This document shows positions 1 through 64,000 of a stretch of 64,000 nucleotides of DNA, in pieces. Origin of the DNA: Dehalogenimonas sp. 4OHTPN (GTDB taxonomy: Bacteria > Chloroflexota > Dehalococcoidia > Dehalococcoidales > Dehalococcoidaceae). Position 1 is the stretch's first letter, and every line of letters starts with the position of its first letter. The notes under the pieces are model-generated. The model was not told the origin of the DNA, did not search any database, and saw only the letters and a list, made by a program, of their open reading frames with translations. Position numbers and translations under genes: made by a program. The DNA is taken from NCBI RefSeq assembly GCF_040448695.1, contig NZ_CP159307.1, positions 682,001-746,000 of the forward strand, given 5' to 3'.

Positions 1-110
1 ACATTAAGGGAAACAGATATAGGTTGGATACGAAGGTCTTTTACCAACGTAAGGTTGTCATGGTGAAGAGGATGGGTACCCACGCTGAATATGAGGGGTG
101 GAAGTTCTAA
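1..110 (+). CDS. higB: HigB-type mRNA interferase toxin, C-terminal end (gene begins before the window)
   Basis: Reading from base 3, an open frame of 35 codons ends at the TAA at 108-110. It contains GNRYRL near the left edge and THAEYEG near the end, the conserved C-terminal motifs of HigB-family ribosome-dependent mRNA interferases. The missing N-terminus lies upstream of the window. The antitoxin/peptidase gene starts 13 bases downstream, which is the usual toxin-first order of HigBA modules. Family assignment is from motif recognition over a short stretch. The cut end prevents checking whether the toxin is intact. Confidence 0.75.
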   Translation, partial: IKGNRYRLDTKVFYQRKVVMVKRMGTHAEYEGWKF

Positions 111-123
111 AAGGAGGGAAGAG

Positions 124-1329
124 ATGAGCAAAGTTATAAAGAATGAAGAAGATTATGAAGGAGTGATGGTTGAGCTAGAAAGTTTGCTGGATCGAAATCC
201 CGCTCCCGGAACTTCTGACAATGAAAGGTTGGAGCTTCTCACTTTACTCGTTCGGGACTATGAATCCAAGGCTTTTCAATTTGTCCCACCAGATCCAATA
301 GAAGCAATTAAATTTAGAATGGAACAACAGAGTCTTACTCCCAGAGATCTTATTCCTTATGTCGGTAGTCGGAGCAAGGTCTCAGAAGTTCTTTCCGGGA
401 AGAGGCCGCTCACAATTTCGATGATACGAGCTCTTAATTCAGGTTTAAGAATACCGGCAAGTATTTTAATACAAGAAAAAACGCCGGATGGCTGTGATGA
501 TGTCATTGATTGGGAAAGGTTCCCTTTGAAACAGATGGTTGATTGGGGTTGGATAAATCTGCACGGGTCAGCAAGTTCAGCTCCCCCTGAGCAAATACTC
601 CCTGCCTTTCTGGCATCAGCTGGTTCGCTGCGTGCACAAGCTGTCCTTTGCCGCTCGTCGAGTCACGTTAGGTCCGCTAGGACAATGGATGATTATGCTT
701 TTACGGCCTGGGTGGCTCGGGTTCTACATCTGGCCAACAAGAGCCCGGTGAAAACCAAGTACAAACCTGGCGCCCTTTCAAGCAAATTATTAAACGAGCT
801 AGCTCGTTTAAGCAAATCAGAGAATGGACCTTTAGATGCGCGCCAATTTCTTAGAGACTTGGGGATTCACGTAATCGTTGAACGGCATTTGCCCCACACA
901 TATCTCGACGGAGCAGCTATTATGGTGGACCGGCAACATCCGGTTATTGCACTTACGCTGAGATATGACCGTGTTGATAGCTTCTGGTTCACATTGATGC
1001 ACGAACTGGCCCACATTTTACTGCACCTAGAGAATGAGGATGATGTTTACTACGACGACTTAGACATCGATGCTGAAGATGACCCGAGGGAAAGGGAGGC
1101 TAACCGCTTTGCGGGCGAGGCACTCATCCCTACCGATGCTTGGGATAAAAGTCTAGCGAAACATTTACGTTCACCACAAGCTGCGGAACATTTAGCCAAT
1201 CAGTTGGGAATTCACCCTGCCATTGTCGCTGGACGTATGCAACACGAATTCAAAGCTTATCAACTTCTGAGGAATCTCGTTGGTAATCGCCAAGTAAGGA
1301 AGTTTTTCCCTGAGGTCAATTGGAGTTAG
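124..1329 (+). CDS. HigA-like antitoxin fused to an ImmA/IrrE-type zinc metallopeptidase
   Basis: This 401-residue protein has an N-terminal HTH_XRE/HigA-like region (about 55-115, with KVSEVLSGKRPLT typical of HigA helices). Its C-terminal half carries the zinc-peptidase motif HELAH at residues 293-297 and a later acidic stretch ending EANRFAGEALIP, as in ImmA/IrrE peptidases. The start at 124 is chosen because AAGGAGGGAAGAG lies directly before it; an upstream in-frame ATG at 91 would overlap the toxin end. It should repress its own operon and neutralise the HigB toxin. The fused peptidase could destroy the antitoxin or another repressor, which is inference. It ends only a few bases before the next gene. 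Confidence 0.85.
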   Translation: MSKVIKNEEDYEGVMVELESLLDRNPAPGTSDNERLELLTLLVRDYESKAFQFVPPDPIEAIKFRMEQQSLTPRDLIPYVGSRSKVSEVLSGKRPLTISMIRALNSGLRIPASILIQEKTPDGCDDVIDWERFPLKQMVDWGWINLHGSASSAPPEQILPAFLASAGSLRAQAVLCRSSSHVRSARTMDDYAFTAWVARVLHLANKSPVKTKYKPGALSSKLLNELARLSKSENGPLDARQFLRDLGIHVIVERHLPHTYLDGAAIMVDRQHPVIALTLRYDRVDSFWFTLMHELAHILLHLENEDDVYYDDLDIDAEDDPREREANRFAGEALIPTDAWDKSLAKHLRSPQAAEHLANQLGIHPAIVAGRMQHEFKAYQLLRNLVGNRQVRKFFPEVNWS

Positions 1330-1334
1330 TAGCT

Positions 1335-2453
1335 ATGAAAAGATTCGATTCGCAACATTACGTACCAATTTTACGATGGAAGAAGGCTGAACGAACTGCT
1401 TTGGCTAGATTGTACGAGGCCGATTCAGGGTGCATAACGCCAATGATCGAAATCGTGCCGGAAAACCTAATACGTAAGGATCCCAAAGGTGAGATCGTCA
1501 ACTTAAGCCCAGAAGAGGCAATTAACAAAATAGTATCGCAAATCTCCAAGCATTGGGGGAGCAGACAACTCTATATTGACGTTGGACTTTTATCTCCGAG
1601 TGCCCTTTTCTTTGACGGAAATCATTTCCTTACGATGGTAAGTCAGCACGCTAGCACCTTGGGTTTATCATTTATACCAGTAATTAGGGTTGCGAAAGAT
1701 CAGACTTATAACTCTGCAGTCAAAGCAGTGACTCTGATACACGGCCAGGGCGCTTGTATACGATTGACCCATGAGGAGATCAAACAGCCCGAGTTGGCCA
1801 ATAAAATAGACACCTTATTGGCTTTCCTAGAAATTTCCCCCGAGAATGTTGACTTGATGATTGATTTTCAATTCGTCGGCCAAGGTCTACCTACATTCAA
1901 AACAATATACAAGGTACTGCCACACGTCGATGAATGGAGGAATCTAATTTGGGCAGGCGGTGCCTTTCCCGAAGACCTCAGTAAGTTGAAAAAGAATGAT
2001 ATTTACTGGTTGCCCCGCAATGATTGGACTTCATGGAGAGAGCAGATCGTTAGGTCCCAGTCGGGACTTCGTTTACCCATTTTTAGCGACTATACAATTC
2101 AACACCCACGATACCGTGACCTTACAGGACGACTTATGAACATAAGTGCGAGCATTCGGTATACATCCGAAAAAGACTGGGTGATCATGCGAGGCGAAAG
2201 TATTAGCGCAGAGGGCGGGCCAGGGACTAGTCAATGGCCCGCAAATGCCGCTTTGCTCTGTGAGCGCGAGGAATATTGCGGAGATGGGTTCAGCTATGGA
2301 GACAGGTACATTAAAAATGAGAGTTCTGCTTTTGACAAGCCTGGAAATGCTACCACATGGCTGTGCGCTGGCATCAATCACCACATGACGTTTGCGGTTC
2401 GGCAACTCGCCACGCTTTTCGATTCCTCAATTGTTGCCTTATCCTCGTCTTAA
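1335..2453 (+). CDS. Beta family protein (T4 beta-protein-like), possible defence gene
   Basis: The protein has 372 residues. The N-terminus has YVPILRWKKAERTAL and PMIEIVPE, the opening signature of the beta-protein family (PF14350), whose members are often found in phage-defence neighbourhoods; molecular function is not established. The ATG at 1335 is preferred over the TTG at 1320 because GGAG lies 9 bases before it. It follows the antitoxin/peptidase gene by 5 bases, so the two are probably cotranscribed. Its last 80 bases overlap the 3' end of the convergent sce7726-family gene. The C-terminus shows no recognisable catalytic motif. Confidence 0.6.
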   Translation: MKRFDSQHYVPILRWKKAERTALARLYEADSGCITPMIEIVPENLIRKDPKGEIVNLSPEEAINKIVSQISKHWGSRQLYIDVGLLSPSALFFDGNHFLTMVSQHASTLGLSFIPVIRVAKDQTYNSAVKAVTLIHGQGACIRLTHEEIKQPELANKIDTLLAFLEISPENVDLMIDFQFVGQGLPTFKTIYKVLPHVDEWRNLIWAGGAFPEDLSKLKKNDIYWLPRNDWTSWREQIVRSQSGLRLPIFSDYTIQHPRYRDLTGRLMNISASIRYTSEKDWVIMRGESISAEGGPGTSQWPANAALLCEREEYCGDGFSYGDRYIKNESSAFDKPGNATTWLCAGINHHMTFAVRQLATLFDSSIVALSSS

Positions 2454-2970
2454 GATCCTCGGGGTCAAATGCCTCAACGAGCCTGTGGTAAATAATTTTC
2501 CTGCTCTTGGAACGAACACCATCTGCAGCGTCTATCCCTTCAAGCATTGCCAATGCTTCGTTACGCCATAGCAAGGTCACAAGGGCGTTGATATCCACCG
2601 AAGGATTATTGCGTGGCGCCCTTGCACTGTTAAGTACCACCGAACCGCTTGCTTCGTTTGGTTCTGCTAGTCTGACCCCCCACCAGTCCGGGACCATTTT
2701 AAAAGCCCGACCCGCGTGACGATAACTTACAACTAGGGTCATACGATCGGCAACACTGCTGAAAACCTTAATTTGGTCCGGTAATCGCCGTAAGTTATCG
2801 AGATCACCCTTGATTTCATACCCGTGGAGCCGATGATTTACAACCGCCAAATCCAGGCGGCCCAATCCGTGCCTAATCCCCAATTCGTCAAGAACGAGAG
2901 TATTGCTGTCTCCGGCGTACTTTCTCATAAGTTCCGCTTTTAAGACAGCCCGAATGTCTTGGTCTTTCAT
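2374..2970 (-). CDS. sce7726 family protein (nuclease-like fold suspected)
   Basis: This 198-residue protein begins with MKDQDIRAVLKAEL and contains DELGIRHGLGRLDLAVVN, HGYEIKGDLDNLRRLP and PDWWGVRLAE, the conserved blocks of the sce7726 family. The pattern D-x-A-V-V followed by E-I-K resembles the D...ExK core of restriction-like nucleases, which is inference. Function is unknown in the literature I can recall. Members often sit near beta-family proteins, as here. A strong promoter lies 16 bases upstream and no ribosome binding site is visible, so the leader is very short. Confidence 0.6.
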   Translation of the reverse strand: MKDQDIRAVLKAELMRKYAGDSNTLVLDELGIRHGLGRLDLAVVNHRLHGYEIKGDLDNLRRLPDQIKVFSSVADRMTLVVSYRHAGRAFKMVPDWWGVRLAEPNEASGSVVLNSARAPRNNPSVDINALVTLLWRNEALAMLEGIDAADGVRSKSRKIIYHRLVEAFDPEDLKTRIRQQLRNRKAWRVAEPQTSCGD

Positions 2971-2985
2971 CTATTTCTTGGATTC

Positions 2986-3014
2986 ATTCTAGAACACTAT
3001 CGCACAGTTGTCAA
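2986..3014 (-). promoter_or_regulatory. Promoter of the sce7726-family gene
   Basis: On the minus strand, TTGACA (3009-3014), a 17-base spacer and TAGAAT (2986-2991) give a near-consensus sigma-70 promoter. Transcription should begin near 2979, leaving only about 9 bases before the ATG at 2970. It is back to back with the promoter at 3043-3071. Confidence 0.65.
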
Positions 3015-3042
3015 TATGTAACAACAGTTACGCACACTTATA

Positions 3043-3071
3043 TTGACTACAAGCCATAATGGCTTTAGAAT
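3043..3071 (+). promoter_or_regulatory. Promoter of the small HTH gene with an operator palindrome in its spacer
   Basis: TTGACT (3043-3048), 17 bases, then TAGAAT (3066-3071). The spacer holds a perfect inverted repeat, AAGCCAT-A-ATGGCTT (3051-3065), exactly between the two promoter boxes, where a bound repressor would block RNA polymerase. The predicted start of transcription (about 3078) coincides with the ATG of the HTH gene, so the message may be leaderless. Confidence 0.6.
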
Positions 3072-3077
3072 GAACTA

Positions 3078-3290
3078 ATGAGAACAGTTATGAACGACAA
3101 AGACATGTTGACCATCGAAGAAGTGGAGAGCGAGTTTTCCCTGAAGCGATCGACTCTATATCGATACGTTCGTCTTGGATCAATCACCCCTTACAGAAAA
3201 GCAGGGGATCGCCGATCTTATTTTAAGCGTGCAGAGATTGAGGGCCTCGTTGGATTCCATCCTCGAAAGCCAAAAGCTATCAAGGCCTAG
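3078..3290 (+). CDS. Small helix-turn-helix DNA-binding protein (excisionase/MerR-like)
   Basis: The product is 70 residues. LTIEEVESEFSLKRSTLYRYV is followed by GSITPYRKAGDRRSYF and then R-A-E-I, the pattern of HTH_17/excisionase-type winged helices. There is room for little else. The ATG at 3078 falls on the predicted transcription start; an internal ATG at 3090 is possible, and neither has a ribosome binding site. It is likely a transcriptional regulator acting on the palindrome in its own promoter and perhaps on the divergent sce7726 gene (inference). Excisionase-like proteins also mark mobile elements, but no integrase is seen nearby. Confidence 0.65.
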   Translation: MRTVMNDKDMLTIEEVESEFSLKRSTLYRYVRLGSITPYRKAGDRRSYFKRAEIEGLVGFHPRKPKAIKA

Positions 3291-3619
3291 TTGGTCACAT
3301 GGACTTACTCCAAGGCATCGAACTCCATCTCAAACACGACGGTTCTATCTGTCGGGCACCGTAGCCCACTACGTAGGACTAGAACAATAGGATCACACAT
3401 TCAAATCGAACTCAACTCGAAGGACGTCATGAACAGAGATAATCGCTAATCATGATTAATGGTATATATCGACCTTACAAATTAAAAAGTGCCGGAATTA
3501 TCTTTCTCATCTGGCGGATTTCATTATACCTAAACCGAAACGTTATCGAGACTGTCAGCTACTGTATTTTGGAAACACGACGCCGGAGAACAAACCTAGC
3601 AAAGAGTACTTCTTCACGA
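3291..3619. other. AT-rich spacer with no convincing gene
   Basis: There is no ribosome binding site, terminator hairpin or recognisable protein. One frame is open from about 3460 to 3723 (containing PKPKRYRDCQLLYFG), overlapping the start of the GIY-YIG-like gene in a different frame. I cannot assign it. It may be a decayed gene fragment. Confidence 0.4.
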
Positions 3620-3997
3620 ATGGAGTTGGAAGCACTCAAACAAGGTATAAATGTTATCCCCTGGCTGGAGCAAGCTGCTGGTGTTACCCACAGCTTCACA
3701 AGTACGACCCACGGGCCCTGTAACGTCTATATCATCTTGCTGCGTGGTATTGAACCAGACAAAAATGAATATGCTCTATATGTGGGACAGAGCGCTCGTA
3801 AACCGGAAGAAAGGTTTAAACAACATAAGGATGGTTGTAAATCAGGGGCAGGATGGGTCAGAGATTATGGCATTTGCCTGCTACCAACCTTATACGAGCA
3901 TTTAATGAATATTTCTCGCGACGAGGCGGAGAAACTTGAACAAGAAATCGCCGAAACCTTGAAATCAGCTGAAATCAAAGTGTACGGTGGACACTAA
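3620..3997 (+). CDS. GIY-YIG-like nuclease-fold protein
   Basis: The protein is 125 residues from the ATG at 3620. CNVYIILLRG and YALYVGQSARKPEERFKQH are the two strands and first helix of the GIY-YIG fold, with VY in place of IY and YVG in place of YIG. The C-terminal VYGGH ends the domain. Conserved R and E positions are present (PEERF; later DEAEKLEQE). The open frame extends upstream to 3452, but those extra 56 residues look non-coding, so an internal start is chosen; no clear ribosome binding site supports either. Role unknown: homing-endonuclease, repair or restriction functions all occur in this fold. Confidence 0.6.
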   Translation: MELEALKQGINVIPWLEQAAGVTHSFTSTTHGPCNVYIILLRGIEPDKNEYALYVGQSARKPEERFKQHKDGCKSGAGWVRDYGICLLPTLYEHLMNISRDEAEKLEQEIAETLKSAEIKVYGGH

Positions 3998-4038
3998 TAT
4001 CGACTTCTGAATCATGTTGTTATGGATACAGCAATTCT

Positions 4039-5208
4039 ATGACCGTATACTACCCCACCCACATACTACGCATCCTACTCCGACGCGGGTTGCTGATCGA
4101 TCGCCTGAAGTTTATTTTTGGTGTTGATGCCGGTGAAGTCGAACGGTTTATCATGGCGGTTTATGCGCATGGCCAGCCAGTACCCGACAGAGCGGTTTCG
4201 GCACACTTGCCAACTTTAGTCGAGAACGGATACCTGAACGTAGATGGTCCCAGCTCTCGCGGCCGATGCTCCTTCATGAACACCGTGGGGGTTAACTTTG
4301 AACTGACTTACAGATGTAATCTACGTTGCCGGCACTGCCTCCAGCAGAATATCCGCGATGATACCCGGCGGGAACTTTCCACTGAACAGGTCAAACACCT
4401 CATTCGCCAAGTTTATCTCAGTGGGCTCTGCACCGTCGGTATTAACTTTACCGGCGGTGAGGCGTTGGGACACCGGGATGACCTATTTGAAATCATGGCG
4501 TATACCGGCAGGCTAGGAATACCCTGGCGGCTCAATACCAACAGTTGGTGGGCGGGCAAGGCAGATCTGGAATTATTTGGACGGCATTTTCCTTCATCAC
4601 AGGACCTAGTGCTTTATCTCAAAGACCTGGGACTGCAGCGGTTCGCATTGAGTTTCGATGAAAGGATGGTGGACTCAAAGCGGGTCAATGACTTGTTGTG
4701 CTCCATCAGTCTTTGTGAGATGAACGACATCGACTATGAGGTAATTTTCACTGGAATCGAGAGCGCCGAGGCCAGCCGCGTCATAACGTTGATCAAAAAA
4801 GCCCTGAAATGCAACTTCCTGCCGCACCTAACCATTGTCTATAATGAGATGGTGGACGTCGGTGGGGCAATCGACTCAGCGGGCCGGCATTCGTGGCAGT
4901 CCAACTTGTCGCCATGCATGGGTACAGGCTTCTACCATCCGGCGTATTTACATATCAGCCCAGAGGGAAAGGTCAGAACCTGTATGTACGCCTCCGACGC
5001 GGCCAATGTGGGTGACGTGCGAAAAGATGACTTTATTGACCTGATCAACAGATTTCCGGGTAATGAGATCGGCCGATTTTTTACCAGCCCTGTTAAAAAG
5101 CAACAGGCGATAGCAAGGCTGACGGCGCAGGGCGCTGAAAAATACAAGGCATTGATTCATGAGTGTGCCCGAAATGCCTTCGTGGCTGGCGCGCTGGGAT
5201 CCAAATAA
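4039..5208 (+). CDS. Radical SAM protein with SPASM-like C-terminus
   Basis: The protein has 389 residues. Residues 93, 97 and 100 form the CxxxCxxC [4Fe-4S]/SAM motif within TYRCNLRCRHC, followed by NFTGGEALGH (the GGE motif). The C-terminal third has LHISPEGKVRTCMYA and later a cysteine near HECARNAF, resembling the auxiliary-cluster region of peptide-modifying SPASM enzymes. The first 80 residues form a separate N-terminal domain that could be a winged-helix or peptide-recognition element. No precursor peptide gene, transporter or peptidase is seen beside it, so the substrate is unknown. No ribosome binding site precedes the ATG. It lies at the edge of the accessory block. Confidence 0.75.
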   Translation: MTVYYPTHILRILLRRGLLIDRLKFIFGVDAGEVERFIMAVYAHGQPVPDRAVSAHLPTLVENGYLNVDGPSSRGRCSFMNTVGVNFELTYRCNLRCRHCLQQNIRDDTRRELSTEQVKHLIRQVYLSGLCTVGINFTGGEALGHRDDLFEIMAYTGRLGIPWRLNTNSWWAGKADLELFGRHFPSSQDLVLYLKDLGLQRFALSFDERMVDSKRVNDLLCSISLCEMNDIDYEVIFTGIESAEASRVITLIKKALKCNFLPHLTIVYNEMVDVGGAIDSAGRHSWQSNLSPCMGTGFYHPAYLHISPEGKVRTCMYASDAANVGDVRKDDFIDLINRFPGNEIGRFFTSPVKKQQAIARLTAQGAEKYKALIHECARNAFVAGALGSK

Positions 5209-5258
5209 AGATCGTCTAGCAGATCGGTTTCGAGTCAGCTGGCGTCCGCCAAGGGAAG

Positions 5259-5333
5259 GTTATTGAAAAGACTCTCCCCAGCCAATCTTTCTTAGTCTTC
5301 TGAGTGGTTCTCGGTATCGTCCTCTTTGGTGGA
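5259..5333. repeat. Copy A of a 75-bp direct repeat shared with the tRNA-Ala flank
   Basis: Aligned without gaps to 22630-22704, 51 of 75 bases match. The first 17 bases are identical, the last 21 have one mismatch and the middle has diverged. The final seven bases (TGGTGGA) equal the end of tRNA-Ala(CGC) at the other copy. This resembles a remnant attachment site or a scar of a tRNA flank. Confidence 0.6.
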
Positions 5334-5413
5334 ATAAGGGTGATAAGATCACACAGAATGATGCCTCAACAGGTTTCGTATCTCATCAATTGATCACCTA
5401 GATAAAGTGAACA

Positions 5414-6499
5414 TTAAGGAATGATGTTTGATAGGGTTCCACCACCGACGACAACATCGCCCTCATAAAAAACCACCGCCTGTCCTGGCGCCGGTGCAAC
5501 CTGAGGCTCTTTGAAAGTAACCCTGGTCTGTCTGGTATCAAGCGGCTCTATCCAGGCAGCAGCGGCTGGCGCGCCGGACCTGATTTGGGCGGCAGTTTCT
5601 CTGCCTGAATCGAGACGCTCAATGGAAATCCAATTAAGGCCAACAACCAAAATAACATCGCGGAAAAGTGATTCACGCCTGCCGACAATAATTGCGTTGC
5701 GCTCCGCATCTATGGCTGTCACATACCTTGGTTCTGGGCCAATCAGACCCAACCCATGGCGCTGGCCGATGGTGAAGGAGGCAATCCCGGGATGAATGCC
5801 CAGCACTCGCCCCGACTCATCGAGAATGGGGCCTGCTTCAGATCCATGGCCTAGCAGTTGCCGGTAGCCTCCGGAGACGAAGTTCTGGCTCTCAGGTTTG
5901 TCGGCTACCGTTAAGCCAAACCTCTGCGCTTTTTCACGCACCTCTTCTTTGGTCAGGTCACCAAGAGGGAAGCGAACGATTCTTAATTGCTCTTGCGATA
6001 ACCGGAATAGAAAATAAGACTGGTCTTTGCCCCGGTCGAGACCGCGTAGCAACCGATAACGGGCGGATTGCGGGTGGTATTCCACCCGGGCATAATGCCC
6101 GGTGGTAACAAAATCGAAATCGAGTCCGGAAGCCTTGGCACGGTCGATAAGCGCGCCCAACTTGATCGTCTGGTTGCATCGGACGCACGGGTTGGGTGTT
6201 CGACCGGCGCGGTATTCGGCTTCGAAATACTCAAGTATCGTCGCTTGGTATTCCTGGCTGAGATCGAACACCTCCAATCGGATGCCAAGCGTCTCGGCCA
6301 CTTTCCGGGCGTCCTCGATGTCCTCCGACTCGCCAGGGCCGTAGCAACCGTGCCTCAAACGAGTACTACCTGTCGATTCGTCGCCGCCATAGATTTTCAT
6401 CATGATTCCGGTGACTTCGTAACCGGCGTCCTTAAGCAATGCGGCGGCCACCGCCGAATCGACACCACCGCTAAGGGCAACCAGAGCTTTACGGGTCAT
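5414..6499 (-). CDS. mnmA: tRNA-specific 2-thiouridylase MnmA (TrmU)
   Basis: The product has 361 residues, the normal length. It adenylates and thiolates U34 of Lys/Glu/Gln tRNAs. The PP-loop SGGVDSAVAA is at residues 10-19, NPCVRCN has Cys105 and Cys108, and TIGQRHGLG is the usual C-terminal landmark. The second catalytic cysteine of the E. coli enzyme (SQDICF region) is not present: the stretch is SQNFVSGGY around residue 208, with Val where Cys is expected. A GCYGPGE insert (Cys52) typical of one MnmA subgroup is present. The gene follows metC by 4 bases, linking tRNA thiolation with sulfur amino-acid metabolism. Confidence 0.9.
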   Translation of the reverse strand: MTRKALVALSGGVDSAVAAALLKDAGYEVTGIMMKIYGGDESTGSTRLRHGCYGPGESEDIEDARKVAETLGIRLEVFDLSQEYQATILEYFEAEYRAGRTPNPCVRCNQTIKLGALIDRAKASGLDFDFVTTGHYARVEYHPQSARYRLLRGLDRGKDQSYFLFRLSQEQLRIVRFPLGDLTKEEVREKAQRFGLTVADKPESQNFVSGGYRQLLGHGSEAGPILDESGRVLGIHPGIASFTIGQRHGLGLIGPEPRYVTAIDAERNAIIVGRRESLFRDVILVVGLNWISIERLDSGRETAAQIRSGAPAAAAWIEPLDTRQTRVTFKEPQVAPAPGQAVVFYEGDVVVGGGTLSNIIP

Positions 6500-6503
6500 C
6501 TGA

Positions 6504-7649
6504 TCAGGCCCCGGGTTGTAGCGCCTGAGCCAGGTCGGCGGTCAGGTCATCGGTATGCTCCAGCCCCACCGACAGCCGGATCAAGCTGTCGGTGATGCCG
6601 ACGCGTTGCCGGTGTTCGGCGGACATGGAGGCATGGCTCATTGTCACTGGGTGTTCGGCCAGGGACGCCACGCCGCCCAAGGATTCGGCCAGGGCGAAGA
6701 GTCGCAAGCCTCGGAGGACTCGGCTGGCTTCTTCAAAACCGCCTTCCATCTCGAAAGAGACAACGCCGCCGAAGCCAGTCATCTGCCTTCTTGCGATCTC
6801 GTGGCCGGGGTGCTCCGGTAAACCGGGATAATAGACCTTCCTGATACCTGGTTGTTCCTTCAGGAATCGAGCAATTGCGATACTGTTCTTTTCGTGCTGC
6901 GCCATCCTTATGTGCAATGTCTCGATACCGCGCAGTACCAGCCAGGCATCGAAGGGAGCTTGAGAAACGCCCATGGCGTTGACTAGGAAGCCGACCTCCT
7001 GCGACAACTCCGGTGTGGTGGTGACGATGGCGCCGCCGACGACATCGCAGTGCCCATTCAAATACTTGGTTGTCGAATGGACAACCAAGTCGATTCCGAA
7101 AGATACCGGCTGCAGGAAAACGGGCGAGGCAAAAGTGTTGTCTAATACAGTCATGATCTTCCGCTCTTTAGCCACCGCGGCTACCATCTCGAGGTCAGTG
7201 ATGTTGAGCAGCGGGTTGGATGGCGTTTCCAACCAGATCATCCGGGTATTGGGGCGGATGGCGGCTTCCAGATCGGCGCGATTCCGGAGACAGACGAAGG
7301 AGACCTCGATGCCGAACCGGCTCATGACGCTCCGAAAAAGGCGGTACGTGCCGCCGTAGATGTCATCGCAAGAGATGATATGATCGCCAGCCTTTAGGAG
7401 ATGTAACACGGTAGTGATAGCAGCCATGCCGGTGGCACAAGCGAAGGCGGCGTGCCCGCCCTCCAGCCGGGCGATGGTGTCCTCAAGCACTTTTCGCGTT
7501 GGGTTGCCGCTACGGGTGTAGTCATAGCCCCGGGTCTTGCCGATATCCTCGAAAACGAAGGTGGACGTCTGGTAGATGGGCACCGACAGGGCGCCGTAAC
7601 AGTTATCAGGTCGAACTCCCGAATGAATGGCGGCAGTTTCGAACTCCAC
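6504..7649 (-). CDS. Cystathionine gamma-lyase/synthase-family PLP enzyme
   Basis: This 381-residue protein is a Cys/Met-metabolism fold-type I PLP enzyme. DYTRSGNPTRKVLE, ATGMAA, ETPSNPLL and VHSTTKYLNGHCDVVGG (PLP lysine in STTKY) are all present, and the length matches the family. Sequence alone does not separate cystathionine gamma-synthase, gamma-lyase and beta-lyase; the late SLGGVASLAEHP is shared by gamma-acting members. It starts with GTG, supported by AGGAGGCTTT just upstream. It is cotranscribed with mnmA and next to a cysteine-synthesis operon, so a role in Cys/Met interconversion or sulfide release is likely. Confidence 0.85.
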   Translation of the reverse strand: MEFETAAIHSGVRPDNCYGALSVPIYQTSTFVFEDIGKTRGYDYTRSGNPTRKVLEDTIARLEGGHAAFACATGMAAITTVLHLLKAGDHIISCDDIYGGTYRLFRSVMSRFGIEVSFVCLRNRADLEAAIRPNTRMIWLETPSNPLLNITDLEMVAAVAKERKIMTVLDNTFASPVFLQPVSFGIDLVVHSTTKYLNGHCDVVGGAIVTTTPELSQEVGFLVNAMGVSQAPFDAWLVLRGIETLHIRMAQHEKNSIAIARFLKEQPGIRKVYYPGLPEHPGHEIARRQMTGFGGVVSFEMEGGFEEASRVLRGLRLFALAESLGGVASLAEHPVTMSHASMSAEHRQRVGITDSLIRLSVGLEHTDDLTADLAQALQPGA

Positions 7650-7805
7650 AAAGCCTCCTTGTTATAGTCCTGGGCGATACCGCTATCATCTCGTGAGACG
7701 ACAGGATAGCTGACTGGATTTACTTCATTAATCGCTACTCAAACCGGAGGAAATCGATTAATTCAACTTGGCGAATAACGGGATTTCGAGTTGGACTGAG
7801 CGCAA

Positions 7806-8033
7806 TCAGATGAGGTTTTTCTTCACCTCAGCGTATTCTTCCCTTGAGATTTCACCTTTGGCGTATCGTTCTCGAGCGATTTCCAACGGTGTGCGAAGAT
7901 CGCTGATATATGAACCACCTCTAGTCGCCCTAGTGATTAACCAAATAACGAAGGCGACAATTCCAACCCAGAATACCACCATAAATGACATCATGAGCCA
8001 CATACCGACTCCCCAGGTGTCACCGTACCACAT
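7806..8033 (-). CDS. Small membrane protein with SHOCT domain
   Basis: The protein has 75 residues. A Trp/Met-rich N-terminus (MWYGDTWGVGMWLMM) leads into one transmembrane helix (about 15-34). The C-terminal LEIARERYAKGEISREEYAEVKKNL is a SHOCT (short C-terminal) motif. The start is fixed by a perfect AGGAGGTAAATT before the ATG. It follows lgt by 80 bases on the same strand. SHOCT proteins of this shape often accompany metal or stress loci; the precise function is unknown. Confidence 0.75.
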   Translation of the reverse strand: MWYGDTWGVGMWLMMSFMVVFWVGIVAFVIWLITRATRGGSYISDLRTPLEIARERYAKGEISREEYAEVKKNLI

Positions 8034-8113
8034 AATTTACCTCCTAAGTATTTTTTCTTCTTCGATCATTTTACCACTTCTATATTTGTCGCCGAACGGC
8101 CCGACTGATCGGA

Positions 8114-8926
8114 TCAGCTTCTAATCTCAGCAGGCTGACTCCGGGCTGTCCGCCATGGACGCCACTTAAGTAAAGCCGCGGTGGCAGCAAAAGCAATCAT
8201 AACCAGGGAGATAAGTTGCGCCTGCTGCAGTCCAAAGATGAACTCGTTTTCGATTCGGACAAAGGTCAAAAGGAACCGCCCGGCAGCATAGAAGCCGATG
8301 AAAGTCAGGAACAAAATGCCGTCGCTCAATGGCCGCCGGCGCAGCCATAAGATCAAAGCAAGGCCGAGGCCGTTCCATAGCATCTCATACAAAGGATAGG
8401 GTTGAACAGGCAGGCCGAGAAGCTCAGGCCTGATCATTGATCCCGGATTCGTATAAATAAAAGCCCATGGCAGATTGGTGACGCCGCCGACGGTATCGCC
8501 GTTCACGATGCAGGCCAATCTACCGATGATGAGGCCGACGATAACACCGGGCACCAGTACATCCAAGAGTTTCAGCAACGGGAGGCGTTGCAACAATGCA
8601 TATCCCAGGACGGCGATGCCGCCTCCCAGCAACCCCCCCCAGATTGCTAGGCCACCCTCCGAAAGGTGCCAGATCATCTGCGGTTGAGCGGCGTAAAAAC
8701 TCCAGTTATCGACAACATGAAACAGTCGGGCACCCAGCATGCCGGCAAGCACGACCACCAGCAGGAGCGTGTTTACATCCAGATTAAGTGAGCGCCGCTT
8801 GGCCTCAAGGTGGGTGATGAATCCGGCCGCAATAATTGCCAGCATGATGAAGATGCCATACCAGCGCAGCTCGAGACCGCCGATACTGAAGGCGATGGGA
8901 TCGATGTTGATGATTATTCCATTCAT
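8114..8926 (-). CDS. lgt: Prolipoprotein diacylglyceryl transferase
   Basis: This 270-residue integral membrane enzyme transfers diacylglyceryl from phosphatidylglycerol to the lipobox cysteine of prolipoproteins. It has the expected run of seven or so transmembrane helices, the GGLAIWGGLLGG segment and the Lgt signature GRLACIVNGDTVG with its essential Arg and Asn. An ATG at 8926 follows a GGAGTGC stretch. It lies 15 bases after the TusA-like gene in the sulfur operon. That location is not functionally obvious. Confidence 0.92.
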   Translation of the reverse strand: MNGIIINIDPIAFSIGGLELRWYGIFIMLAIIAAGFITHLEAKRRSLNLDVNTLLLVVVLAGMLGARLFHVVDNWSFYAAQPQMIWHLSEGGLAIWGGLLGGGIAVLGYALLQRLPLLKLLDVLVPGVIVGLIIGRLACIVNGDTVGGVTNLPWAFIYTNPGSMIRPELLGLPVQPYPLYEMLWNGLGLALILWLRRRPLSDGILFLTFIGFYAAGRFLLTFVRIENEFIFGLQQAQLISLVMIAFAATAALLKWRPWRTARSQPAEIRS

Positions 8927-8941
8927 TGAAGCACTCCTTAA

Positions 8942-9163
8942 CTATCTGACGACGGTCAGAATAAAACGGGTCTCCGTCTCTTTCTCAAACTCCGGTTTGA
9001 TGCAGCGAGTCCGCAGTTCCTGAGCGATGCTTTTAAGCGACTCGGTATCGCCAATAATCATTCTGATGCTTTCACCGGGATTCAGGCCCTTGAGCACTTC
9101 CGCCGCCTTGATCCGGGACAGGGGGCAAACATAGCCCGCCAGGTCGTATTCCCTAATTTCCAT
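8942..9163 (-). CDS. TusA-like sulfur carrier protein
   Basis: The product has 73 residues. YVCPLSRIKAAEVLKGL is the TusA/SirA-family start and LRTRC the family's C-terminal Cys region. The active Cys is present, but the usual CPxP motif is CPLS, lacking the second proline. The gene begins 11 bases inside the end of cysK, so the two are translationally coupled. The start at 9163 is chosen by homology; further upstream codons lie inside cysK. It probably carries persulfide sulfur to or from enzymes of this operon (inference). Confidence 0.8.
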   Translation of the reverse strand: MEIREYDLAGYVCPLSRIKAAEVLKGLNPGESIRMIIGDTESLKSIAQELRTRCIKPEFEKETETRFILTVVR

Positions 9164-10160
9164 TTGTGTTTTCCTGTCTGTCCAGATAGTCCGCATAGAA
9201 ACGGCCGTATTTGAAGGCATCGTCCGGGGAGATGACGACGGCGATGCCAGCACCGGTCGTGGCGTACCGCAGGGCGACGGCCAGGATGGCGCCGGTGGTC
9301 GGGCCGACGAGTATGCCTTCTTTCCGAGCTATGGCGACGGCGGTACCGTAGGCTTCGTCATCGGTCACTTCCTCACGGCCATCGATCACGCCCTCATCGA
9401 GGATTTTCGGCACCAGGTCCGGCGGCAGGCCGGTGATGCGCTTTAGCCCAGGCAACTTGTGGTCGGACGATGCCGGTTCGATCCCGACGATTTTGATATC
9501 AGGGTTGCGCTCTTTGAGGTATTTACCCACGCCGGAGATGGTGCCGCAGGTGCCGAAACCGGCAAAGAAATGGGTAAGCTCTCCTTCGGTTTGCCGCCAG
9601 ATTTCTGGTCCGGTGTTCTGGTAATGGGCTCGGACATTGAGTTCGTTCTCATACTGATTGGGGCTGACGTAGCCTTCCCGGGTGGCCGGGCTGCGCAGGA
9701 TGGCGTCCACCAATCCGCGGGCGCCCTCCGAAGGGAAGCGCGGGCAAAGGGCGTCGTCGGCTTCCCATAGCTTAGCCCCGAGCAGCCGGAGCATCAACTT
9801 CTTGTCCTCCGGGATGCCGCGGGGCACGGCAATCTCCACAGCAATGCCCAGAGTGTTAGCGATGGCGGCGATGGCCAGGCCGGTGTTACCGGACGACGGC
9901 TCGATGACCGTTTTGCCCTCGTGTTTCAAGTCACGGAGCATCTCCAGTGCGATGCGATCCTTGATCGAGCCAAACGGATTGTAGCGCTCCATCTTGAGAT
10001 AAATCTCGAAGTCCGGATTCGGACATAGGTGGTTCAAGCGTACCAGCGGCGTCGGATTATCCTCGCTGGCAATGAGTTCGATGATATTGGAATATACCCG
10101 CAGTTGGTGATCAGTTTTTTCTTTTTCAATTTTGATTAAAGTGTCTGATAGATTATTCAT
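9153..10160 (-). CDS. Cysteine synthase / cystathionine beta-synthase-family PLP enzyme
   Basis: The protein has 335 residues. NPFGSIKDR holds the PLP lysine, PSSGNTGLAIA binds the substrate carboxylate, GFGTCGTISGVG binds phosphate and GPTTGA is near the C-terminus. The first 45 residues are longer than in classic CysK and are hydrophilic. The open frame extends further upstream, but the ATG at 10160 has a good AGGAGA site 6 bases before it. It makes cysteine from O-acetylserine (or O-phosphoserine) and sulfide, the step after the sulfite reductase encoded at the head of the operon. No serine acetyltransferase gene is in the window. Confidence 0.85.
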   Translation of the reverse strand: MNNLSDTLIKIEKEKTDHQLRVYSNIIELIASEDNPTPLVRLNHLCPNPDFEIYLKMERYNPFGSIKDRIALEMLRDLKHEGKTVIEPSSGNTGLAIAAIANTLGIAVEIAVPRGIPEDKKLMLRLLGAKLWEADDALCPRFPSEGARGLVDAILRSPATREGYVSPNQYENELNVRAHYQNTGPEIWRQTEGELTHFFAGFGTCGTISGVGKYLKERNPDIKIVGIEPASSDHKLPGLKRITGLPPDLVPKILDEGVIDGREEVTDDEAYGTAVAIARKEGILVGPTTGAILAVALRYATTGAGIAVVISPDDAFKYGRFYADYLDRQENTNGN

Positions 10161-10179
10161 TTCAATCTCCTGCACTGCC

Positions 10180-11502
10180 TTAAATCGGAGGCTCGAAGAA
10201 GATACCCGACCATAGCAGCCAGACAATAAGCAGTGTCCAGACGACGTTGAATGCTTGGGCGCCGATGAAAGCCAGCGCCGGTTTACCGCGGCCCACGGCC
10301 ACCAGGTCCTTGATGCGCGTCTCGAGTCCGATGGAAACGAACGCCAGGGCGAAGAACAGATCGCGATAGCCCTTGGTTGTTCCCAGGATAGTATTGGTCG
10401 CTGCAGAGCCGAGATTCGGCTCGACAATCAAGGAGAAGACGACCGATGCCAAAACGAAGCCGACGATGAACTTTGGGAAGCGGTACCAGATATCAATAAG
10501 GCGAGGCTTTCCGGTGTTGGTAACGATGCCCTGGGACTTGTCAATGGAAAAGGTCGCCCATATCGCCATGAAGAAGGCGGCAAAACCGATGAGCACATTC
10601 TGCGCCATCTTCACCAGCGAGGCGACCTGAAGCCCGGTGTCAGGATCGACCAGCGTCCCTGCTGCCACCACGGCACCAGTGGTGTCAATGGTGCCGCCCA
10701 TCCAGGCGCCGGCTACTTCCGGGGATAAACCCAATGACTTAGCAAGTAGGGGCATGCCGATCAGCATCGGCATAGCCAGGAGCAGCACCAGCGAAATAAC
10801 ATGGCTGATATGCTTGGGATTGCCTTTGACCGCACCTCCGGCGGCGATGGCGGCCGAGACGCCGCAGATAGAAACGCCGGAGGCCATGATGCTTGAGAAT
10901 GAACCGCCCAGTCCCAGCTTCTTGCCCAGCCAGAAGGCGAAGAACCAGACGGCGATAACCACCAGGAGCGCCTGCGCCATGCCGACGGCGCCGCCCTTGA
11001 CGATGGTCGAAAAGAGGATCTCGGCGCCCAGGAGCACCAGGCCGATCTTGACAAAGAACTCGGTTTGAGCGGCAGCTTTCAGCCAGTGCGGAACGCGCAA
11101 AATATTGCTGATGAATAAGCCCAACACCAGCGCCCAGAGCACCGCCTCCAGGCCCCATTTTTGGATCGGAGCGAACTTGCCGATCCACATGGCGATAAAA
11201 GCCAGGCCAAAGATGACTGAAAATCCGGCAAAATGCTGCTTAAGATTGGCGCCGATGAAGCGCCGGGCCAGCAGCGTCAGCCCTAAAACGAAGCCAAAAA
11301 ACAGCGCGACAGCGCCTATTGTACCGAAGCCGGATGGAAAAGACTGGCCGACAGTTGACCATTTAGCGATCTTCGGCAGCGCAGGTAGGAATTTAATGAT
11401 ACCGAAAACCAGTATGAGGAAACCCGCCCATACCGCCCACCAGTCCTCTTTTTTCCAAAGTGAGGACCAGTCCGTGCGTGTAGATATATATGATGTTGCC
11501 AT
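10180..11502 (-). CDS. YeiH/UPF0324-type putative sulfate/sulfite transporter
   Basis: This 440-residue membrane protein has about ten hydrophobic segments. GVSICGVSAAIAAGGAVKG and WMGGTIDTTGAVVAAG are the hallmark loops of the UPF0324/YeiH family (putative sulfate exporters, TC 2.A.98). The ATG at 11502 with AAGGGG before it is preferred to the upstream ATG at 11571. It lies between the sulfite reductase and cysK genes, so sulfite or a related oxyanion is a likely substrate. Direction of transport cannot be read from sequence. Confidence 0.8.
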   Translation of the reverse strand: MATSYISTRTDWSSLWKKEDWWAVWAGFLILVFGIIKFLPALPKIAKWSTVGQSFPSGFGTIGAVALFFGFVLGLTLLARRFIGANLKQHFAGFSVIFGLAFIAMWIGKFAPIQKWGLEAVLWALVLGLFISNILRVPHWLKAAAQTEFFVKIGLVLLGAEILFSTIVKGGAVGMAQALLVVIAVWFFAFWLGKKLGLGGSFSSIMASGVSICGVSAAIAAGGAVKGNPKHISHVISLVLLLAMPMLIGMPLLAKSLGLSPEVAGAWMGGTIDTTGAVVAAGTLVDPDTGLQVASLVKMAQNVLIGFAAFFMAIWATFSIDKSQGIVTNTGKPRLIDIWYRFPKFIVGFVLASVVFSLIVEPNLGSAATNTILGTTKGYRDLFFALAFVSIGLETRIKDLVAVGRGKPALAFIGAQAFNVVWTLLIVWLLWSGIFFEPPI

Positions 11503-11638
11503 TGTCCCCTTCTTTCGGTCGCGCTGGCGACCTTTTATTTTCCAGGCTGGATCAGCTAGAAGGGAAGGCAACAGAGGTATTCCCGCGGCCTCCTCGTTCC
11601 GCGGGACTTTTCAAAACGTGTCAGGTTGAAATATTGAC

Positions 11639-13225
11639 TCAGGGTGCGCATGTTGTTACTCTCGCCGAGCTTACAGGAGCTTCGGCTGGGTTTATCAGGG
11701 TATCTTTTACCCGTTCAAGTCCCCAGCGATCGATCAGTGTCGCGGCATCAGTCCTGGTATCTCTTAACAGGCGCATTAACCTCCCGGTGATGGCGAGGGC
11801 CTCGTCCTCTGAAACCAGACCGGTGATCAGCTGTCCAAGTCTGGTATCCTGCCCGCCTCGGCCGCCGATAAGCACAGTAAAGCCGCGCTTTTTTTCCACC
11901 AGGGCATTGAAGGGGCAGACGCTGATGCATTGGCCGCAGTGGCGGCACTGTTCATTATTAATAGTCACACGACCATCGATGATCTCGATGGCCTTACGTT
12001 TGCATACCGGCACGCACAATCCGCAGCCGGTGCAGCTTTTTGCATCGATCTCAAACTCCGCAATGCCGTAAAAACCGATATCGGAAAGGTGGGCGATACC
12101 GCAGGAGTTTGGGCAGCCCGAGGCGGAGATAGTCATTTTCACATCGGCCAGTCCCGACTCCCGGGCCATAACATCGATTCGTTTGAGTAATGCCTGCGGG
12201 TCGGCCAGGCTCTCAGTGCAGTAACCCCCGAAGCAGCTCTGTAGGTTTGCCAGACCACCGTCGATAATTGCCATGCCGGACTCGGCTATCTCCCGCCTTA
12301 CAATCTCGAAATCGGCTTTGGCGATACCGGGGATCTCCGGACCGCCGCGGACATCGAAATGAACGATACCCAGACCGTAGCCTTCGGCGATGTTGGCGAT
12401 CTCCTTGAGTTGTGCCGCCGTCACCTCACCGGCCGTCGCCCGTAGTTTTACGGTTTGCTTTCCGGTGTTACAGCTGAGCTCGGAGGTAGGGCAGATGATT
12501 GGCTCCAGACCTGATACTTGGCTGAGGGTCTGATGCAGTTCGTGCCTCACTGCATCGGCGCCAAGCCGCTCGATGAGATCTGCGGCCCTTTCACCGCGCC
12601 GGCCTTCCCGGTTCATCAGTTCAAAGAAATTCTGCACCAGGCGGAGACACTCTTCCTCATTCAAGGATTCCGCTATTTTAAAGCCCAAACCGGGATTCAG
12701 ACCAAGTCTTCCGCCGATATAAGCGTTATAACCCGCCCGCACGTCGGTGGTAGCCGGCACAAAACCGATATCGGTCAGCGCCCGCGAGATGATGCAGTCT
12801 TTGGCGCAACCCACCACTCCGAGTTTGACCTTGTTGGCCATGTGCGCGTAGAAAAAATTATCCAGCTTCTGAGCCAGCGGCAGCGGGTCGGCGATGATAT
12901 GGGGGCAGAGTCTGCCCAAGCAAACGTTGACGTTCCTGACGGTAGGGCCGCAGCGGTCGAGGGTTAGATAGACACTGGACAGCGCCTGCTGGACGGCTTC
13001 GAGATCATCATCCTTGATAAACGGAATGATGGGGATCTGCCGGGAGGAAAAGAGAAGGAAACCCCGCCCGTAGCTCTCGGTTATCTCGGCCAGTTTATTA
13101 ATCTGGTTGGAGCTTAGGTTACCGCAGGCCGTCTTGACCCAGATGGCGTACATGTCATCGTCTTTAAGCTTGACGATGCCGCGCTTTCGGAGTTCAACAA
13201 TATCCGTTTCTAATGTACTCGACAT
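11639..13225 (-). CDS. Tandem-duplicated siroheme nitrite/sulfite reductase with ferredoxin domain
   Basis: The protein has 528 residues. It contains two full siroheme-reductase repeats. Repeat 1 (about 1-235) has Cys102/107 (VCLGRLC) and Cys140/144 (GCAKDC). Repeat 2 (about 250-395) has Cys331/336 (SCFGGYC) and Cys371/375 (GCPNSC). A two-cluster ferredoxin follows (CTGCGLCVPVC and CRHCGQCISVC, about 398-440). Each repeat resembles AsrC-type anaerobic sulfite reductase, and both keep four cluster/siroheme cysteines. The start at 13225 is supported by AGGAAAG; in-frame codons further upstream lie before or at the predicted transcription start. Context with YeiH and cysK points to assimilatory sulfite reduction. 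Confidence 0.85.
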   Translation of the reverse strand: MSSTLETDIVELRKRGIVKLKDDDMYAIWVKTACGNLSSNQINKLAEITESYGRGFLLFSSRQIPIIPFIKDDDLEAVQQALSSVYLTLDRCGPTVRNVNVCLGRLCPHIIADPLPLAQKLDNFFYAHMANKVKLGVVGCAKDCIISRALTDIGFVPATTDVRAGYNAYIGGRLGLNPGLGFKIAESLNEEECLRLVQNFFELMNREGRRGERAADLIERLGADAVRHELHQTLSQVSGLEPIICPTSELSCNTGKQTVKLRATAGEVTAAQLKEIANIAEGYGLGIVHFDVRGGPEIPGIAKADFEIVRREIAESGMAIIDGGLANLQSCFGGYCTESLADPQALLKRIDVMARESGLADVKMTISASGCPNSCGIAHLSDIGFYGIAEFEIDAKSCTGCGLCVPVCKRKAIEIIDGRVTINNEQCRHCGQCISVCPFNALVEKKRGFTVLIGGRGGQDTRLGQLITGLVSEDEALAITGRLMRLLRDTRTDAATLIDRWGLERVKDTLINPAEAPVSSARVTTCAP

Positions 13226-13298
13226 ATCTTTCCTGCAATACTTCAGATCGCTCAGGTCCGAGTTTAATAAGTTGACTAAGTTGCTCAGATTAGACATG

Positions 13299-13328
13299 AT
13301 TATAACCCGCATAATTCGCATCTGTCAA
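13299..13328 (-). promoter_or_regulatory. Consensus promoter of the sulfur operon
   Basis: On the minus strand TTGACA (13323-13328), 18 bases, TATAAT (13299-13304). The expected transcript starts near 13292, giving a leader of about 65 bases before the sulfite reductase ATG. No known riboswitch pattern was recognised in that leader. Confidence 0.75.
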
Positions 13329-13494
13329 GAGAGTCGATCCTTGCTGATGTGTGTGAACCAAATTAACGAACTCTTCCCGACTCCGCCGTCAGCGGCCATG
13401 AAGCAATCAGTATTGTCCATTGAGATCGAAGCACCGATTTGGTTGCCGGTTGTAGCTCCTACCAGCTCAGTTCACCTCGACTGATGCGGCAATG

Positions 13495-13552
13495 TTGACA
13501 AATGTAATTGGATATGTTTATATTAGGCGCACCTAAATTATGGGGTGCCTAA
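13495..13552 (+). promoter_or_regulatory. Promoter and DtxR-type operator of the iron-uptake operon
   Basis: TTGACA (13495-13500), 18 bases, TATATT (13519-13524). Overlapping the second box is TTAGG-CGCA-CCTAA (13523-13536), and a further GTGCCTAA half-site ends at 13552, making a longer inverted repeat over 13523-13552. The TTAGG/CCTAA half-sites match DtxR/MntR/IdeR-family boxes. The regulator encoded immediately downstream is the obvious ligand, so the operon is probably repressed by iron-loaded protein. Confidence 0.75.
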
Positions 13553-13568
13553 AAGCAAGGAGTACAAA

Positions 13569-14312
13569 ATGAGCACCGGAACTAGCGCCGAAGAATACTT
13601 GGAAGCCTTATACACACTCACTCAAGGCGGTAAGACGGCCCGAACTTCAGAGATTTCGAAACGGCTGAATATCGCTCCTGCCAGCGTTACTGAAATGCTC
13701 CCTAAATTGGCGGCCAGCGGATACCTCAACTACGCGCCCTATCAGGGAGTTACGCTTACCCCCAGTGGTTTTGAGTTGGCGGCAAAGATGGCCCGGAAAC
13801 ACCGGTTACTAGAGCGCTTTCTCCACGATATATTGCACATCGGCAATGACAAGGTCCATAAAGAAGCCTGTGCCATGGAGCACGCCCTTTCGGATGAGAC
13901 CGAGAGGGCGCTGTGTCAGACTTTAAAAGCTCCAGACCTCTGCCCGGATGACAAGAATGTGATCCCGGCATGCAACCTTGGTTTCAGTACCTGCCAGGAA
14001 TGCCAGGAATGGGGCGGACGCAACCTGGAAGAAGCCGGCAAAAGAAAGACCAGTGTGGTTCCAATCGCCTCTTTGAAAGAAAATCAGGAAGGCACGATCA
14101 GCTTCATCAGGGGCGATAACTCGGTGCTGCGGAGACTGTTGGACCTGGGGCTGACGCCAGGAACTAAAATTAAAGTCAATAGAATTGCCCCGTTTAAGGG
14201 GCCGGTGGAAATAGCCGTCAGGGGTTCAAAACTGGCGCTGGGGGATGAAATCGTATGCAACGTCTTCGTTGATAGACAGGCGAGTGAGTTCGGAGGTGGA
14301 GAGAATGGCTAG
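13569..14312 (+). CDS. DtxR-family metal-dependent regulator with C-terminal FeoA/SH3 domain
   Basis: The protein has 247 residues. The N-terminal winged helix (about 1-70: SAEEYLEALYTL, ISKRLNIAPASVTEMLPKL) is followed by the metal-binding dimerisation region (HKEACAMEHALSDETERAL). The C-terminus is a FeoA-like SH3 domain (LRRLLDLGLTPGTKIKV). A CxxC-type pair lies in the linker (STCQECQEW). The ATG at 13569 is chosen for AAGGAG 8 bases upstream rather than the GTG at 13545, which sits in the operator. It overlaps feoB by 8 bases. It should sense Fe(II) and repress this operon; no separate feoA gene is present, so its fused FeoA domain may also act on FeoB (inference). Confidence 0.88.
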   Translation: MSTGTSAEEYLEALYTLTQGGKTARTSEISKRLNIAPASVTEMLPKLAASGYLNYAPYQGVTLTPSGFELAAKMARKHRLLERFLHDILHIGNDKVHKEACAMEHALSDETERALCQTLKAPDLCPDDKNVIPACNLGFSTCQECQEWGGRNLEEAGKRKTSVVPIASLKENQEGTISFIRGDNSVLRRLLDLGLTPGTKIKVNRIAPFKGPVEIAVRGSKLALGDEIVCNVFVDRQASEFGGGENG

Positions 14313-16290
14313 TTTGGGTTCGTGCCATGAAACAACCGGCATCAAGAAACACAAAGGCTCCAGCAAGGGGAAAAGTCTAACCATCGCCTTGGCCGGGAAC
14401 GCCAATGTCGGTAAGAGCGTAATTTTCAACCAGTTGACTGGTTCACATCAGATTATCGGCAACTGGCCAGGGAAAACGGTTGAGAGGGCTGAGGGCCTGT
14501 TATGCCGGAATGGCTATGAGCTTAAGGTGGTGGATTTACCCGGCATTTATTCTTTGTCTACCTTCTCAATGGAAGAACTGGTCAGCAGGGAGTATATCGC
14601 CCGCGAGAAACCGGATGTCATTATCAATGTCATAAGCGCCGCTGTTTTGGAACGGAACCTCTTTTTCACTTTACAACTAATGGAGATGGAGGTTCCGATG
14701 ATAGTCTGTCTTAATCAGATGGACATCGCTGAGAGCAAGGGGATTGAAATCGATGCCCGCAAGCTGGAAACGATCCTGGGGGTGCCGGTGGTGCCGACCG
14801 TGGCGGCTAACGGCAAGGGCATCCCCGAGTTAATCGATAAAGCTATCAAACTCGCCGAAAATGCTTCATCGGTCAGCCATCCGATTCCGTTTGGCGACGG
14901 GGTTGAGTCCGGTGCTGAGGAACTTGCCGGAATTATCGAGGCTGAGCGTTTAAGTCTGGAATATCCGGCCCGCTGGGTCGCTATCAAACTGATTGAAGGC
15001 GATGCCAACATAAGAGAGCTGGTTAGCCCCATGTCTGCCAGGCTGATTCAAAAAGCAGATGCTCTCGCTGAACGGCTAGAATCTCGATATCAGCAGTCTC
15101 GTTTTGCCGTTGTGGCTTCGGCGCGATATGCGTTGGCCGGGCGCATGGCGCACGATGTACAGGTCCAGCAGATATCCAAACCAAAACTCGCCGACCGGTT
15201 GGAACACCTGACGACCCATAAGGTGTTCGGGTACCTCACGGCTTTCATTGTTGTGACCGTATTACTTCTCTGGACGTTCACTGTGGGTACCTATCTCTCT
15301 GGTTTGATGTCCGACGCCTTAAGCTTCTTCGAACCGTTGGATCCTCTGGTAAGCGGGACTCTTTTGAGCATTCTCTGGAACGGAGTCTTCGGCGGCTTCG
15401 TGGCCGGGGCTACTCTAGTCGTTCCTTATGTGCTGCCCTTCTACTTGATGTTAGCGATGCTGGAGGATTCCGGCATTCTGACCCGGGTTGCCTTCATGAT
15501 GGATAGCGCCATGCATCAAATGGGATTGCACGGTAAGGCCATCATCCCGATAATCCTGGGGTACGGCTGCAACGTCCCGGCGATATACAGCACCAGGATC
15601 ATGGGGACGAGACGCGAGCGATTGCTGGCCGCCTTCGCTATTACTTTCTCACCCTGCGCCGCCAGGACTATTGTTATATTCGGGCTGGTAGCCGCCTTTG
15701 TCAGCATTCCCTGGGCGCTGGCGCTTTACGCCATTGGCCTTTTCATCATGTTCTTGGCAACCAAGCTGGCGGGAAAAGCCATGCCTGGCGACTTGACCGG
15801 AATGATCATGGAGATGCATTCCTTCAAGGTGCCATCTACCAAGGTGGTCATCAAACAGACCTGGGCGCGCACCAAGTCGCTGATAATGATGGTTTTCCCG
15901 ATCTACATGATCGGCAGCGCCGCCGTCCAGGGGGCTTACGCCCTCGGCTGGCTGAACCCGATCAATAGCGCACTATCTCCGCTTACTGTGGGCTGGCTTG
16001 GGCTGCCAGCCGTAGCCGGGATATTGTTAATCTTCGGCGCCGCCAGAAAAGAACTGATTCTCCTTATGGCGATTACGCTTTTCGGCCTTAATCTAGCGTT
16101 GGTCTTTACCCCGGTCCAGCTTATTGTTTTGGCTTTAGTCGGGGCGATCTACCCCTGCATGGCCACCATCGGCACACTGACCAAAGAATTCGGCTGGAAG
16201 TCTGCCTGGGCTATTGTGGGAGCTAACTGGGCCACTGCTATTCTGGTGGGTGGAATCGCCGCTAGGGTTCTGCCTTTGTTCTTCGGATAA
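14305..16290 (+). CDS. feoB: Ferrous iron transporter FeoB
   Basis: This 661-residue protein has an N-terminal G-protein domain with G1 GNANVGKS, G3 DLPG and G4 NQMD, then a helical spacer and about eight transmembrane helices. The two gate regions carry conserved Cys motifs (GYGCNVPAI and [10 protein letters not shown]). The first 30 residues are a charged extension containing one Cys. The start at 14305 has GGAGGTGGAGA just before it and lies inside the end of the regulator gene. It imports Fe(II), the supply for iron-sulfur and siroheme proteins encoded around it. Confidence 0.95.
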
Positions 16291-16360
16291 TTTTCCTTGT
16301 AATAATCCCCGCCTGAACGCAGGGGGGGGGGAATGACCCCACAACTTTGTGCCTGACGAG

Positions 16361-16395
16361 TTGACTGGCGCAGGCTCTCGGCCTATAATGCATTA
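16361..16395 (+). promoter_or_regulatory. Promoter and candidate operator of the arsR-ATPase unit
   Basis: TTGACT (16361-16366), 17 bases, TATAAT (16384-16389). The palindrome TAATGCATTA (16386-16395) overlaps the second box and the transcription start, where an ArsR/SmtB-family repressor would act. A run of ten G residues lies shortly upstream (16322-16331). Confidence 0.65.
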
Positions 16396-16428
16396 GCAAC
16401 TACGCAGACGTTAAGGGGGTTAATCATC

Positions 16429-16788
16429 ATGGCCAAAGCCGAAGATAAGTGCGAGATATGGGCGGTCGATGAAGAAAAGGTTGCGAAGACGAAAGCACGT
16501 CTTCCTTCTGATGAAACTTTTATGATATTGGCAGAGACATTCAGCGCTCTGGCAGACTCTAACAGGGCGAAAATTCTGCATTCTCTGGCAGACCAGGAGT
16601 TATGCGTTTGCGACGTAGCCTGCGTAGTGGGAATCTCGGAATCGGCCATTTCACAGCACCTTCGGATACTGCGGACCCTCCGTCTGGTCAAACAGCGGAA
16701 AGAAGGACGGATGATGTACTACTCACTGGCAGATGAACATATCCGCCAGCTATTAGAAACTTGCTTAGACCATTCCCGACACCATTAA
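16429..16788 (+). CDS. ArsR/SmtB-family metal-responsive repressor (CadC-like)
   Basis: The protein has 119 residues. A winged helix (ILHSLADQ, SESAISQHLRILRTLRLV) is preceded by ELCVCDVA, the alpha-3 metal-binding motif of CadC/ArsR-type sensors. Further candidate ligands are an N-terminal Cys (DKCEIW) and a C-terminal LETCLDHSRHH. It should leave DNA when bound to soft divalent metal (Cd, Pb, Zn). It is directly upstream of a heavy-metal ATPase, the usual CadC-CadA arrangement. The ATG follows AAGGGGGTTAATC. Confidence 0.88.
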   Translation: MAKAEDKCEIWAVDEEKVAKTKARLPSDETFMILAETFSALADSNRAKILHSLADQELCVCDVACVVGISESAISQHLRILRTLRLVKQRKEGRMMYYSLADEHIRQLLETCLDHSRHH

Positions 16789-16855
16789 CCTTTTTGTTTT
16801 GATCCAATCACCAAGCAGGCTGCGTAGATAATAAACTTCAATTTGGAGAAAGAGA

Positions 16856-19165
16856 ATGGCGATAGAACAAGAATTCGAGATTGAAGGCATGGACTGCGCC
16901 GAGTGCGCAGAGAAGATAGAGGCCGCTGTTTCCAAAATTAGGGGCGTTGCCTCAGCACAGGTGCTTCTATCTTCTTCAAAGCTCATAGTCAAACCGGAAA
17001 ACGGGGAACTGCAGCCTGGCGAGGTTGTCAAGATCGTCGAGCGGCTGGGCTACAAGATAAAACCCGACAAGGCCGCTCAGTCCATCGCTTTGTATGTCGA
17101 GGGTATGGACTGCGCTGATGAGTTGGCCATTATCGAGAAAAAATTCAAAAACCTGCCTGGACTCGCGAATTTCGAGGTTAACCTTGCCAGTCAAAAAGTG
17201 GATGTGACCTACGACCCCTCGCGGCTTTCTTCCCAGGACATCATAAAAGCTATTGCCGAAACTGGAATGAACGCCCGGCTGGCAAAAACCAAAGCCAGGG
17301 CCAAAGCCTGGTGGCAGGACTTCCGGGTCAAGCTCATCGCCGCTTCAGGTACTCTCTTACTTATTGCGTTTATCCTGGAACGAATAGGCTTGGACCATAA
17401 CATTGCCCGTTTCATCTACGGCGCCTCGATCCTCGTCGGCGGCTACTTTCCGGCTAAGATGGCTTTGGCCGGACTCCGCGCCAGAACGCTTAACATATAT
17501 ACCCTGCTGATATTCGCCACCATCGGCGCCGTCGGCCTGGGGTTCTGGGACGAAGCCGCCTTCCTGGTTTTCGTCTATACCTGGGGAGCTATCCTGGAGA
17601 CCTATGCCACCGAAAGAGCGCGAGGCTCTTTAAAACTTCTGATGGAACTCGTGCCCCGGGAAGCGTTGGTGAAGAGAGACAGCCAGGAACTAGCCCTGCC
17701 GGTTGAGGAAGTGCGGGTCGGGGAGACGGTCATCGTTCGTCCCGGCGAGCGAATCCCCCTTGACGGGACGGTTATGGCCGGTTCCTCCTCGGTGGACCAG
17801 GCCCCGATTACCGGTGAGTCGATTCCGGTGAGTAAAGCTCCGGGTGATCCTGTCTTCGCCGGCAGCATCAACCAGCGCGGTTCGCTGGAGCTTAAGGTCA
17901 GCCGCCTATCACAGGACACGACCCTGGCCCGGATAATCCACTCGGTCGAGCGCTCGGAGGCTAAGAAATCCAGCTACCAGCACTTCGCCGAACGCTTCAG
18001 CCGGATATACACCCCGGCAATGTTCATCGTCGCCATATTCGTCGCCGTGGTGCCATGGCTGTTGGGACAGCCTTTTACTCCCTGGTTTTATCGGGCGTTG
18101 GTGGTGCTGGTGGTTTCCTGTTCCTGCGGCCTGGCGCTGTCGGTACCCATTTCGGTGCTGGCTTCGGTCAGCGCCGCGGCCAAGAAGGGCGTCCTTATTA
18201 AGGGTGGCGCCGACCTCGAGGCCGCCGGCAGCGTCGATGCCATCGTTTTCGATAAGACAGGGACCCTAACCATCGGTCTGCCCAAGGTCGCCGATCTGAT
18301 TGCCCTGAATGGTTCGGCGCCTGAACTCCTTGCGGTGGCAGCATCGGTTGAATCACGTTCGGAACACCCTCTGGCCGACGCTATTCTCAGAAAAGCCCGT
18401 GAGGACGGCGTAGGGGTTCAGCCGCTTGAGGCGTTTGAAGCCCTTACTGGGCTGGGAGCCAAGGGAACCGCCGGGGGCAATATATATTATGTCTGTAATC
18501 GCAGATTATGCGAGCAATTGGATATCCCCCTGGAAAATGCGGAAGCCGACCTCGTCCGATTGGAGAGCGAAGGCAAGACCGCCGTCCTCGTATTGGGTAA
18601 TGGCAAGGTCATGGGGATCATCGCCGTATCCGATCAGCTTCGACCCGGGGCCAAAGAAGCGATTATCAGCCTCAAAAAAGCCGGAATCAAACACATCGCC
18701 ATGTTGACCGGAGACAACGAGGGAACCGCGAGGGCTATAGCGTCGCAAACTGGCATAGATGAATACAAGGCGCAGCTGATGCCGGAGGACAAGGTAGCCG
18801 CGGTCGAGGAATTGAAGCGAAAGTACTATAAAATCGCTATGGTGGGGGATGGGGTGAACGATGCCCCGGCCATGGCCGCCGCCGATGTAGGCATCGCCAT
18901 GGGAGCGGCCGGCACCGATATCGCCCTGGAGACCGCCGACCTGGCGCTGATGTCGGACGACTTATCGAGGATTCCTTATGCTTTCGCCGCGAGCCGGAAG
19001 GCGGTGGCGGTTATCAAGCAAAATGTGGTGGCTTCGGTGGGTATCGTCGTGGTTGTGGTTGCATTGGCGCTTTTCGGCAAGATTGGCCTGGTGCCAGGTC
19101 TGCTCATCAACGAGGGAAGTGCCCTTATCGTGATGGCCAACGGTCTGCGGTTGCTCAGGGGTTAA
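16856..19165 (+). CDS. P1B-type heavy-metal ATPase with unusual CSC transmembrane motif
   Basis: The protein has 769 residues. There are two N-terminal HMA domains: GMDCAECA (intact CxxC) and GMDCADE (second Cys replaced). TGES, DKTGTLT, SEHPLADAI and GDGVNDAP, the actuator, phosphorylation and nucleotide motifs, are all intact. The metal-site helix normally reads CPC, but here it is Cys422-Ser423-Cys424. The last helix has Glu753 where ZntA/CadA enzymes have Asp. Function is export of a soft metal, probably Zn/Cd/Pb from the CadC-like neighbour; the altered site leaves specificity open. A GGAGAAAGAGA site precedes the ATG. Confidence 0.88.
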   Translation: MAIEQEFEIEGMDCAECAEKIEAAVSKIRGVASAQVLLSSSKLIVKPENGELQPGEVVKIVERLGYKIKPDKAAQSIALYVEGMDCADELAIIEKKFKNLPGLANFEVNLASQKVDVTYDPSRLSSQDIIKAIAETGMNARLAKTKARAKAWWQDFRVKLIAASGTLLLIAFILERIGLDHNIARFIYGASILVGGYFPAKMALAGLRARTLNIYTLLIFATIGAVGLGFWDEAAFLVFVYTWGAILETYATERARGSLKLLMELVPREALVKRDSQELALPVEEVRVGETVIVRPGERIPLDGTVMAGSSSVDQAPITGESIPVSKAPGDPVFAGSINQRGSLELKVSRLSQDTTLARIIHSVERSEAKKSSYQHFAERFSRIYTPAMFIVAIFVAVVPWLLGQPFTPWFYRALVVLVVSCSCGLALSVPISVLASVSAAAKKGVLIKGGADLEAAGSVDAIVFDKTGTLTIGLPKVADLIALNGSAPELLAVAASVESRSEHPLADAILRKAREDGVGVQPLEAFEALTGLGAKGTAGGNIYYVCNRRLCEQLDIPLENAEADLVRLESEGKTAVLVLGNGKVMGIIAVSDQLRPGAKEAIISLKKAGIKHIAMLTGDNEGTARAIASQTGIDEYKAQLMPEDKVAAVEELKRKYYKIAMVGDGVNDAPAMAAADVGIAMGAAGTDIALETADLALMSDDLSRIPYAFAASRKAVAVIKQNVVASVGIVVVVVALALFGKIGLVPGLLINEGSALIVMANGLRLLRG

Positions 19166-19168
19166 ATC

Positions 19169-19200
19169 CCCGGTGGACTTCTTTAGGTTTGGACACCGGG
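19169..19200 (+). terminator. Hairpin after the ATPase gene
   Basis: CCCGGTG (19169-19175) pairs perfectly with CACCGGG (19194-19200) across an 18-base loop. There is no T-run, so it may be a weak terminator or a leader hairpin of mntP, which starts 54 bases later. It does not match a yybP-ykoY manganese riboswitch as far as I can see. Confidence 0.35.
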
Positions 19201-19253
19201 AGGTCGAATTCCTTTAGGCCTTCATCAAGCAACTTTGTTACACTGGTTGCGAC

Positions 19254-19808
19254 GTGGATTTTTTTGCCATATTCCTTATCGCGCTCGGCCTGTCCGCCGA
19301 CAGTTTTGCCGTGTCGGTTGGTGGAAGCGTCAGAATGGGTGCCGCACTCGACCGGGCTAAACAAATTAAGGTTGCCGCCTATTTCGGTTTTTTCCAATTC
19401 GCCATGATCCTCGCCGGGTATTTGGCCGGGAGAACGGTGACAAACCTGATCGATAGTATCGATCATTGGGTGGCTTTCGCTCTCCTGGCTTTAATTGGCG
19501 TGAGAATGATTAAAAAGTCGCTCGAGAAGAAGCGCGACACGGTTGATATTTCGCGTGGCAAGATGCTCCTCGGCCTTTCGGTGGCCACCAGCATCGATTC
19601 TTTAGCAGCCGGTTTGACCTTCGCCTTCGTCGAGGTGGCTATCCTGGGAGCGAGCATCCTCGTAGGGTTGACAGCCTTTACGGCGACTGTGATCGGGTTT
19701 ATGCTCGGCAGGCGGCTCGGGCATGTCTTCGGCAAGCGGGCGGAACTTATCGGCGGCCTGGTGCTTATAGGAATCGGGGTAAAGGTCTTGATACAAGGTC
19801 TCAGTTGA
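19254..19808 (+). CDS. mntP: Manganese efflux pump MntP
   Basis: This 184-residue protein has six predicted transmembrane helices. GLSADSFAVSVGGSV and ATSIDSLAAGLTFAF are the two Asp-bearing repeats conserved in MntP (DUF204). It starts with GTG at 19254; there is no strong ribosome binding site, and no better start preserves the first helix. It exports Mn(II) to the outside and fits the metal-homeostasis run on this strand. It may be cotranscribed with the ATPase (88-base gap). Confidence 0.88.
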   Translation: MDFFAIFLIALGLSADSFAVSVGGSVRMGAALDRAKQIKVAAYFGFFQFAMILAGYLAGRTVTNLIDSIDHWVAFALLALIGVRMIKKSLEKKRDTVDISRGKMLLGLSVATSIDSLAAGLTFAFVEVAILGASILVGLTAFTATVIGFMLGRRLGHVFGKRAELIGGLVLIGIGVKVLIQGLS

Positions 19809-19958
19809 AAACATCGTTCAACGATAGCTATTTCAAAAACTTCTGCCACCAATGATATGTGAAGAAGACATACGATGGGGATATCGACCCGCAAATACTA
19901 GCCACCATTCCATAAATAGGGGGCATCCCGGCAACGCTTCAGGAAAACAACATCAATC

Positions 19959-20010
19959 TTCTTCATACATTACTGGTATCTTCACGGATTCTTCATATAG
20001 GTCTGGTATC
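19959..20010 (+). promoter_or_regulatory. Tandem 22-bp direct repeats, likely response-regulator sites
   Basis: Two copies, 19959-19980 and 19989-20010, share TTCTTCATA at one end and TGGTATC at the other, 30 bp apart (close to three helical turns). A possible -10 box (TATAAC, 20018-20023) follows the second copy, so that copy occupies the -35 position. OmpR-family regulators bind such direct repeats. The regulator encoded at 20774 is the natural candidate. Confidence 0.6.
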
Positions 20011-20042
20011 ATAGTAGTATAACAAACAGGAAGGAGTCATCC

Positions 20043-20666
20043 ATGAAAACTTTACCCAAGAAATGGCTGGTCGGCATCGTTGTTGTTGCCGTGGGGCTAC
20101 TCGCCATTGGCGTACCGGTACTGGCATCGGCGGGAAATAACCCGTTCGGGACGTCTGGCGCATCTAATACTTACGATACAGCCGGCCTCGATTCACCGAC
20201 CCTGGCGCGTGTGGCCGGCATCCTGGGGCTAACACCTGCCGACCTCACCACTCAGTTGCAAGCCGGTAAAACCCTGGCGGTTATAGCCGGGGAAAGGAAC
20301 ATACCGACGGCGACCTTGGTAGAGGCGATCATCGCACCGTACGCTGAGCAGGTCGCATTGCAAGTAAAATACGGCTACATCACCCAGGAGCAAGCTCAAA
20401 CTATCCTAAATGCCGCCCGGCAAAACGCTGGGAATCTTCTTTCACAGAACCTATCCAGTGCAGGGGGCTACAATGGTCTCGGTCACTGTGGCGGGTATCT
20501 GGGTGAGGGGATCGGTGCTGGGCATGGTTGGGGCATAATGGGTCCAGGTATGATGGGTGGCTGGGGAAACAATGCCTTCAACACAACCAATGGCAACGCG
20601 GTCCCGGCCCAACCTTGGAACGGAGGCACCGGCTGGGGCATGAGTGGAATGATGGGAGGCTGGTAA
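20043..20666 (+). CDS. Secreted Gly/Met/Trp-rich protein, candidate metal-binding partner of the downstream two-component system
   Basis: The protein has 207 residues. The signal peptide is about residues 1-30 (KK, then a long hydrophobic stretch ending VLASAG). The middle is helical, with LGLTPADLTTQLQAGKTLAVIA, then a second helix to about 140. The C-terminal 65 residues are rich in Gly, Met, Trp and Asn, with IMGPGMMGGWG and GMSGMMGGW and a His/Cys segment (LGHCGGY). Met-rich stretches of this type bind Cu(I)/Ag(I) in known periplasmic proteins, so a metal role is inferred. The ATG follows AGGAAGGAG. The direct repeats upstream suggest control by the neighbouring regulator. Confidence 0.7.
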   Translation: MKTLPKKWLVGIVVVAVGLLAIGVPVLASAGNNPFGTSGASNTYDTAGLDSPTLARVAGILGLTPADLTTQLQAGKTLAVIAGERNIPTATLVEAIIAPYAEQVALQVKYGYITQEQAQTILNAARQNAGNLLSQNLSSAGGYNGLGHCGGYLGEGIGAGHGWGIMGPGMMGGWGNNAFNTTNGNAVPAQPWNGGTGWGMSGMMGGW

Positions 20667-20687
20667 ACCCAAAAATCGAGCCAGGGC

Positions 20688-20727
20688 GACGGGCGGTGAG
20701 AAACTAGTTCCATCGCCCGTCCTTTTT
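20688..20727 (+). terminator. Rho-independent terminator after the secreted-protein gene
   Basis: GACGGGCGGTG (20688-20698) pairs with CATCGCCCGTC (20711-20721), with one G-T pair, across a 12-base loop, and is followed by TTTTT. It separates the secreted-protein message from the regulator gene. Confidence 0.85.
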
Positions 20728-20773
20728 GCAAATAACCCGAACTTGACATATTATCGAACGGTAGAGGTAATAG

Positions 20774-21475
20774 ATGTCAAAGGGCAAAATCCTTGTCGTC
20801 GATGATGAACCGAAGATCGTGAACACCGTCCGAGCCTACCTCGAACGTGAGGGCTATGAAGCTCTTGAAGCCAACAATGGAAGGAAAGCAATTGAAATAT
20901 TCAATCGTGAAAAGCCAGACCTCATCATCCTTGATCTTATGCTCCCGGAAGTGGATGGGCTGGAAGTATGCCGGCAGATTCGTCGATCATCAGACGTACC
21001 TATCATCATGCTCACCGCCCGCCAGGAAGACGCCGATAAGCTGATCGGCCTTGAACTCGGAGCGGATGATTACGTAACCAAACCTTTCAGCCCCAGGGAA
21101 CTTGTTGCCCGGGTAAAGGTGGTGTTGCGCCGTGCCCGTCCCTCCGCGGCAGCAACAACGCCTGCACGTCTGACTCTGGGTGATCTAATTATAGATGAGG
21201 AGCGCTTCGAAGCTACCTGCCACGATGCGCCTCTTACTCTTACACCGACCGAGTTCCGTATCCTTGCCGCTTTGATGAGAAATCCGGGCCGAGTCCTCTC
21301 CCGGACTCGCTTACTGGATACACTTGGCGAAAACTATGAGGGTTACGAACGCACCATCGACGTTCATGTTAAGAACCTCCGCCGTAAGCTGGCAGAAATG
21401 AATTCCGAACGAGGGTGTGTGATTACGACAGTCCATGGAGTCGGTTACAAATTACAGGAGCCGGAAGATGGGTAG
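20774..21475 (+). CDS. OmpR/PhoB-family response regulator
   Basis: The protein has 233 residues. The receiver domain (1-120) has the acidic pair D10-D11, phosphoacceptor Asp54 (LIILDLMLPEVDG), a conserved Thr (MLTAR) and Lys (TKPFSP). The winged-helix effector (about 135-230) has TPTEFRILAALMRNPGRVLSR and DVHVKNLRRKL. The start follows an AGAGG site. Its end overlaps the sensor kinase start by 8 bases. It probably acts on the direct repeats upstream of the secreted-protein gene and on its own unit. Confidence 0.93.
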   Translation: MSKGKILVVDDEPKIVNTVRAYLEREGYEALEANNGRKAIEIFNREKPDLIILDLMLPEVDGLEVCRQIRRSSDVPIIMLTARQEDADKLIGLELGADDYVTKPFSPRELVARVKVVLRRARPSAAATTPARLTLGDLIIDEERFEATCHDAPLTLTPTEFRILAALMRNPGRVLSRTRLLDTLGENYEGYERTIDVHVKNLRRKLAEMNSERGCVITTVHGVGYKLQEPEDG

Positions 21476-22625
21476 AAGAAACGGATTGTTTAATCGGTTA
21501 TCGATACGACTGACAGCTGCGTTTCTTTTAGCAGTGATTGCGGGTATTGCGATCGTAGCATTTTCTGTTTATCAGGGGACTACCAGCGCATATGCCGCAA
21601 GCATTGAAGATATGCAGCGGATCATGGGTGGATGGATGGGGGGTCTGTCCTGGGAAATGATGGGAGGCATGAACTCCCAGCCCGCAGTCGATTTCACTGA
21701 CAACCTGGGGCGCACTCTCTGGGTGGCGGGGGGCCTGGGTGTTCTCATAGCAATAGTCTTGGGTGGAGTTTTTACTCGCAATATCGTTGCGCCTCTGGGT
21801 GAAGTAACTGTAGCCGCCAGGCGAGTGGCCGGTGGTGATTTATCCCAGCGAGTGAACGTCCGCGGTTCCAGTGAATTGACAGACCTTGGCGAATCCTTCA
21901 ACTCGATGGCACGGACGTTAAAACATGATCAGGACCTTCGCCAAAACATGATTGCCGACATTGCGCATGAATTGCGCACTCCGCTTTCGGTTCTACGAGC
22001 AAATATCGAAGCAATGCAGGATGGAATCCTGGGAACGAATCCTGAGAACCTTGAGTCACTTCACCAGGAGACGGTTACCCTTGCCCGGCTCATCGAGGAC
22101 TTGCGTACACTGAGCCTTGCGGAAAGCGGGCAGCTCAAAATGCATAAAGAATTGACTGATATGAAGGCGTTTTCATCTAAAATCGTTCAAGGGATGCAGA
22201 CTCAATTCGATTCAAAGGGCATCGGTGTAGCGCTTGAAGCTCCAGATATTGGGACTGATATTATTATCGATCCTGCCCGTATTGAACAAGTTTTGAGGAA
22301 TCTCTTGGCCAACGCTTTGCATTACACACCAGACGGAGGCCGTGTAACGGTTAAGCTAATGCCGGACTTCGATGGGTTGACGATCTCTGTGGCGGACACT
22401 GGTCTGGGCATTCCCCCAGAAGATCTGGTACACCTGTTTGAACGCTTCTATCGGGTTGACCGTTCCCGCGCCCGAAGTACTGGAGGCTCGGGTTTGGGGC
22501 TAGCTATAGTCAAACAACTTGTCGAGGCGCATGGGGGACGTGTTTGGGTGAACAGCGAAATCGGAAAAGGCAGCACCTTTTTCTTTCACTTGCCCGTCGT
22601 TGCTTCTGGATACCAATTACCATGA
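21468..22625 (+). CDS. Sensor histidine kinase with Met/Trp-rich extracytoplasmic loop
   Basis: The protein has 385 residues. TM1 is about 12-36, an external loop about 37-82, TM2 about 83-103, then a HAMP domain, HisKA with the phosphoacceptor in IAHELRTPLS (about His169), and HATPase_c (NLLANALHYTP, DTGLGIPPEDL, GGSGLGLAIVKQLV). The short loop carries IMGGWMGGLSWEMMGGMN, a run of Met and Trp that closely resembles the C-terminal repeats of the secreted protein encoded upstream. The ATG at 21468 has AGGAG before it and overlaps the regulator's stop. Likely signal: a Met-coordinated metal such as Cu(I), or the secreted protein itself (inference). Confidence 0.9.
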   Translation: MGRRNGLFNRLSIRLTAAFLLAVIAGIAIVAFSVYQGTTSAYAASIEDMQRIMGGWMGGLSWEMMGGMNSQPAVDFTDNLGRTLWVAGGLGVLIAIVLGGVFTRNIVAPLGEVTVAARRVAGGDLSQRVNVRGSSELTDLGESFNSMARTLKHDQDLRQNMIADIAHELRTPLSVLRANIEAMQDGILGTNPENLESLHQETVTLARLIEDLRTLSLAESGQLKMHKELTDMKAFSSKIVQGMQTQFDSKGIGVALEAPDIGTDIIIDPARIEQVLRNLLANALHYTPDGGRVTVKLMPDFDGLTISVADTGLGIPPEDLVHLFERFYRVDRSRARSTGGSGLGLAIVKQLVEAHGGRVWVNSEIGKGSTFFFHLPVVASGYQLP

Positions 22626-22629
22626 AAAA

Positions 22630-22773
<144 letters not shown>

Positions 22774-22823
22774 ATGCAGGCGAGTATTATAACATACTGG
22801 CTGGCGCCGGGATAAACCCCAAC

Positions 22824-22855
22824 AAAAGGGCGACCCGCCAGCGGGTCGCCCTTTT
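22824..22855. terminator. Strong bidirectional terminator between ferredoxin and tRNA-Ala
   Basis: A perfect 14-bp stem (AAAAGGGCGACCCG with CGGGTCGCCCTTTT) closes a 4-base loop. T-runs occur on both strands. It ends the ferredoxin message and insulates the tRNA promoter. Confidence 0.9.
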
Positions 22856-22873
22856 ACGGCTTAAAAGCAGGCT

Positions 22874-23140
22874 CTATTTGACCTTGGGTTCTTCGCCGGG
22901 ATGGAGCCGGCGCCACTTGGCCAGCAGTTCGTCATGGTTTTCCGCGTTGGCTTCGTCTGGCACGCAGCAGTCGACAGGGCAGATCTCGGCGCACTGTTTG
23001 GTCGAAAACGAGCCGACGCATTCGGTGCACTTGGCGGGATCGATGATGTAGATCGTCTCCCCCTCGGTGATGGCTGAATTAGGGCACTCCGGTTCGCAGG
23101 CTCCGCAGCTGATGCACTCATCGGTAATCTTGAAAGCCAT
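22874..23140 (-). CDS. 2[4Fe-4S] ferredoxin
   Basis: This 88-residue protein has clusters bound by CISCGACEPECP and by CTECVGSFSTKQCAEICPVDC. The second motif has the longer spacing of YfhL/FdxN-like and Allochromatium-type ferredoxins, which have low potential. A charged C-terminal helix of about 25 residues follows. It lies after coaD on the same strand (73-base gap) and before a strong terminator. The electron partner is unknown. Confidence 0.9.
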   Translation of the reverse strand: MAFKITDECISCGACEPECPNSAITEGETIYIIDPAKCTECVGSFSTKQCAEICPVDCCVPDEANAENHDELLAKWRRLHPGEEPKVK

Positions 23141-23213
23141 GTTTCTGTCTTGTCCTCCCCGGGTTGAATAACCACCATTATACCCAAAACGGATTATCCG
23201 GTAAAACGGCCTT

Positions 23214-23690
23214 TCACCTGACCTTGGCGCGCACCGCCTCGGCTACGAACGGCGGCACCAGATCGCCGAAGTCACCGCCCAGCCGGGCTACTTCTTTCAT
23301 GATGCTGGAAGAAAGGAACTGGAATTCCGGAGAGGCCAGCAGGCACACCAGCTCTATTTCCGGCGCCAGTTTGCGGTTGATCATCGCCATATCGAACTCA
23401 AGCTCGAAATCGTTGTTGACCCTGAGGCCGCGCACCACCGTGTTCACCTTTTCGCGGCGGGCGAACTCCACCATCAGCCCGGAGAAAGGCTTTACTATAA
23501 CATTGCCAAGATCCCGGACCGCCTCCTGTCCCATCGCCACCCGCTCCTCGGTGGTGAACATGAGTTTCTTGTCCGGCGTATCGTAAACGCCTACAATGAC
23601 CCGGTCAAACAGCCGCGCCGATCGCCTGATAATGTCGATATGGCCCCAGGTGAACGGATCGAACGAACCGGGATAAAGCGCCGTTTTCAT
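23214..23690 (-). CDS. coaD: Phosphopantetheine adenylyltransferase
   Basis: The protein has 158 residues, the standard length. GSFDPFTWGHIDII holds the nucleotidyltransferase HxGH-type motif, VVRGLRVNNDFELE binds substrate and SSSIMKEVARLGGD is the C-terminal signature. It catalyses the penultimate step of coenzyme A synthesis. It overlaps rsmD by four bases (ATGA), the widespread rsmD-coaD pairing. Confidence 0.95.
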   Translation of the reverse strand: MKTALYPGSFDPFTWGHIDIIRRSARLFDRVIVGVYDTPDKKLMFTTEERVAMGQEAVRDLGNVIVKPFSGLMVEFARREKVNTVVRGLRVNNDFELEFDMAMINRKLAPEIELVCLLASPEFQFLSSSIMKEVARLGGDFGDLVPPFVAEAVRAKVR

Positions 23691-24247
23691 GATGTCTCCT
23701 TGCGGTATATGGCGATGACGCTGTCGCCGTGGCGTCTTTCTTTATATAATACGACTTGGCCGTAACGTTCGTCGAGGGTCACCCGCGGCGAATGGGTGAT
23801 GACCAGCCAGGTGGAGTCGCCGATGAGCCTGGTCCCGGCCAGCCTGCCCAGGAAAAGGCCGATATCTTCCCGGCGGTAGGGCGGGTCCATCAAAATAATG
23901 TCGTAAGTCTTGTCCAGGAAACTGATGGCGCGCTCCACCGGCAGGCAGTGGACTCTGGCGCGGTCTGCCAGGCCGCATTGCTCCAGGTTGTTCAGCAGAA
24001 TATCGCAGCAAGCCCTTTCCTGTTCCACGAAGTCGGCGTGTCCGGCGCCTCGGGACAGCGCCTCGATGCCCAGCGACCCCGAGCCGGAGAACAGATCCAA
24101 AACCTCGTCCCAGTTTTCGGTGAGGTTGGCCAGCATCGAGAAAATGGCGCCCCTGACCAGTTCGGTAGCCGGGCGGGTCGCCCGCCGCTCCGGTACCTTA
24201 AGCGGCCGGCCTTTGCACTCCCCGGCGATAACCCTGAGATATCCCAC
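23687..24247 (-). CDS. rsmD: 16S rRNA (guanine-966-N2)-methyltransferase RsmD
   Basis: The product has about 186 residues. RVIAGECKGRPLKVP opens the family, LDLFSGSGSLGIEALSRGA is the SAM-binding motif and ILMDPPYR the catalytic DPPY motif. The start is uncertain: GTG at 24247 places the conserved VIAG near the N-terminus, and a TTG at 24265 is the alternative. Neither has a good ribosome binding site. It is coupled to coaD. Confidence 0.92.
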   Translation of the reverse strand: MGYLRVIAGECKGRPLKVPERRATRPATELVRGAIFSMLANLTENWDEVLDLFSGSGSLGIEALSRGAGHADFVEQERACCDILLNNLEQCGLADRARVHCLPVERAISFLDKTYDIILMDPPYRREDIGLFLGRLAGTRLIGDSTWLVITHSPRVTLDERYGQVVLYKERRHGDSVIAIYRKETS

Positions 24248-24330
24248 GGCGTCATTCTGAAGCAAGCGGCCGGCGCCGTCAATCGGCAGCCTAGGAATCG
24301 AACCGCTGCCATCGGTGGATGACCGCTCTT

Positions 24331-24360
24331 TTGACGCTGGCTGGACGCTGCCTCTAGAAT
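24331..24360 (+). promoter_or_regulatory. Promoter directly abutting the 24364 gene
   Basis: TTGACG (24331-24336), 18 bases, TAGAAT (24355-24360). Transcription would start at or within a few bases of the ATG/GTG at 24364/24367, suggesting a leaderless message. Confidence 0.5.
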
Positions 24361-24363
24361 ATA

Positions 24364-25059
24364 ATGGTGAAGAACGAAGCGACCACTTTCCTGCTTCTGT
24401 GGGGGGGCGCGCTGTGCCCGGACTCCCTGAACAGGGTGATGTATTGGGCGGTTAACTACCAGGGTGAAATTTGCGGCGTGATCCTGCCGGCGGCGGTGTG
24501 GCGGAGGGTGGTCAACGTTCTCGAGTCGCCGTCGGAACTGGGAGCTCCTTATTTGGCCGTGGCCGTTACCGGAATCGCCGAAGAGCGGCCGGAACTGCGG
24601 CTGGTAACCCTCGACGCCGATTCCCTGTATGATTTTTGCTACCTTAAAAATGCAGTTTACCGTATGCGCCAGTCGCCGCAGCAGCTCAAGATGGATGCCG
24701 GTAAACTGACCAACAGCGTCGGTATCGCCGAACTGCCGCCGATGGCGGTATTGAGGCGTTTCGGCTCGCGGCCGGACCGGGGCGAGTTTTTTACCCTGAT
24801 GCCGGATAAAAAACGGGTTGAACTGTATTATCTGATTGAGGAAGACGAAATCCCGCCGGAAAAACTGGGCGTTCAGGTCCTGTGGGGTCTCAAAGGCTAC
24901 GGGCTGCCGGCTGTCGCCCAGGGGACAGGCTATCGACCGGATGGCGCTGAAAAAGCCATGCTGGGGCGGTCCGCGGTCAAGCCGCCTCCGTTGTGGTTCC
25001 GGGATTTACTCAAGCTGTTCAAGCGTGGGCGGCGGCCGCCCAGGTCAGCGGGCGTTTAG
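24364..25059 (+). CDS. Hypothetical protein, family not recognised
   Basis: The protein has 231 residues. There is no signal peptide or membrane segment. The sequence is evenly mixed and Pro-rich near the end, with a strongly basic tail (LFKRGRRPPRSAG). GC content and codon use match the backbone, and the frame is far longer than chance in this GC range. Candidate recurring features are a RRFGSRPDRGEFF segment and an ELYYLIEEDEIPPEKLG segment. It is divergent from rsmD, alone, with a leaderless-type promoter. I assign no function. Confidence 0.6.
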   Translation: MVKNEATTFLLLWGGALCPDSLNRVMYWAVNYQGEICGVILPAAVWRRVVNVLESPSELGAPYLAVAVTGIAEERPELRLVTLDADSLYDFCYLKNAVYRMRQSPQQLKMDAGKLTNSVGIAELPPMAVLRRFGSRPDRGEFFTLMPDKKRVELYYLIEEDEIPPEKLGVQVLWGLKGYGLPAVAQGTGYRPDGAEKAMLGRSAVKPPPLWFRDLLKLFKRGRRPPRSAGV

Positions 25060-25413
25060 TGCCGCAAGCCCGCTCCGCATAACAGGTACTAATACTTTGG
25101 TCGGCATGCGTTTCCGAAAGTCATTAGATTCCGAGAGAATTTATCGGCTTTTCGGTCCGAGTAACAAATAACAATGTCCAAAGTTGTCAAACTATCATTA
25201 TTTACCGCTTTGTCCTAACGTATTATTGCCTGTTTGGCTGATCACGGGCCAGTTTACACAAGTATCGCCTTGGTGCTATGATATTCGGACAGTGGGACTA
25301 GTACTTCTGATACACTGTCTCACCATGTCCAATAAGTTGCATTCCGGAAGCCGATTCCTGAGTGCAGCCTGAATTACAAAGGTCTCAAAGGCGAACAAAA
25401 TAAAGGAGGGAGC
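25060..25413 (+). promoter_or_regulatory. Upstream region of the formate dehydrogenase operon
   Basis: A candidate promoter is TTTACA (25253-25258), 18 bases, TATGAT (25277-25282). Just after the expected transcription start, GACAGTG (25288-25294) and CACTGTC (25313-25319) form a perfect 7-bp inverted repeat, a possible operator or leader hairpin. AAGGAGGGAGC precedes the ATG at 25414. Nothing protein-coding is convincing here. Confidence 0.45.
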
Positions 25414-28400
25414 ATGAAGTCTCAAGTCAGTAGGAGGGACTTCCTCAAGGCCAGCGGCGGAGTCGCCGGACTCTTCGCTACAGCCGGGCTCTTCCGGGGT
25501 CCGCTGGGTGCCGACTCAGCGCTGCCGGTGGATGACCGCCCCCGCTGGACCAAGGAAACCTACACCATCTGTCCCTACGATGCTTCGGGCTGCGGTTTCA
25601 TCTGTCGCACCGACGCTCAGGGCAGGCTCGTCAATGTCGAGGGCGACCCCAATCACCCGGTGAACCAGGGCGGCGCCTGCAGCAAAGGTGCGGCCATCGC
25701 CCAGATTCACAACAACACCCGGCGTCTTCAGAAAGTGAGATACCGGGCGCCCGGCGCTTCCGACTGGGAAGAGAAAGACTGGGACTGGGCCATCACCGAG
25801 ATGGCCAAGCGCATCAAGGCCACCCGCGATGCCAACTGGATAGAGAAGAACGCCAAGGGCAATACCGTCCGCCGCGTCGAAGCCATGGCCATGGTTGGCG
25901 GTTCCTGTCTGGACAATGAAGAGTGCCAGCTTTTGGTAAAAATGCTGCGCAGCCTCGGCATGGTGTATTTAGAGACACAGGCGCGCCTCTGACATTCCTC
26001 AACTGTCGCCAGTTTGGCGGAATCGTTCGGACGCGGTGCCATGACCAACCACTGGACCGATGTGGCTAATGCGAACCTGGTCCTCATTATCGGCGCCAAT
26101 CCCGCCGAGAATCACCCCGCTTCCTACACCCATATCCTCAGAGCCCAGACCAACGGGGGTAAAATAGTGGTCTTAGATCCCCGCTTCACAAGGTCAGCGG
26201 CCAAGGCTGATATGTACGCCCCCATCCGTTCTGGAACTGACATCGCCGTCGTGGGCGCTATTATCAACTACGTCGTCAACGATATTGAAGCCAACCCTGC
26301 CAAATACAACATGACGTACCTTACCGAATACACCAACGCCCCGACGCTGATCAACCCGGATTTCAAAGGACCGGCTGACCTGGACGGCCTCTTCAGCGGC
26401 TACAACGCCGAAACCCGCAGCTACTCCAAGACAACCTGGAGCTATCAGCTAGACAGCGCGGGCGTCCCCATCAAAGACAAAACCCTCAAGAACCCGAACA
26501 GCGTCTTCCAGCTGCTCAAAAAACACTACTCGCGCTACACTTTCGCCAAAGCGAATGAAGTGTCCGGGATTCCGGTGGACAAGCTCCAGGAGATAGCCAA
26601 GCTGGTGGCTGCAACCGGCGCTCCCAATAAAGCTATGACCATCATGTACGCTATGGGCGCTACCCAGCACACCTACGGCACCCAGCTCATCCGCACCTAC
26701 TGCATCCTGCAGCTGCTTCTTGCCAATGTCGGCTTAGCCGGTGGCGGCATCAACGCCCTCCGCGGCGAATCGAATGTTCAGGGCGCTACTGACTGGGGCA
26801 TTCTCTTCCACCTGCTGCCGGGATACCTTCCGGCGCCGACTGAAACTGACACTACCTTGGCTGCCTACAATACGCGGACGGCGGTCGTCAAACGCGAACC
26901 CCGCAGCCTCAACTGGTGGAGCAACCGCCCCAAGTACATCGCCAGCCTGCTGAAGACCTGGTACGGCGACAACGGCACTGTTGCCAACGACTTCGGCTTC
27001 AACTGGCTGCCCAAGATGGATACTGGCGCCAACCATTCCTTCATTCCCCTTTTCAAAAACATGTATGAAGGTAAGATCAAAGGCCTGATGATCTGGGGCC
27101 AAAATCCCGTCGTCAGCGGCCCTAACCAACAGCAAATCGTCGGTGGTATGGAAAAGCTGGACTGGGTCATTGCCGCTGATCTCTGGGAGAACGAGAGCGC
27201 CAACTTCTGGAAGAGACCCGGTGCCAATCCGGCCAACATCAAGACCGAGGTCTTCCTGCTGCCGGCTGCCGCTTCCTTCGAGAAAGAAGGTTCGGTTGCC
27301 AATTCTAGCCGCTGGATGCAGTGGCGCTACAAGGCCGTCGAACCTCCGGGTGAGGCCATGCCTGATCTGGACATGATCAATAAGCTCATGCTCAAGCTGC
27401 GAGAACTCTATAACGCTGAGGGTGGCCCCAACGCCGATGCCATCACCAAGCTGGCCTGGAATTACGGTACCCATGTTGATCCGCATCAGGTCGCCAAAGA
27501 AGACAACGGCTATGACTTGAAGACCGGCAAGCTTATCGGCAACTTCACCCTGCTTCTCACCGATGGAACTACCTCTTGCGGCAACTGGATCTATTCCGGC
27601 TCCTACAACGAAACCGGCAACCTGTCCGCCCGCCGCGACCTCGATGACGGGCCGTTCAATATCGGCCTGAACGCCAAATACGCCTGGTCCTGGCCGCTCA
27701 ACCGGCGCATCATCTACAACCGCGCCTCGGTTGATCTGGACGGCAAGCCTTTCAATCCGGACAAACCGGTGGTCAAATGGAACGACACTACCAAAGCCTG
27801 GGAAGGCGATATCATCGACGGCGGCTCAGGCCCGTTGAATCAGGGCGGCTGGCTGCCATTCATAATGCAGGCTGAGGGCGTCGCCAGCATCTTCGGCCCC
27901 GGCCTTACCGACGGCCCATTCCCGGAGCACTACGAGCCCTGGGAAAGCCCGGTGCAAAATTCCATGAGCAAGCAGCAGGACAATCCCGTGTTCAAGATCT
28001 GGGAAGGCGGTCTGGATGTCAAGGGTTCGGCCGCGGAATTCCCCATCGCCTGCACCACCTTCCGCGTCGTCGAGCACTGGCAGGCCGGCGCCATGTCGCG
28101 CAACCTGCCCTGGCTGGTGGAAATGGTCCCGTCGCCGTACGTCGAGATCAGTGAAGCCCTGGCGGCTGAAAAAGGCATCGTCGCCGGCGATATCGTCAAG
28201 GTAAGCTCCGCCCGTGGCAGCGTCGAACTCCCGGCTATGGTGACCAAACGCGTCCAGGCCTTCAACCTCGGCGGCAAGACCATTCATCAGGTCGCCATCC
28301 CTTGGCACTGGGGCTGGGCCGGTCTCGGCACAGGCGCCAGCGCCAACGTGCTGTCGCCCAACGCCGGCGACGCCAATACCACCATCCCTGAATCCAAGGC

Positions 28401-28503
28401 CTTCCTGGTGAAGATCGAAAAGACCGATAAGACCGCAGAGATGTTGAAACTGGGGCACCGCGCCGTGCCTATTGAACCTCTGCCGTTGAAGAGGGGGATG
28501 TAA
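25414..28503 (+). CDS. Formate dehydrogenase catalytic subunit (FdnG-type), selenocysteine at TGA codon 193
   Basis: The protein has 1029 residues if the in-frame TGA at 25990-25992 is read as selenocysteine. The sequence QARL-U-HSSTVA...FGRGAMTNHW matches QARV-U-HGPTVA...FGRGAMTNHW of E. coli FdnG almost position for position. SRRDFLK plus a hydrophobic stretch is a Tat signal. CPYDASGC...C...GGACSKG holds the N-terminal [4Fe-4S] cysteines, and PRFTRSA with IRSGTD are molybdopterin-family blocks. Reading frame, codon use and homology continue uninterrupted past the TGA; a stop there would leave a useless 192-residue piece. It oxidises formate outside the membrane. It heads a four-gene operon with its Fe-S subunit 2 bases downstream. 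Confidence 0.93.
25993..26024 (+). promoter_or_regulatory. Candidate bacterial SECIS hairpin
   Basis: Directly after the TGA, CGCCA (26007-26011), loop GTT and TGGCG (26015-26019) form a perfect hairpin, with ATTC (25994-25997) able to pair with GAAT (26020-26023) beneath it. The apex is about 20 bases from the TGA and a T precedes the upper stem, as in SelB-binding elements. No folding program was run. Confidence 0.55.
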
Positions 28504-28505
28504 CG

Positions 28506-29324
28506 ATGGCTAAAGGACTGCTCATTGATACCGTTCGGTGCACCGGCTGCCGCGGCTGCCAGAGCGCCTGCAAGCAGTGGAACCTGAACCCGGCGGTCAA
28601 AACCGAGTTCAGCCCCACCATGACCAATCCCATTGAGACCAACGCCTATAACTTCGTTCACGTCGAATTCTTCGAGGTGATGAAAAACGGCAATCTGACC
28701 TGGAACTTCGTCTCCAAGCGGTGCATGCACTGCGAGCACCCCGCCTGCGCCTCGGTCTGCCCGGTCGGCGCCCTCCAGAAGCTGGATTTCGGTCCAGTCG
28801 TCTGGGAGGAAGGCAAGTGCATCGGCTGCCGCTACTGCCAGAACGCCTGCCCCTTCGACATCCCCAAATACACCTGGTTTACCGATGAAGGCAAAACTGA
28901 TCCCTGGCCCAAAATCGCCAAGTGTACCATGTGCTGGGACCGGCAGACCTCCAAGCAGCCGACCGAAGAGCCGGCCTGCTCCACCACCTGCCCGCCGAGC
29001 GCCATCATGTTCGGCGAACGGGACGCGCTTCTGGAAATCGCCAAAGGCCGCATTGCCCGCTCTCCCGACAAATACTTCAACCACATCTACGGCGAAAACG
29101 AGGCCGGCGGCACCCAGGTGCTGTTCCTGGGCGCTGTCAGCCCTCAGGAACTGGGCTTCCCCGAGGTCGAGACCGAGTCTTATCCCGAGTTCACCTGGGA
29201 ATTCCTGTCCAAGATCCCGTATGAGATCGCCGCGCTGGGCGCTTTCCTGGTCGGCACCTACGCCTTCCGCACCATGAGGATGAAGGGCAAGGGCGAGACA
29301 GCTGCTAAAGGAGGATCACACTAA
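28506..29324 (+). CDS. Formate dehydrogenase iron-sulfur subunit (four-cluster, membrane-anchored)
   Basis: The protein has 272 residues. Four cysteine groups are readable: CTGCRGCQSACKQW, CMHCEHPACASVCP, CIGCRYCQNACPFD and CTMCWDRQ...CSTTCPP, each for a [4Fe-4S] cluster, as in FdnH/HybA/DmsB. A C-terminal helix (about 242-258: IAALGAFLVGTYAF) would anchor it. It has no signal peptide of its own, so it is probably co-exported with the Tat-tagged catalytic subunit. It passes electrons from the catalytic subunit to the membrane subunit, whose ATG overlaps its stop codon. Confidence 0.93.
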   Translation: MAKGLLIDTVRCTGCRGCQSACKQWNLNPAVKTEFSPTMTNPIETNAYNFVHVEFFEVMKNGNLTWNFVSKRCMHCEHPACASVCPVGALQKLDFGPVVWEEGKCIGCRYCQNACPFDIPKYTWFTDEGKTDPWPKIAKCTMCWDRQTSKQPTEEPACSTTCPPSAIMFGERDALLEIAKGRIARSPDKYFNHIYGENEAGGTQVLFLGAVSPQELGFPEVETESYPEFTWEFLSKIPYEIAALGAFLVGTYAFRTMRMKGKGETAAKGGSH

Positions 29325-30487
29325 TGACCAACCGAAACGTACCCCTCTTTAGCTTCTGGGGCGTCGTCCAGTTCCTGTTCCTGCTGGGCGCCATCGGCGT
29401 GGCTGTCGCCAAGCTGATCTGGGGCCTGGGGGCGGTGACCAACCTGTCAGACAACTGGCCGTGGGGCCTGTGGGTCGCCTTCGACGTCGGCGTTTACATC
29501 GCCTCGGCGGCCGGCGGCTTCGTCCTGGCGGCCATCGTCTACATCTTCAAGGTGGAAGCCTTCCGGCCGCTGGTCAAGCCGGCCATCCTGATCGCCACCC
29601 TGGGCTACACCATCGGCGCCTTAGGCATCGCCATCGACCTGGGCCGCAGCCCCTTGATCATCCACCCGCTGTGGATGTGGCAGCCCGGCTCGATCATGTT
29701 CGAGGTGGCTTGGTGCGTCATGATGTACCTGACGGTGCTTTACCTGGAGTTCTCGCCCAACCTTTTCGCCCGCTTCGGCTGGGTGAAGGCCGCATCGGTG
29801 CAACACGCGCTGGTCGTCCCCCTGGTCATCTTCGGCATCCTTCTGTCCTTCCTGCACCAGTCGAGCCTGGGCGCCCTGTTCCTGATCACGCCTGACCAGC
29901 ACGGGCTGTGGCATCTGCCGCTGATGGGCTATCTCTTCGTCATCTCGGCCATGTCGCTGGGCTTGTCGGTGCTGACCTTCTTCTCGGTCATCATGGCCAA
30001 GAGCTGGAAACTGACGCTGCGGATGGACCTATTGCCCAAGGTCATGGCCATCGCCGCCTGGATCCTGGTCTTCTACCTGGGCCTGCGCTTCTACGATACG
30101 GCGGCCTCCGGCGGCTTCTCGGAGTTCGCCTTCGACGAGTTCGGGGCGCTGTTCCTGGTGGAGGTCGGCCTGGGCATGGTACTGCCGATCATCCTGATCG
30201 CCATGAAGAAGGTGCGGGAGTCCCGGAGCGGCTTGCTTTGGGCGTCGTCGCTGATCATCATGGGCCTGGTTTTAAACCGGGTGAACACCCTGGTCATCTC
30301 CCATGCGCCGGCGCGCTTCGGCAGCTACTTCCCGACGGTGTGGGAGTTCATCTTCACCCTGGGACTCATCTTCGGCGCCATGTTTGCCTTCCGGCTGGCG
30401 GCGCGCTACCTGCCGCTGTTCTCCGAACAGAAGGCCGGACTGCCTGAATCAGTCGCCCGCGCCAACCCTGAAGTGGTGACTGCATAG
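29324..30487 (+). CDS. NrfD/HybB-type membrane subunit
   Basis: The protein has 387 residues and about nine or ten transmembrane helices. The start NVPLFSFWGVVQF, then NWPWGLWVAFDVGVYIA and a late GSYFPTVWEF, are typical of HybB/NrfD (PF03916, PF14589-like). Classical FDH-N uses a cytochrome b (FdnI) here; no such gene is present. In related Dehalococcoidia an NrfD-type subunit links the molybdopterin complex with the hydrogenase/dehalogenase respiratory complex. It starts at the ATG overlapping the previous stop codon and ends at the start of fdhE. Confidence 0.92.
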   Translation: MTNRNVPLFSFWGVVQFLFLLGAIGVAVAKLIWGLGAVTNLSDNWPWGLWVAFDVGVYIASAAGGFVLAAIVYIFKVEAFRPLVKPAILIATLGYTIGALGIAIDLGRSPLIIHPLWMWQPGSIMFEVAWCVMMYLTVLYLEFSPNLFARFGWVKAASVQHALVVPLVIFGILLSFLHQSSLGALFLITPDQHGLWHLPLMGYLFVISAMSLGLSVLTFFSVIMAKSWKLTLRMDLLPKVMAIAAWILVFYLGLRFYDTAASGGFSEFAFDEFGALFLVEVGLGMVLPIILIAMKKVRESRSGLLWASSLIIMGLVLNRVNTLVISHAPARFGSYFPTVWEFIFTLGLIFGAMFAFRLAARYLPLFSEQKAGLPESVARANPEVVTA

Positions 30488-31338
30488 TGAGTGCGTCGTT
30501 TTACCAGCGCTGCCGCGCAGAACTGCAGCGCTACGAGGCCGAAAAAGCCTTCCCGGAAGGGTACACCGGACTCAACAAAGAAATAATGGAAATCCAGGAG
30601 TCGGCCCGAGAACAACTCGGGCCGACTCCGCGGCTTTCCGAAGCCGCTTTGAACAATCTCAAAGAAGGCCAGATTGCCTTGACCGGCCAGAGCGTGCCGA
30701 TCCCGGTTTCCGTGTTTCGCCCGGCGGCTCTCAAACTGGCGGACGCTTTCAGCCGCGTCGCCGGTCAGCCGTTTCCGGTCGAGAAGATTTTTGCCCTGTC
30801 CGGATCTTCGGGCGATGACTGGCATACCCTTGCTGAAGACCTGCTGGCGGGACGGCTGGACCTTGCTGAACTGGCGGAAGGCAGCGGCTACAATACCGAA
30901 ACTATCGCCTATTTCCTGCACAGCCTTCTGGTGCCCTTCTACGAACACCAGTCGGAACCCTACCGGCAGATGCTCATGGATAAGGAGATCGCCTGGAACC
31001 GCGGCTTTTGCCCGGTCTGCGGCTCGCCGGCCAGATACGGGGTGTATTACGGGGAAAAAGGCTTCCGCAAGCTCTACTGCGGTCTCTGCCGCACCGAATG
31101 GCCCTTCCCCCGGCATATGTGCCCCCACTGCGAAAATCCCGAGATGGCTTCCATCCGGTCATTCACCATCGGCGGCGACCAGGCTCATGCGGCCGAAGTC
31201 TGCGACCACTGCCAGAGCTATCTCAAAGCCACTGACGAACGCCAGTTGCGCCGCGAATGCATCGCAGCGGTGGAGGATCTGGCCACCCCCGGCATAGACC
31301 TCACGGCCGCGGGTCAGGGCCTGTCCCGGCCGGCATAA
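30487..31338 (+). CDS. fdhE: Formate dehydrogenase accessory protein FdhE
   Basis: This 283-residue protein carries four CxxC pairs (CPVC, CGLC, CPHC, CDHC) of the FdhE rubredoxin-like metal-binding core. The surrounding WNRGFCPVCGSPA and GFRKLYCGLCRTEWPF match the family. FdhE is needed for activation or assembly of exported formate dehydrogenases. It begins at a GTG overlapping the NrfD stop (TAGTG). Its presence in the operon supports a working, Tat-exported formate dehydrogenase. Confidence 0.9.
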   Translation: MSASFYQRCRAELQRYEAEKAFPEGYTGLNKEIMEIQESAREQLGPTPRLSEAALNNLKEGQIALTGQSVPIPVSVFRPAALKLADAFSRVAGQPFPVEKIFALSGSSGDDWHTLAEDLLAGRLDLAELAEGSGYNTETIAYFLHSLLVPFYEHQSEPYRQMLMDKEIAWNRGFCPVCGSPARYGVYYGEKGFRKLYCGLCRTEWPFPRHMCPHCENPEMASIRSFTIGGDQAHAAEVCDHCQSYLKATDERQLRRECIAAVEDLATPGIDLTAAGQGLSRPA

Positions 31339-31372
31339 AACAACCTGTTAATAAGGTATCAACCGCCTTAAT

Positions 31373-31404
31373 AAATCGGATTGAACTATCGTTCAATCCG
31401 ATTT
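31373..31404. terminator. Perfect 14-bp inverted repeat after fdhE
   Basis: AAATCGGATTGAAC (31373-31386) and GTTCAATCCGATTT (31391-31404) pair perfectly around a 4-base loop. The T-run is short (ATTT), so it is either a modest terminator for the formate dehydrogenase operon or a protein-binding palindrome upstream of hppA. Confidence 0.65.
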
Positions 31405-31470
31405 GCATCATCAGCGCTTAAAATGATAGAGTACCCGAGTTGTAAAAAATAGGAGGGAAGTAGGAGGACT

Positions 31471-33597
31471 ATGCCTGGTATTTTCTGGCTTGTGCCCGTC
31501 ATCTCGCTGGTGACAGTCCTGTTTATCGTCTACCTGGCCCGCTTTGTCCTGGCCAAGGACACCGGAACCCCCAAGATGAGAGAAGTGGGGGACATGATTT
31601 TCGAAGGTGCCTGGGCGTTCTTGAACCGCCAGTACCGCACCATCGGTATTCTCTCCATATTTGTCGCTGTGGCTGTCGGCGCTGTCGTCGGCCTGCTGTC
31701 CGGGGAAAACACCCCGGGTGATGTCGGCCAGGCCGGCATTATGTGGCGCACCGGCGTCGCTTTCCTTGTTGGCGCTATCTGCTCTGGCATCTCCGGCTTC
31801 GCCGGCATGTACATCGCCGTCAAATCCAACGTCCGCTGCGCCGCGGCCGCCCAGCGGTCCTGGCGTGAGGCTATCGACGTCGCCATGCGCGGCGGCGCCG
31901 TCTCCGGCTTTCTGATCACCACCCTGTCTTTAATCGGTGTCACCGCCATCTTCTTTGCCTTCGGCGGCAATTCCGAGCCTGAAATCGCGCCTCATTTGAT
32001 CGTCGGCTTCGGCTTCGGCGCCAGCTTTGTCGCCCTGTTCGCCCAGCTCGGCGGCGGTATCTACACCAAAGCCGCTGACATGGGTGCCGATCTCGTCGGC
32101 AAAGTTGAAGCCGGCATTCCTGAAGATGACTCCCGCAACGCCGCGGTTATCGCCGATCTCGTCGGCGACAACGTCGGCGACTGCGCCGGCCGCGGCGCTG
32201 ACCTGTTCGAGTCCACCGCCGCCGAAAATATCGGCGCCATGATCCTGGGCGCTTCCGTATACGCCGTCACCGGCGATGTCGCCTGGATCATCTTCCCGCT
32301 GGTCGTCCGCGCCTTCGGTCTGGTGGCCTCCATGATCGGTCTGCTCATCGTCAAGGCTAAAGAAGAAGAGGATCCCATGGCCGCCCTCAACCGCGGCTAC
32401 TGGATGTCCATCGTCCTGTCCGCCATCGGCATGGTCATCACCGTGACTATCATGCTTGACAACTTCTGGCTGGCTGCCGCCGGCCTCGTCGGCATCCTCG
32501 CCTCGGTTGCCATTCTCTATATCACCCAGTACTACACCGACACCAAGTATAAACCGGTCAAGGACCTGGCCCAGGCTTCCCGCACCGGTTCCGCCACCAA
32601 CATCGTCGGCGGCATCGCCATCGGCTTCGAGACCGCCCTGCCTACCGCCCTGGTCATCGGCATCTCACTGTTGGTAGCCTACTTCTTCGGCCAGCAGTCC
32701 GGCGTTGAAGGCGCCGGCGCCTTCGGCACCGCCGTGGCCACCATGGGCATGCTGATGACCTGCCCCTACGTCCTGGCCATGGATACCTTCGGCCCCATCA
32801 CCGATAACGCCAATGGCATCAACGAAATGGCCGGCGCCGGGCCGCAGGTCCGCAAGATTACCGACCGGCTGGACGCTGTCGGCAACACCACCAAAGCGCT
32901 CACCAAGGGCTACGCCCTGGTCTCCGCCGGCCTGGCCGCCTTCCTGCTGTTCCAGGCTTACATGGACCAGGTAGAGTTCCTGCGCGGCACTCCGTTCGAT
33001 GTCATCGACCTGGCCAAACCAGAGGTCTTCGTCGGCGCCATGCTGGCGGTGATGCTGGTCTTCCTCTTCAGCTCCTGGGCTATCAAGGCTGTCGGCAACA
33101 CTGCACAGTTGATCATCGAGGAAGTCCGCCGCCAGTTCCGCGAGAATCCCAAGATCATGACCTTTGAAGCCAAGCCGGATTACGCCCGCGCCGTAGACAT
33201 CACCGCCCGGGCCGGTCTGCGCGAAATGATCAAACCCGGCCTGCTGCCGGTACTGGCTCCCCTGGTGTTGGGCGTCGGTTTCAACCTCATCGAAGGTTAT
33301 GACGCCGCCATGGCCGTGGGCGCCATGCTCATGGTCGGCACCATCGGCGGCATCATGCTGGCCGCCTTCATGAACAACGCCGGCGGCGCCTGGGACAATG
33401 CCAAGAAGTACATTGAAGACGGGCAGCTCAAAGACGACAAGGGCGTCGTCCAGGGCAAGCGCACCTTCGCCCACGCCGCGGCTGTCGTCGGCGACACCGT
33501 CGGCGACCCGTTGAAGGACACCGCCGGCCCGTCGCTGCACGTCCTGATCAAACTGCTGTCCACCATCACCCTGGTGCTGGTGCCCTTGTTCATCTAA
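31471..33597 (+). CDS. hppA: Membrane-bound proton-translocating pyrophosphatase
   Basis: The protein has 708 residues and about 16 transmembrane helices. GADLVGKVEAGIPEDD and DNVGDCAGRGADLFES bind Mg-pyrophosphate, and the C-terminal GDTVGDPLKDTAGPS is intact. GNTTKALTKG carries Lys where K+-dependent enzymes have Ala, which marks the K+-independent H+-pumping class. The first motif has DMGAD where DVGAD is usual. It hydrolyses pyrophosphate and pumps protons. TAGGAGGACT precedes the ATG. It is monocistronic and followed by a strong terminator. Confidence 0.95.
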   Translation: MPGIFWLVPVISLVTVLFIVYLARFVLAKDTGTPKMREVGDMIFEGAWAFLNRQYRTIGILSIFVAVAVGAVVGLLSGENTPGDVGQAGIMWRTGVAFLVGAICSGISGFAGMYIAVKSNVRCAAAAQRSWREAIDVAMRGGAVSGFLITTLSLIGVTAIFFAFGGNSEPEIAPHLIVGFGFGASFVALFAQLGGGIYTKAADMGADLVGKVEAGIPEDDSRNAAVIADLVGDNVGDCAGRGADLFESTAAENIGAMILGASVYAVTGDVAWIIFPLVVRAFGLVASMIGLLIVKAKEEEDPMAALNRGYWMSIVLSAIGMVITVTIMLDNFWLAAAGLVGILASVAILYITQYYTDTKYKPVKDLAQASRTGSATNIVGGIAIGFETALPTALVIGISLLVAYFFGQQSGVEGAGAFGTAVATMGMLMTCPYVLAMDTFGPITDNANGINEMAGAGPQVRKITDRLDAVGNTTKALTKGYALVSAGLAAFLLFQAYMDQVEFLRGTPFDVIDLAKPEVFVGAMLAVMLVFLFSSWAIKAVGNTAQLIIEEVRRQFRENPKIMTFEAKPDYARAVDITARAGLREMIKPGLLPVLAPLVLGVGFNLIEGYDAAMAVGAMLMVGTIGGIMLAAFMNNAGGAWDNAKKYIEDGQLKDDKGVVQGKRTFAHAAAVVGDTVGDPLKDTAGPSLHVLIKLLSTITLVLVPLFI

Positions 33598-33620
33598 TTC
33601 CTTCTTCGAGGTTAATAGTA

Positions 33621-33652
33621 GGAGCGGCTCGAAAGAGCCGCTCCCTTTTTTA
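33621..33652 (+). terminator. Terminator after hppA
   Basis: GGAGCGGCTC and GAGCCGCTCC form a 10-bp stem with a GAAA tetraloop, followed by CTTTTTT. Confidence 0.92.
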
Positions 33653-33770
33653 TGCCCCCTCATTACTGACCGCCCTTTACTATTGAAGGCACTTAAACTG
33701 TATTGTATTCTGATATTCAAAGTTAAGAGTCCTGCATTGACCAATGCGTTTGAAGGAGGAGCGCTCTCTT

Positions 33771-34766
33771 ATGGATATTACGCCGGAACAACGGAAAGCA
33801 ATCTACGAGGAAGAAAAAGCTAGAATCGAACAGGAGGCCAGGTCAAACGGCGGCCAGACGAGTTCTTCCCAAAGTACCAGCACCGGGCTTCCCCCAAATG
33901 TCGCGGCTCTCCTGTGCTACCTTGGCGTGTGGGTGACCGGTATCATCTTCATTATACTTGAACAAAAAAGTGTTAAGGTCCGGTTCCACGCCACCCAATC
34001 AATTCTGATCTTTGCCCCGCTTGCCATAATGGGGTGGATACTCGGTTGGATACCGAATTCAGGCGGAGTTTTATCCGCCGCAGTTTCTATTCTGGCTTTG
34101 GTGCTGTGGATATTGCTTATGGTCAAAGCGTACAGAGATGAAGAATTCGAGGTTCCCCTCGTGAGCAGCCTGTCAAGGCAACTTATCAAAGCGCCGGTTA
34201 CTTACTCTTCGATGGATAAGACTCAAGCGGCGGGCAGCACCGGCGCCCCGTCTGGCGAGCTCGCCGGGAGATATGTTCCCGGCAGCAGGACAGGCCGCCT
34301 GGTAGGCTCAAGCTTGTCTATCGGTTGGAGCGCTGTGCTCCTGGTGCTTTTTAATTACTACAGCGAATACATCGCAACCTACCAGGGTCAAACTTCAGAC
34401 GGGGTTACCAACTGGATCAGGGATCCCATTTTCAACCAGGATCTTCACCTGTGGCTGCCCGTACTAAATACTGCGTTATTCGCCGCCATACTCGGAAATA
34501 TCATCACCATCGTATGGGATAAATACCTGCTCCGGGAGCCGATCAAGATTCTCATAGATGTCTTCGCCCTCGTCGCTATTGTCAGCTTGATAAATATATT
34601 CCCGTTTGATTTCAGTACCTTCTCGGATACCGTTGCCATCGAGGCGACGGAAATCGGAGTAAAAGTATTTTTAATCCTGGTAGCAGTCGGCATTGGGGTT
34701 GGTGTTTTGGTCCGATTCATTAAGCTAATCATCAATATCGCCAGAGGGATTACGAGTTACCGATAG
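33771..34766 (+). CDS. Membrane protein with N-terminal DUF4870/Tic20-like region
   Basis: The protein has 331 residues. A charged, Gln/Ser-rich start (about 1-45) leads to LPPNVAALLCYLGVWVTGIIF, with VKVRFHATQSILIF in the next loop, typical of DUF4870-like small membrane domains. A second block of about four transmembrane helices follows (about 180-325). The ATG at 33771 is chosen for GAAGGAGGAG 8 bases before it. No catalytic motif is seen and function is unknown. It stands alone between hppA and rdhA. Confidence 0.65.
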   Translation: MDITPEQRKAIYEEEKARIEQEARSNGGQTSSSQSTSTGLPPNVAALLCYLGVWVTGIIFIILEQKSVKVRFHATQSILIFAPLAIMGWILGWIPNSGGVLSAAVSILALVLWILLMVKAYRDEEFEVPLVSSLSRQLIKAPVTYSSMDKTQAAGSTGAPSGELAGRYVPGSRTGRLVGSSLSIGWSAVLLVLFNYYSEYIATYQGQTSDGVTNWIRDPIFNQDLHLWLPVLNTALFAAILGNIITIVWDKYLLREPIKILIDVFALVAIVSLINIFPFDFSTFSDTVAIEATEIGVKVFLILVAVGIGVGVLVRFIKLIINIARGITSYR

Positions 34767-35095
34767 AATTATTTAGTCGCTATGGCTGTTTAAACTTAGG
34801 AACTCCCGACAGATCAGAAGCGTTCACTCAATCCAAGCCGCCACGCGTTTCTGGCAGAGTACGACTGTATGACCAAAAAATACGCATAAAGTCCAATGGT
34901 GACTAATTCTTTGGTACGATGACAATTTGTTATGTCAGAGTAAAATGTACTTAAATTTAGGTTGATCGTTGAAGGCCGGCTGCCTCCGACGGAAAGGAAC
35001 GGCGATGGGAATTGTGTTTAGGTCATCAAGCCTAATCTAGGCTCGATGACCTAAGTGTTTCATGACTAACCGCAGTTATTCGAAAGGAGGCCGAA
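34767..35095 (+). promoter_or_regulatory. Upstream region of the reductive dehalogenase gene
   Basis: A weak promoter candidate is TTGTTA (34927-34932), 18 bases, TTAAAT (34951-34956). The main feature is the long inverted repeat at 35018-35054. GAAAGGAGGCCGAA precedes the rdhA ATG. The rest is AT-rich and shows nothing else. Confidence 0.4.
35018..35054. promoter_or_regulatory. 17-bp inverted repeat 42 bases before rdhA
   Basis: The left arm (35018-35034) and right arm (35038-35054) pair over 17 positions with one mismatch around a 3-base centre. The outer halves read TTAGGTCATC and GATGACCTAA. It could be an operator for a MarR-type or other dimeric regulator, or an attenuating hairpin in the leader. 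No T-run follows. Confidence 0.65.
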
Positions 35096-36601
35096 ATGTC
35101 CAGGTTCCATTCTCCACTTTCACGGCGTGATTTCATGAAGGCTCTGGGTTTCACAGGTGCTGGCTTGGGAGGCGCCGCTGCGCTTACGTCTCCAGTATTT
35201 CAAGACCTTGATGAACTCATGTCGTCCAACGGCAACTACTACGGATATGAAGTCGGTGATGGTTATATTCCCAACCTGCCATGGTATGTGAAGCACAAAG
35301 AATACTTTGAACCCACCGTGCCGATCGATTGGGATCATAAATGGCGCGTCGACGGCCGCCATGCCAGAGACTATAACGTAAAAGAAAGTAAATGGTTCTT
35401 TGATGCCTACAGCCTCGAGCAGGCGAAAAAATATGCCGAATGGCAGGAGGGCTACGATCCCAAATACAATTGGAAAGACCCCCGGCGCCAAGCGCTTGAT
35501 TCGGCTTCACAGGCAATAAACTCTTTCGTACCAAAACTGACTTTTCTAGGGCAAACCCCAACAAAAACACCTGAAAAAACAGGGTACCCTAAATGGACAG
35601 GGACTCCTAAAGAGAATATGAATCTGTTGCGAGGCATCGCGAGGTTTTTCGGGTGTGACGATATTGGGGTTATGGAGGATGACCCCCATTTGGAGCGCTT
35701 GACAACCACCTATGATATGGAAAGCGCCAAGATTGACCGGGAGAATGTGGATAACCCATACGTTGAAACCGATTCCAAAGGTAAGGTAACTAGAAAAGTT
35801 ATTCCGACAAGTTTTAAGTGGTCATTCGTCTGGACCTTCAGGCAAAACATCGATATGACTCGAGTTCAGCAGGGCGGCATCATGAGGGCTTGGCCGGAAT
35901 ATAATCCTCTCGGAGCCGGAGAAAATGCCGCAGTCTGGTACTGCTATTCCAGGATGAGTATTGTCGAAATCCGGTTGATGCAGTTTATCAGGGCGCTTGG
36001 CTACGATTGTGTAGCCGGAGGAATGAGCGCCATTACGTCTGGAACGGCTTTAGCGACTGTAAATGGTCTCCTTGAACATGCCAGAATGGGCCAGGTTGCT
36101 CTCCATCCAAAATTCGGGGCTACAATCCGCAGCACTTACAAGATGTGGACCAACCTGCCTTTGGTGCCAACCCGGCCGATTGATGCAGGTATCTATGAAT
36201 TCTGCAAGACGTGTGAAATCTGCGCGGAAGCTTGCCCGGGGCAAGTTATCCAGAGAAACCAGCCAACCTGGACCACCGGGCGAAATCCCGAAAACGGCGA
36301 TGATAACGGTGAACTCGGAGAGCCTCTGCCTTATCAGGCGCAAGGATTTCTCGGCTGGCGCACCGATATCGGGAAATGCCCTCATTGTCCGATGTGCCAG
36401 GGCACCTGCCCGTTCAATGAGATGCCGGAGGCTTCCTGGCTGCATACACTGGTCAAAACTACGACTGCCAATACAACCATATTCAATAAATTCTTCGCGG
36501 ATATGGATCGAACCTTCAAATATGGTCATAAGCTGGAAGCGGATTACTTTGACGAGCGCTTCGGCAAGATGCCTACCTACGGCATCGACACCATGCGATA
36601 A
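35096..36601 (+). CDS. rdhA: Reductive dehalogenase catalytic subunit RdhA
   Basis: The protein has 501 residues. It has a Tat signal SRRDFMKALGFTGAG (residues 9-23) with a hydrophobic stretch after it, and a corrinoid/dehalogenase core. Two [4Fe-4S] motifs follow: Cys370, 373, 376, 380 (CKTCEICAEACP) and Cys428, 431, 434, 438 (CPHCPMCQGTCP). Length and order match respiratory RdhA of Dehalococcoidia. It removes halogen from an organohalide electron acceptor at the outer face, using a corrinoid. The substrate cannot be told from sequence. GAAAGGAGG precedes the start and rdhB follows by 21 bases. Adjacent regulator genes of the MarR or two-component type are absent. Confidence 0.95.
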   Translation: MSRFHSPLSRRDFMKALGFTGAGLGGAAALTSPVFQDLDELMSSNGNYYGYEVGDGYIPNLPWYVKHKEYFEPTVPIDWDHKWRVDGRHARDYNVKESKWFFDAYSLEQAKKYAEWQEGYDPKYNWKDPRRQALDSASQAINSFVPKLTFLGQTPTKTPEKTGYPKWTGTPKENMNLLRGIARFFGCDDIGVMEDDPHLERLTTTYDMESAKIDRENVDNPYVETDSKGKVTRKVIPTSFKWSFVWTFRQNIDMTRVQQGGIMRAWPEYNPLGAGENAAVWYCYSRMSIVEIRLMQFIRALGYDCVAGGMSAITSGTALATVNGLLEHARMGQVALHPKFGATIRSTYKMWTNLPLVPTRPIDAGIYEFCKTCEICAEACPGQVIQRNQPTWTTGRNPENGDDNGELGEPLPYQAQGFLGWRTDIGKCPHCPMCQGTCPFNEMPEASWLHTLVKTTTANTTIFNKFFADMDRTFKYGHKLEADYFDERFGKMPTYGIDTMR

Positions 36602-36622
36602 AAAACTGGAGGTACAGGAAAT

Positions 36623-36901
36623 ATGTGGCTCGGATTGTTACTCGGCATAGTATTCGGCGTTGGCGCCATGTGGGTTATCAGGAGAGGCATAACTGTTAAA
36701 TGGTTTGAGTGGGTCCTCGCCGCTCTGGCTTTTCTTTCTCTGTATGGTGGTATCACTCACTACGTCGGTTCCCTCCATGAATTCGAACCGACCGCCGGCT
36801 TGTACGGATTATATATTTTCGGCGGTATAGCGCTGCTCCTTTTTGGTGTCACTGCCCAATTGGTATGGCGGCGGAACCGGAAAGTCAGTTCGGCCTCTTA
36901 A
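36623..36901 (+). CDS. rdhB: Reductive dehalogenase membrane anchor RdhB
   Basis: This 92-residue protein has three hydrophobic segments (about 2-20, 28-47 and 60-82) with WFEWVLAALAFLSLYGG and a C-terminal RRN tail, the usual form of RdhB anchors, which tether RdhA to the membrane. TGGAGGTACAGG precedes the ATG. It is cotranscribed with rdhA. Confidence 0.93.
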   Translation: MWLGLLLGIVFGVGAMWVIRRGITVKWFEWVLAALAFLSLYGGITHYVGSLHEFEPTAGLYGLYIFGGIALLLFGVTAQLVWRRNRKVSSAS

Positions 36902-36920
36902 TTGATGCGAAAAAAGGATA

Positions 36921-36955
36921 GAACAGCAGCGATGTGTCGAATATCGCTGCTGTTC
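36921..36955. terminator. 13-bp hairpin after rdhB
   Basis: GAACAGCAGCGAT (36921-36933) pairs perfectly with ATCGCTGCTGTTC (36943-36955). No T-run follows on the plus strand. On the minus strand a TCCTTTTTTC stretch follows. Its loop contains an upstream in-frame GTG for the next gene, arguing against that start. Confidence 0.7.
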
Positions 36956-36969
36956 CCCAAGACTCGAAT

Positions 36970-37416
36970 ATGCTAAGAATAAGAAAATGGATGGCGGTTA
37001 TCTGTATTAGTCTCCCTCTGATGATTGGCGGCTGCGGTGAAGATGATCAGTTGATGTCGCTTCCAGATGAAACCTTCTGTCCGGATGCCAGTATCGATGT
37101 CGATCTTCTGGTAATCAATAAAACTCCCTATGAGACCGGACAAATCCCGCTCTCCGATCAAGCCTTTCCATCCGGTCAAAAACCAATATATTGTACTTTT
37201 TGGCTGACCGGCGATCTGTGTTGCACAAAAGTAACGGTGGAATGTGTCAATCAAGGAACGACGGTCTATCGCTGGGTCGAGGATGGCAACAACATCCGGA
37301 CTCCCCAGGCGGTGGTTATGATGCCCACGAATGGTTGGCTGCCTGGCACATTTGAACTTATTCTGTTCATCGATTTACGAAGAGTTGTGGAATCTACTTT
37401 CACCGTCATAGATTGA
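36970..37416 (+). CDS. Small predicted lipoprotein, unknown function
   Basis: The protein has 148 residues from the ATG at 36970. The signal peptide is MLRIRKW plus a hydrophobic core ending LMIGGC, a lipobox with the Cys at about 21. The mature part has paired cysteines (FCPD; YCTF; LCCTKVTVEC) and is otherwise acidic and beta-rich in appearance. I recognise no family. It follows rdhAB, but the intervening hairpin may separate the units. No ribosome binding site is visible. Confidence 0.55.
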   Translation: MLRIRKWMAVICISLPLMIGGCGEDDQLMSLPDETFCPDASIDVDLLVINKTPYETGQIPLSDQAFPSGQKPIYCTFWLTGDLCCTKVTVECVNQGTTVYRWVEDGNNIRTPQAVVMMPTNGWLPGTFELILFIDLRRVVESTFTVID

Positions 37417-37623
37417 ACATCTTGTTATTCCCGGTCTATCCGTTTCTCCCCCGTCCTAACAAAACCGGCTATTGTACCAAGCAGGTTTTTTCGTCTCTAA
37501 TACGACAAAATATCAGACCGGGTCTTAAGTTGAAACAGACTTGGACACCAGCTAACCGATACACATTTTTGCACGATGATATAATTGCTCAGGCAACAAC
37601 TCCGAATTTAAAGGAGGTATCCC

Positions 37624-38103
37624 ATGCCGCGGATCACCGACATCATGGTTTTTCAGCAAAAAGAGATAGATACCCTGGTTATTCGTAAAAGGACCAGGGT
37701 TCAGGATTTGCCTCAATTGATCGGTGAATGCTACGGCAAAATTGCCGCCTACCTGGGTGAAAACCATCAATTGATGTCAGATATCCCGTTCGTGGCCTAT
37801 CACAACATGGACATGCAGGACTTGGACGTTGAGATCGGATTCCCCGTAGCGAAACCTCTACCCGATAACGGCGATATCAAAACAGCGGTCATTCCACCCG
37901 GGCTTGTAGTATGGTGTATGTACCAGGGTCCTTATAGTGAGTTGAAGACTACGTATGACGAAATGGCCAGCTGGATACAGAACAATGGGTACAACGCTCT
38001 GGGTACAGCCTATGAGTGTTACTTCAACGGGCCGGAGTACCCTGAGCACCTGCTATTGACCAAAATCATGTTCCCGGTGGAGAAGCTTAGCTCTAAAAAA
38101 TAG
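37624..38103 (+). CDS. GyrI-like small-molecule-binding domain protein
   Basis: The 159-residue protein is a stand-alone GyrI/AraC effector-binding domain. VFQQKEIDTLVIRKRTRVQDLPQ at the start, the centre EIGFPVAKPLPDNGDIKTAVIPPG and the later YNALGTAYECYF are the fold's landmarks. AAAGGAGGTATCCC precedes the ATG, with a TATAAT further upstream. Such proteins bind hydrophobic small molecules or modulate enzymes. It converges with an AraC regulator carrying the same type of domain. Confidence 0.8.
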   Translation: MPRITDIMVFQQKEIDTLVIRKRTRVQDLPQLIGECYGKIAAYLGENHQLMSDIPFVAYHNMDMQDLDVEIGFPVAKPLPDNGDIKTAVIPPGLVVWCMYQGPYSELKTTYDEMASWIQNNGYNALGTAYECYFNGPEYPEHLLLTKIMFPVEKLSSKK

Positions 38104-38111
38104 CACAAACA

Positions 38112-38144
38112 ACACCCGAGGGGCTGATGAAGCCCCTCGGGTGT
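38112..38144. terminator. Hairpin between the convergent GyrI and AraC-GyrI genes
   Basis: ACACCCGAGGGGCT (38112-38125) pairs perfectly with AGCCCCTCGGGTGT (38131-38144) around a 5-base loop. It is 14 bp and GC-rich, with weak T-runs, and probably serves both converging units. Confidence 0.75.
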
Positions 38145-38183
38145 GCTATCAATTCTGATCCTTATTCTGTCAAACAAAATTAG

Positions 38184-39101
38184 TCACGACCCCGGCTTCG
38201 GATTCAACTGCCTGACAGGTCTGGCTTCGATGTAGCCCCGGTAGCCCATCGGCTCAAGCTGGAAGCGTGGACCGTCATTATCAGCCCATTCAAAGCCATA
38301 GATACTTGGGTCGTAGGTTTTCATTACCTCCCACAAATCACTGATCGCGTCCTCGAACTTCGAATCATCATACGGCGGCCCTTGAAATACCATCATCTTA
38401 CACGCCGGAAGGGAAATCATTTCAAAACCATCAGGCACAGGACCCTGATAAGAACTCGGCATTTCAACGCCTTGAGCGTAAACGGAGGTCCCGGGCAGGA
38501 TCAGGTTGTCGGGCAGCCACATCCCCATTGGCTCATATAGCGCGTCTTTGATGTTGCTGAGAGTATCCCAAACCTCACACCCTACCTCTTCACAGTATTC
38601 AAAGTAATGAGTTGCCTTTGTGCCGCGCTTCAGTATCAACTTGCGTTCAGGCCGATCAATTACCTGGACGAAGACGGTATTACAATTGCTCTTTCCCATG
38701 TCAGGTTCTCCTTTTTGTCTGTTGAGATAGTAGTTGGAGTCGCGAGAGGGCAAGAACAGTCTCAGCGGCGTCTTTCGCCGGCGGAACTCGCTCGGCGCCA
38801 CGCCGAACTCCTTTGAGAAAGCCCGGGTAAAACCTTCATGCGATTCGAATACGAAATCAAAGGCGACGTCTATTACCTTGCAGTCACCGCCAGCTAGCTT
38901 GGCGGCGGCCGCCGACAGGCGCATCGCCCGGATGTATTCGAACGCCGTCTTGCCGGTCACCTCCTTGAAAATCCTTGCCGAATAAAACGGAGAGTAACCA
39001 GCCGCCTGAGCCAGTTGATACAGCGTAATCGGCTCCTGCAGTCGCCGCTCCATGAACTGCTGCATCCGCCGGACAGCTAGTACCTTTTCTCGGTTCTCCA
39101 T
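38184..39101 (-). CDS. AraC-family regulator with C-terminal GyrI-like effector domain
   Basis: The protein has 305 residues. The N-terminal AraC double HTH (about 10-110) has LAQAAGYSPFYSARIFKEVTG and FESHEGFTRAFSKEFGVAPSEFRR. The C-terminal GyrI-like domain is about 145-300 (QVIDRPERKLILKRG, MGMWLPDNL, MGYRGYIEARP). The architecture matches Rob/SoxS-like or BmrR-like effector-sensing activators. The ligand is unknown. Its convergent neighbour has the same ligand-domain type. Confidence 0.88.
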   Translation of the reverse strand: MENREKVLAVRRMQQFMERRLQEPITLYQLAQAAGYSPFYSARIFKEVTGKTAFEYIRAMRLSAAAAKLAGGDCKVIDVAFDFVFESHEGFTRAFSKEFGVAPSEFRRRKTPLRLFLPSRDSNYYLNRQKGEPDMGKSNCNTVFVQVIDRPERKLILKRGTKATHYFEYCEEVGCEVWDTLSNIKDALYEPMGMWLPDNLILPGTSVYAQGVEMPSSYQGPVPDGFEMISLPACKMMVFQGPPYDDSKFEDAISDLWEVMKTYDPSIYGFEWADNDGPRFQLEPMGYRGYIEARPVRQLNPKPGS

Positions 39102-39682
39102 AACTACTTCGGCAGTCAGTATAGCATCCAGGCGCGTGGCAGAGCTTGACCTGGATTGCGCAGTTTATCTGTTTGGCGAGCCTCGAGGTCTATCCACACT
39201 TCCCCAAGCGCCCGCGTCCTCTGCCGTAAATATATTCTCGATAAGGCACTAAAAACGTCACCGGGCGCTTGACAGTACAAAGAACACAGGTGCTATAATA
39301 CCGCCATGACTTGCGATAGCACACGTGTACTAATTAATGCCCCCTCTTGTTTTCAGTGTCCACCGGCGGTACGAAACGACGCGACCCGGCTTTCCTCCCG
39401 TGGTTCTCTGTCTTTGTTCGGGCCTGAAGTTTGCCCTGCCGCCGAAAGAACGACTCGGCACAACTCTGACGGAGGGGTAAAAACCGCCTTCGTTCCCAAA
39501 TCCGACGATTATCGTTTCTCAGGTTCAGTCCATCGTGGAAATTCGGTTTCGTTTCCGGAAAACATGGCTTTTTTGCGAATAAACAAAAACAAAGCGGTTC
39601 TCGCCCTTCAGATTCGCCCCCACGACGGATTAGCGCTTTTTATGATATATTATCGGCTGAACATCCATTCAAGGAGACTTCC
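39102..39682 (+). promoter_or_regulatory. Long leader region upstream of the biotin carboxylase gene
   Basis: TTGACA (39269-39274), 19 bases, TATAAT (39294-39299) is a strong promoter whose transcript would start near 39306, about 377 bases before the ATG at 39683. Within the leader, CCCCTC (near 39341-39346) can pair with GAGGGG (near 39472-39477), and CGGCGG (39364-39369) with CCGCCG (39439-39444), giving a possible folded domain of about 135 bases. Alternatively an open frame of 126 codons starts exactly at the transcription start (ATG 39306) and overlaps the next gene by ATGA; its composition does not look like a protein. 39102-39260 shows nothing else. Confidence 0.5.
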
Positions 39683-41101
39683 ATGATCAGCAAAGTCCTC
39701 GTGGCCAATAGAGGCGAAATTGCCGTCCGCGTCATGCGCGCCTGCCGCGAACTTGGCATAAACACCGTGGCCGTCTACTCCGAAGCGGACAAAGATGCCT
39801 TCCACGCCAAGTACGCTGACGAAGCCTATCTTCTGGGCCCGGCGCCGGCTACGCTGTCCTATCTGAACATGGATAAAATCATCGAGATCGCTAAAGCCAG
39901 CAAAGCCGAAGCGATCCATCCCGGCTACGGTTTCCTGTCGGAGAACGCCGCCTTCGCCCGCGCCTGCGAACAGGCCAAGATAATCTTCATCGGCCCGCCA
40001 GCCAGGGTGCTGGAAGTCACCGGCAACAAGATCGCCGCCCGCGAGGAAGCGGTCAAAGCCGGGGTGCCGGTGGTGCCCGGCACCGGCGAATGCCCGGCGG
40101 ACTTTTGCCAGCTTCAGGACGACCTGGGTGAGATCGGCTACCCGATGATCGTCAAACCGGCCGGCGGCGGCGGCGGCATCGGCATGGTCATCGCCCGGTC
40201 GGACAGCGATTTGCAGCGCGCCCTGACCCTTTCGCCCCAGATGGCTAAGAAGAGTTTCGGCATTGCCAGCGTCTACATCGAAAAATACATCGAACACCCG
40301 CGCCACATCGAGTTCCAGATCCTGGCCGATTCCCAGGGCAATGTCATTCACCTCGGCGAGCGGGAATGCTCCATACAGCGCTTCCATTCCAAGGTCATCG
40401 AGGAATCGCCCTCGCCGGCGCTCACCCCTGAACTCAGGGCGGAGATGGGCGGCGCGGCGGTGCGCCTTGCCCGGGCCATCAAGTATGTCGGCGCCGGCAC
40501 GGTGGAGTTCATCTTTTCCGAGGGCCGCTACTATTTTCTGGAGGTAAATGCCCGAATCCAGGTGGAGCACCCGGTGACGGAGATGGTCACCGGCGTTGAC
40601 CTGGTCAAGGAACAGATCAATGTCGCCGCTGGCCTGTCGCTCTCCATCAGGCAGGAAGACGTCAAAACCCGCGGCTGGGCCATTGAATGCCGCATCAACG
40701 CCGAGGACCCCATCCGCAACTTCATGCCGTCGCCCGGCACCATTACCGGCTACCGCTCGCCCGGCGGCATCGGCATCAGGGTAGATTCGGGGATTTATAC
40801 CGGGTACACCATTCCGGACTGCTATCACCCGATGATTTCCAAGCTGGTAGCCTGGGGTAAAGACCGCAATGACGCCATCATGCGCATGCGCCGGGCGCTT
40901 TATGAGTATGTAATCCTGGGCGTGAGCACCAATTTGGTACTCCACAAAGCTATTATGGAAAATCCGCGTTTCGTCTCCGGTGATCTGGACACCGATTTCA
41001 TCACCCGCGAAGTTGGACTGCTGGCCGACATGCAGCGCATCAAAGAGCGGGACAAGGCCATCACCGAGCGGTTGTCGACCATCTTCGTCCGCCCGAAGTA
41101 G
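39683..41101 (+). CDS. Biotin carboxylase-type subunit (pyruvate/acetyl-CoA carboxylase A-like)
   Basis: This 472-residue ATP-grasp carboxylase starts MISKVLVANRGEIAVRVMRAC, with HPGYGFLSENAAFA, the glycine loop GGGGGIGM and FLEVNARIQVEHPVTEMVTG. Two spots differ from textbook AccC: QRFHSKVIEE (usually QRRHQKLIEE) and EVNAR (usually EMNTR). It carboxylates a biotin carrier in an acyl-CoA or pyruvate carboxylase. No carrier or carboxyltransferase gene is next to it, so the partner is elsewhere. AAGGAGACTTCC precedes the ATG. Confidence 0.88.
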   Translation: MISKVLVANRGEIAVRVMRACRELGINTVAVYSEADKDAFHAKYADEAYLLGPAPATLSYLNMDKIIEIAKASKAEAIHPGYGFLSENAAFARACEQAKIIFIGPPARVLEVTGNKIAAREEAVKAGVPVVPGTGECPADFCQLQDDLGEIGYPMIVKPAGGGGGIGMVIARSDSDLQRALTLSPQMAKKSFGIASVYIEKYIEHPRHIEFQILADSQGNVIHLGERECSIQRFHSKVIEESPSPALTPELRAEMGGAAVRLARAIKYVGAGTVEFIFSEGRYYFLEVNARIQVEHPVTEMVTGVDLVKEQINVAAGLSLSIRQEDVKTRGWAIECRINAEDPIRNFMPSPGTITGYRSPGGIGIRVDSGIYTGYTIPDCYHPMISKLVAWGKDRNDAIMRMRRALYEYVILGVSTNLVLHKAIMENPRFVSGDLDTDFITREVGLLADMQRIKERDKAITERLSTIFVRPK

Positions 41102-41114
41102 GGCAGAGCTGTCG

Positions 41115-41999
41115 ATGCCTGGTGACAGAGTTCTACTCTTTATCGGCGCCCACCCAGACGACGAGAGCTTCGGGCCGGGAGCGACACTGGCGCATTACGC
41201 GCTCAAAGGCGTCAAAGTCTATTACGCCTGTGCCACTCGAGGAGAGGCCGGCACCATCGACCCGCAGTTCTTCATGTCGGGACTTGTCGACTCCGGGGAC
41301 GTACGCTGGGCAGAGCTTCAATGTGCCGGTAGGGCTCTTGGCCTTTCGGCAATCTTCCACCTGGGCTATCGGGACTCCGGCATGGCGGGCAGCGCCGATA
41401 ATCAAAACCCGCAGGCGCTGGTCAACGCTCCAGTCGAACAGGTTGCCGGGCGTATCGTTAGAATCATCCGGGAGATTAAACCCCAGGTAATCCTTACCCA
41501 CGACCCCTGCGGCGACTACGGTCATCCGGATCACGTGGCGGTTAATCGCGCCGCCGTTGAAGCCTTCCAAGCCGCCGGCGACCACATGCGCTACCCGGAG
41601 GCCGGACCGCCGTTTCAGCCTTCGAAGCTCTACTTCAGCGTCTTCTCTCGGCGGTTGTTGAAGCTGGCGGTCAGACTTCTACCGCTTCTTGGCCAAAACC
41701 CTGAAAAATTCGGCCGGAATAAAGATATCGACCTGACCAGACTCACCGGCGAGTGTCTGCCTGTACATGCCAGGGTCAAATTGGACCGGGCGGCGTTTAA
41801 CGCCCGGGGTGAAGCCTCTGCCTGTCACCGCAGCCAACTCTACGGCGGCGGCGGCCCGCCTCGCGCCGGCATCTTGGGTCTGATCGAAAAGATTATCGGG
41901 CGCAGGGATTCTTTCAGCCGCGCCTTCCCGCCGGCGGCGACACGAACGGTCGAACATGACTTGTTTGAAGGACTAGATCAGGACAGCAGAGCACGGTAA
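41115..41999 (+). CDS. PIG-L/LmbE-family zinc deacetylase
   Basis: The protein has 294 residues. AHPDDESFGPGATLAHY holds the first zinc ligands (HPDD), and THDPCGDYGHPDHVAV the second (HPDH). The region after about 180 is variable, as usual in the family. It deacetylates an N-acetyl sugar or conjugate. The ATG at 41115 is 13 bases after the carboxylase stop. The 3' end overlaps convergent glgA by 22 bases. Confidence 0.85.
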   Translation: MPGDRVLLFIGAHPDDESFGPGATLAHYALKGVKVYYACATRGEAGTIDPQFFMSGLVDSGDVRWAELQCAGRALGLSAIFHLGYRDSGMAGSADNQNPQALVNAPVEQVAGRIVRIIREIKPQVILTHDPCGDYGHPDHVAVNRAAVEAFQAAGDHMRYPEAGPPFQPSKLYFSVFSRRLLKLAVRLLPLLGQNPEKFGRNKDIDLTRLTGECLPVHARVKLDRAAFNARGEASACHRSQLYGGGGPPRAGILGLIEKIIGRRDSFSRAFPPAATRTVEHDLFEGLDQDSRAR

Positions 42000-43435
42000 A
42001 TCCGGAGGTACTCGTGCATCGATCGGGACCATGAATGGTCGGCTAACATGCCGCGGCGCATCAGCGATTGCCAGGCCAGTCGATCCTCGAACCAGGTACG
42101 CGCCCGGTTTACCGCTTCCCAAAGGGCGGCCCCGGAATATTCGTCGAATAAAAAACCGTCGCCCCGGTCGCCTCCCGCCGGTTTCACGGTATCGGCCAGG
42201 CCACCGGTGCGCCGTACAATCGGAATGGTGCCGTACTTAAGGGCATACAGCTGCGTTAAGCCACACGGCTCACGCTTTGACGGCATCAGTAGCATGTCAG
42301 CGCCGGCGATGGTCCGATGGGCTAGACCGTCATCGAAACCAATTACCGCTCCAGCCCTGCCCGGATACATCGAAGGCAAGGGGCGGAAAAAATCCTCCAG
42401 GTCTCGACTGCCGTTGCCCAGGAGAATGAATTGGGCGCCGGAACCGATGAGATTATTTAATATTTCTCTAATCAGGTCCATACCCTTGCCGTCGGCTAAC
42501 CGGGAGACCACTGCCGCCACCGGCGCCGCCGGGTCTTCTTCGAGGCCGTAATAGTGCTGAATGGCTTTTTTACAGGCTGCCTTGCCGCTTAGATCAGCCG
42601 CGGAATAACGTTGGACTAAATACCGGTCGTTTTCCGGGTTCCAGAGGTTGTAATCTACTCCGTTCACTATGCCTGAGAAACTGGCGGCGCGTGCCCGCAG
42701 TACACCCTCCAGCCCGAAACCGCAGCCTTCGTAAGTCACTTCCCTAGTGTAGGTCGGGCTGACGGTAGTCAGGCGGTCAGCGAGCTCCAGCCCGGATTTC
42801 AGAAAGTTTATACCGCCGTAAAACTCGAACGCTGGGTAAAAGGCAGCCGGATCGAGTCCAAGCGACGGCCAGAGGTCGCGGGCGAAATGCCCCTGGTAGG
42901 CAAGGTTGTGGATGGTCAGCAACGTCCGCGCGGCGGAAAGGCCGGGATAGCGTTCAGGTTGAAGTTTTAGGATAGCGGCCGCCGGCGCCGCGTGCCAGTC
43001 GTTCACGTGGATAATCCGGCTCCCTGTTAATCCGGCAACCTCCAGCACAGCCCTGGAGAAAAGCGCAAAACGCCGGTCGTTGTCCGGGTAGTCTATACCG
43101 GACTCCCCGTAGAGTCCGGCGCGATCAAAGAACTCGTCGCAGCGGATGAAATATATATCTTGTGAAGGCCCGATCGAACTGCGGTGGATGGCGGCAGGTA
43201 ACACCTGCCCGGTAGTCTTGAACTCGATGTCGGCGACGTATTGCGCATCATTTATGGACGTTTTGATGATGCCCCGATAAGCCGGCATCACCAGGTTCAC
43301 CTGGCAGCCGTTTGCTGCCAGGGATGCCGACAGGGCTGCGACCGCATCTGCTAGTCCGCCGGTTTTGGCAAATGGCGTTATTTCAGACGCGGCTATGGTG
43401 ACCTTAAGCTGGTTGATGCCTGTAGCGGCTATCAT
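41978..43435 (-). CDS. glgA: Glycogen/starch synthase GlgA
   Basis: This 485-residue GT5 glycosyltransferase has SEITPFAKTGGLADAVAAL, HVNDWHAAPAA, VSPTYTREVTY and the C-terminal PSKREPCGLTQLYALKYGTIPIVR donor site. It extends alpha-1,4-glucan from ADP-glucose made by the adjacent GlgC. It lies 51 bases after glgC on the same strand. A GC-rich GGGGGTGACAG precedes the ATG. Confidence 0.94.
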   Translation of the reverse strand: MIAATGINQLKVTIAASEITPFAKTGGLADAVAALSASLAANGCQVNLVMPAYRGIIKTSINDAQYVADIEFKTTGQVLPAAIHRSSIGPSQDIYFIRCDEFFDRAGLYGESGIDYPDNDRRFALFSRAVLEVAGLTGSRIIHVNDWHAAPAAAILKLQPERYPGLSAARTLLTIHNLAYQGHFARDLWPSLGLDPAAFYPAFEFYGGINFLKSGLELADRLTTVSPTYTREVTYEGCGFGLEGVLRARAASFSGIVNGVDYNLWNPENDRYLVQRYSAADLSGKAACKKAIQHYYGLEEDPAAPVAAVVSRLADGKGMDLIREILNNLIGSGAQFILLGNGSRDLEDFFRPLPSMYPGRAGAVIGFDDGLAHRTIAGADMLLMPSKREPCGLTQLYALKYGTIPIVRRTGGLADTVKPAGGDRGDGFLFDEYSGAALWEAVNRARTWFEDRLAWQSLMRRGMLADHSWSRSMHEYLRIYRALLS

Positions 43436-43486
43436 CTGTCACCCCCGCCGTTCAATGGAGACCCCATTTGGTGGCCGCCGCGCCTT

Positions 43487-44761
43487 TCAGAAAGACATCT
43501 GGCGGGCCGCAGCCCCGGGTTCAATCATTGTGCCGGGCGGCAGTGTCGTGCCTTTGGGTATAACGACGATGCCGTCGCGGACCACCCAACTCCCGTGATC
43601 CTGATCTTCATGGCGGGGGAACGGCTTGATTATGGTGCCCGCTCCGATACACACGTTTTTATCGACTATGGCTCCCTGAATATAGCAGTTTTCGCCGATT
43701 CCCGGAGGCAGGCGGCAGTTGGGTGGGTCATAGGAATCAGCCCCCATAATGATTGAGTCGGTGATGATGCTGCCCCGCCGGATCTGGCTGCGAAGCCCGA
43801 CGACTGAGTGGCTGATACTGGAACTCCTGATGAGGCAGCCCTCTGCCAGGAGAACATCCTGCAGCGAACTATCCTCCACGATGGAACCGGGTAGAAACCT
43901 GGCATGGGTGTAGATAGGACCTTCCGGATCATAAAAATTGAACGGGGCGTTTTGATGCGTCAACTCAAGATTGGTTTCATAGAAGGAGCGTATTGTACCG
44001 ATATCCCGCCAGTAGCCGGAAAACTCGTAACTATAAACCGGCAAATTATTCACGGCGTAGGGGATGACGTCTTTGCCGAAATCATCAAAGTCCGGCTTGC
44101 CGGTGAGGATATCGACCAGAGTCTCAGTTTTGAACACATATATACCCATTGAGCCCAGGTAGCACAACCCTCGTTCCGGGTAACTGACCATTGCCGCCTG
44201 GGAGGCGGCATCTTTGGGCTTTTCGGCGAAGGACACAATTCTCCCGTCGTCGCGGCATTTTAGTACCCCGAAACGGTCGACCTCTTCACCGCCGACCGGT
44301 ATCACGCCGACGGTGATATCGGCGTTTTTTGCCCAATGATGCTCTATCATCTTGGAATAATCCATGCGGTAAAGGTGATCTCCGGCCAATATCAGGACGT
44401 CGGAAGGGCTGGCGGACTGGATTTGCACCAGTTGCTTGCGCAGGGCATCGGCCGTACCCTGGTACCAGTCGTTATTCAGGGCGGTCTGCTCCGCGGCCAG
44501 AATCTCGACATAGCCGGTGCCGAACGAATCGAAGCGGTAAGTCCTGCTGATATGGCGATTGAGCGATGCTGAATTAAACTGGGTGAGGACGCTCATACGG
44601 AAAATCCCGGAGTTGATGCAGTTGCTGATTGGGATATCAATCAGCCGGTATTTACCAGCGATTGGGATAGCCGGTTTGGCGCGAACTCCGGTTAACGGGT
44701 ACAGCCGGGTGCCTCGGCCGCCGCCCATGATGATAGCCACGAGGTCTTTGAGTGCCGGCAT
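43487..44761 (-). CDS. glgC: Glucose-1-phosphate adenylyltransferase GlgC
   Basis: The protein has 424 residues. GGGRGTRLYPLTGVRAKPAIPIAGKYRLIDIPISNC is the nucleotide and regulatory signature, VLILAGDHLYRMDY holds the catalytic Asp, and a left-handed helix domain forms the end. It makes ADP-glucose. With GlgA it gives the core of glycogen synthesis; no branching enzyme is in the window. Confidence 0.95.
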   Translation of the reverse strand: MPALKDLVAIIMGGGRGTRLYPLTGVRAKPAIPIAGKYRLIDIPISNCINSGIFRMSVLTQFNSASLNRHISRTYRFDSFGTGYVEILAAEQTALNNDWYQGTADALRKQLVQIQSASPSDVLILAGDHLYRMDYSKMIEHHWAKNADITVGVIPVGGEEVDRFGVLKCRDDGRIVSFAEKPKDAASQAAMVSYPERGLCYLGSMGIYVFKTETLVDILTGKPDFDDFGKDVIPYAVNNLPVYSYEFSGYWRDIGTIRSFYETNLELTHQNAPFNFYDPEGPIYTHARFLPGSIVEDSSLQDVLLAEGCLIRSSSISHSVVGLRSQIRRGSIITDSIIMGADSYDPPNCRLPPGIGENCYIQGAIVDKNVCIGAGTIIKPFPRHEDQDHGSWVVRDGIVVIPKGTTLPPGTMIEPGAAARQMSF

Positions 44762-44892
44762 CTTTCATCCCTCAAACGCGGTGAATACCGGAACCGGGGA
44801 AGGTCTGGCTGACATCATTGTATATTCTTTAGGACGGATTCACAATACAGCCGCTTCTGTTCAGTTGGCCTATCCCGTCAGGTATCCGCCGG

Positions 44893-47800
44893 CTAGTTCT
44901 GCAGGGCAGGTTCTTCAGGTAACGGTACGCTGATGATTACGGTGGTACCGTTCCCGGGTGAGGATTCAATTTTACCATAACCACCCAGGAGCGCCGCCCG
45001 TTCCCGAATCGCAGACAACCCTGTCGAACTGGAAGCCGCCATAGCCTCTGGATCAAAGCCGCGACCACGGTCGCTGATGGCTAAATGGAGCGTCCGGCCG
45101 TCAATATTAAGAACCACAGCCGCTTCCGTTGCACCTGAATGCCGCATGACGTTGGTCAAGGCTTCCTGAGTGATGCGGTAGACCGCGGTGCTGACATCGG
45201 AGTTGAGCTCCGGCAGCGGTGAATGTTCAAATCGGACATGAAGTCCAGCCTGGGTGCCCAGTTGCTTGAACAGCCAGTCCAGGGCGGATACCAGCCCCAG
45301 GTCATCAAGGACTCCAGGCCGGAGCGATACTGACAGGCTGCGCACCTGCTTGATGATGTCTGCGGTCATGGTGGCTATGTCTCGCAGCAGCGGTTTCAAT
45401 TCTTCTGTGGCCAACCGGTCTGCCCTGCCGATCATCAGCTTGAGAACGGTCAGGCTTTGGCCGGTCTGGTCGTGCAGTTCCCGGGCGATATTCCGCCGTT
45501 CTTCCTCTTGAATCCGGAGCAGGCGGCCTGACAGGGACCGGAGGGATTCCTCGGCTTCAGCGCGAAGCCTAAGTTGTTCAAGGAGTTTGGAGTGAGCCTC
45601 GGTTAATTCCAGAGTGCGAATCCTCACCCTGTCCTCAAGTTCTGTATTGAGCTGCTGCAAAGCTTGCTCGGCCTGTTTGCGCTCGGTAATGTCACGCCCG
45701 TAAAGATTGACATATCGAAATTCCGTAACTGGAGTTATTGAAAAGGCAAAAACACGGTCCCCGCATTGAACCTCAACGTGTTGGTCGAAACCGGAATTCA
45801 AAGACTCCCTAACCAGAACGCATAGGTCTTCAGGTAAACGATGCTGAACAGTGGTTGACCAGCAGTTCAGAACGTAACGGCTGGCTGGATTGACATAGAG
45901 TATCGTGCCGTGTGGATCTACTCTCATGACGGGGTTGGGGTTTTCAGCCGGGAAGCGGGACAGGATCTCCAGTCTGCGTTCTGTTAATTTGCGTTCAGTA
46001 ATGTCCCTGAATACACCGACGTGAGCTATCGTCTCGTCGTTCACATCCCGCACCGGGCCGGTGGAAGTCAGGACCGTCAAATGCTCCCCGTCAGGCTTGA
46101 TGATTTCTATTTCTTCATTGAGAATCACTTCTCCTGAAACTACGGTGCGGTTCATCGGCCAATCTGCCGTTTTGAAGTGAGTGCCGTCTTTGCGGTAACA
46201 GCAGCTGGCATCGAATTCAGCGATATTTTGTGGCAATTGTCCGAATATCCGGCGGACTTCCTCGTTGCCCATGACCAGCTCTCCGGCGGTATTGCGGATG
46301 ACCACGCCGGAAGGGAACTGTTCCAGGGTGGTCTCGAGCAGCAGGCGCTGGTTCTCCACCTGCCGCAGCAGGTCTTCTCGTTCCGTTTCTGCTGTTTTAC
46401 GTTCGTGGATGTTTTTTATGATATGCACCGACCCGCTGCATTCGCCTTCGGAATTGAAAGTCGGCAGCGTCGTGGCTTCGATATAAATCCCAAGTTTCGG
46501 TTCAAAAAATTCCTCGCGGGCGGAGCCGGCGCAGCTCATCGTCCGGGAGTGCGGGCAGAAACCGGGAGCCATCCCCAGGCCGTGAACAATGTCATGACAA
46601 TGTTTACCCACTGCCTCGCTTGCCGGGATGTGGAAAGTGGTTTCAAACGCCCGGTTTGTTCGTATGATCTTGTGGTGGCGGTCAAGCAGCATGATGACAT
46701 CGGTGATCGAATCGAAGGTAGCCTGCCACTCCATGGCGGCGCGGGTAAGGTTCGCTTCCAGTTCTTTTCGGTCGGTGATGTCGTGGGTGATGCCGAATCC
46801 GCCGATCACTGAACCGTCCTCATCGAATTCAAGATATGCTTTTTCCCGCACCCATTTTTCACGGCCGCCGACAAGCAATCGGTGTTCAATGTCATACGGC
46901 TCGCCGCGTAAACCGGCCTGCCATTTGGCATCCACATACTGCCGGTCTTCGGGGTGTATCGTGGAAAGGAAGGTCTCGTAGGTGAGCGGGGTGCCGGCTG
47001 GGATGCCGAAGATCCGGTAGTTCTCCCCGGACCACTCAAGGACATTGCGCCGGACATCCATTCGCCAGCTCCCCACGTGAGCCACGTCCTGGGCTCTGTC
47101 AAGGTCAGTTTTAGTTTCCGCCAGCCTTTGGATCGCCTGTCGTTGGTCGGTAATCGCCTTGGCCAGTTTCAGGTTGTTGTAGCCCATTTCGGAAATCATG
47201 TTGGCGAACCTGGTGAAGAAGTCCATCAGAGCGGCTACTTTGCAGCGGCTGTGACGGGGGGCTTTTTCTAACGCGGCAAAGTATTCCTTTTTATCAAAAC
47301 CAAACTCATCAGCCTGCCGGGAAAAGAGCGCGACATCAGGTTTTTCATCGTCGAAAAAGAATTGGCCGGTGAAGACATTGGCGATATGCCGGTCGGCAAT
47401 GTACAGCGGGGTGACGATGTCCCACATGTTGTTTTTGCATTTGTAGGTTTTAAATTCACCCCGATTGACCCCGGCGGTCAGCGCCAGGTCGCTTTCGATG
47501 CAATTGGCGCAGGCTCGCGGACTGCGGCGGTGGAAGTCGGTGCAGATCTCCTGCCAGCCGGTTCCAACCAGCACTTTCCCTTTCAAGTCGATGATTGAAA
47601 ATCCTATTCCGGTGACTGTGTATAGGTCGTCCATCATTTGCTGGATGAGCGGCAGGTCGAAGACGGCGGTGAGGTCATTTTCACCGAGTTCAACCTCCGG
47701 GGAGAGGATATAGTCCAGTTTGAGCTTTAATTTGGACTCGCTCTCCCTCAAGGCTTTTTCAGCGCGTTTTCGTTCGGAGATGTCCCTTGCCACTGACAGG

Positions 47801-48909
47801 AACATCGGCCTGCCGTCAACCTGGATTTGCCTGGCGTTCAGCTCCACAGGTATCCGCCGCCCGTCTTTAGCAACATGGAGGCGTTCGAATACGGCAAACC
47901 CCTTGTCCTTGATCTGTTGAATGACGGCCTCTTTATCGGTGGGTACCGTCGGATCGTCAATATCACTGATACCCATGGTGAGAAGTTCAGCCCTGGAATA
48001 ACCCAGAACCTCGCAGGCGCGGTCGTTGACCTCGACGAATTTATCGCCCTCATCGATGAAGAAGACAGCGTCACTGCCGCTATTGAACAAGAGCCGGTAT
48101 TTTTCTTCGTTTTTCCGCAACTGGCGGAACAACAAGTCGAACGGCTTTCGTAACCCTGTCTCGATAAGCGCTTTATAGATAAAATAGATTGACGTAATGA
48201 GCAACAAATGCCCCGCCGTGTTCAGAAGGCCGTAAGCGTCGGTATAAAGGGTGAATGCCATCTCGGAAGCGATGTTAGCCAAAAGCGCCCCGGTCAGATA
48301 GCCGACCACTGTCCGGTCCAGTCCCACGCGGTTCCGGCGCAAGTTGGCGATAGCCAGCACCAGGATAAAAGTAATAAAGAACTCGCCGGCTATCTTAAAA
48401 GTTGTCAACCCGGCGTCCGGGTCGAACATCTGCGGAAAGTTACGCCAGACCAGGATTGAAGTGATTGTCAGGATCGTCAGGACGCCAAAACCCAGGAATG
48501 CGGCGTTGACGTTAAGCCGTCGAAGAATAAATGCCGAGGCCGCCAGCAAGACTGCAGCTTGGATGAACCTGGTGGCGATCCAGAATTGCGCTGCCAGGTT
48601 GACTGGCTCGTAGCCGATAAACACTCCCATACCGCGGTAAGAAAGGGTGTGCATAAGTCCGAGTACGCCGACGAACAAGAACCCGATGCCGATGAAAAGC
48701 AGGAAACCGTTGTCCAGGAGCCGCCTGGCGTTCCAGGCGATGATGAATATACTGAACGCCACCACCACGCCTATCAGTTCGACGATGCTGTGAAAGAGCA
48801 AAAAGTCGGAGCGTGATAGGAGGAAAAGGCCAGCAAATGCCAGAGCCCAGGCCAGAATTAATCTGGCCTGGGAATCGCTCGACTGCCTGTTGTCAACAAT
48901 GGTACTCAT
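44893..48909 (-). CDS. Large multi-PAS histidine kinase with MASE-type membrane domain and PocR domain
   Basis: The protein has 1338 residues. There are seven or eight transmembrane helices (about 15-250, MASE3-like), then PAS at about 268-385. A PocR-type ligand-binding domain (about 400-575) has VTGIGFSIID and CTDFHRRSPRACANC...YKCKNNMWD. Further PAS repeats lie at about 605-720, 725-840, 850-975 and 980-1085. A coiled coil leads to HisKA_3 with ELHDQTGQ (His1146), then HATPase_c. The kinase type pairs with LuxR/NarL regulators, but none lies next to it. It begins four bases inside the end of the OCD-family gene. PocR domains sense small organic molecules in known examples. Confidence 0.9.
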   Translation of the reverse strand: MSTIVDNRQSSDSQARLILAWALAFAGLFLLSRSDFLLFHSIVELIGVVVAFSIFIIAWNARRLLDNGFLLFIGIGFLFVGVLGLMHTLSYRGMGVFIGYEPVNLAAQFWIATRFIQAAVLLAASAFILRRLNVNAAFLGFGVLTILTITSILVWRNFPQMFDPDAGLTTFKIAGEFFITFILVLAIANLRRNRVGLDRTVVGYLTGALLANIASEMAFTLYTDAYGLLNTAGHLLLITSIYFIYKALIETGLRKPFDLLFRQLRKNEEKYRLLFNSGSDAVFFIDEGDKFVEVNDRACEVLGYSRAELLTMGISDIDDPTVPTDKEAVIQQIKDKGFAVFERLHVAKDGRRIPVELNARQIQVDGRPMFLSVARDISERKRAEKALRESESKLKLKLDYILSPEVELGENDLTAVFDLPLIQQMMDDLYTVTGIGFSIIDLKGKVLVGTGWQEICTDFHRRSPRACANCIESDLALTAGVNRGEFKTYKCKNNMWDIVTPLYIADRHIANVFTGQFFFDDEKPDVALFSRQADEFGFDKKEYFAALEKAPRHSRCKVAALMDFFTRFANMISEMGYNNLKLAKAITDQRQAIQRLAETKTDLDRAQDVAHVGSWRMDVRRNVLEWSGENYRIFGIPAGTPLTYETFLSTIHPEDRQYVDAKWQAGLRGEPYDIEHRLLVGGREKWVREKAYLEFDEDGSVIGGFGITHDITDRKELEANLTRAAMEWQATFDSITDVIMLLDRHHKIIRTNRAFETTFHIPASEAVGKHCHDIVHGLGMAPGFCPHSRTMSCAGSAREEFFEPKLGIYIEATTLPTFNSEGECSGSVHIIKNIHERKTAETEREDLLRQVENQRLLLETTLEQFPSGVVIRNTAGELVMGNEEVRRIFGQLPQNIAEFDASCCYRKDGTHFKTADWPMNRTVVSGEVILNEEIEIIKPDGEHLTVLTSTGPVRDVNDETIAHVGVFRDITERKLTERRLEILSRFPAENPNPVMRVDPHGTILYVNPASRYVLNCWSTTVQHRLPEDLCVLVRESLNSGFDQHVEVQCGDRVFAFSITPVTEFRYVNLYGRDITERKQAEQALQQLNTELEDRVRIRTLELTEAHSKLLEQLRLRAEAEESLRSLSGRLLRIQEEERRNIARELHDQTGQSLTVLKLMIGRADRLATEELKPLLRDIATMTADIIKQVRSLSVSLRPGVLDDLGLVSALDWLFKQLGTQAGLHVRFEHSPLPELNSDVSTAVYRITQEALTNVMRHSGATEAAVVLNIDGRTLHLAISDRGRGFDPEAMAASSSTGLSAIRERAALLGGYGKIESSPGNGTTVIISVPLPEEPALQN

Positions 48910-49913
48910 TGATTGTGAGGGTCTTTTATCGGGGACGACACCCGTTCGCTTATCTTTTCGATGAAATCAAAACGGAAGCCGATACCGCGTTCCAAAGCCC
49001 GGTTAAAGACGATCTTGGCTGTTGCCATGTCCTGTACGGCCAGTCCGGTGGAATCGAATACCGTGATTTCTGTGTTGTTGGAGCGGCCGGGCTTTTTCCC
49101 GTAGGTCAGTTCACCCAGGGTGGCATAGATGCGGTCGCGCTTGTAAAGGCCAGCAGTAACCGGCACGTTGAGTTCGCCGGCATGGATGGATTGCTCGATA
49201 TCGTCAACTACCACGCAAGCCTCGTCCAGTATCACCGGGTCTAGTTCCTGTTTTCCAGGCGCGTCGGCGCCAACGGCGTTGATATGAGCGCCTGGTTTTA
49301 TCCAATCCCGTCTGATTATCGGGGAGCGTACCGGGGTCAGGGTGCAAACAATGTCGGCGCCCGCCGTTTTTTCCAGGCTGGCTGCGGTAATCGGAAATCC
49401 CGGAAAAAGAGCTTTAAAGTGCGCCGCCGCTTCGACAGATGAATCGTAGACCATGATTTCTTCGAACTGGAAATACTCGGCATGTGCCAGCAGTTGCGTT
49501 TGAGCCTGTTTGCCAGCGCCGACCAGTCCCAGTGTCCGGGCATCCTTCCGGGCCAGGTATTTGCTGGCGATAGCGGAGGCGGCGCCGGTACGGTAGGCGG
49601 TGATTTCAGTGGCATCCATGATAGACAGGGGATAACCTGTTTCCGGTTCTGAGTAGATGATAATCGCCATCACTGTCGGGAGGTTCCGCCGGTAATTTCC
49701 GGGGTGGACGTTGACCCATTTCAGGCCGGCGGCTCCAGGGATCTGGGCCGGCATTGCCCGGAAATCGCCCTCGGGTAGAGTGAGGTAGGCTTTAGAGGGC
49801 ATGGAAGCTATGTTGCGCGCGTAATCACTGAAAGCCTGTTCAACTGCATTGAGCACTTCAGTCATACTCATCAATTCCAGGGTATCCGCTCGGGTCAGCA
49901 AAAGTGTTGACAT
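48906..49913 (-). CDS. Ornithine cyclodeaminase / mu-crystallin-family protein
   Basis: This 335-residue NAD(P)-binding protein of the OCD/alanine dehydrogenase group has GLKWVNVHPGN, LPTVMAIIIYSEPETGYPLSIMDAT, TGAASAIASKYLARKD and the Rossmann GLVGAGKQAQTQLLAH. It could be an L-alanine or imino-acid dehydrogenase, ornithine cyclodeaminase or an opine-type synthase; residues visible here do not decide. It overlaps the PAS-PocR kinase by ATGA, so the two are translationally coupled. Confidence 0.82.
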   Translation of the reverse strand: MSTLLLTRADTLELMSMTEVLNAVEQAFSDYARNIASMPSKAYLTLPEGDFRAMPAQIPGAAGLKWVNVHPGNYRRNLPTVMAIIIYSEPETGYPLSIMDATEITAYRTGAASAIASKYLARKDARTLGLVGAGKQAQTQLLAHAEYFQFEEIMVYDSSVEAAAHFKALFPGFPITAASLEKTAGADIVCTLTPVRSPIIRRDWIKPGAHINAVGADAPGKQELDPVILDEACVVVDDIEQSIHAGELNVPVTAGLYKRDRIYATLGELTYGKKPGRSNNTEITVFDSTGLAVQDMATAKIVFNRALERGIGFRFDFIEKISERVSSPIKDPHNQ

Positions 49914-49920
49914 CGTTCAC

Positions 49921-49949
49921 ACTGTAAGATTATCAAAATAGATTGTCAA
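49921..49949 (-). promoter_or_regulatory. Promoter of the OCD-kinase unit
   Basis: On the minus strand TTGACA (49944-49949), 17 bases, TACAGT (49921-49926). The start codon at 49913 lies at about +1 to +2, so the message is probably leaderless. No ribosome binding site is present. Confidence 0.6.
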
Positions 49950-49981
49950 TCAGAGCCTCCCTTACCGCCCGCCGTCGCCGG

Positions 49982-50950
49982 TCAGATGGCAAGCTGTTCC
50001 GCCGTGGCCAGAATCTTCAGGTCAAGTGTTTTTTTATGGTTTTTCACTTCAGCAAGCGGGATGGTCTTGATCTCGCCGCAGGCCAGGCCGAAGAGGATGC
50101 CTGATTTGCCTTCAGTCAACTGATCAACGGCCGCCATTCCCAGCCGCGTCGCCAGCAACCGATCGAACGCGGTCGGGGCGCCTCCCCGCTGCACGTGGCC
50201 GAGGATAGTCGCCCGAAGAGAAAAGCCAAGTTCCGGCTTTCCTCTGAAGTGAGCCAAAATTCTTTCGGCGTTCCAATATGACCCTTCGGCGGCTACAATC
50301 AGGCAGTGCGATTTGCCTGAATCGTAGGTCTTCTTGATCACGGCGCCGATTTTTTCAGGGGTCGTCTCAACCTCCGGGATGATGATCTGTTCCGCCCCTC
50401 CGGCTATGCCCGACATGAGCGCCAGGTACCCGTGGTCCCTGCCCATGGTTTCGACGATGTGAGCCCGCTGGTGTGAAGAAGCCGTGACCTTTAGCCGGTC
50501 GATCGCCTCCAGGGCGATGTTCAGCGCTGTGTCCACACCGATGCTCTGGTCGGTGCCGTAGAGGTCGTTGTCGATAGTTGAAGCGATGCCGACGGTGGGG
50601 AAGCCCATCTCGTTGAGCAGATACGCCCCGGTCTGTGAACCGTTGCCGCCAATAACCACTAGCGCGTCTATTTTCCGATCTGTCAGGTTATTGACAGCCC
50701 GCTCCCGGCCCGGCTCGGTCTCGAACTCTTCGGAGCGGCTTGATCCCAGTATCGTGCCGCCGGCCTGGATAATGCCCGAGACATCCCGCGGTCCCATCTG
50801 GCGGAAAATACCGGCAATGAGGCCGTTGTAACCATGATTAACGCCGTAGACCTCGAACCCGGCGGCGATCCCGCAGCGCACAACGGCTCGGATAGCCGAG
50901 TTCATGCCGGGGGCGTCGCCCCCGCTGGTTAAGACTGCAATTCTTTTCAT
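49982..50950 (-). CDS. pfkA: 6-phosphofructokinase
   Basis: The protein has 322 residues. LTSGGDAPGMNSAIR opens it, catalytic Asp127 sits in STIDND as in E. coli, and METMGRD-like (VETMGRDHGYLA) with the substrate segments follow. The Mg/ATP loop reads GGNGS at 101-105, with Asn103 where ATP-dependent enzymes have Asp, and Ser124 where ATP enzymes have Gly and PPi enzymes Lys. The phosphoryl donor is therefore uncertain. GAGGTGGAAG precedes the ATG. It lies downstream of the pyrimidine operon. Confidence 0.9.
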   Translation of the reverse strand: MKRIAVLTSGGDAPGMNSAIRAVVRCGIAAGFEVYGVNHGYNGLIAGIFRQMGPRDVSGIIQAGGTILGSSRSEEFETEPGRERAVNNLTDRKIDALVVIGGNGSQTGAYLLNEMGFPTVGIASTIDNDLYGTDQSIGVDTALNIALEAIDRLKVTASSHQRAHIVETMGRDHGYLALMSGIAGGAEQIIIPEVETTPEKIGAVIKKTYDSGKSHCLIVAAEGSYWNAERILAHFRGKPELGFSLRATILGHVQRGGAPTAFDRLLATRLGMAAVDQLTEGKSGILFGLACGEIKTIPLAEVKNHKKTLDLKILATAEQLAI

Positions 50951-51007
50951 CTTCCACCTCGTCAGCGAGCGGCGGTGTCATTATAACGTAAACTTGAATG
51001 GGCGGTC

Positions 51008-52363
51008 TCAGGGATAATCAACGCTCGCCGTTTTAGCTGCGGCCTCACCTGCCACCCAACCGGTAGAAAATGCCGCTTGCAGGTTGAAACCGCCGGTGTC
51101 CGCATCCAGATCCAGCACTTCACCGACCAGGTAGAGGCCGGGAACGAGCTTGGATGCCATTGTCTTGGGATCGACCTCGGCGAGTTCGACGCCTCCGGCG
51201 GTGACCATGGCCGCGCCGAGCGGCAGCGTGCTCCGCACCTCAAAAGCCAGGCCTTTGAGTAGTTTGACCAGGCCGCGGCGGTCCCCGGCGGTGAAATTCG
51301 CCGCCGTCCGGCCCAGGGGGATTCCTGAAATTCCCGCTACGACCTCCACCATTTTCTCCGGCAGCAGTTCCCTGAGAATAGCCGGCAGCTGCCGCCTGGG
51401 GTTAGCGGCGAATTCGCGCTGCAGCCGGGCGTCAAGTTCCTTTTTGGATAGCGCCGGTTTGAGGTCAATATGCACCGAGACCGGGCCGGCATCCAGCGCT
51501 CTGGCCACCGCCTGGCTCATGAGCAGCGTGATCGGGCCGCCGATGCCGAAATGGGTGAACAGCATCTCGCCGAAGCGGCTTTCGATGACTTTCGGCGGCG
51601 GTTTCTCCCAACCGGTGCCCCGGCCGTAATCATGCTCGATTGTAATGTCCGGGATAGAAGCCTTGTCACAGGCGAACGCCGTCAGCCGGATATTTTTGAG
51701 AGCGACGCCCTGGCAAGCGACGGCGAAGCCGATTTCTTTAATAACCAGGGGCACCAGTGCCGGGTAGAGCGGATTTATCCGGTGGCCGGCTTTTTCGGCC
51801 AGGCTGAAGCCGTCGCCTGCGGAACCGGTGGCCGGGTAAGAGGCGCCGCCCGCTGCCAGAATGACAGCCTCGGCTGGAATGAACTCGCCTCTCTCCAGCT
51901 TCACGCCCCTGATGCCGCGGCTGTCGCGCTCGATGGTTCTCACCCGGCTGTTCAGCCTGATTTCGGCGGCGTGTTCCCGGGCGTGGGAGACCAGGGCGTT
52001 AACTACGTCGGCGGCGTTATCGGAGACGGGAAAGACCCGGCCGCCACGTTCGCTTTCAGTTTCTACACCGCGACGGCGGAAGAAATCAAGCAACTGATCG
52101 CGGAAGAAGCGATGGAAAGCGCCGTAAAGGAACCGGCCGTTGGGACCGAAAGCTGCCAAAAACTCCTTCAGCGGCGCCGTGTTGGTGATATTGCAGCGAC
52201 CTTTGCCGGTGATGAGCAGTTTCTTGCCCGGCGCCTCCATCCGCTCCAGGAGGATGACCTGGGCGCCGAGTTCAGCGGCGCGGCCTGCAGCCAGGAGTCC
52301 GGCGGCGCCTCCGCCAATAACGAGAACTCGTTTTGTCCCCGTAAATTCAGGCAGAATATTCAC
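51008..52363 (-). CDS. HI0933/BaiN-family FAD-dependent oxidoreductase
   Basis: The protein has 451 residues. An N-terminal FAD site (VLVIGGGAAGLLAAGRAAELGAQV), MEAPGKKLLITGKGRCNITN and the C-terminal GLYLVGEVLDLDADTGGFNLQ are diagnostic of the HI0933 family. The reaction is not known for most members. It starts with GTG at 52363, 36 bases after pyrK, with no good ribosome binding site. A short hairpin (GCCCATT/AATGGGC, about 52365-52381) precedes it. Confidence 0.88.
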   Translation of the reverse strand: MNILPEFTGTKRVLVIGGGAAGLLAAGRAAELGAQVILLERMEAPGKKLLITGKGRCNITNTAPLKEFLAAFGPNGRFLYGAFHRFFRDQLLDFFRRRGVETESERGGRVFPVSDNAADVVNALVSHAREHAAEIRLNSRVRTIERDSRGIRGVKLERGEFIPAEAVILAAGGASYPATGSAGDGFSLAEKAGHRINPLYPALVPLVIKEIGFAVACQGVALKNIRLTAFACDKASIPDITIEHDYGRGTGWEKPPPKVIESRFGEMLFTHFGIGGPITLLMSQAVARALDAGPVSVHIDLKPALSKKELDARLQREFAANPRRQLPAILRELLPEKMVEVVAGISGIPLGRTAANFTAGDRRGLVKLLKGLAFEVRSTLPLGAAMVTAGGVELAEVDPKTMASKLVPGLYLVGEVLDLDADTGGFNLQAAFSTGWVAGEAAAKTASVDYP

Positions 52364-52399
52364 CAGCCCATTGTAAATGGGCAGCCGCTGAAAGTCACC

Positions 52400-53181
52400 T
52401 TACAGGTCGGCTAACTCTTGCCACAAGATGTCCTGTGCCTCAAACACCGGCCCGTCCTGGCATACCTGTTTGAGGCCTTGTTTGGTATTGACGGTACAAC
52501 CATAACACAGCCCGATGCCGCAAGCCATCCGGACTTCCAATGATAACTGCATCGGTTTGTTTTTGAATCGGGGGTCCCTCATAAGCGCCCGGTACATGGG
52601 CAGCGGGCCGCAGGCGAAGATCTGCTGCGCCATCTCGATGTGAGTGTCAGGGCAATCGGTGACCCTGCCTGTAATACCGACCGAGGCGTCTTCGGTGCAC
52701 AGGACACATTCATCGACGCCGGGCAGATGGCTTGAAGGACACAATAGTTCGCCGGTGCGGGCGCCAAGGACCAGGGTCACTTTTTTACCAAGTGCCGCTG
52801 CTTTTTTAGCCAGGAAGTTGAGCGGGGCGATGCCCATGCCGCCGGCGACCAGCAGCAGCCTTTCGGCGCGATCATCTATTTCGAAACCGTTGCCCAGCAG
52901 GCCGAGGACATCCAGTTCCTCGCCGGGCTGCCGCTTAGATAACCAGTCGGTGCCCTTGCCGACTGTGGCGATCATGAGTCCGATCTGCCCCGATGGGGCA
53001 TTGGCGTCGGAGATGCTTATCGGACGGCGGAGCAGCAGGCTTTCACTGCACTTGAGCATGAGGAACTGACCCGGTCTGGCCGCCGCGGCGATCTCCGGGC
53101 AATGCAGCCGCAGGCTGAAGACACCCGGCATCACCCCCTCGTTAGAGAGCACGGTCCCGGAAACCAGAGAAGGTTTAGTAT

Positions 53182-53188
<7 letters not shown>
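52400..53188 (-). CDS. pyrK: Dihydroorotate dehydrogenase electron-transfer subunit PyrK
   Basis: The protein has 262 residues. The FAD-binding RRPISISDA and NAD-binding [17 protein letters not shown] regions are followed by a C-terminal [2Fe-2S] site, [11 protein letters not shown]...QVCQDGPVF. It transfers electrons between PyrD-B and NAD. The pyrD partner gene is not in the adjacent operon. It overlaps the end of carB by 7 bases. Confidence 0.93.
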
Positions 53189-56395
<3,207 letters not shown>

Positions 56396-56406
<11 letters not shown>

Positions 56407-57499
56407 CAGTCCTCCCCATCATGTTTAAAAGCTGTTCGAATAGGTACATATTGTCCAGCGGCCCGGGGGATGCCTCGCTGTGGTATTGGATGGTGAAGAT
56501 GGGCAGTGTTCTATGGCGCATGCCTTCCACAGTGCCGTCGTTGAGGTTGATATGGGTCACTTCCAGCCCGCTGCCCTCGATGGACTCCGGATCGACGGCG
56601 TAGCCGTGGTTCTGGGCGGTGATATGGACGCGCCCGGTGAGCAGGTCTTTGACCGGCTGGTTGCCGCCGCGGTGGCCGAACTTGAGCTTGAAGTTACGAC
56701 CGCCGAAAGCTCGGGCGACGAGTTGATTCCCCAGGCAGATGCCCATGATTGGCTTGCCGCTGTCGATAAGCCCCTTGACCGTCGCAGTAGCATAATCCAG
56801 TAGTTCCGGGTCACCGGGGCCTGGGGAAAGCAAAATACCGTCCGGATTGATGGTGAGCATTTCTTCAGCCGTGGCAGTGCAGGGAAAGGCTGTTACCCGG
56901 CAGCCGTGCCGCCGCAGGATGCGCATGATATTGAATTTGCAGCCGCAGTCCAGCAGGGCGACGCGGGGGGATTCATCCGGTAAATCCGCTGAGTCCCATT
57001 CATAAGGTTCCTTGGCTGATACTTCCTTCACAAAATCGGTAGAGCCGTAGTCCGGGAAAGAAAGAAGCATTTCCAGCGCCTGGCCGGGCGTTTTGTCGGT
57101 GGTGATCATGCCCATCATGGCGCCTCGGCTGCGGATTTTACGCGTGATGGCGCGGGTGTCCAGACCCCAGATACCCGGGGTGTTGCCCTGCTTCAGGTAA
57201 TCTTCGATGGTTGCCTTGCATTGGTAGTTGGACGGATTGGCACACTCCTCGCGCACCACGAAACCGCGCACCTGGACCCTGTCTGATTCCCAGTCGGCGG
57301 GATTGACACCGTAGTTGCCTATAAGCGGGTAAGTCGGGATGAGTATCTGGCCGGCAAAGGACGGGTCGGTCAGCATCTCCTGGTAACCTGTCATGGCGGT
57401 GGCAAAAACCACCTCGCCGAAGGCGTCTTTCTCCGCCCCGAAGCTATTTCCCTCGAAGACCGAACCGTCGGCCAGGACCAGAATGGCGCGTTTGGTCAT
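56396..57499 (-). CDS. carA: Carbamoyl phosphate synthase small subunit
   Basis: The protein has 367 residues. The N-terminal [12 protein letters not shown] domain precedes a class I glutaminase with nucleophile in MGICLGNQL (Asn replaces the usual His after LG) and His/Glu in [11 protein letters not shown]. It supplies ammonia from glutamine to CarB. It begins one base after pyrC ends. Confidence 0.96.
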
Positions 57500-58792
57500 T
57501 TAGATTCCTTCTCGATAGACGATGTTGCCTCGGCAGAGAGTTGCTGTCACCCTGCCCTTGAGTCTCTCTCCGGCCAGCGGTGTGTTTCTGCCCCTGGAGG
57601 CGAATTTGCCTGGATCGACCGTCCACTCGGCTTTCGGGTCAAAGATGACGATATCTGCCGGATCGCCTACGCCCAGTGAACCTGTGACCCCATGGTGTTC
57701 ACCGATAATCCGTGCCGGTGCAGCCGTCAGTTTTCCGATAATCAGCGGCATAGGCAGTTTGCCGCTATGAACCAGCTTCATCAGGCTGCCGAAAGCTGTT
57801 TCTAACCCGGAGATGCCGAATGGGGCCAGGGCGAATTCGCAGCACTTGTCGTTCCCGGTATGCGGGGCGTGGTCCGTGGCGATGGCGTCGATGGCGCCGT
57901 CAAGCAGCCCTTCGATGAGGGCATCGATATCTGTTTGCGTCCGCAGCGGCGGGTTGACCTTGGCATTGGTGTCATAGCCCAAACACAACTCTTCGGTCAT
58001 GGTTAGGTGATGGGGGGTAACTTCGGCGGTAACCTTGACTCCATCGGCTTTGGCATGTCGTATAAGACCGACAGCGCCCCTGGTGCTGATATGGCACAGG
58101 TGCAGCCGGGCGCCGGTGAGTTTAGCCAGGGCAATATCACGGGCGACGATGGCGTCCTCGGCAGCGTTGGGGATGCCGGCCAGCCCTAAGCGAGTGGCGA
58201 CAATCCCTTCGTTGACCTGTCCGCCGTCTGCCAGGCTGGCATCCTCGCAGTGTTCAATAATGGGTAAGCCGAGGCCGGCGGCATACTCCATGGCTTGTTT
58301 GAGTAGCCGCGAGGTCGGGACGCTCGATCCATCGTCAGAAAAGCCGATGACCCCGGCCGCGGCCATTTCACCCAGCTCGGCCAGGCTTTCGCCTTTGCGT
58401 CCTTTGCTGATGCTGCCGATTTGCAGTACCCGCGCCGCAGCCTCGCTGGAGGCGACACAATTGACATAATCAACGACGGTTCGGTTGTCTACTGCCGGGC
58501 TGGTATTGGGCATGGCACAGACCGTGGTAAAGCCTCCGCGGGCCGCCGCCCTGGTCCCGGTGGCGATGGTCTCCTTGTTCTCAAAGCCTGGCTGGCGCAG
58601 GTGGGTGTGCAGGTCGATAAAGCCGGGGGCGACGACCTGCCCCGATGCGTTAATGACTTCGTAGTCGCCCGCGGGCGGCTCGTCATTGCCGACCCAGGCG
58701 ATCGTGCCGCCTGCTAAAGCGATGTCGAACAGGCCGTCAATGCCGTTTGCCGGGTCAATGAGCCGGCCGTTGTGGATTAAAATGTGTTTCAT
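57500..58792 (-). CDS. pyrC: Dihydroorotase
   Basis: This 430-residue class I dihydroorotase has metal site [29 protein letters not shown], a C-terminal ATDHAPH and [13 protein letters not shown]. It closes carbamoyl aspartate to dihydroorotate. Its start overlaps the pyrB stop by ATGA. Confidence 0.96.
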
Positions 58793-59760
58793 AGCTCGCC
58801 CTGCTTCCCGGTCAGGAGATACAGAACCGCCATACGAACGGCCACGCCGTTCTGCACCTGTTCGTTAATGACCGATTTATCCCCGTAGGCTGATTCGGCG
58901 GCCAGTTCGATGTCCTCGTTGACCGGGCCGGGGTGCATCACCAGGACATCGCTTTTTGCTCTCTTCAGTCTGTCCTGGCTGACCTGGAACCGCCGCACGT
59001 ATTCCGCTACCGAGGGCAGGAGGCCGCTTTGCTGGCGCTCCCGTTGCAGCCGTAAAGCCATGACCACATCGGCGTTCTCGACGGCCTTTTCGACATCTGT
59101 CTCGATGCGAACCTCGGGAAAAAGCCCGCACGGGTTGTCCAGGCCGTAAGGTAGGAGGGTCGGCGGGCCGCAGACGGTGACCTTCATGCCTAATCGGGTC
59201 ATACCCCAGATGTTGGAGTGGGCTACCCGGCTGTGGCGGACGTCGCCGATTATGGCAACTTTCAGTCCGTTGAGATTGCCTTTGTGTTTTCTTATGGTAT
59301 AAAGGTCGAGTAGTGCTTGAGTCGGGTGAGCGTGCCAACCGTCTCCGGCGTTGATGATGTTGGCTTTGCTGTATTTAGCGGCAACATGGGGCGCGCCGGA
59401 GAGGTTGTGACGCATGACGATGATGTTGGCTCCCAGGGCTTCCAGCGTTTTCAGGGTGTCGATGAGACTTTCGCCTTTTGCGATGGAGGAGGCTGTGGAG
59501 GTGACGTTCAAAACGTCGGCGGACAGATTCTTGGCGGCGATTTCGAACGAAGCCCGGGTACGGGTGGAGTTTTCATAGAAGAGGTTGACCACCGTTTGGC
59601 CGCGCAGCGCCGGCACCTTCTTGATCGGCCGGGCAAGTATTTCTCTCATTGCATCAGCGGTCTCGAACACAAGCTGAAATTCTTCCGCCGAAAAATCATC
59701 GACGTCAAGCAGGTGGCGGTGGTTCCAGGCATTCGGCTTAGCCGCGGTTTCATCTAGCAT
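58789..59760 (-). CDS. pyrB: Aspartate carbamoyltransferase catalytic subunit
   Basis: The protein has 323 residues. [11 protein letters not shown] is the carbamoyl phosphate site, [12 protein letters not shown] the aspartate side, and [10 protein letters not shown] is the family motif. The ATG at 59760 is preferred to 59790 because TGAGGTGA lies six bases before it and it avoids overlapping pyrR. No regulatory chain (pyrI) is seen. Confidence 0.96.
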
Positions 59761-59770
59761 GTCGTTCACC

Positions 59771-60298
59771 TCAGGCGATGACCACTTCATCGCCGCCGTC
59801 GGTTTCGGCGAGTTTTACCCTGACATCCTCGGACGCCGCCGAAGGGATATTTTTGCCGACGTAATCGGCACGGATCGGCAGTTCGCGGTGACCGCGGTCG
59901 ATCAACACCGCCAATTGGATGACCCGCGGCCGTCCGTAGTCGATGAGGGCGTCCATTGCGGCGCGGGTGGAGCGGCCGGTGTAGAGGACATCGTCGACCA
60001 GGATGATGACCTTGCCGTCGACGTCTACGGGGATGTCGGTGGATTTGACCTGCGGCTGAAAGTTGCGGCGGTTCAAATCGTCGCGGTAGAGAGAGAAATC
60101 CAGGGCGCCCACCGGTACCTGCGCTTTTTCAAAGTCGGCGATAAGCCCGGCCAGACGGTTTGCCAGCGGCACGCCGCGGGTCTGCATCCCAACCAGAACG
60201 AGCGACTTGATGTCCCTGTTGCGCTCGACGATCTCATGGGCCATGCGGGACAGCGTCCGCCGCATGTCCTCGGCCGTCATCACCGTTTTTGCTGGCAT
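59771..60298 (-). CDS. pyrR: Bifunctional pyr operon regulator / uracil phosphoribosyltransferase PyrR
   Basis: The protein has 175 residues. [21 protein letters not shown] is the PRPP-binding loop and [28 protein letters not shown] the PyrR signature. The ATG at 60298 has AAGAGG before it; an in-frame GTG at 60316 lies inside the terminator. It binds the pyr leader RNA when UMP is high and promotes termination. Confidence 0.95.
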
Positions 60299-60299
60299 T

Positions 60300-60426
60300 A
60301 AAAAACCTCTTGCCACAATCTGCCGGCAAGAGGTGTCTACGCGCGCTTAACCCGCTGACCCTTGCCGGCCTCACAGGACCGGTTGTTAAAGGAGTTTGGG
60401 TGCGATATTCAATTAGCGGCATTATA
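60300..60426 (-). promoter_or_regulatory. pyr operon promoter and PyrR-dependent attenuator
   Basis: On the minus strand TTGCTC (60444-60449), 17 bases and TATAAT (60421-60426) form the promoter. The leader holds three exclusive structures. The PyrR-binding loop is TCCTGTGAGG between CCGG arms (60365-60382). The antiterminator is GCCGGCAAG (60361-60369) with CTTGCCGGC (60322-60330). The terminator is ACCTCTTGCC with GGCAAGAGGT (60305-60334), followed by TTTTTT. The terminator's 3' arm also contains the pyrR ribosome binding site. Confidence 0.88.
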
Positions 60427-60492
60427 ACAGGGGATGGCGAGGAGAGCAAGAATTATTTAAGCCCTCCCCGCCGATACGTTTTACATCACCGG

Positions 60493-61185
60493 CTAAGGCA
60501 AGTAGAACGACGGATATATGCTGCCGTCCTCGTAACACACGTACACTACGTTACCTGCCACGGCGTAGAGCTCCGGATAATAGAATTGATCGTCTTCCCA
60601 TATGGCGACTGACAGGAAGTACCCGTCCGTCTCAGCAAGGCGCTGCAGCATATAGTATTGGTCCGGGTAGTCGTCGAGTGGATTGAGTTTGGTGATGGCA
60701 TTCAGCAACCAGCTTTGCAGGGCAAACTCAGAGGTGAAGTTCTTAAGCGGGTATTTGGCTTTATAATCGTTGATCTGTTTGGTTAATTCAGTCGTTGTGG
60801 CATTTAATGATGCAATCGTTGCGTCACGAGATTGCACCTGGCTGGAGAGATTGCTCACCTGGGACGATAGATCAGCTTTTTCAGAAGTGAGGCTTTCATT
60901 GGCGGCAGTGAGGTCTTTAACCTGGCTGGAGTTATCCATCCACTGCCAGGCGGCAAAGCCGCCGAATCCCAGGGCCAATACCAGGATGATGGAAAGGATG
61001 ATTCCCGCCGTCCCGAAACCGCCGCTTTTACGCGGTGTGGCCGAAGAAGAGGTTGGCGGGGGTTGACCGGCGGCAGCATGCTCGGGAACCGTGGCCGCAG
61101 GCGGCAGTGCCGCGGGCTGGCCGCAATTGGCGCAGAACTTGTCGTTGGGGCTGGTTGTATTACCGCAGGATCTACAGAATGCCAT
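60493..61185 (-). CDS. Zinc-ribbon, single-pass membrane protein with coiled coil
   Basis: The protein has 230 residues. An N-terminal zinc ribbon (FCRSCG...FCANCGQ, residues 4-22) leads to a Pro/Ala/Ser-rich linker, a transmembrane helix (about 62-83), then a coiled coil (about 90-135, repeated SLTSEKADLSSQV-type heptads). A Tyr-rich globular end is about 140-230. The ATG at 61185 has GAGGAGGGCGGC before it. Ribbon inside and coiled coil outside is the likely topology. Function unknown. Confidence 0.75.
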   Translation of the reverse strand: MAFCRSCGNTTSPNDKFCANCGQPAALPPAATVPEHAAAGQPPPTSSSATPRKSGGFGTAGIILSIILVLALGFGGFAAWQWMDNSSQVKDLTAANESLTSEKADLSSQVSNLSSQVQSRDATIASLNATTTELTKQINDYKAKYPLKNFTSEFALQSWLLNAITKLNPLDDYPDQYYMLQRLAETDGYFLSVAIWEDDQFYYPELYAVAGNVVYVCYEDGSIYPSFYLP

Positions 61186-61300
61186 GCCGCCCTCCTCTGG
61201 GGCGGTCATCCGCCCCAAACGATTCTGGGATTCATTAAACTCCGTTGCCTGGCAGGTGTCAATCAGGTGTTATGAATAATATTTCTGGTCTCGAAAATGT

Positions 61301-61306
61301 TATAAT
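61301..61306 (+). promoter_or_regulatory. -10 box of the helicase gene
   Basis: TATAAT at 61301-61306 with no good -35 partner. Transcription would begin near 61313, two bases from the TTG start at 61315, again implying a leaderless message. Confidence 0.45.
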
Positions 61307-61314
61307 GAACGGCT

Positions 61315-63624
61315 TTGACTATTGACCTCTTGAAAGATCTGAACCCCGCTCAGCGCAAAGCCGCCGAAGCTATTTCAGGACCCATTCTCATCCTGGCAGG
61401 TCCCGGGTCCGGCAAGACACGGGTCATTACCTACCGCATCGCCTACCTTGTGCGGACGGTCGGTGTCAACCCGCACCGTATCCTGGCGGTGACCTTTACC
61501 AACAAGGCGGCGCGGGAGATGAGAGAAAGGCTTGAGCGCCTGCTGGCAGGTTCGGTCAACGATATGACCCTGGGTACTTTCCATGCCATCTGTGCCGGCA
61601 TCCTGCGGCGCGATGGCCAGGCTATCGGCATCCAGCGCGAGTTCGTCATCTTCGATGCCGACGACCAGGAAAAACTGCTCAAACAGGCCGCCGCAGACGC
61701 CAATGTCGATCCCAAGCAGTATCCGGTAGGTAAGATAGCCGCGGCCATCAGTTCCGCCAAGAGCCAGATGACCACGCCGGAGAAATTCCGAGAGAACGCC
61801 AGGAACTACTTCGACGAGATAGTCGCCCGGGTCTATGAGCGGTACGAGAAGATGCTGCTGCAAAACAATGCGGTGGACTTCGACGACTTGCTCCTCAAGA
61901 CCGTTTTTCTGTTTAAACGCCACCCGGAGATACTGAAACGCTATCAGGAGCGCTACGTCCACCTGCTGGTGGACGAGTTCCAGGACACCAATCTGGTACA
62001 GTACGAACTGGTCAAACTTCTGGCTGGCCGCCACCGCAACGTGGCTGTGGTCGGCGATCCTGACCAGTCCATCTACTCGTGGCGGGCCGCCGACCTCCGG
62101 AACGTCTTCAATTTCGAGCGGGACTTCCCGGACGCCCAGATTTACTACCTGGAGCAGAACTATCGCTCCACTGCAAGGATTCTCGAAGTCGCCTCCAGCG
62201 TAATCGCCGACAACCGCGCCCGGAAAGACATCAAACTGTGGACGGAAAACGAACCGGGGGACCCTGTCTGCCTGCTTGAAGCTTACAACGAGCAGGAAGA
62301 AGCTCAAATGGTGGTACGCGAGGCAGAGAGGCTGACCGGGTCGAAAAAATACCGACTTTCGGACATCGCCGTGATGTACCGCACCAACGCCCAATCCCGC
62401 GCCCTGGAAGAGGCTTTCATCCGCTACGGGGTGCCTTACAAGCTGGTGGCCGGTACCCGCTTCTACGAGCGGCGCGAGGTCAAAGATTTAATCGCCTATT
62501 TCAGGCTCATCCACAACCCGGCCGATTCCGTCTCCCTTATGCGCATTATCAATGTGCCCACACGCGGCCTGGGCGAGAAATCCATCGTCGAGATGCAGGC
62601 CTGGGCCCGCGGGAAGGGGCTGTCGTTATTCGAAGCCCTTGAGGCTTCATCGACCGCTGTGGATAAGCCGCCGCTCACCGCTCGGGCGCTGGCCTCGTTC
62701 GATATCTTCTATAAGCTGATCCACGGACTCATCGAAGACAGCCGCCAGATGTCCTTTCTGGAGTTCTTCGACCGGGTGCTGGAACGCAGCGGCTACGGGG
62801 CTTACTTGAAGGCGCAGCCCGACAGCGAGGAGAGGTTGGAGAACATCGCCGAGCTTCGGACGGTGGCCGAGCCCTTCAACGGCCTGCCGCCGGGTGAGGC
62901 GCTGTCGCCGTTCCTGGAGAGCGTCAGCCTGGTTTCCGACCTCGACAATCTGGACGAGACTGAGGGCGGGGTTACCCTGATCACCCTGCACCAGGCCAAG
63001 GGGCTGGAGTTCCCGGTGGTTTTTATCGTCGGTCTGGAGGAGGGGGTGCTGCCGCACTTTCGCTCCTTCGACGACCCCGCCCAAATGGAAGAGGAGCGGC
63101 GGTTGTGCTATGTTGGCGTGACCCGCGCCAAGCGGCGGCTGTACCTCCTGCGTGCTTTCCGCCGCAGCCTGATGGGGGGCAGTACGGTCAACGAGCCGTC
63201 GCGTTTCCTCTCCGCCATCCCATTGAGCCTGACGACAGAGGCACAACAAGAAGATACATGGGGTGTAAGTTACTACAAACACGAACAAGAAGCTTTAGCT
63301 AAAAAATTAGAGTATCTGAGGGGGCGGGGAGGGCCTGTGGAGATACCACCGCTCCAAAAGAAACTGTACCAATATTCCGAGCGGCCGTCGCAGGTCCAGG
63401 TGGCTCAGGCATCGAAATCTGCGGCCCCGGGGCTGTCTCGAACGCACGTAAAGCCTTCGGCGCCGGCCTACAAGACCGGCGACCAGGTGCGCCACCCGGT
63501 CTTCGGCGATGGCATTGTCATCAGCACCCTGCCGGTCAAGGACGACCATGAGATCGTCGTCTCCTTCAAGGACAAGGGGCTTAAGAAGCTGTTGCTGTCT
63601 TTCGCTAAGCTGGAGAAGATCTAA
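61315..63624 (+). CDS. UvrD/PcrA-type DNA helicase
   Basis: This 769-residue SF1A helicase starts [15 protein letters not shown], with Walker [12 protein letters not shown], motif [26 protein letters not shown] and [12 protein letters not shown]. The C-terminal Tudor-like region ([16 protein letters not shown]) is that of PcrA/UvrD. It works in nucleotide excision and mismatch repair and in clearing recombination proteins. The start is a TTG at 61315, chosen to keep the family N-terminus; no ribosome binding site is present. mutL follows one base after its stop. Confidence 0.93.
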
Positions 63625-63625
63625 A

Positions 63626-64000
63626 ATGCCCATCCGCCTTCTCGACCCCCGGACCGTGGCCAGGATTGCCGCCGGCGAGGTGGTTGAGCGGCCGACCTCG
63701 GCGGTCAAGGAACTGCTGGAGAACGCCCTCGACGCCGGCGCCCGGCGCATCGAGATCGAAATCAGGGGCGGCGGCGCCGGGTTGATCAGGGTAGCCGACG
63801 ACGGCTGCGGCATACCGGCAGACGAGCTGCCATTGGCTTTCACTCGTCACGCCACATCCAAAATCGTAACTTTCGATGATCTCTCGAGGCTTGAGACCCT
63901 GGGGTTTCGCGGCGAGGCGCTGGCTTCGATCGCTGCCGTAGCCGACGTTGAGGTCACCAGCGCCATCTCCGGAGCGTTTGCAGGCAGTCGTTTGACATTG
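63626..64000 (+). CDS. mutL: DNA mismatch repair protein MutL, N-terminal part (runs off the window)
   Basis: There are 125 codons to the window end, all open. [38 protein letters not shown], the GHKL loop DDGCGIP and [12 protein letters not shown] are the conserved MutL ATPase motifs. It is coupled to the helicase gene, with which it would act in mismatch repair. The C-terminal endonuclease domain cannot be checked. Confidence 0.95.

Follow-up and report, generated by a model that had tools for sequence, protein, structure and literature searches.

A probable selenocysteine-containing formate dehydrogenase encoded across an in-frame TGA in Dehalogenimonas sp. 4OHTPN

Introduction

In the 64,000-nucleotide stretch of the Dehalogenimonas sp. 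4OHTPN genome analysed here (the window), a gene resembling fdnG, for the alpha subunit of a formate dehydrogenase (FDH), is interrupted by a TGA at codon 193. The question is whether positions 25414 to 28503 of the forward strand hold one gene, with the TGA translated as selenocysteine (Sec), or a broken one, and what its product would do in an organohalide-respiring lineage.

That Dehalogenimonas has a Sec FDH is true and already known. For D. alkenigignens IP3-3, selC and the Sec genes were described along with a SelD and an FDH that both have an internal UGA and a putative SECIS (PMC4918011, 2016), and Sec at position 193 was subsequently reported for strain GP (PMC7729418, 2020). Most recently, the FdnG proteins of the genus were stated to contain Sec, with selCDAB in all genomes analysed (PMC13390414, 2026), and strain 4OHTPN appears in the genome table of that paper with a closed genome of 1.75 Mb. 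The selenoprotein has thus been on record since 2016, and the gain from the present work therefore lies in confirmation and a few comparative details. The published proteins (DEALK_19115; HX448_03659, with Sec193; Dform_00419; see PMC4918011, PMC7729418 and PMC13390414) belong to the same genus and share the TGA position and the flanking sequence with the 4OHTPN gene, from which no relevant difference was found.

Reading frame and in-frame TGA

Translation of 25414..28503 (+) reveals exactly two stops in frame, the TGA of codon 193 (25990..25992, +) and the TAA of codon 1030 (28501-28503), so that reading through the former yields a protein of 1029 amino acids with Sec as residue 193. The mechanical list of open reading frames cuts the gene into 25414-25992 and 26014-28503, exactly the two pieces that a sequence-only reading of this DNA had expected gene callers to report. 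The same reading held that homology carries on in frame for 836 codons behind the TGA, which is borne out by the translation, the family model and the solved structures. At the base composition of the gene, the chance of finding 836 more open codons is about 1.4e-12, and the GC content of the three codon positions is similar before (0.60/0.49/0.77) and after (0.56/0.44/0.76) the TGA. The read-through protein scores 1219 bits against TIGR01553 (FDH-N alpha; cut-off 814.2), matches profile positions 1-1009 of 1009, and comprises an Fe4S4 domain (PF04879), a molybdopterin domain (PF00384), a dinucleotide-binding domain (PF01568) and a TAT signal (PF10518).

The best matches among solved structures, spanning residues 5-1004, are the D. 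vulgaris Sec FDH entries PDB 9qm0, 8cm4 and 6sdr, which we take to be alpha subunits of FdhAB. The TGA aligns with their Sec position in QARI[U]HSPTV (the structure-search tool prints U as C), and the Sec-His motif is the same. The active-site residues U193, H194 and R450, the last within NALRGESNVQG, are intact. D. vulgaris FdhAB is soluble and periplasmic, whereas the 4OHTPN operon has an NrfD-type membrane subunit in addition.

A frame that is mechanically interrupted could reflect a nonsense mutation, a decaying pseudogene or a sequencing error. Yet the TGA occupies codon 193 in 7/7 Dehalogenimonas genomes in which the gene was found (orthologues 66-99.9% identical to that of 4OHTPN) and recurs in most homologues of the class. 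The open frame of 836 downstream codons, with its unchanged codon-position GC, the strong codon conservation adjoining the TGA and a full sel cluster in the genome likewise speak against a broken gene. Such explanations thus have a negligible probability: the presence of the TGA in all seven orthologues rules out a sequencing error, and its conservation across species in practice rules out a pseudogene as well. The UGA of codon 193 is almost certainly decoded as Sec, judging from sequence comparison, and 25414-28503 should be annotated as a single selenoprotein gene rather than as two pieces.

SECIS region

A bacterial SECIS should leave a trace of selection in the RNA directly behind the UGA, and the gene shows a pattern consistent with it. 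Where residues are invariant among the seven proteins of the genus, codon identity reaches 0.971 in codons 194-203, against an average of 0.535. No other window of the gene scores as high (permutation p about 1e-5), and widening the set to 14 sequences gives 0.863 after the UGA versus 0.489. Within the codon-conserved block, the 4OHTPN gene carries one synonymous change, TCA for TCC at codon 196.

The top codon-conserved window marks a putative SECIS over codons 194-207 (25993..26034, +), with a possible hairpin at 25995-26022 and an apical loop UCGC. In RNA folding, this predicted hairpin was not significantly more stable than shuffled sequences (z about -1), covariation in the region did not exceed that of shuffles among 19 sequences, and RNAalifold gave another helix, of 5 bp. 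The assignment as a putative SECIS is therefore based on codon conservation.

Selenocysteine machinery

The 4OHTPN genome is closed, with one contig of 1,750,158 bases. The sequence-only reading had proposed that the lack of selB/selC from a closed genome would refute Sec; all four genes, selC, selD, selA and selB, were found contiguous in a single cluster at about 225969-230432, each over its family cut-off. The selC gene scores 71 bits and is called by ARAGORN as a tRNA-SeC with anticodon tca. The selD gene (about 226098-227135) has an in-frame TGA of its own at the active-site position, in the motif SGUAAK, and SelD is therefore a second selenoprotein of 4OHTPN. The genome also contains fdhD. 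Across the class sample, SelB over the cut-off accompanies Sec in 20/22 genomes, Cys in 1/5 and Ser in 0/3. The two Sec genomes in which no SelB passed the cut-off, G384 and G131, are incomplete draft assemblies.

Operon partners

Directly downstream of the alpha gene, at 28506..29324 (+), lies a gene for a HybA/HmcB-type, ferredoxin-like electron carrier with Fer4 domains, the presumptive beta subunit. It scores 213 bits against HmcB and 203 bits against HybA, both below the cut-off, and the FDH-beta model TIGR01582 scores lower still (139 bits; cut-off 334.7). The gamma gene (29324..30487, +) encodes an NrfD/HybB-type integral membrane protein (PF03916; PRK10881), which is OmeB-like, being 66% identical to the protein at the OmeB position of Dehalococcoides-like genomes. 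An FdhE-like FDH accessory protein (PF24859 and PF24860; TIGR01562 below cut-off) is encoded at 30487..31338 (+).

E. coli FDH-N (FdnGHI, PDB 1kqf) resembles the 4OHTPN enzyme in its alpha family (TIGR01553), its Sec and its TAT signal. The gamma subunit of FDH-N, however, is the cytochrome b FdnI. Neither an FdnI-type gamma with b haems nor an FdnH over the family cut-off was found in the 4OHTPN operon, which thus falls outside FdnGHI in the strict sense. With gamma distinct from FdnI and beta below the FdnH cut-off, the enzyme is more aptly seen as an FDH-N alpha subunit seated on an Ome/Hyb-type membrane module, a build also described for OmeAB-HupX of Dehalococcoides, a type II CISM complex (PMC10772276).

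Residue 193 across the class

Aligning residue 193 across Dehalococcoidia, a check proposed with the sequence-only reading, gave Sec in 22/30 orthologues, Cys in 5/30 and Ser in 3/30. The three Ser proteins (codons AGC/AGT) come from genomes of a sister genus in the same family (G013, G049 and G098), which kinship, genome size and gene order suggest to be Dehalococcoides; this confirms the Ser that the sequence-only reading had given for Dehalococcoides. In these three genomes, no SelB over the cut-off was found, and their proteins also have Thr for His194 and Gly for the catalytic Arg450. Because Ser193 goes together with the loss of His194 and Arg450, the Dehalococcoides-like homologues look derived. 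For Dehalococcoides, Ser at the Sec position has been described before, together with a predicted loss of formate activity, OmeA being considered inactive (PMC5736913). This mark of OmeA, Ser in place of Sec or Cys, is not seen in the 4OHTPN alpha subunit, in which Sec, His and Arg are all present.

The two forms are connected by their genomic position. The Dehalococcoides-like alpha locus has the neighbourhood of 4OHTPN, with coaD and rsmD divergent from alpha, followed by gamma and fdhE, but without beta. With D. mccartyi OmeA-OmeB, 4OHTPN shares the order rsmD-coaD-alpha-gamma-fdhE, and the alpha subunits are 54% and the gamma subunits 65% identical; the former differs in Ser193, Thr194 and Gly450, in an operon without beta and in that no SelB passed the cut-off. 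The common rsmD-coaD neighbourhood indicates one ancestral locus, which was apparently turned into OmeAB in Dehalococcoides.

The protein tree of alpha is unrooted and its Ser branch is long. Under a simple model, the Dehalococcoides-like Ser clade grouped with two degenerate paralogues, a grouping that falls apart under a mixture model. The latter does not reject a single clade of the Ser proteins and the Sec proteins of Dehalogenimonas (AU p 0.28). As the placement in the tree is loose, the rsmD-coaD neighbourhood was taken as the better evidence of orthology. The claim that Dehalogenimonas keeps the ancestral form has good support: it agrees with the 22 Sec proteins among 30 and with a Ser clade that lacks His194 and Arg450, but the unrooted tree, in which the long Ser branch is loosely placed, does not prove it. 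Sec as the older state at residue 193 is the simplest reading of the alignment and appears well supported. The contrast with Dehalococcoides, where Sec, His and Arg are lost at the same locus and no SelB passes the cut-off, offers a clean natural case of an FDH that would have been recruited as a respiratory relay subunit.

Two congeners, G146 and G124 (probably strains W and BL-DC-9), each carry a further FdnG-like paralogue, which is divergent and has other residues in place of Sec, His and Arg.

Proposed function

We consider it highly probable that 25414-28503 forms a single gene, which encodes the TAT-exported alpha subunit of a molybdenum (or tungsten) FDH and in which UGA193 is translated as Sec, with a formate-oxidising site and a routing of electrons as follows. 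SelC, SelA and SelD would make Sec-tRNA, which SelB would bring to the UGA with the help of the putative SECIS overlapping codons 194-207. Sec193, His194 and Arg450 would then form the formate-oxidising active site, from which electrons would pass from alpha via the HybA-like beta to the NrfD/OmeB-like membrane subunit and on to the organohalide-respiration machinery, without FdnI-type haems. The intact active site makes it plausible, and indeed likely, that the 4OHTPN enzyme is formate-active, and this organohalide-respiring lineage could plausibly draw electrons from formate.

According to a text of 2017, Dehalogenimonas is unable to use formate (PMC5736913), and growth with H2 has been described for D. 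alkenigignens IP3-3 (PMC4918011). The latter would suit a protein that contains Sec but acts in 4OHTPN mainly as the electron-relay subunit of an organohalide-respiration complex, in the role of OmeA, and oxidises no formate in vivo. Such a role is also favoured by the OmeB/HybB-like membrane subunit, by the position of alpha beside rsmD and coaD, which in Dehalococcoides-like genomes is taken by omeAB-fdhE, and by biochemical work, cited in PMC13390414, that points to an OmeA-like role in Dehalogenimonas. We nevertheless regard a relay without formate oxidation as unlikely. Sec, His and Arg are kept here, whereas all three are lost in the Dehalococcoides-like homologue, and the retention of selCDAB and Sec suggests selection on catalysis. 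Moreover, D. etheniformans is named formate-oxidizing in a title cited in PMC13390414. The two roles are in any case compatible rather than exclusive, and the Dehalogenimonas enzyme has been proposed both to take electrons from formate and to relay those from Hup (PMC13390414).

Gamma gene duplication and the G068 locus

4OHTPN has two copies of the gamma gene, one in the fdh operon of the window (29324-30487) and one at 1746685-1747845 of the genome, beside Hup-type hydrogenase genes. The two encoded proteins are 100% identical. At the DNA level, 1159 bases are the same in both, over a span that coincides with the open reading frame. In strain GP (G189; 2,068,322 bp), identity between the two genes is 98.3-98.5% over this span, and G083 shows a similar pattern. 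Pairs within a genome are 99.8, 99.5 and 98.3% identical, whereas the same copy compared between genomes is 97% identical for the two nearest, 79-81% for more distant ones and 88% for G189 versus G200. That gamma genes are closer within than between genomes points to repeated gene conversion, and the comparison accordingly suggests that this process has acted on gamma in Dehalogenimonas, a genus for which no paper on gene conversion was found in the literature examined.

A different arrangement is seen in a closed congener of low GC content (G068, probably WBC-2; 1,725,728 bp). SelB is present there, but no FdnG-type alpha was found in the closed genome, and alpha and beta are absent from its gamma locus. 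This locus (in the region 106000-120000) consists of a gene like that at 24364-25059 of the window and then gamma only, near the hup operon, whereas in other genomes the order is this gene, alpha, beta and gamma. The lack of alpha and beta does not agree with the literature, where conservation of the fdn operon is stated for every genome analysed. The remaining FDH of G068 is a presumably cytoplasmic protein of 888 amino acids with NuoG-like N-terminal domains (TIGR01591, 858 bits). It has a TGA at the Sec position, where the three congeners read there have Cys. In the literature examined, neither a loss of alpha and beta combined with Sec in another FDH nor the gamma duplication in the Hup operon was found.

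We tentatively suggest, as a possibility somewhat short of even, that gamma is a shared docking part with two near-identical copies, one beside the Sec FDH and one beside Hup, which gene conversion would homogenise along exactly the length of the open reading frame. The FDH alpha and beta subunits would then be an exchangeable electron-entry module, deleted in the G068 lineage, which would use its Sec in a cytoplasmic FDH.

Flanking genes

The gene upstream of alpha (24364-25059) is uncharacterised and lacks an NCBIfam match. It also precedes the locus in G135, G124 and G068, and no gene like it was detected around the alpha genes of the Dehalococcoides-like genomes or of strain GP in the stretches examined. 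Directly downstream of fdhE lies a gene for a membrane pyrophosphatase (31471-33597). The HppA protein of D. mccartyi co-migrates with OmeA, OmeB and HupX (PMC6005880), but the adjacency was not seen at the other loci examined and was dropped as a conserved feature of the operon. Farther downstream, at a distance of 3.8 kb from the fdh operon, lies a reductive dehalogenase gene (35096-36601; TIGR02486, 256 bits).
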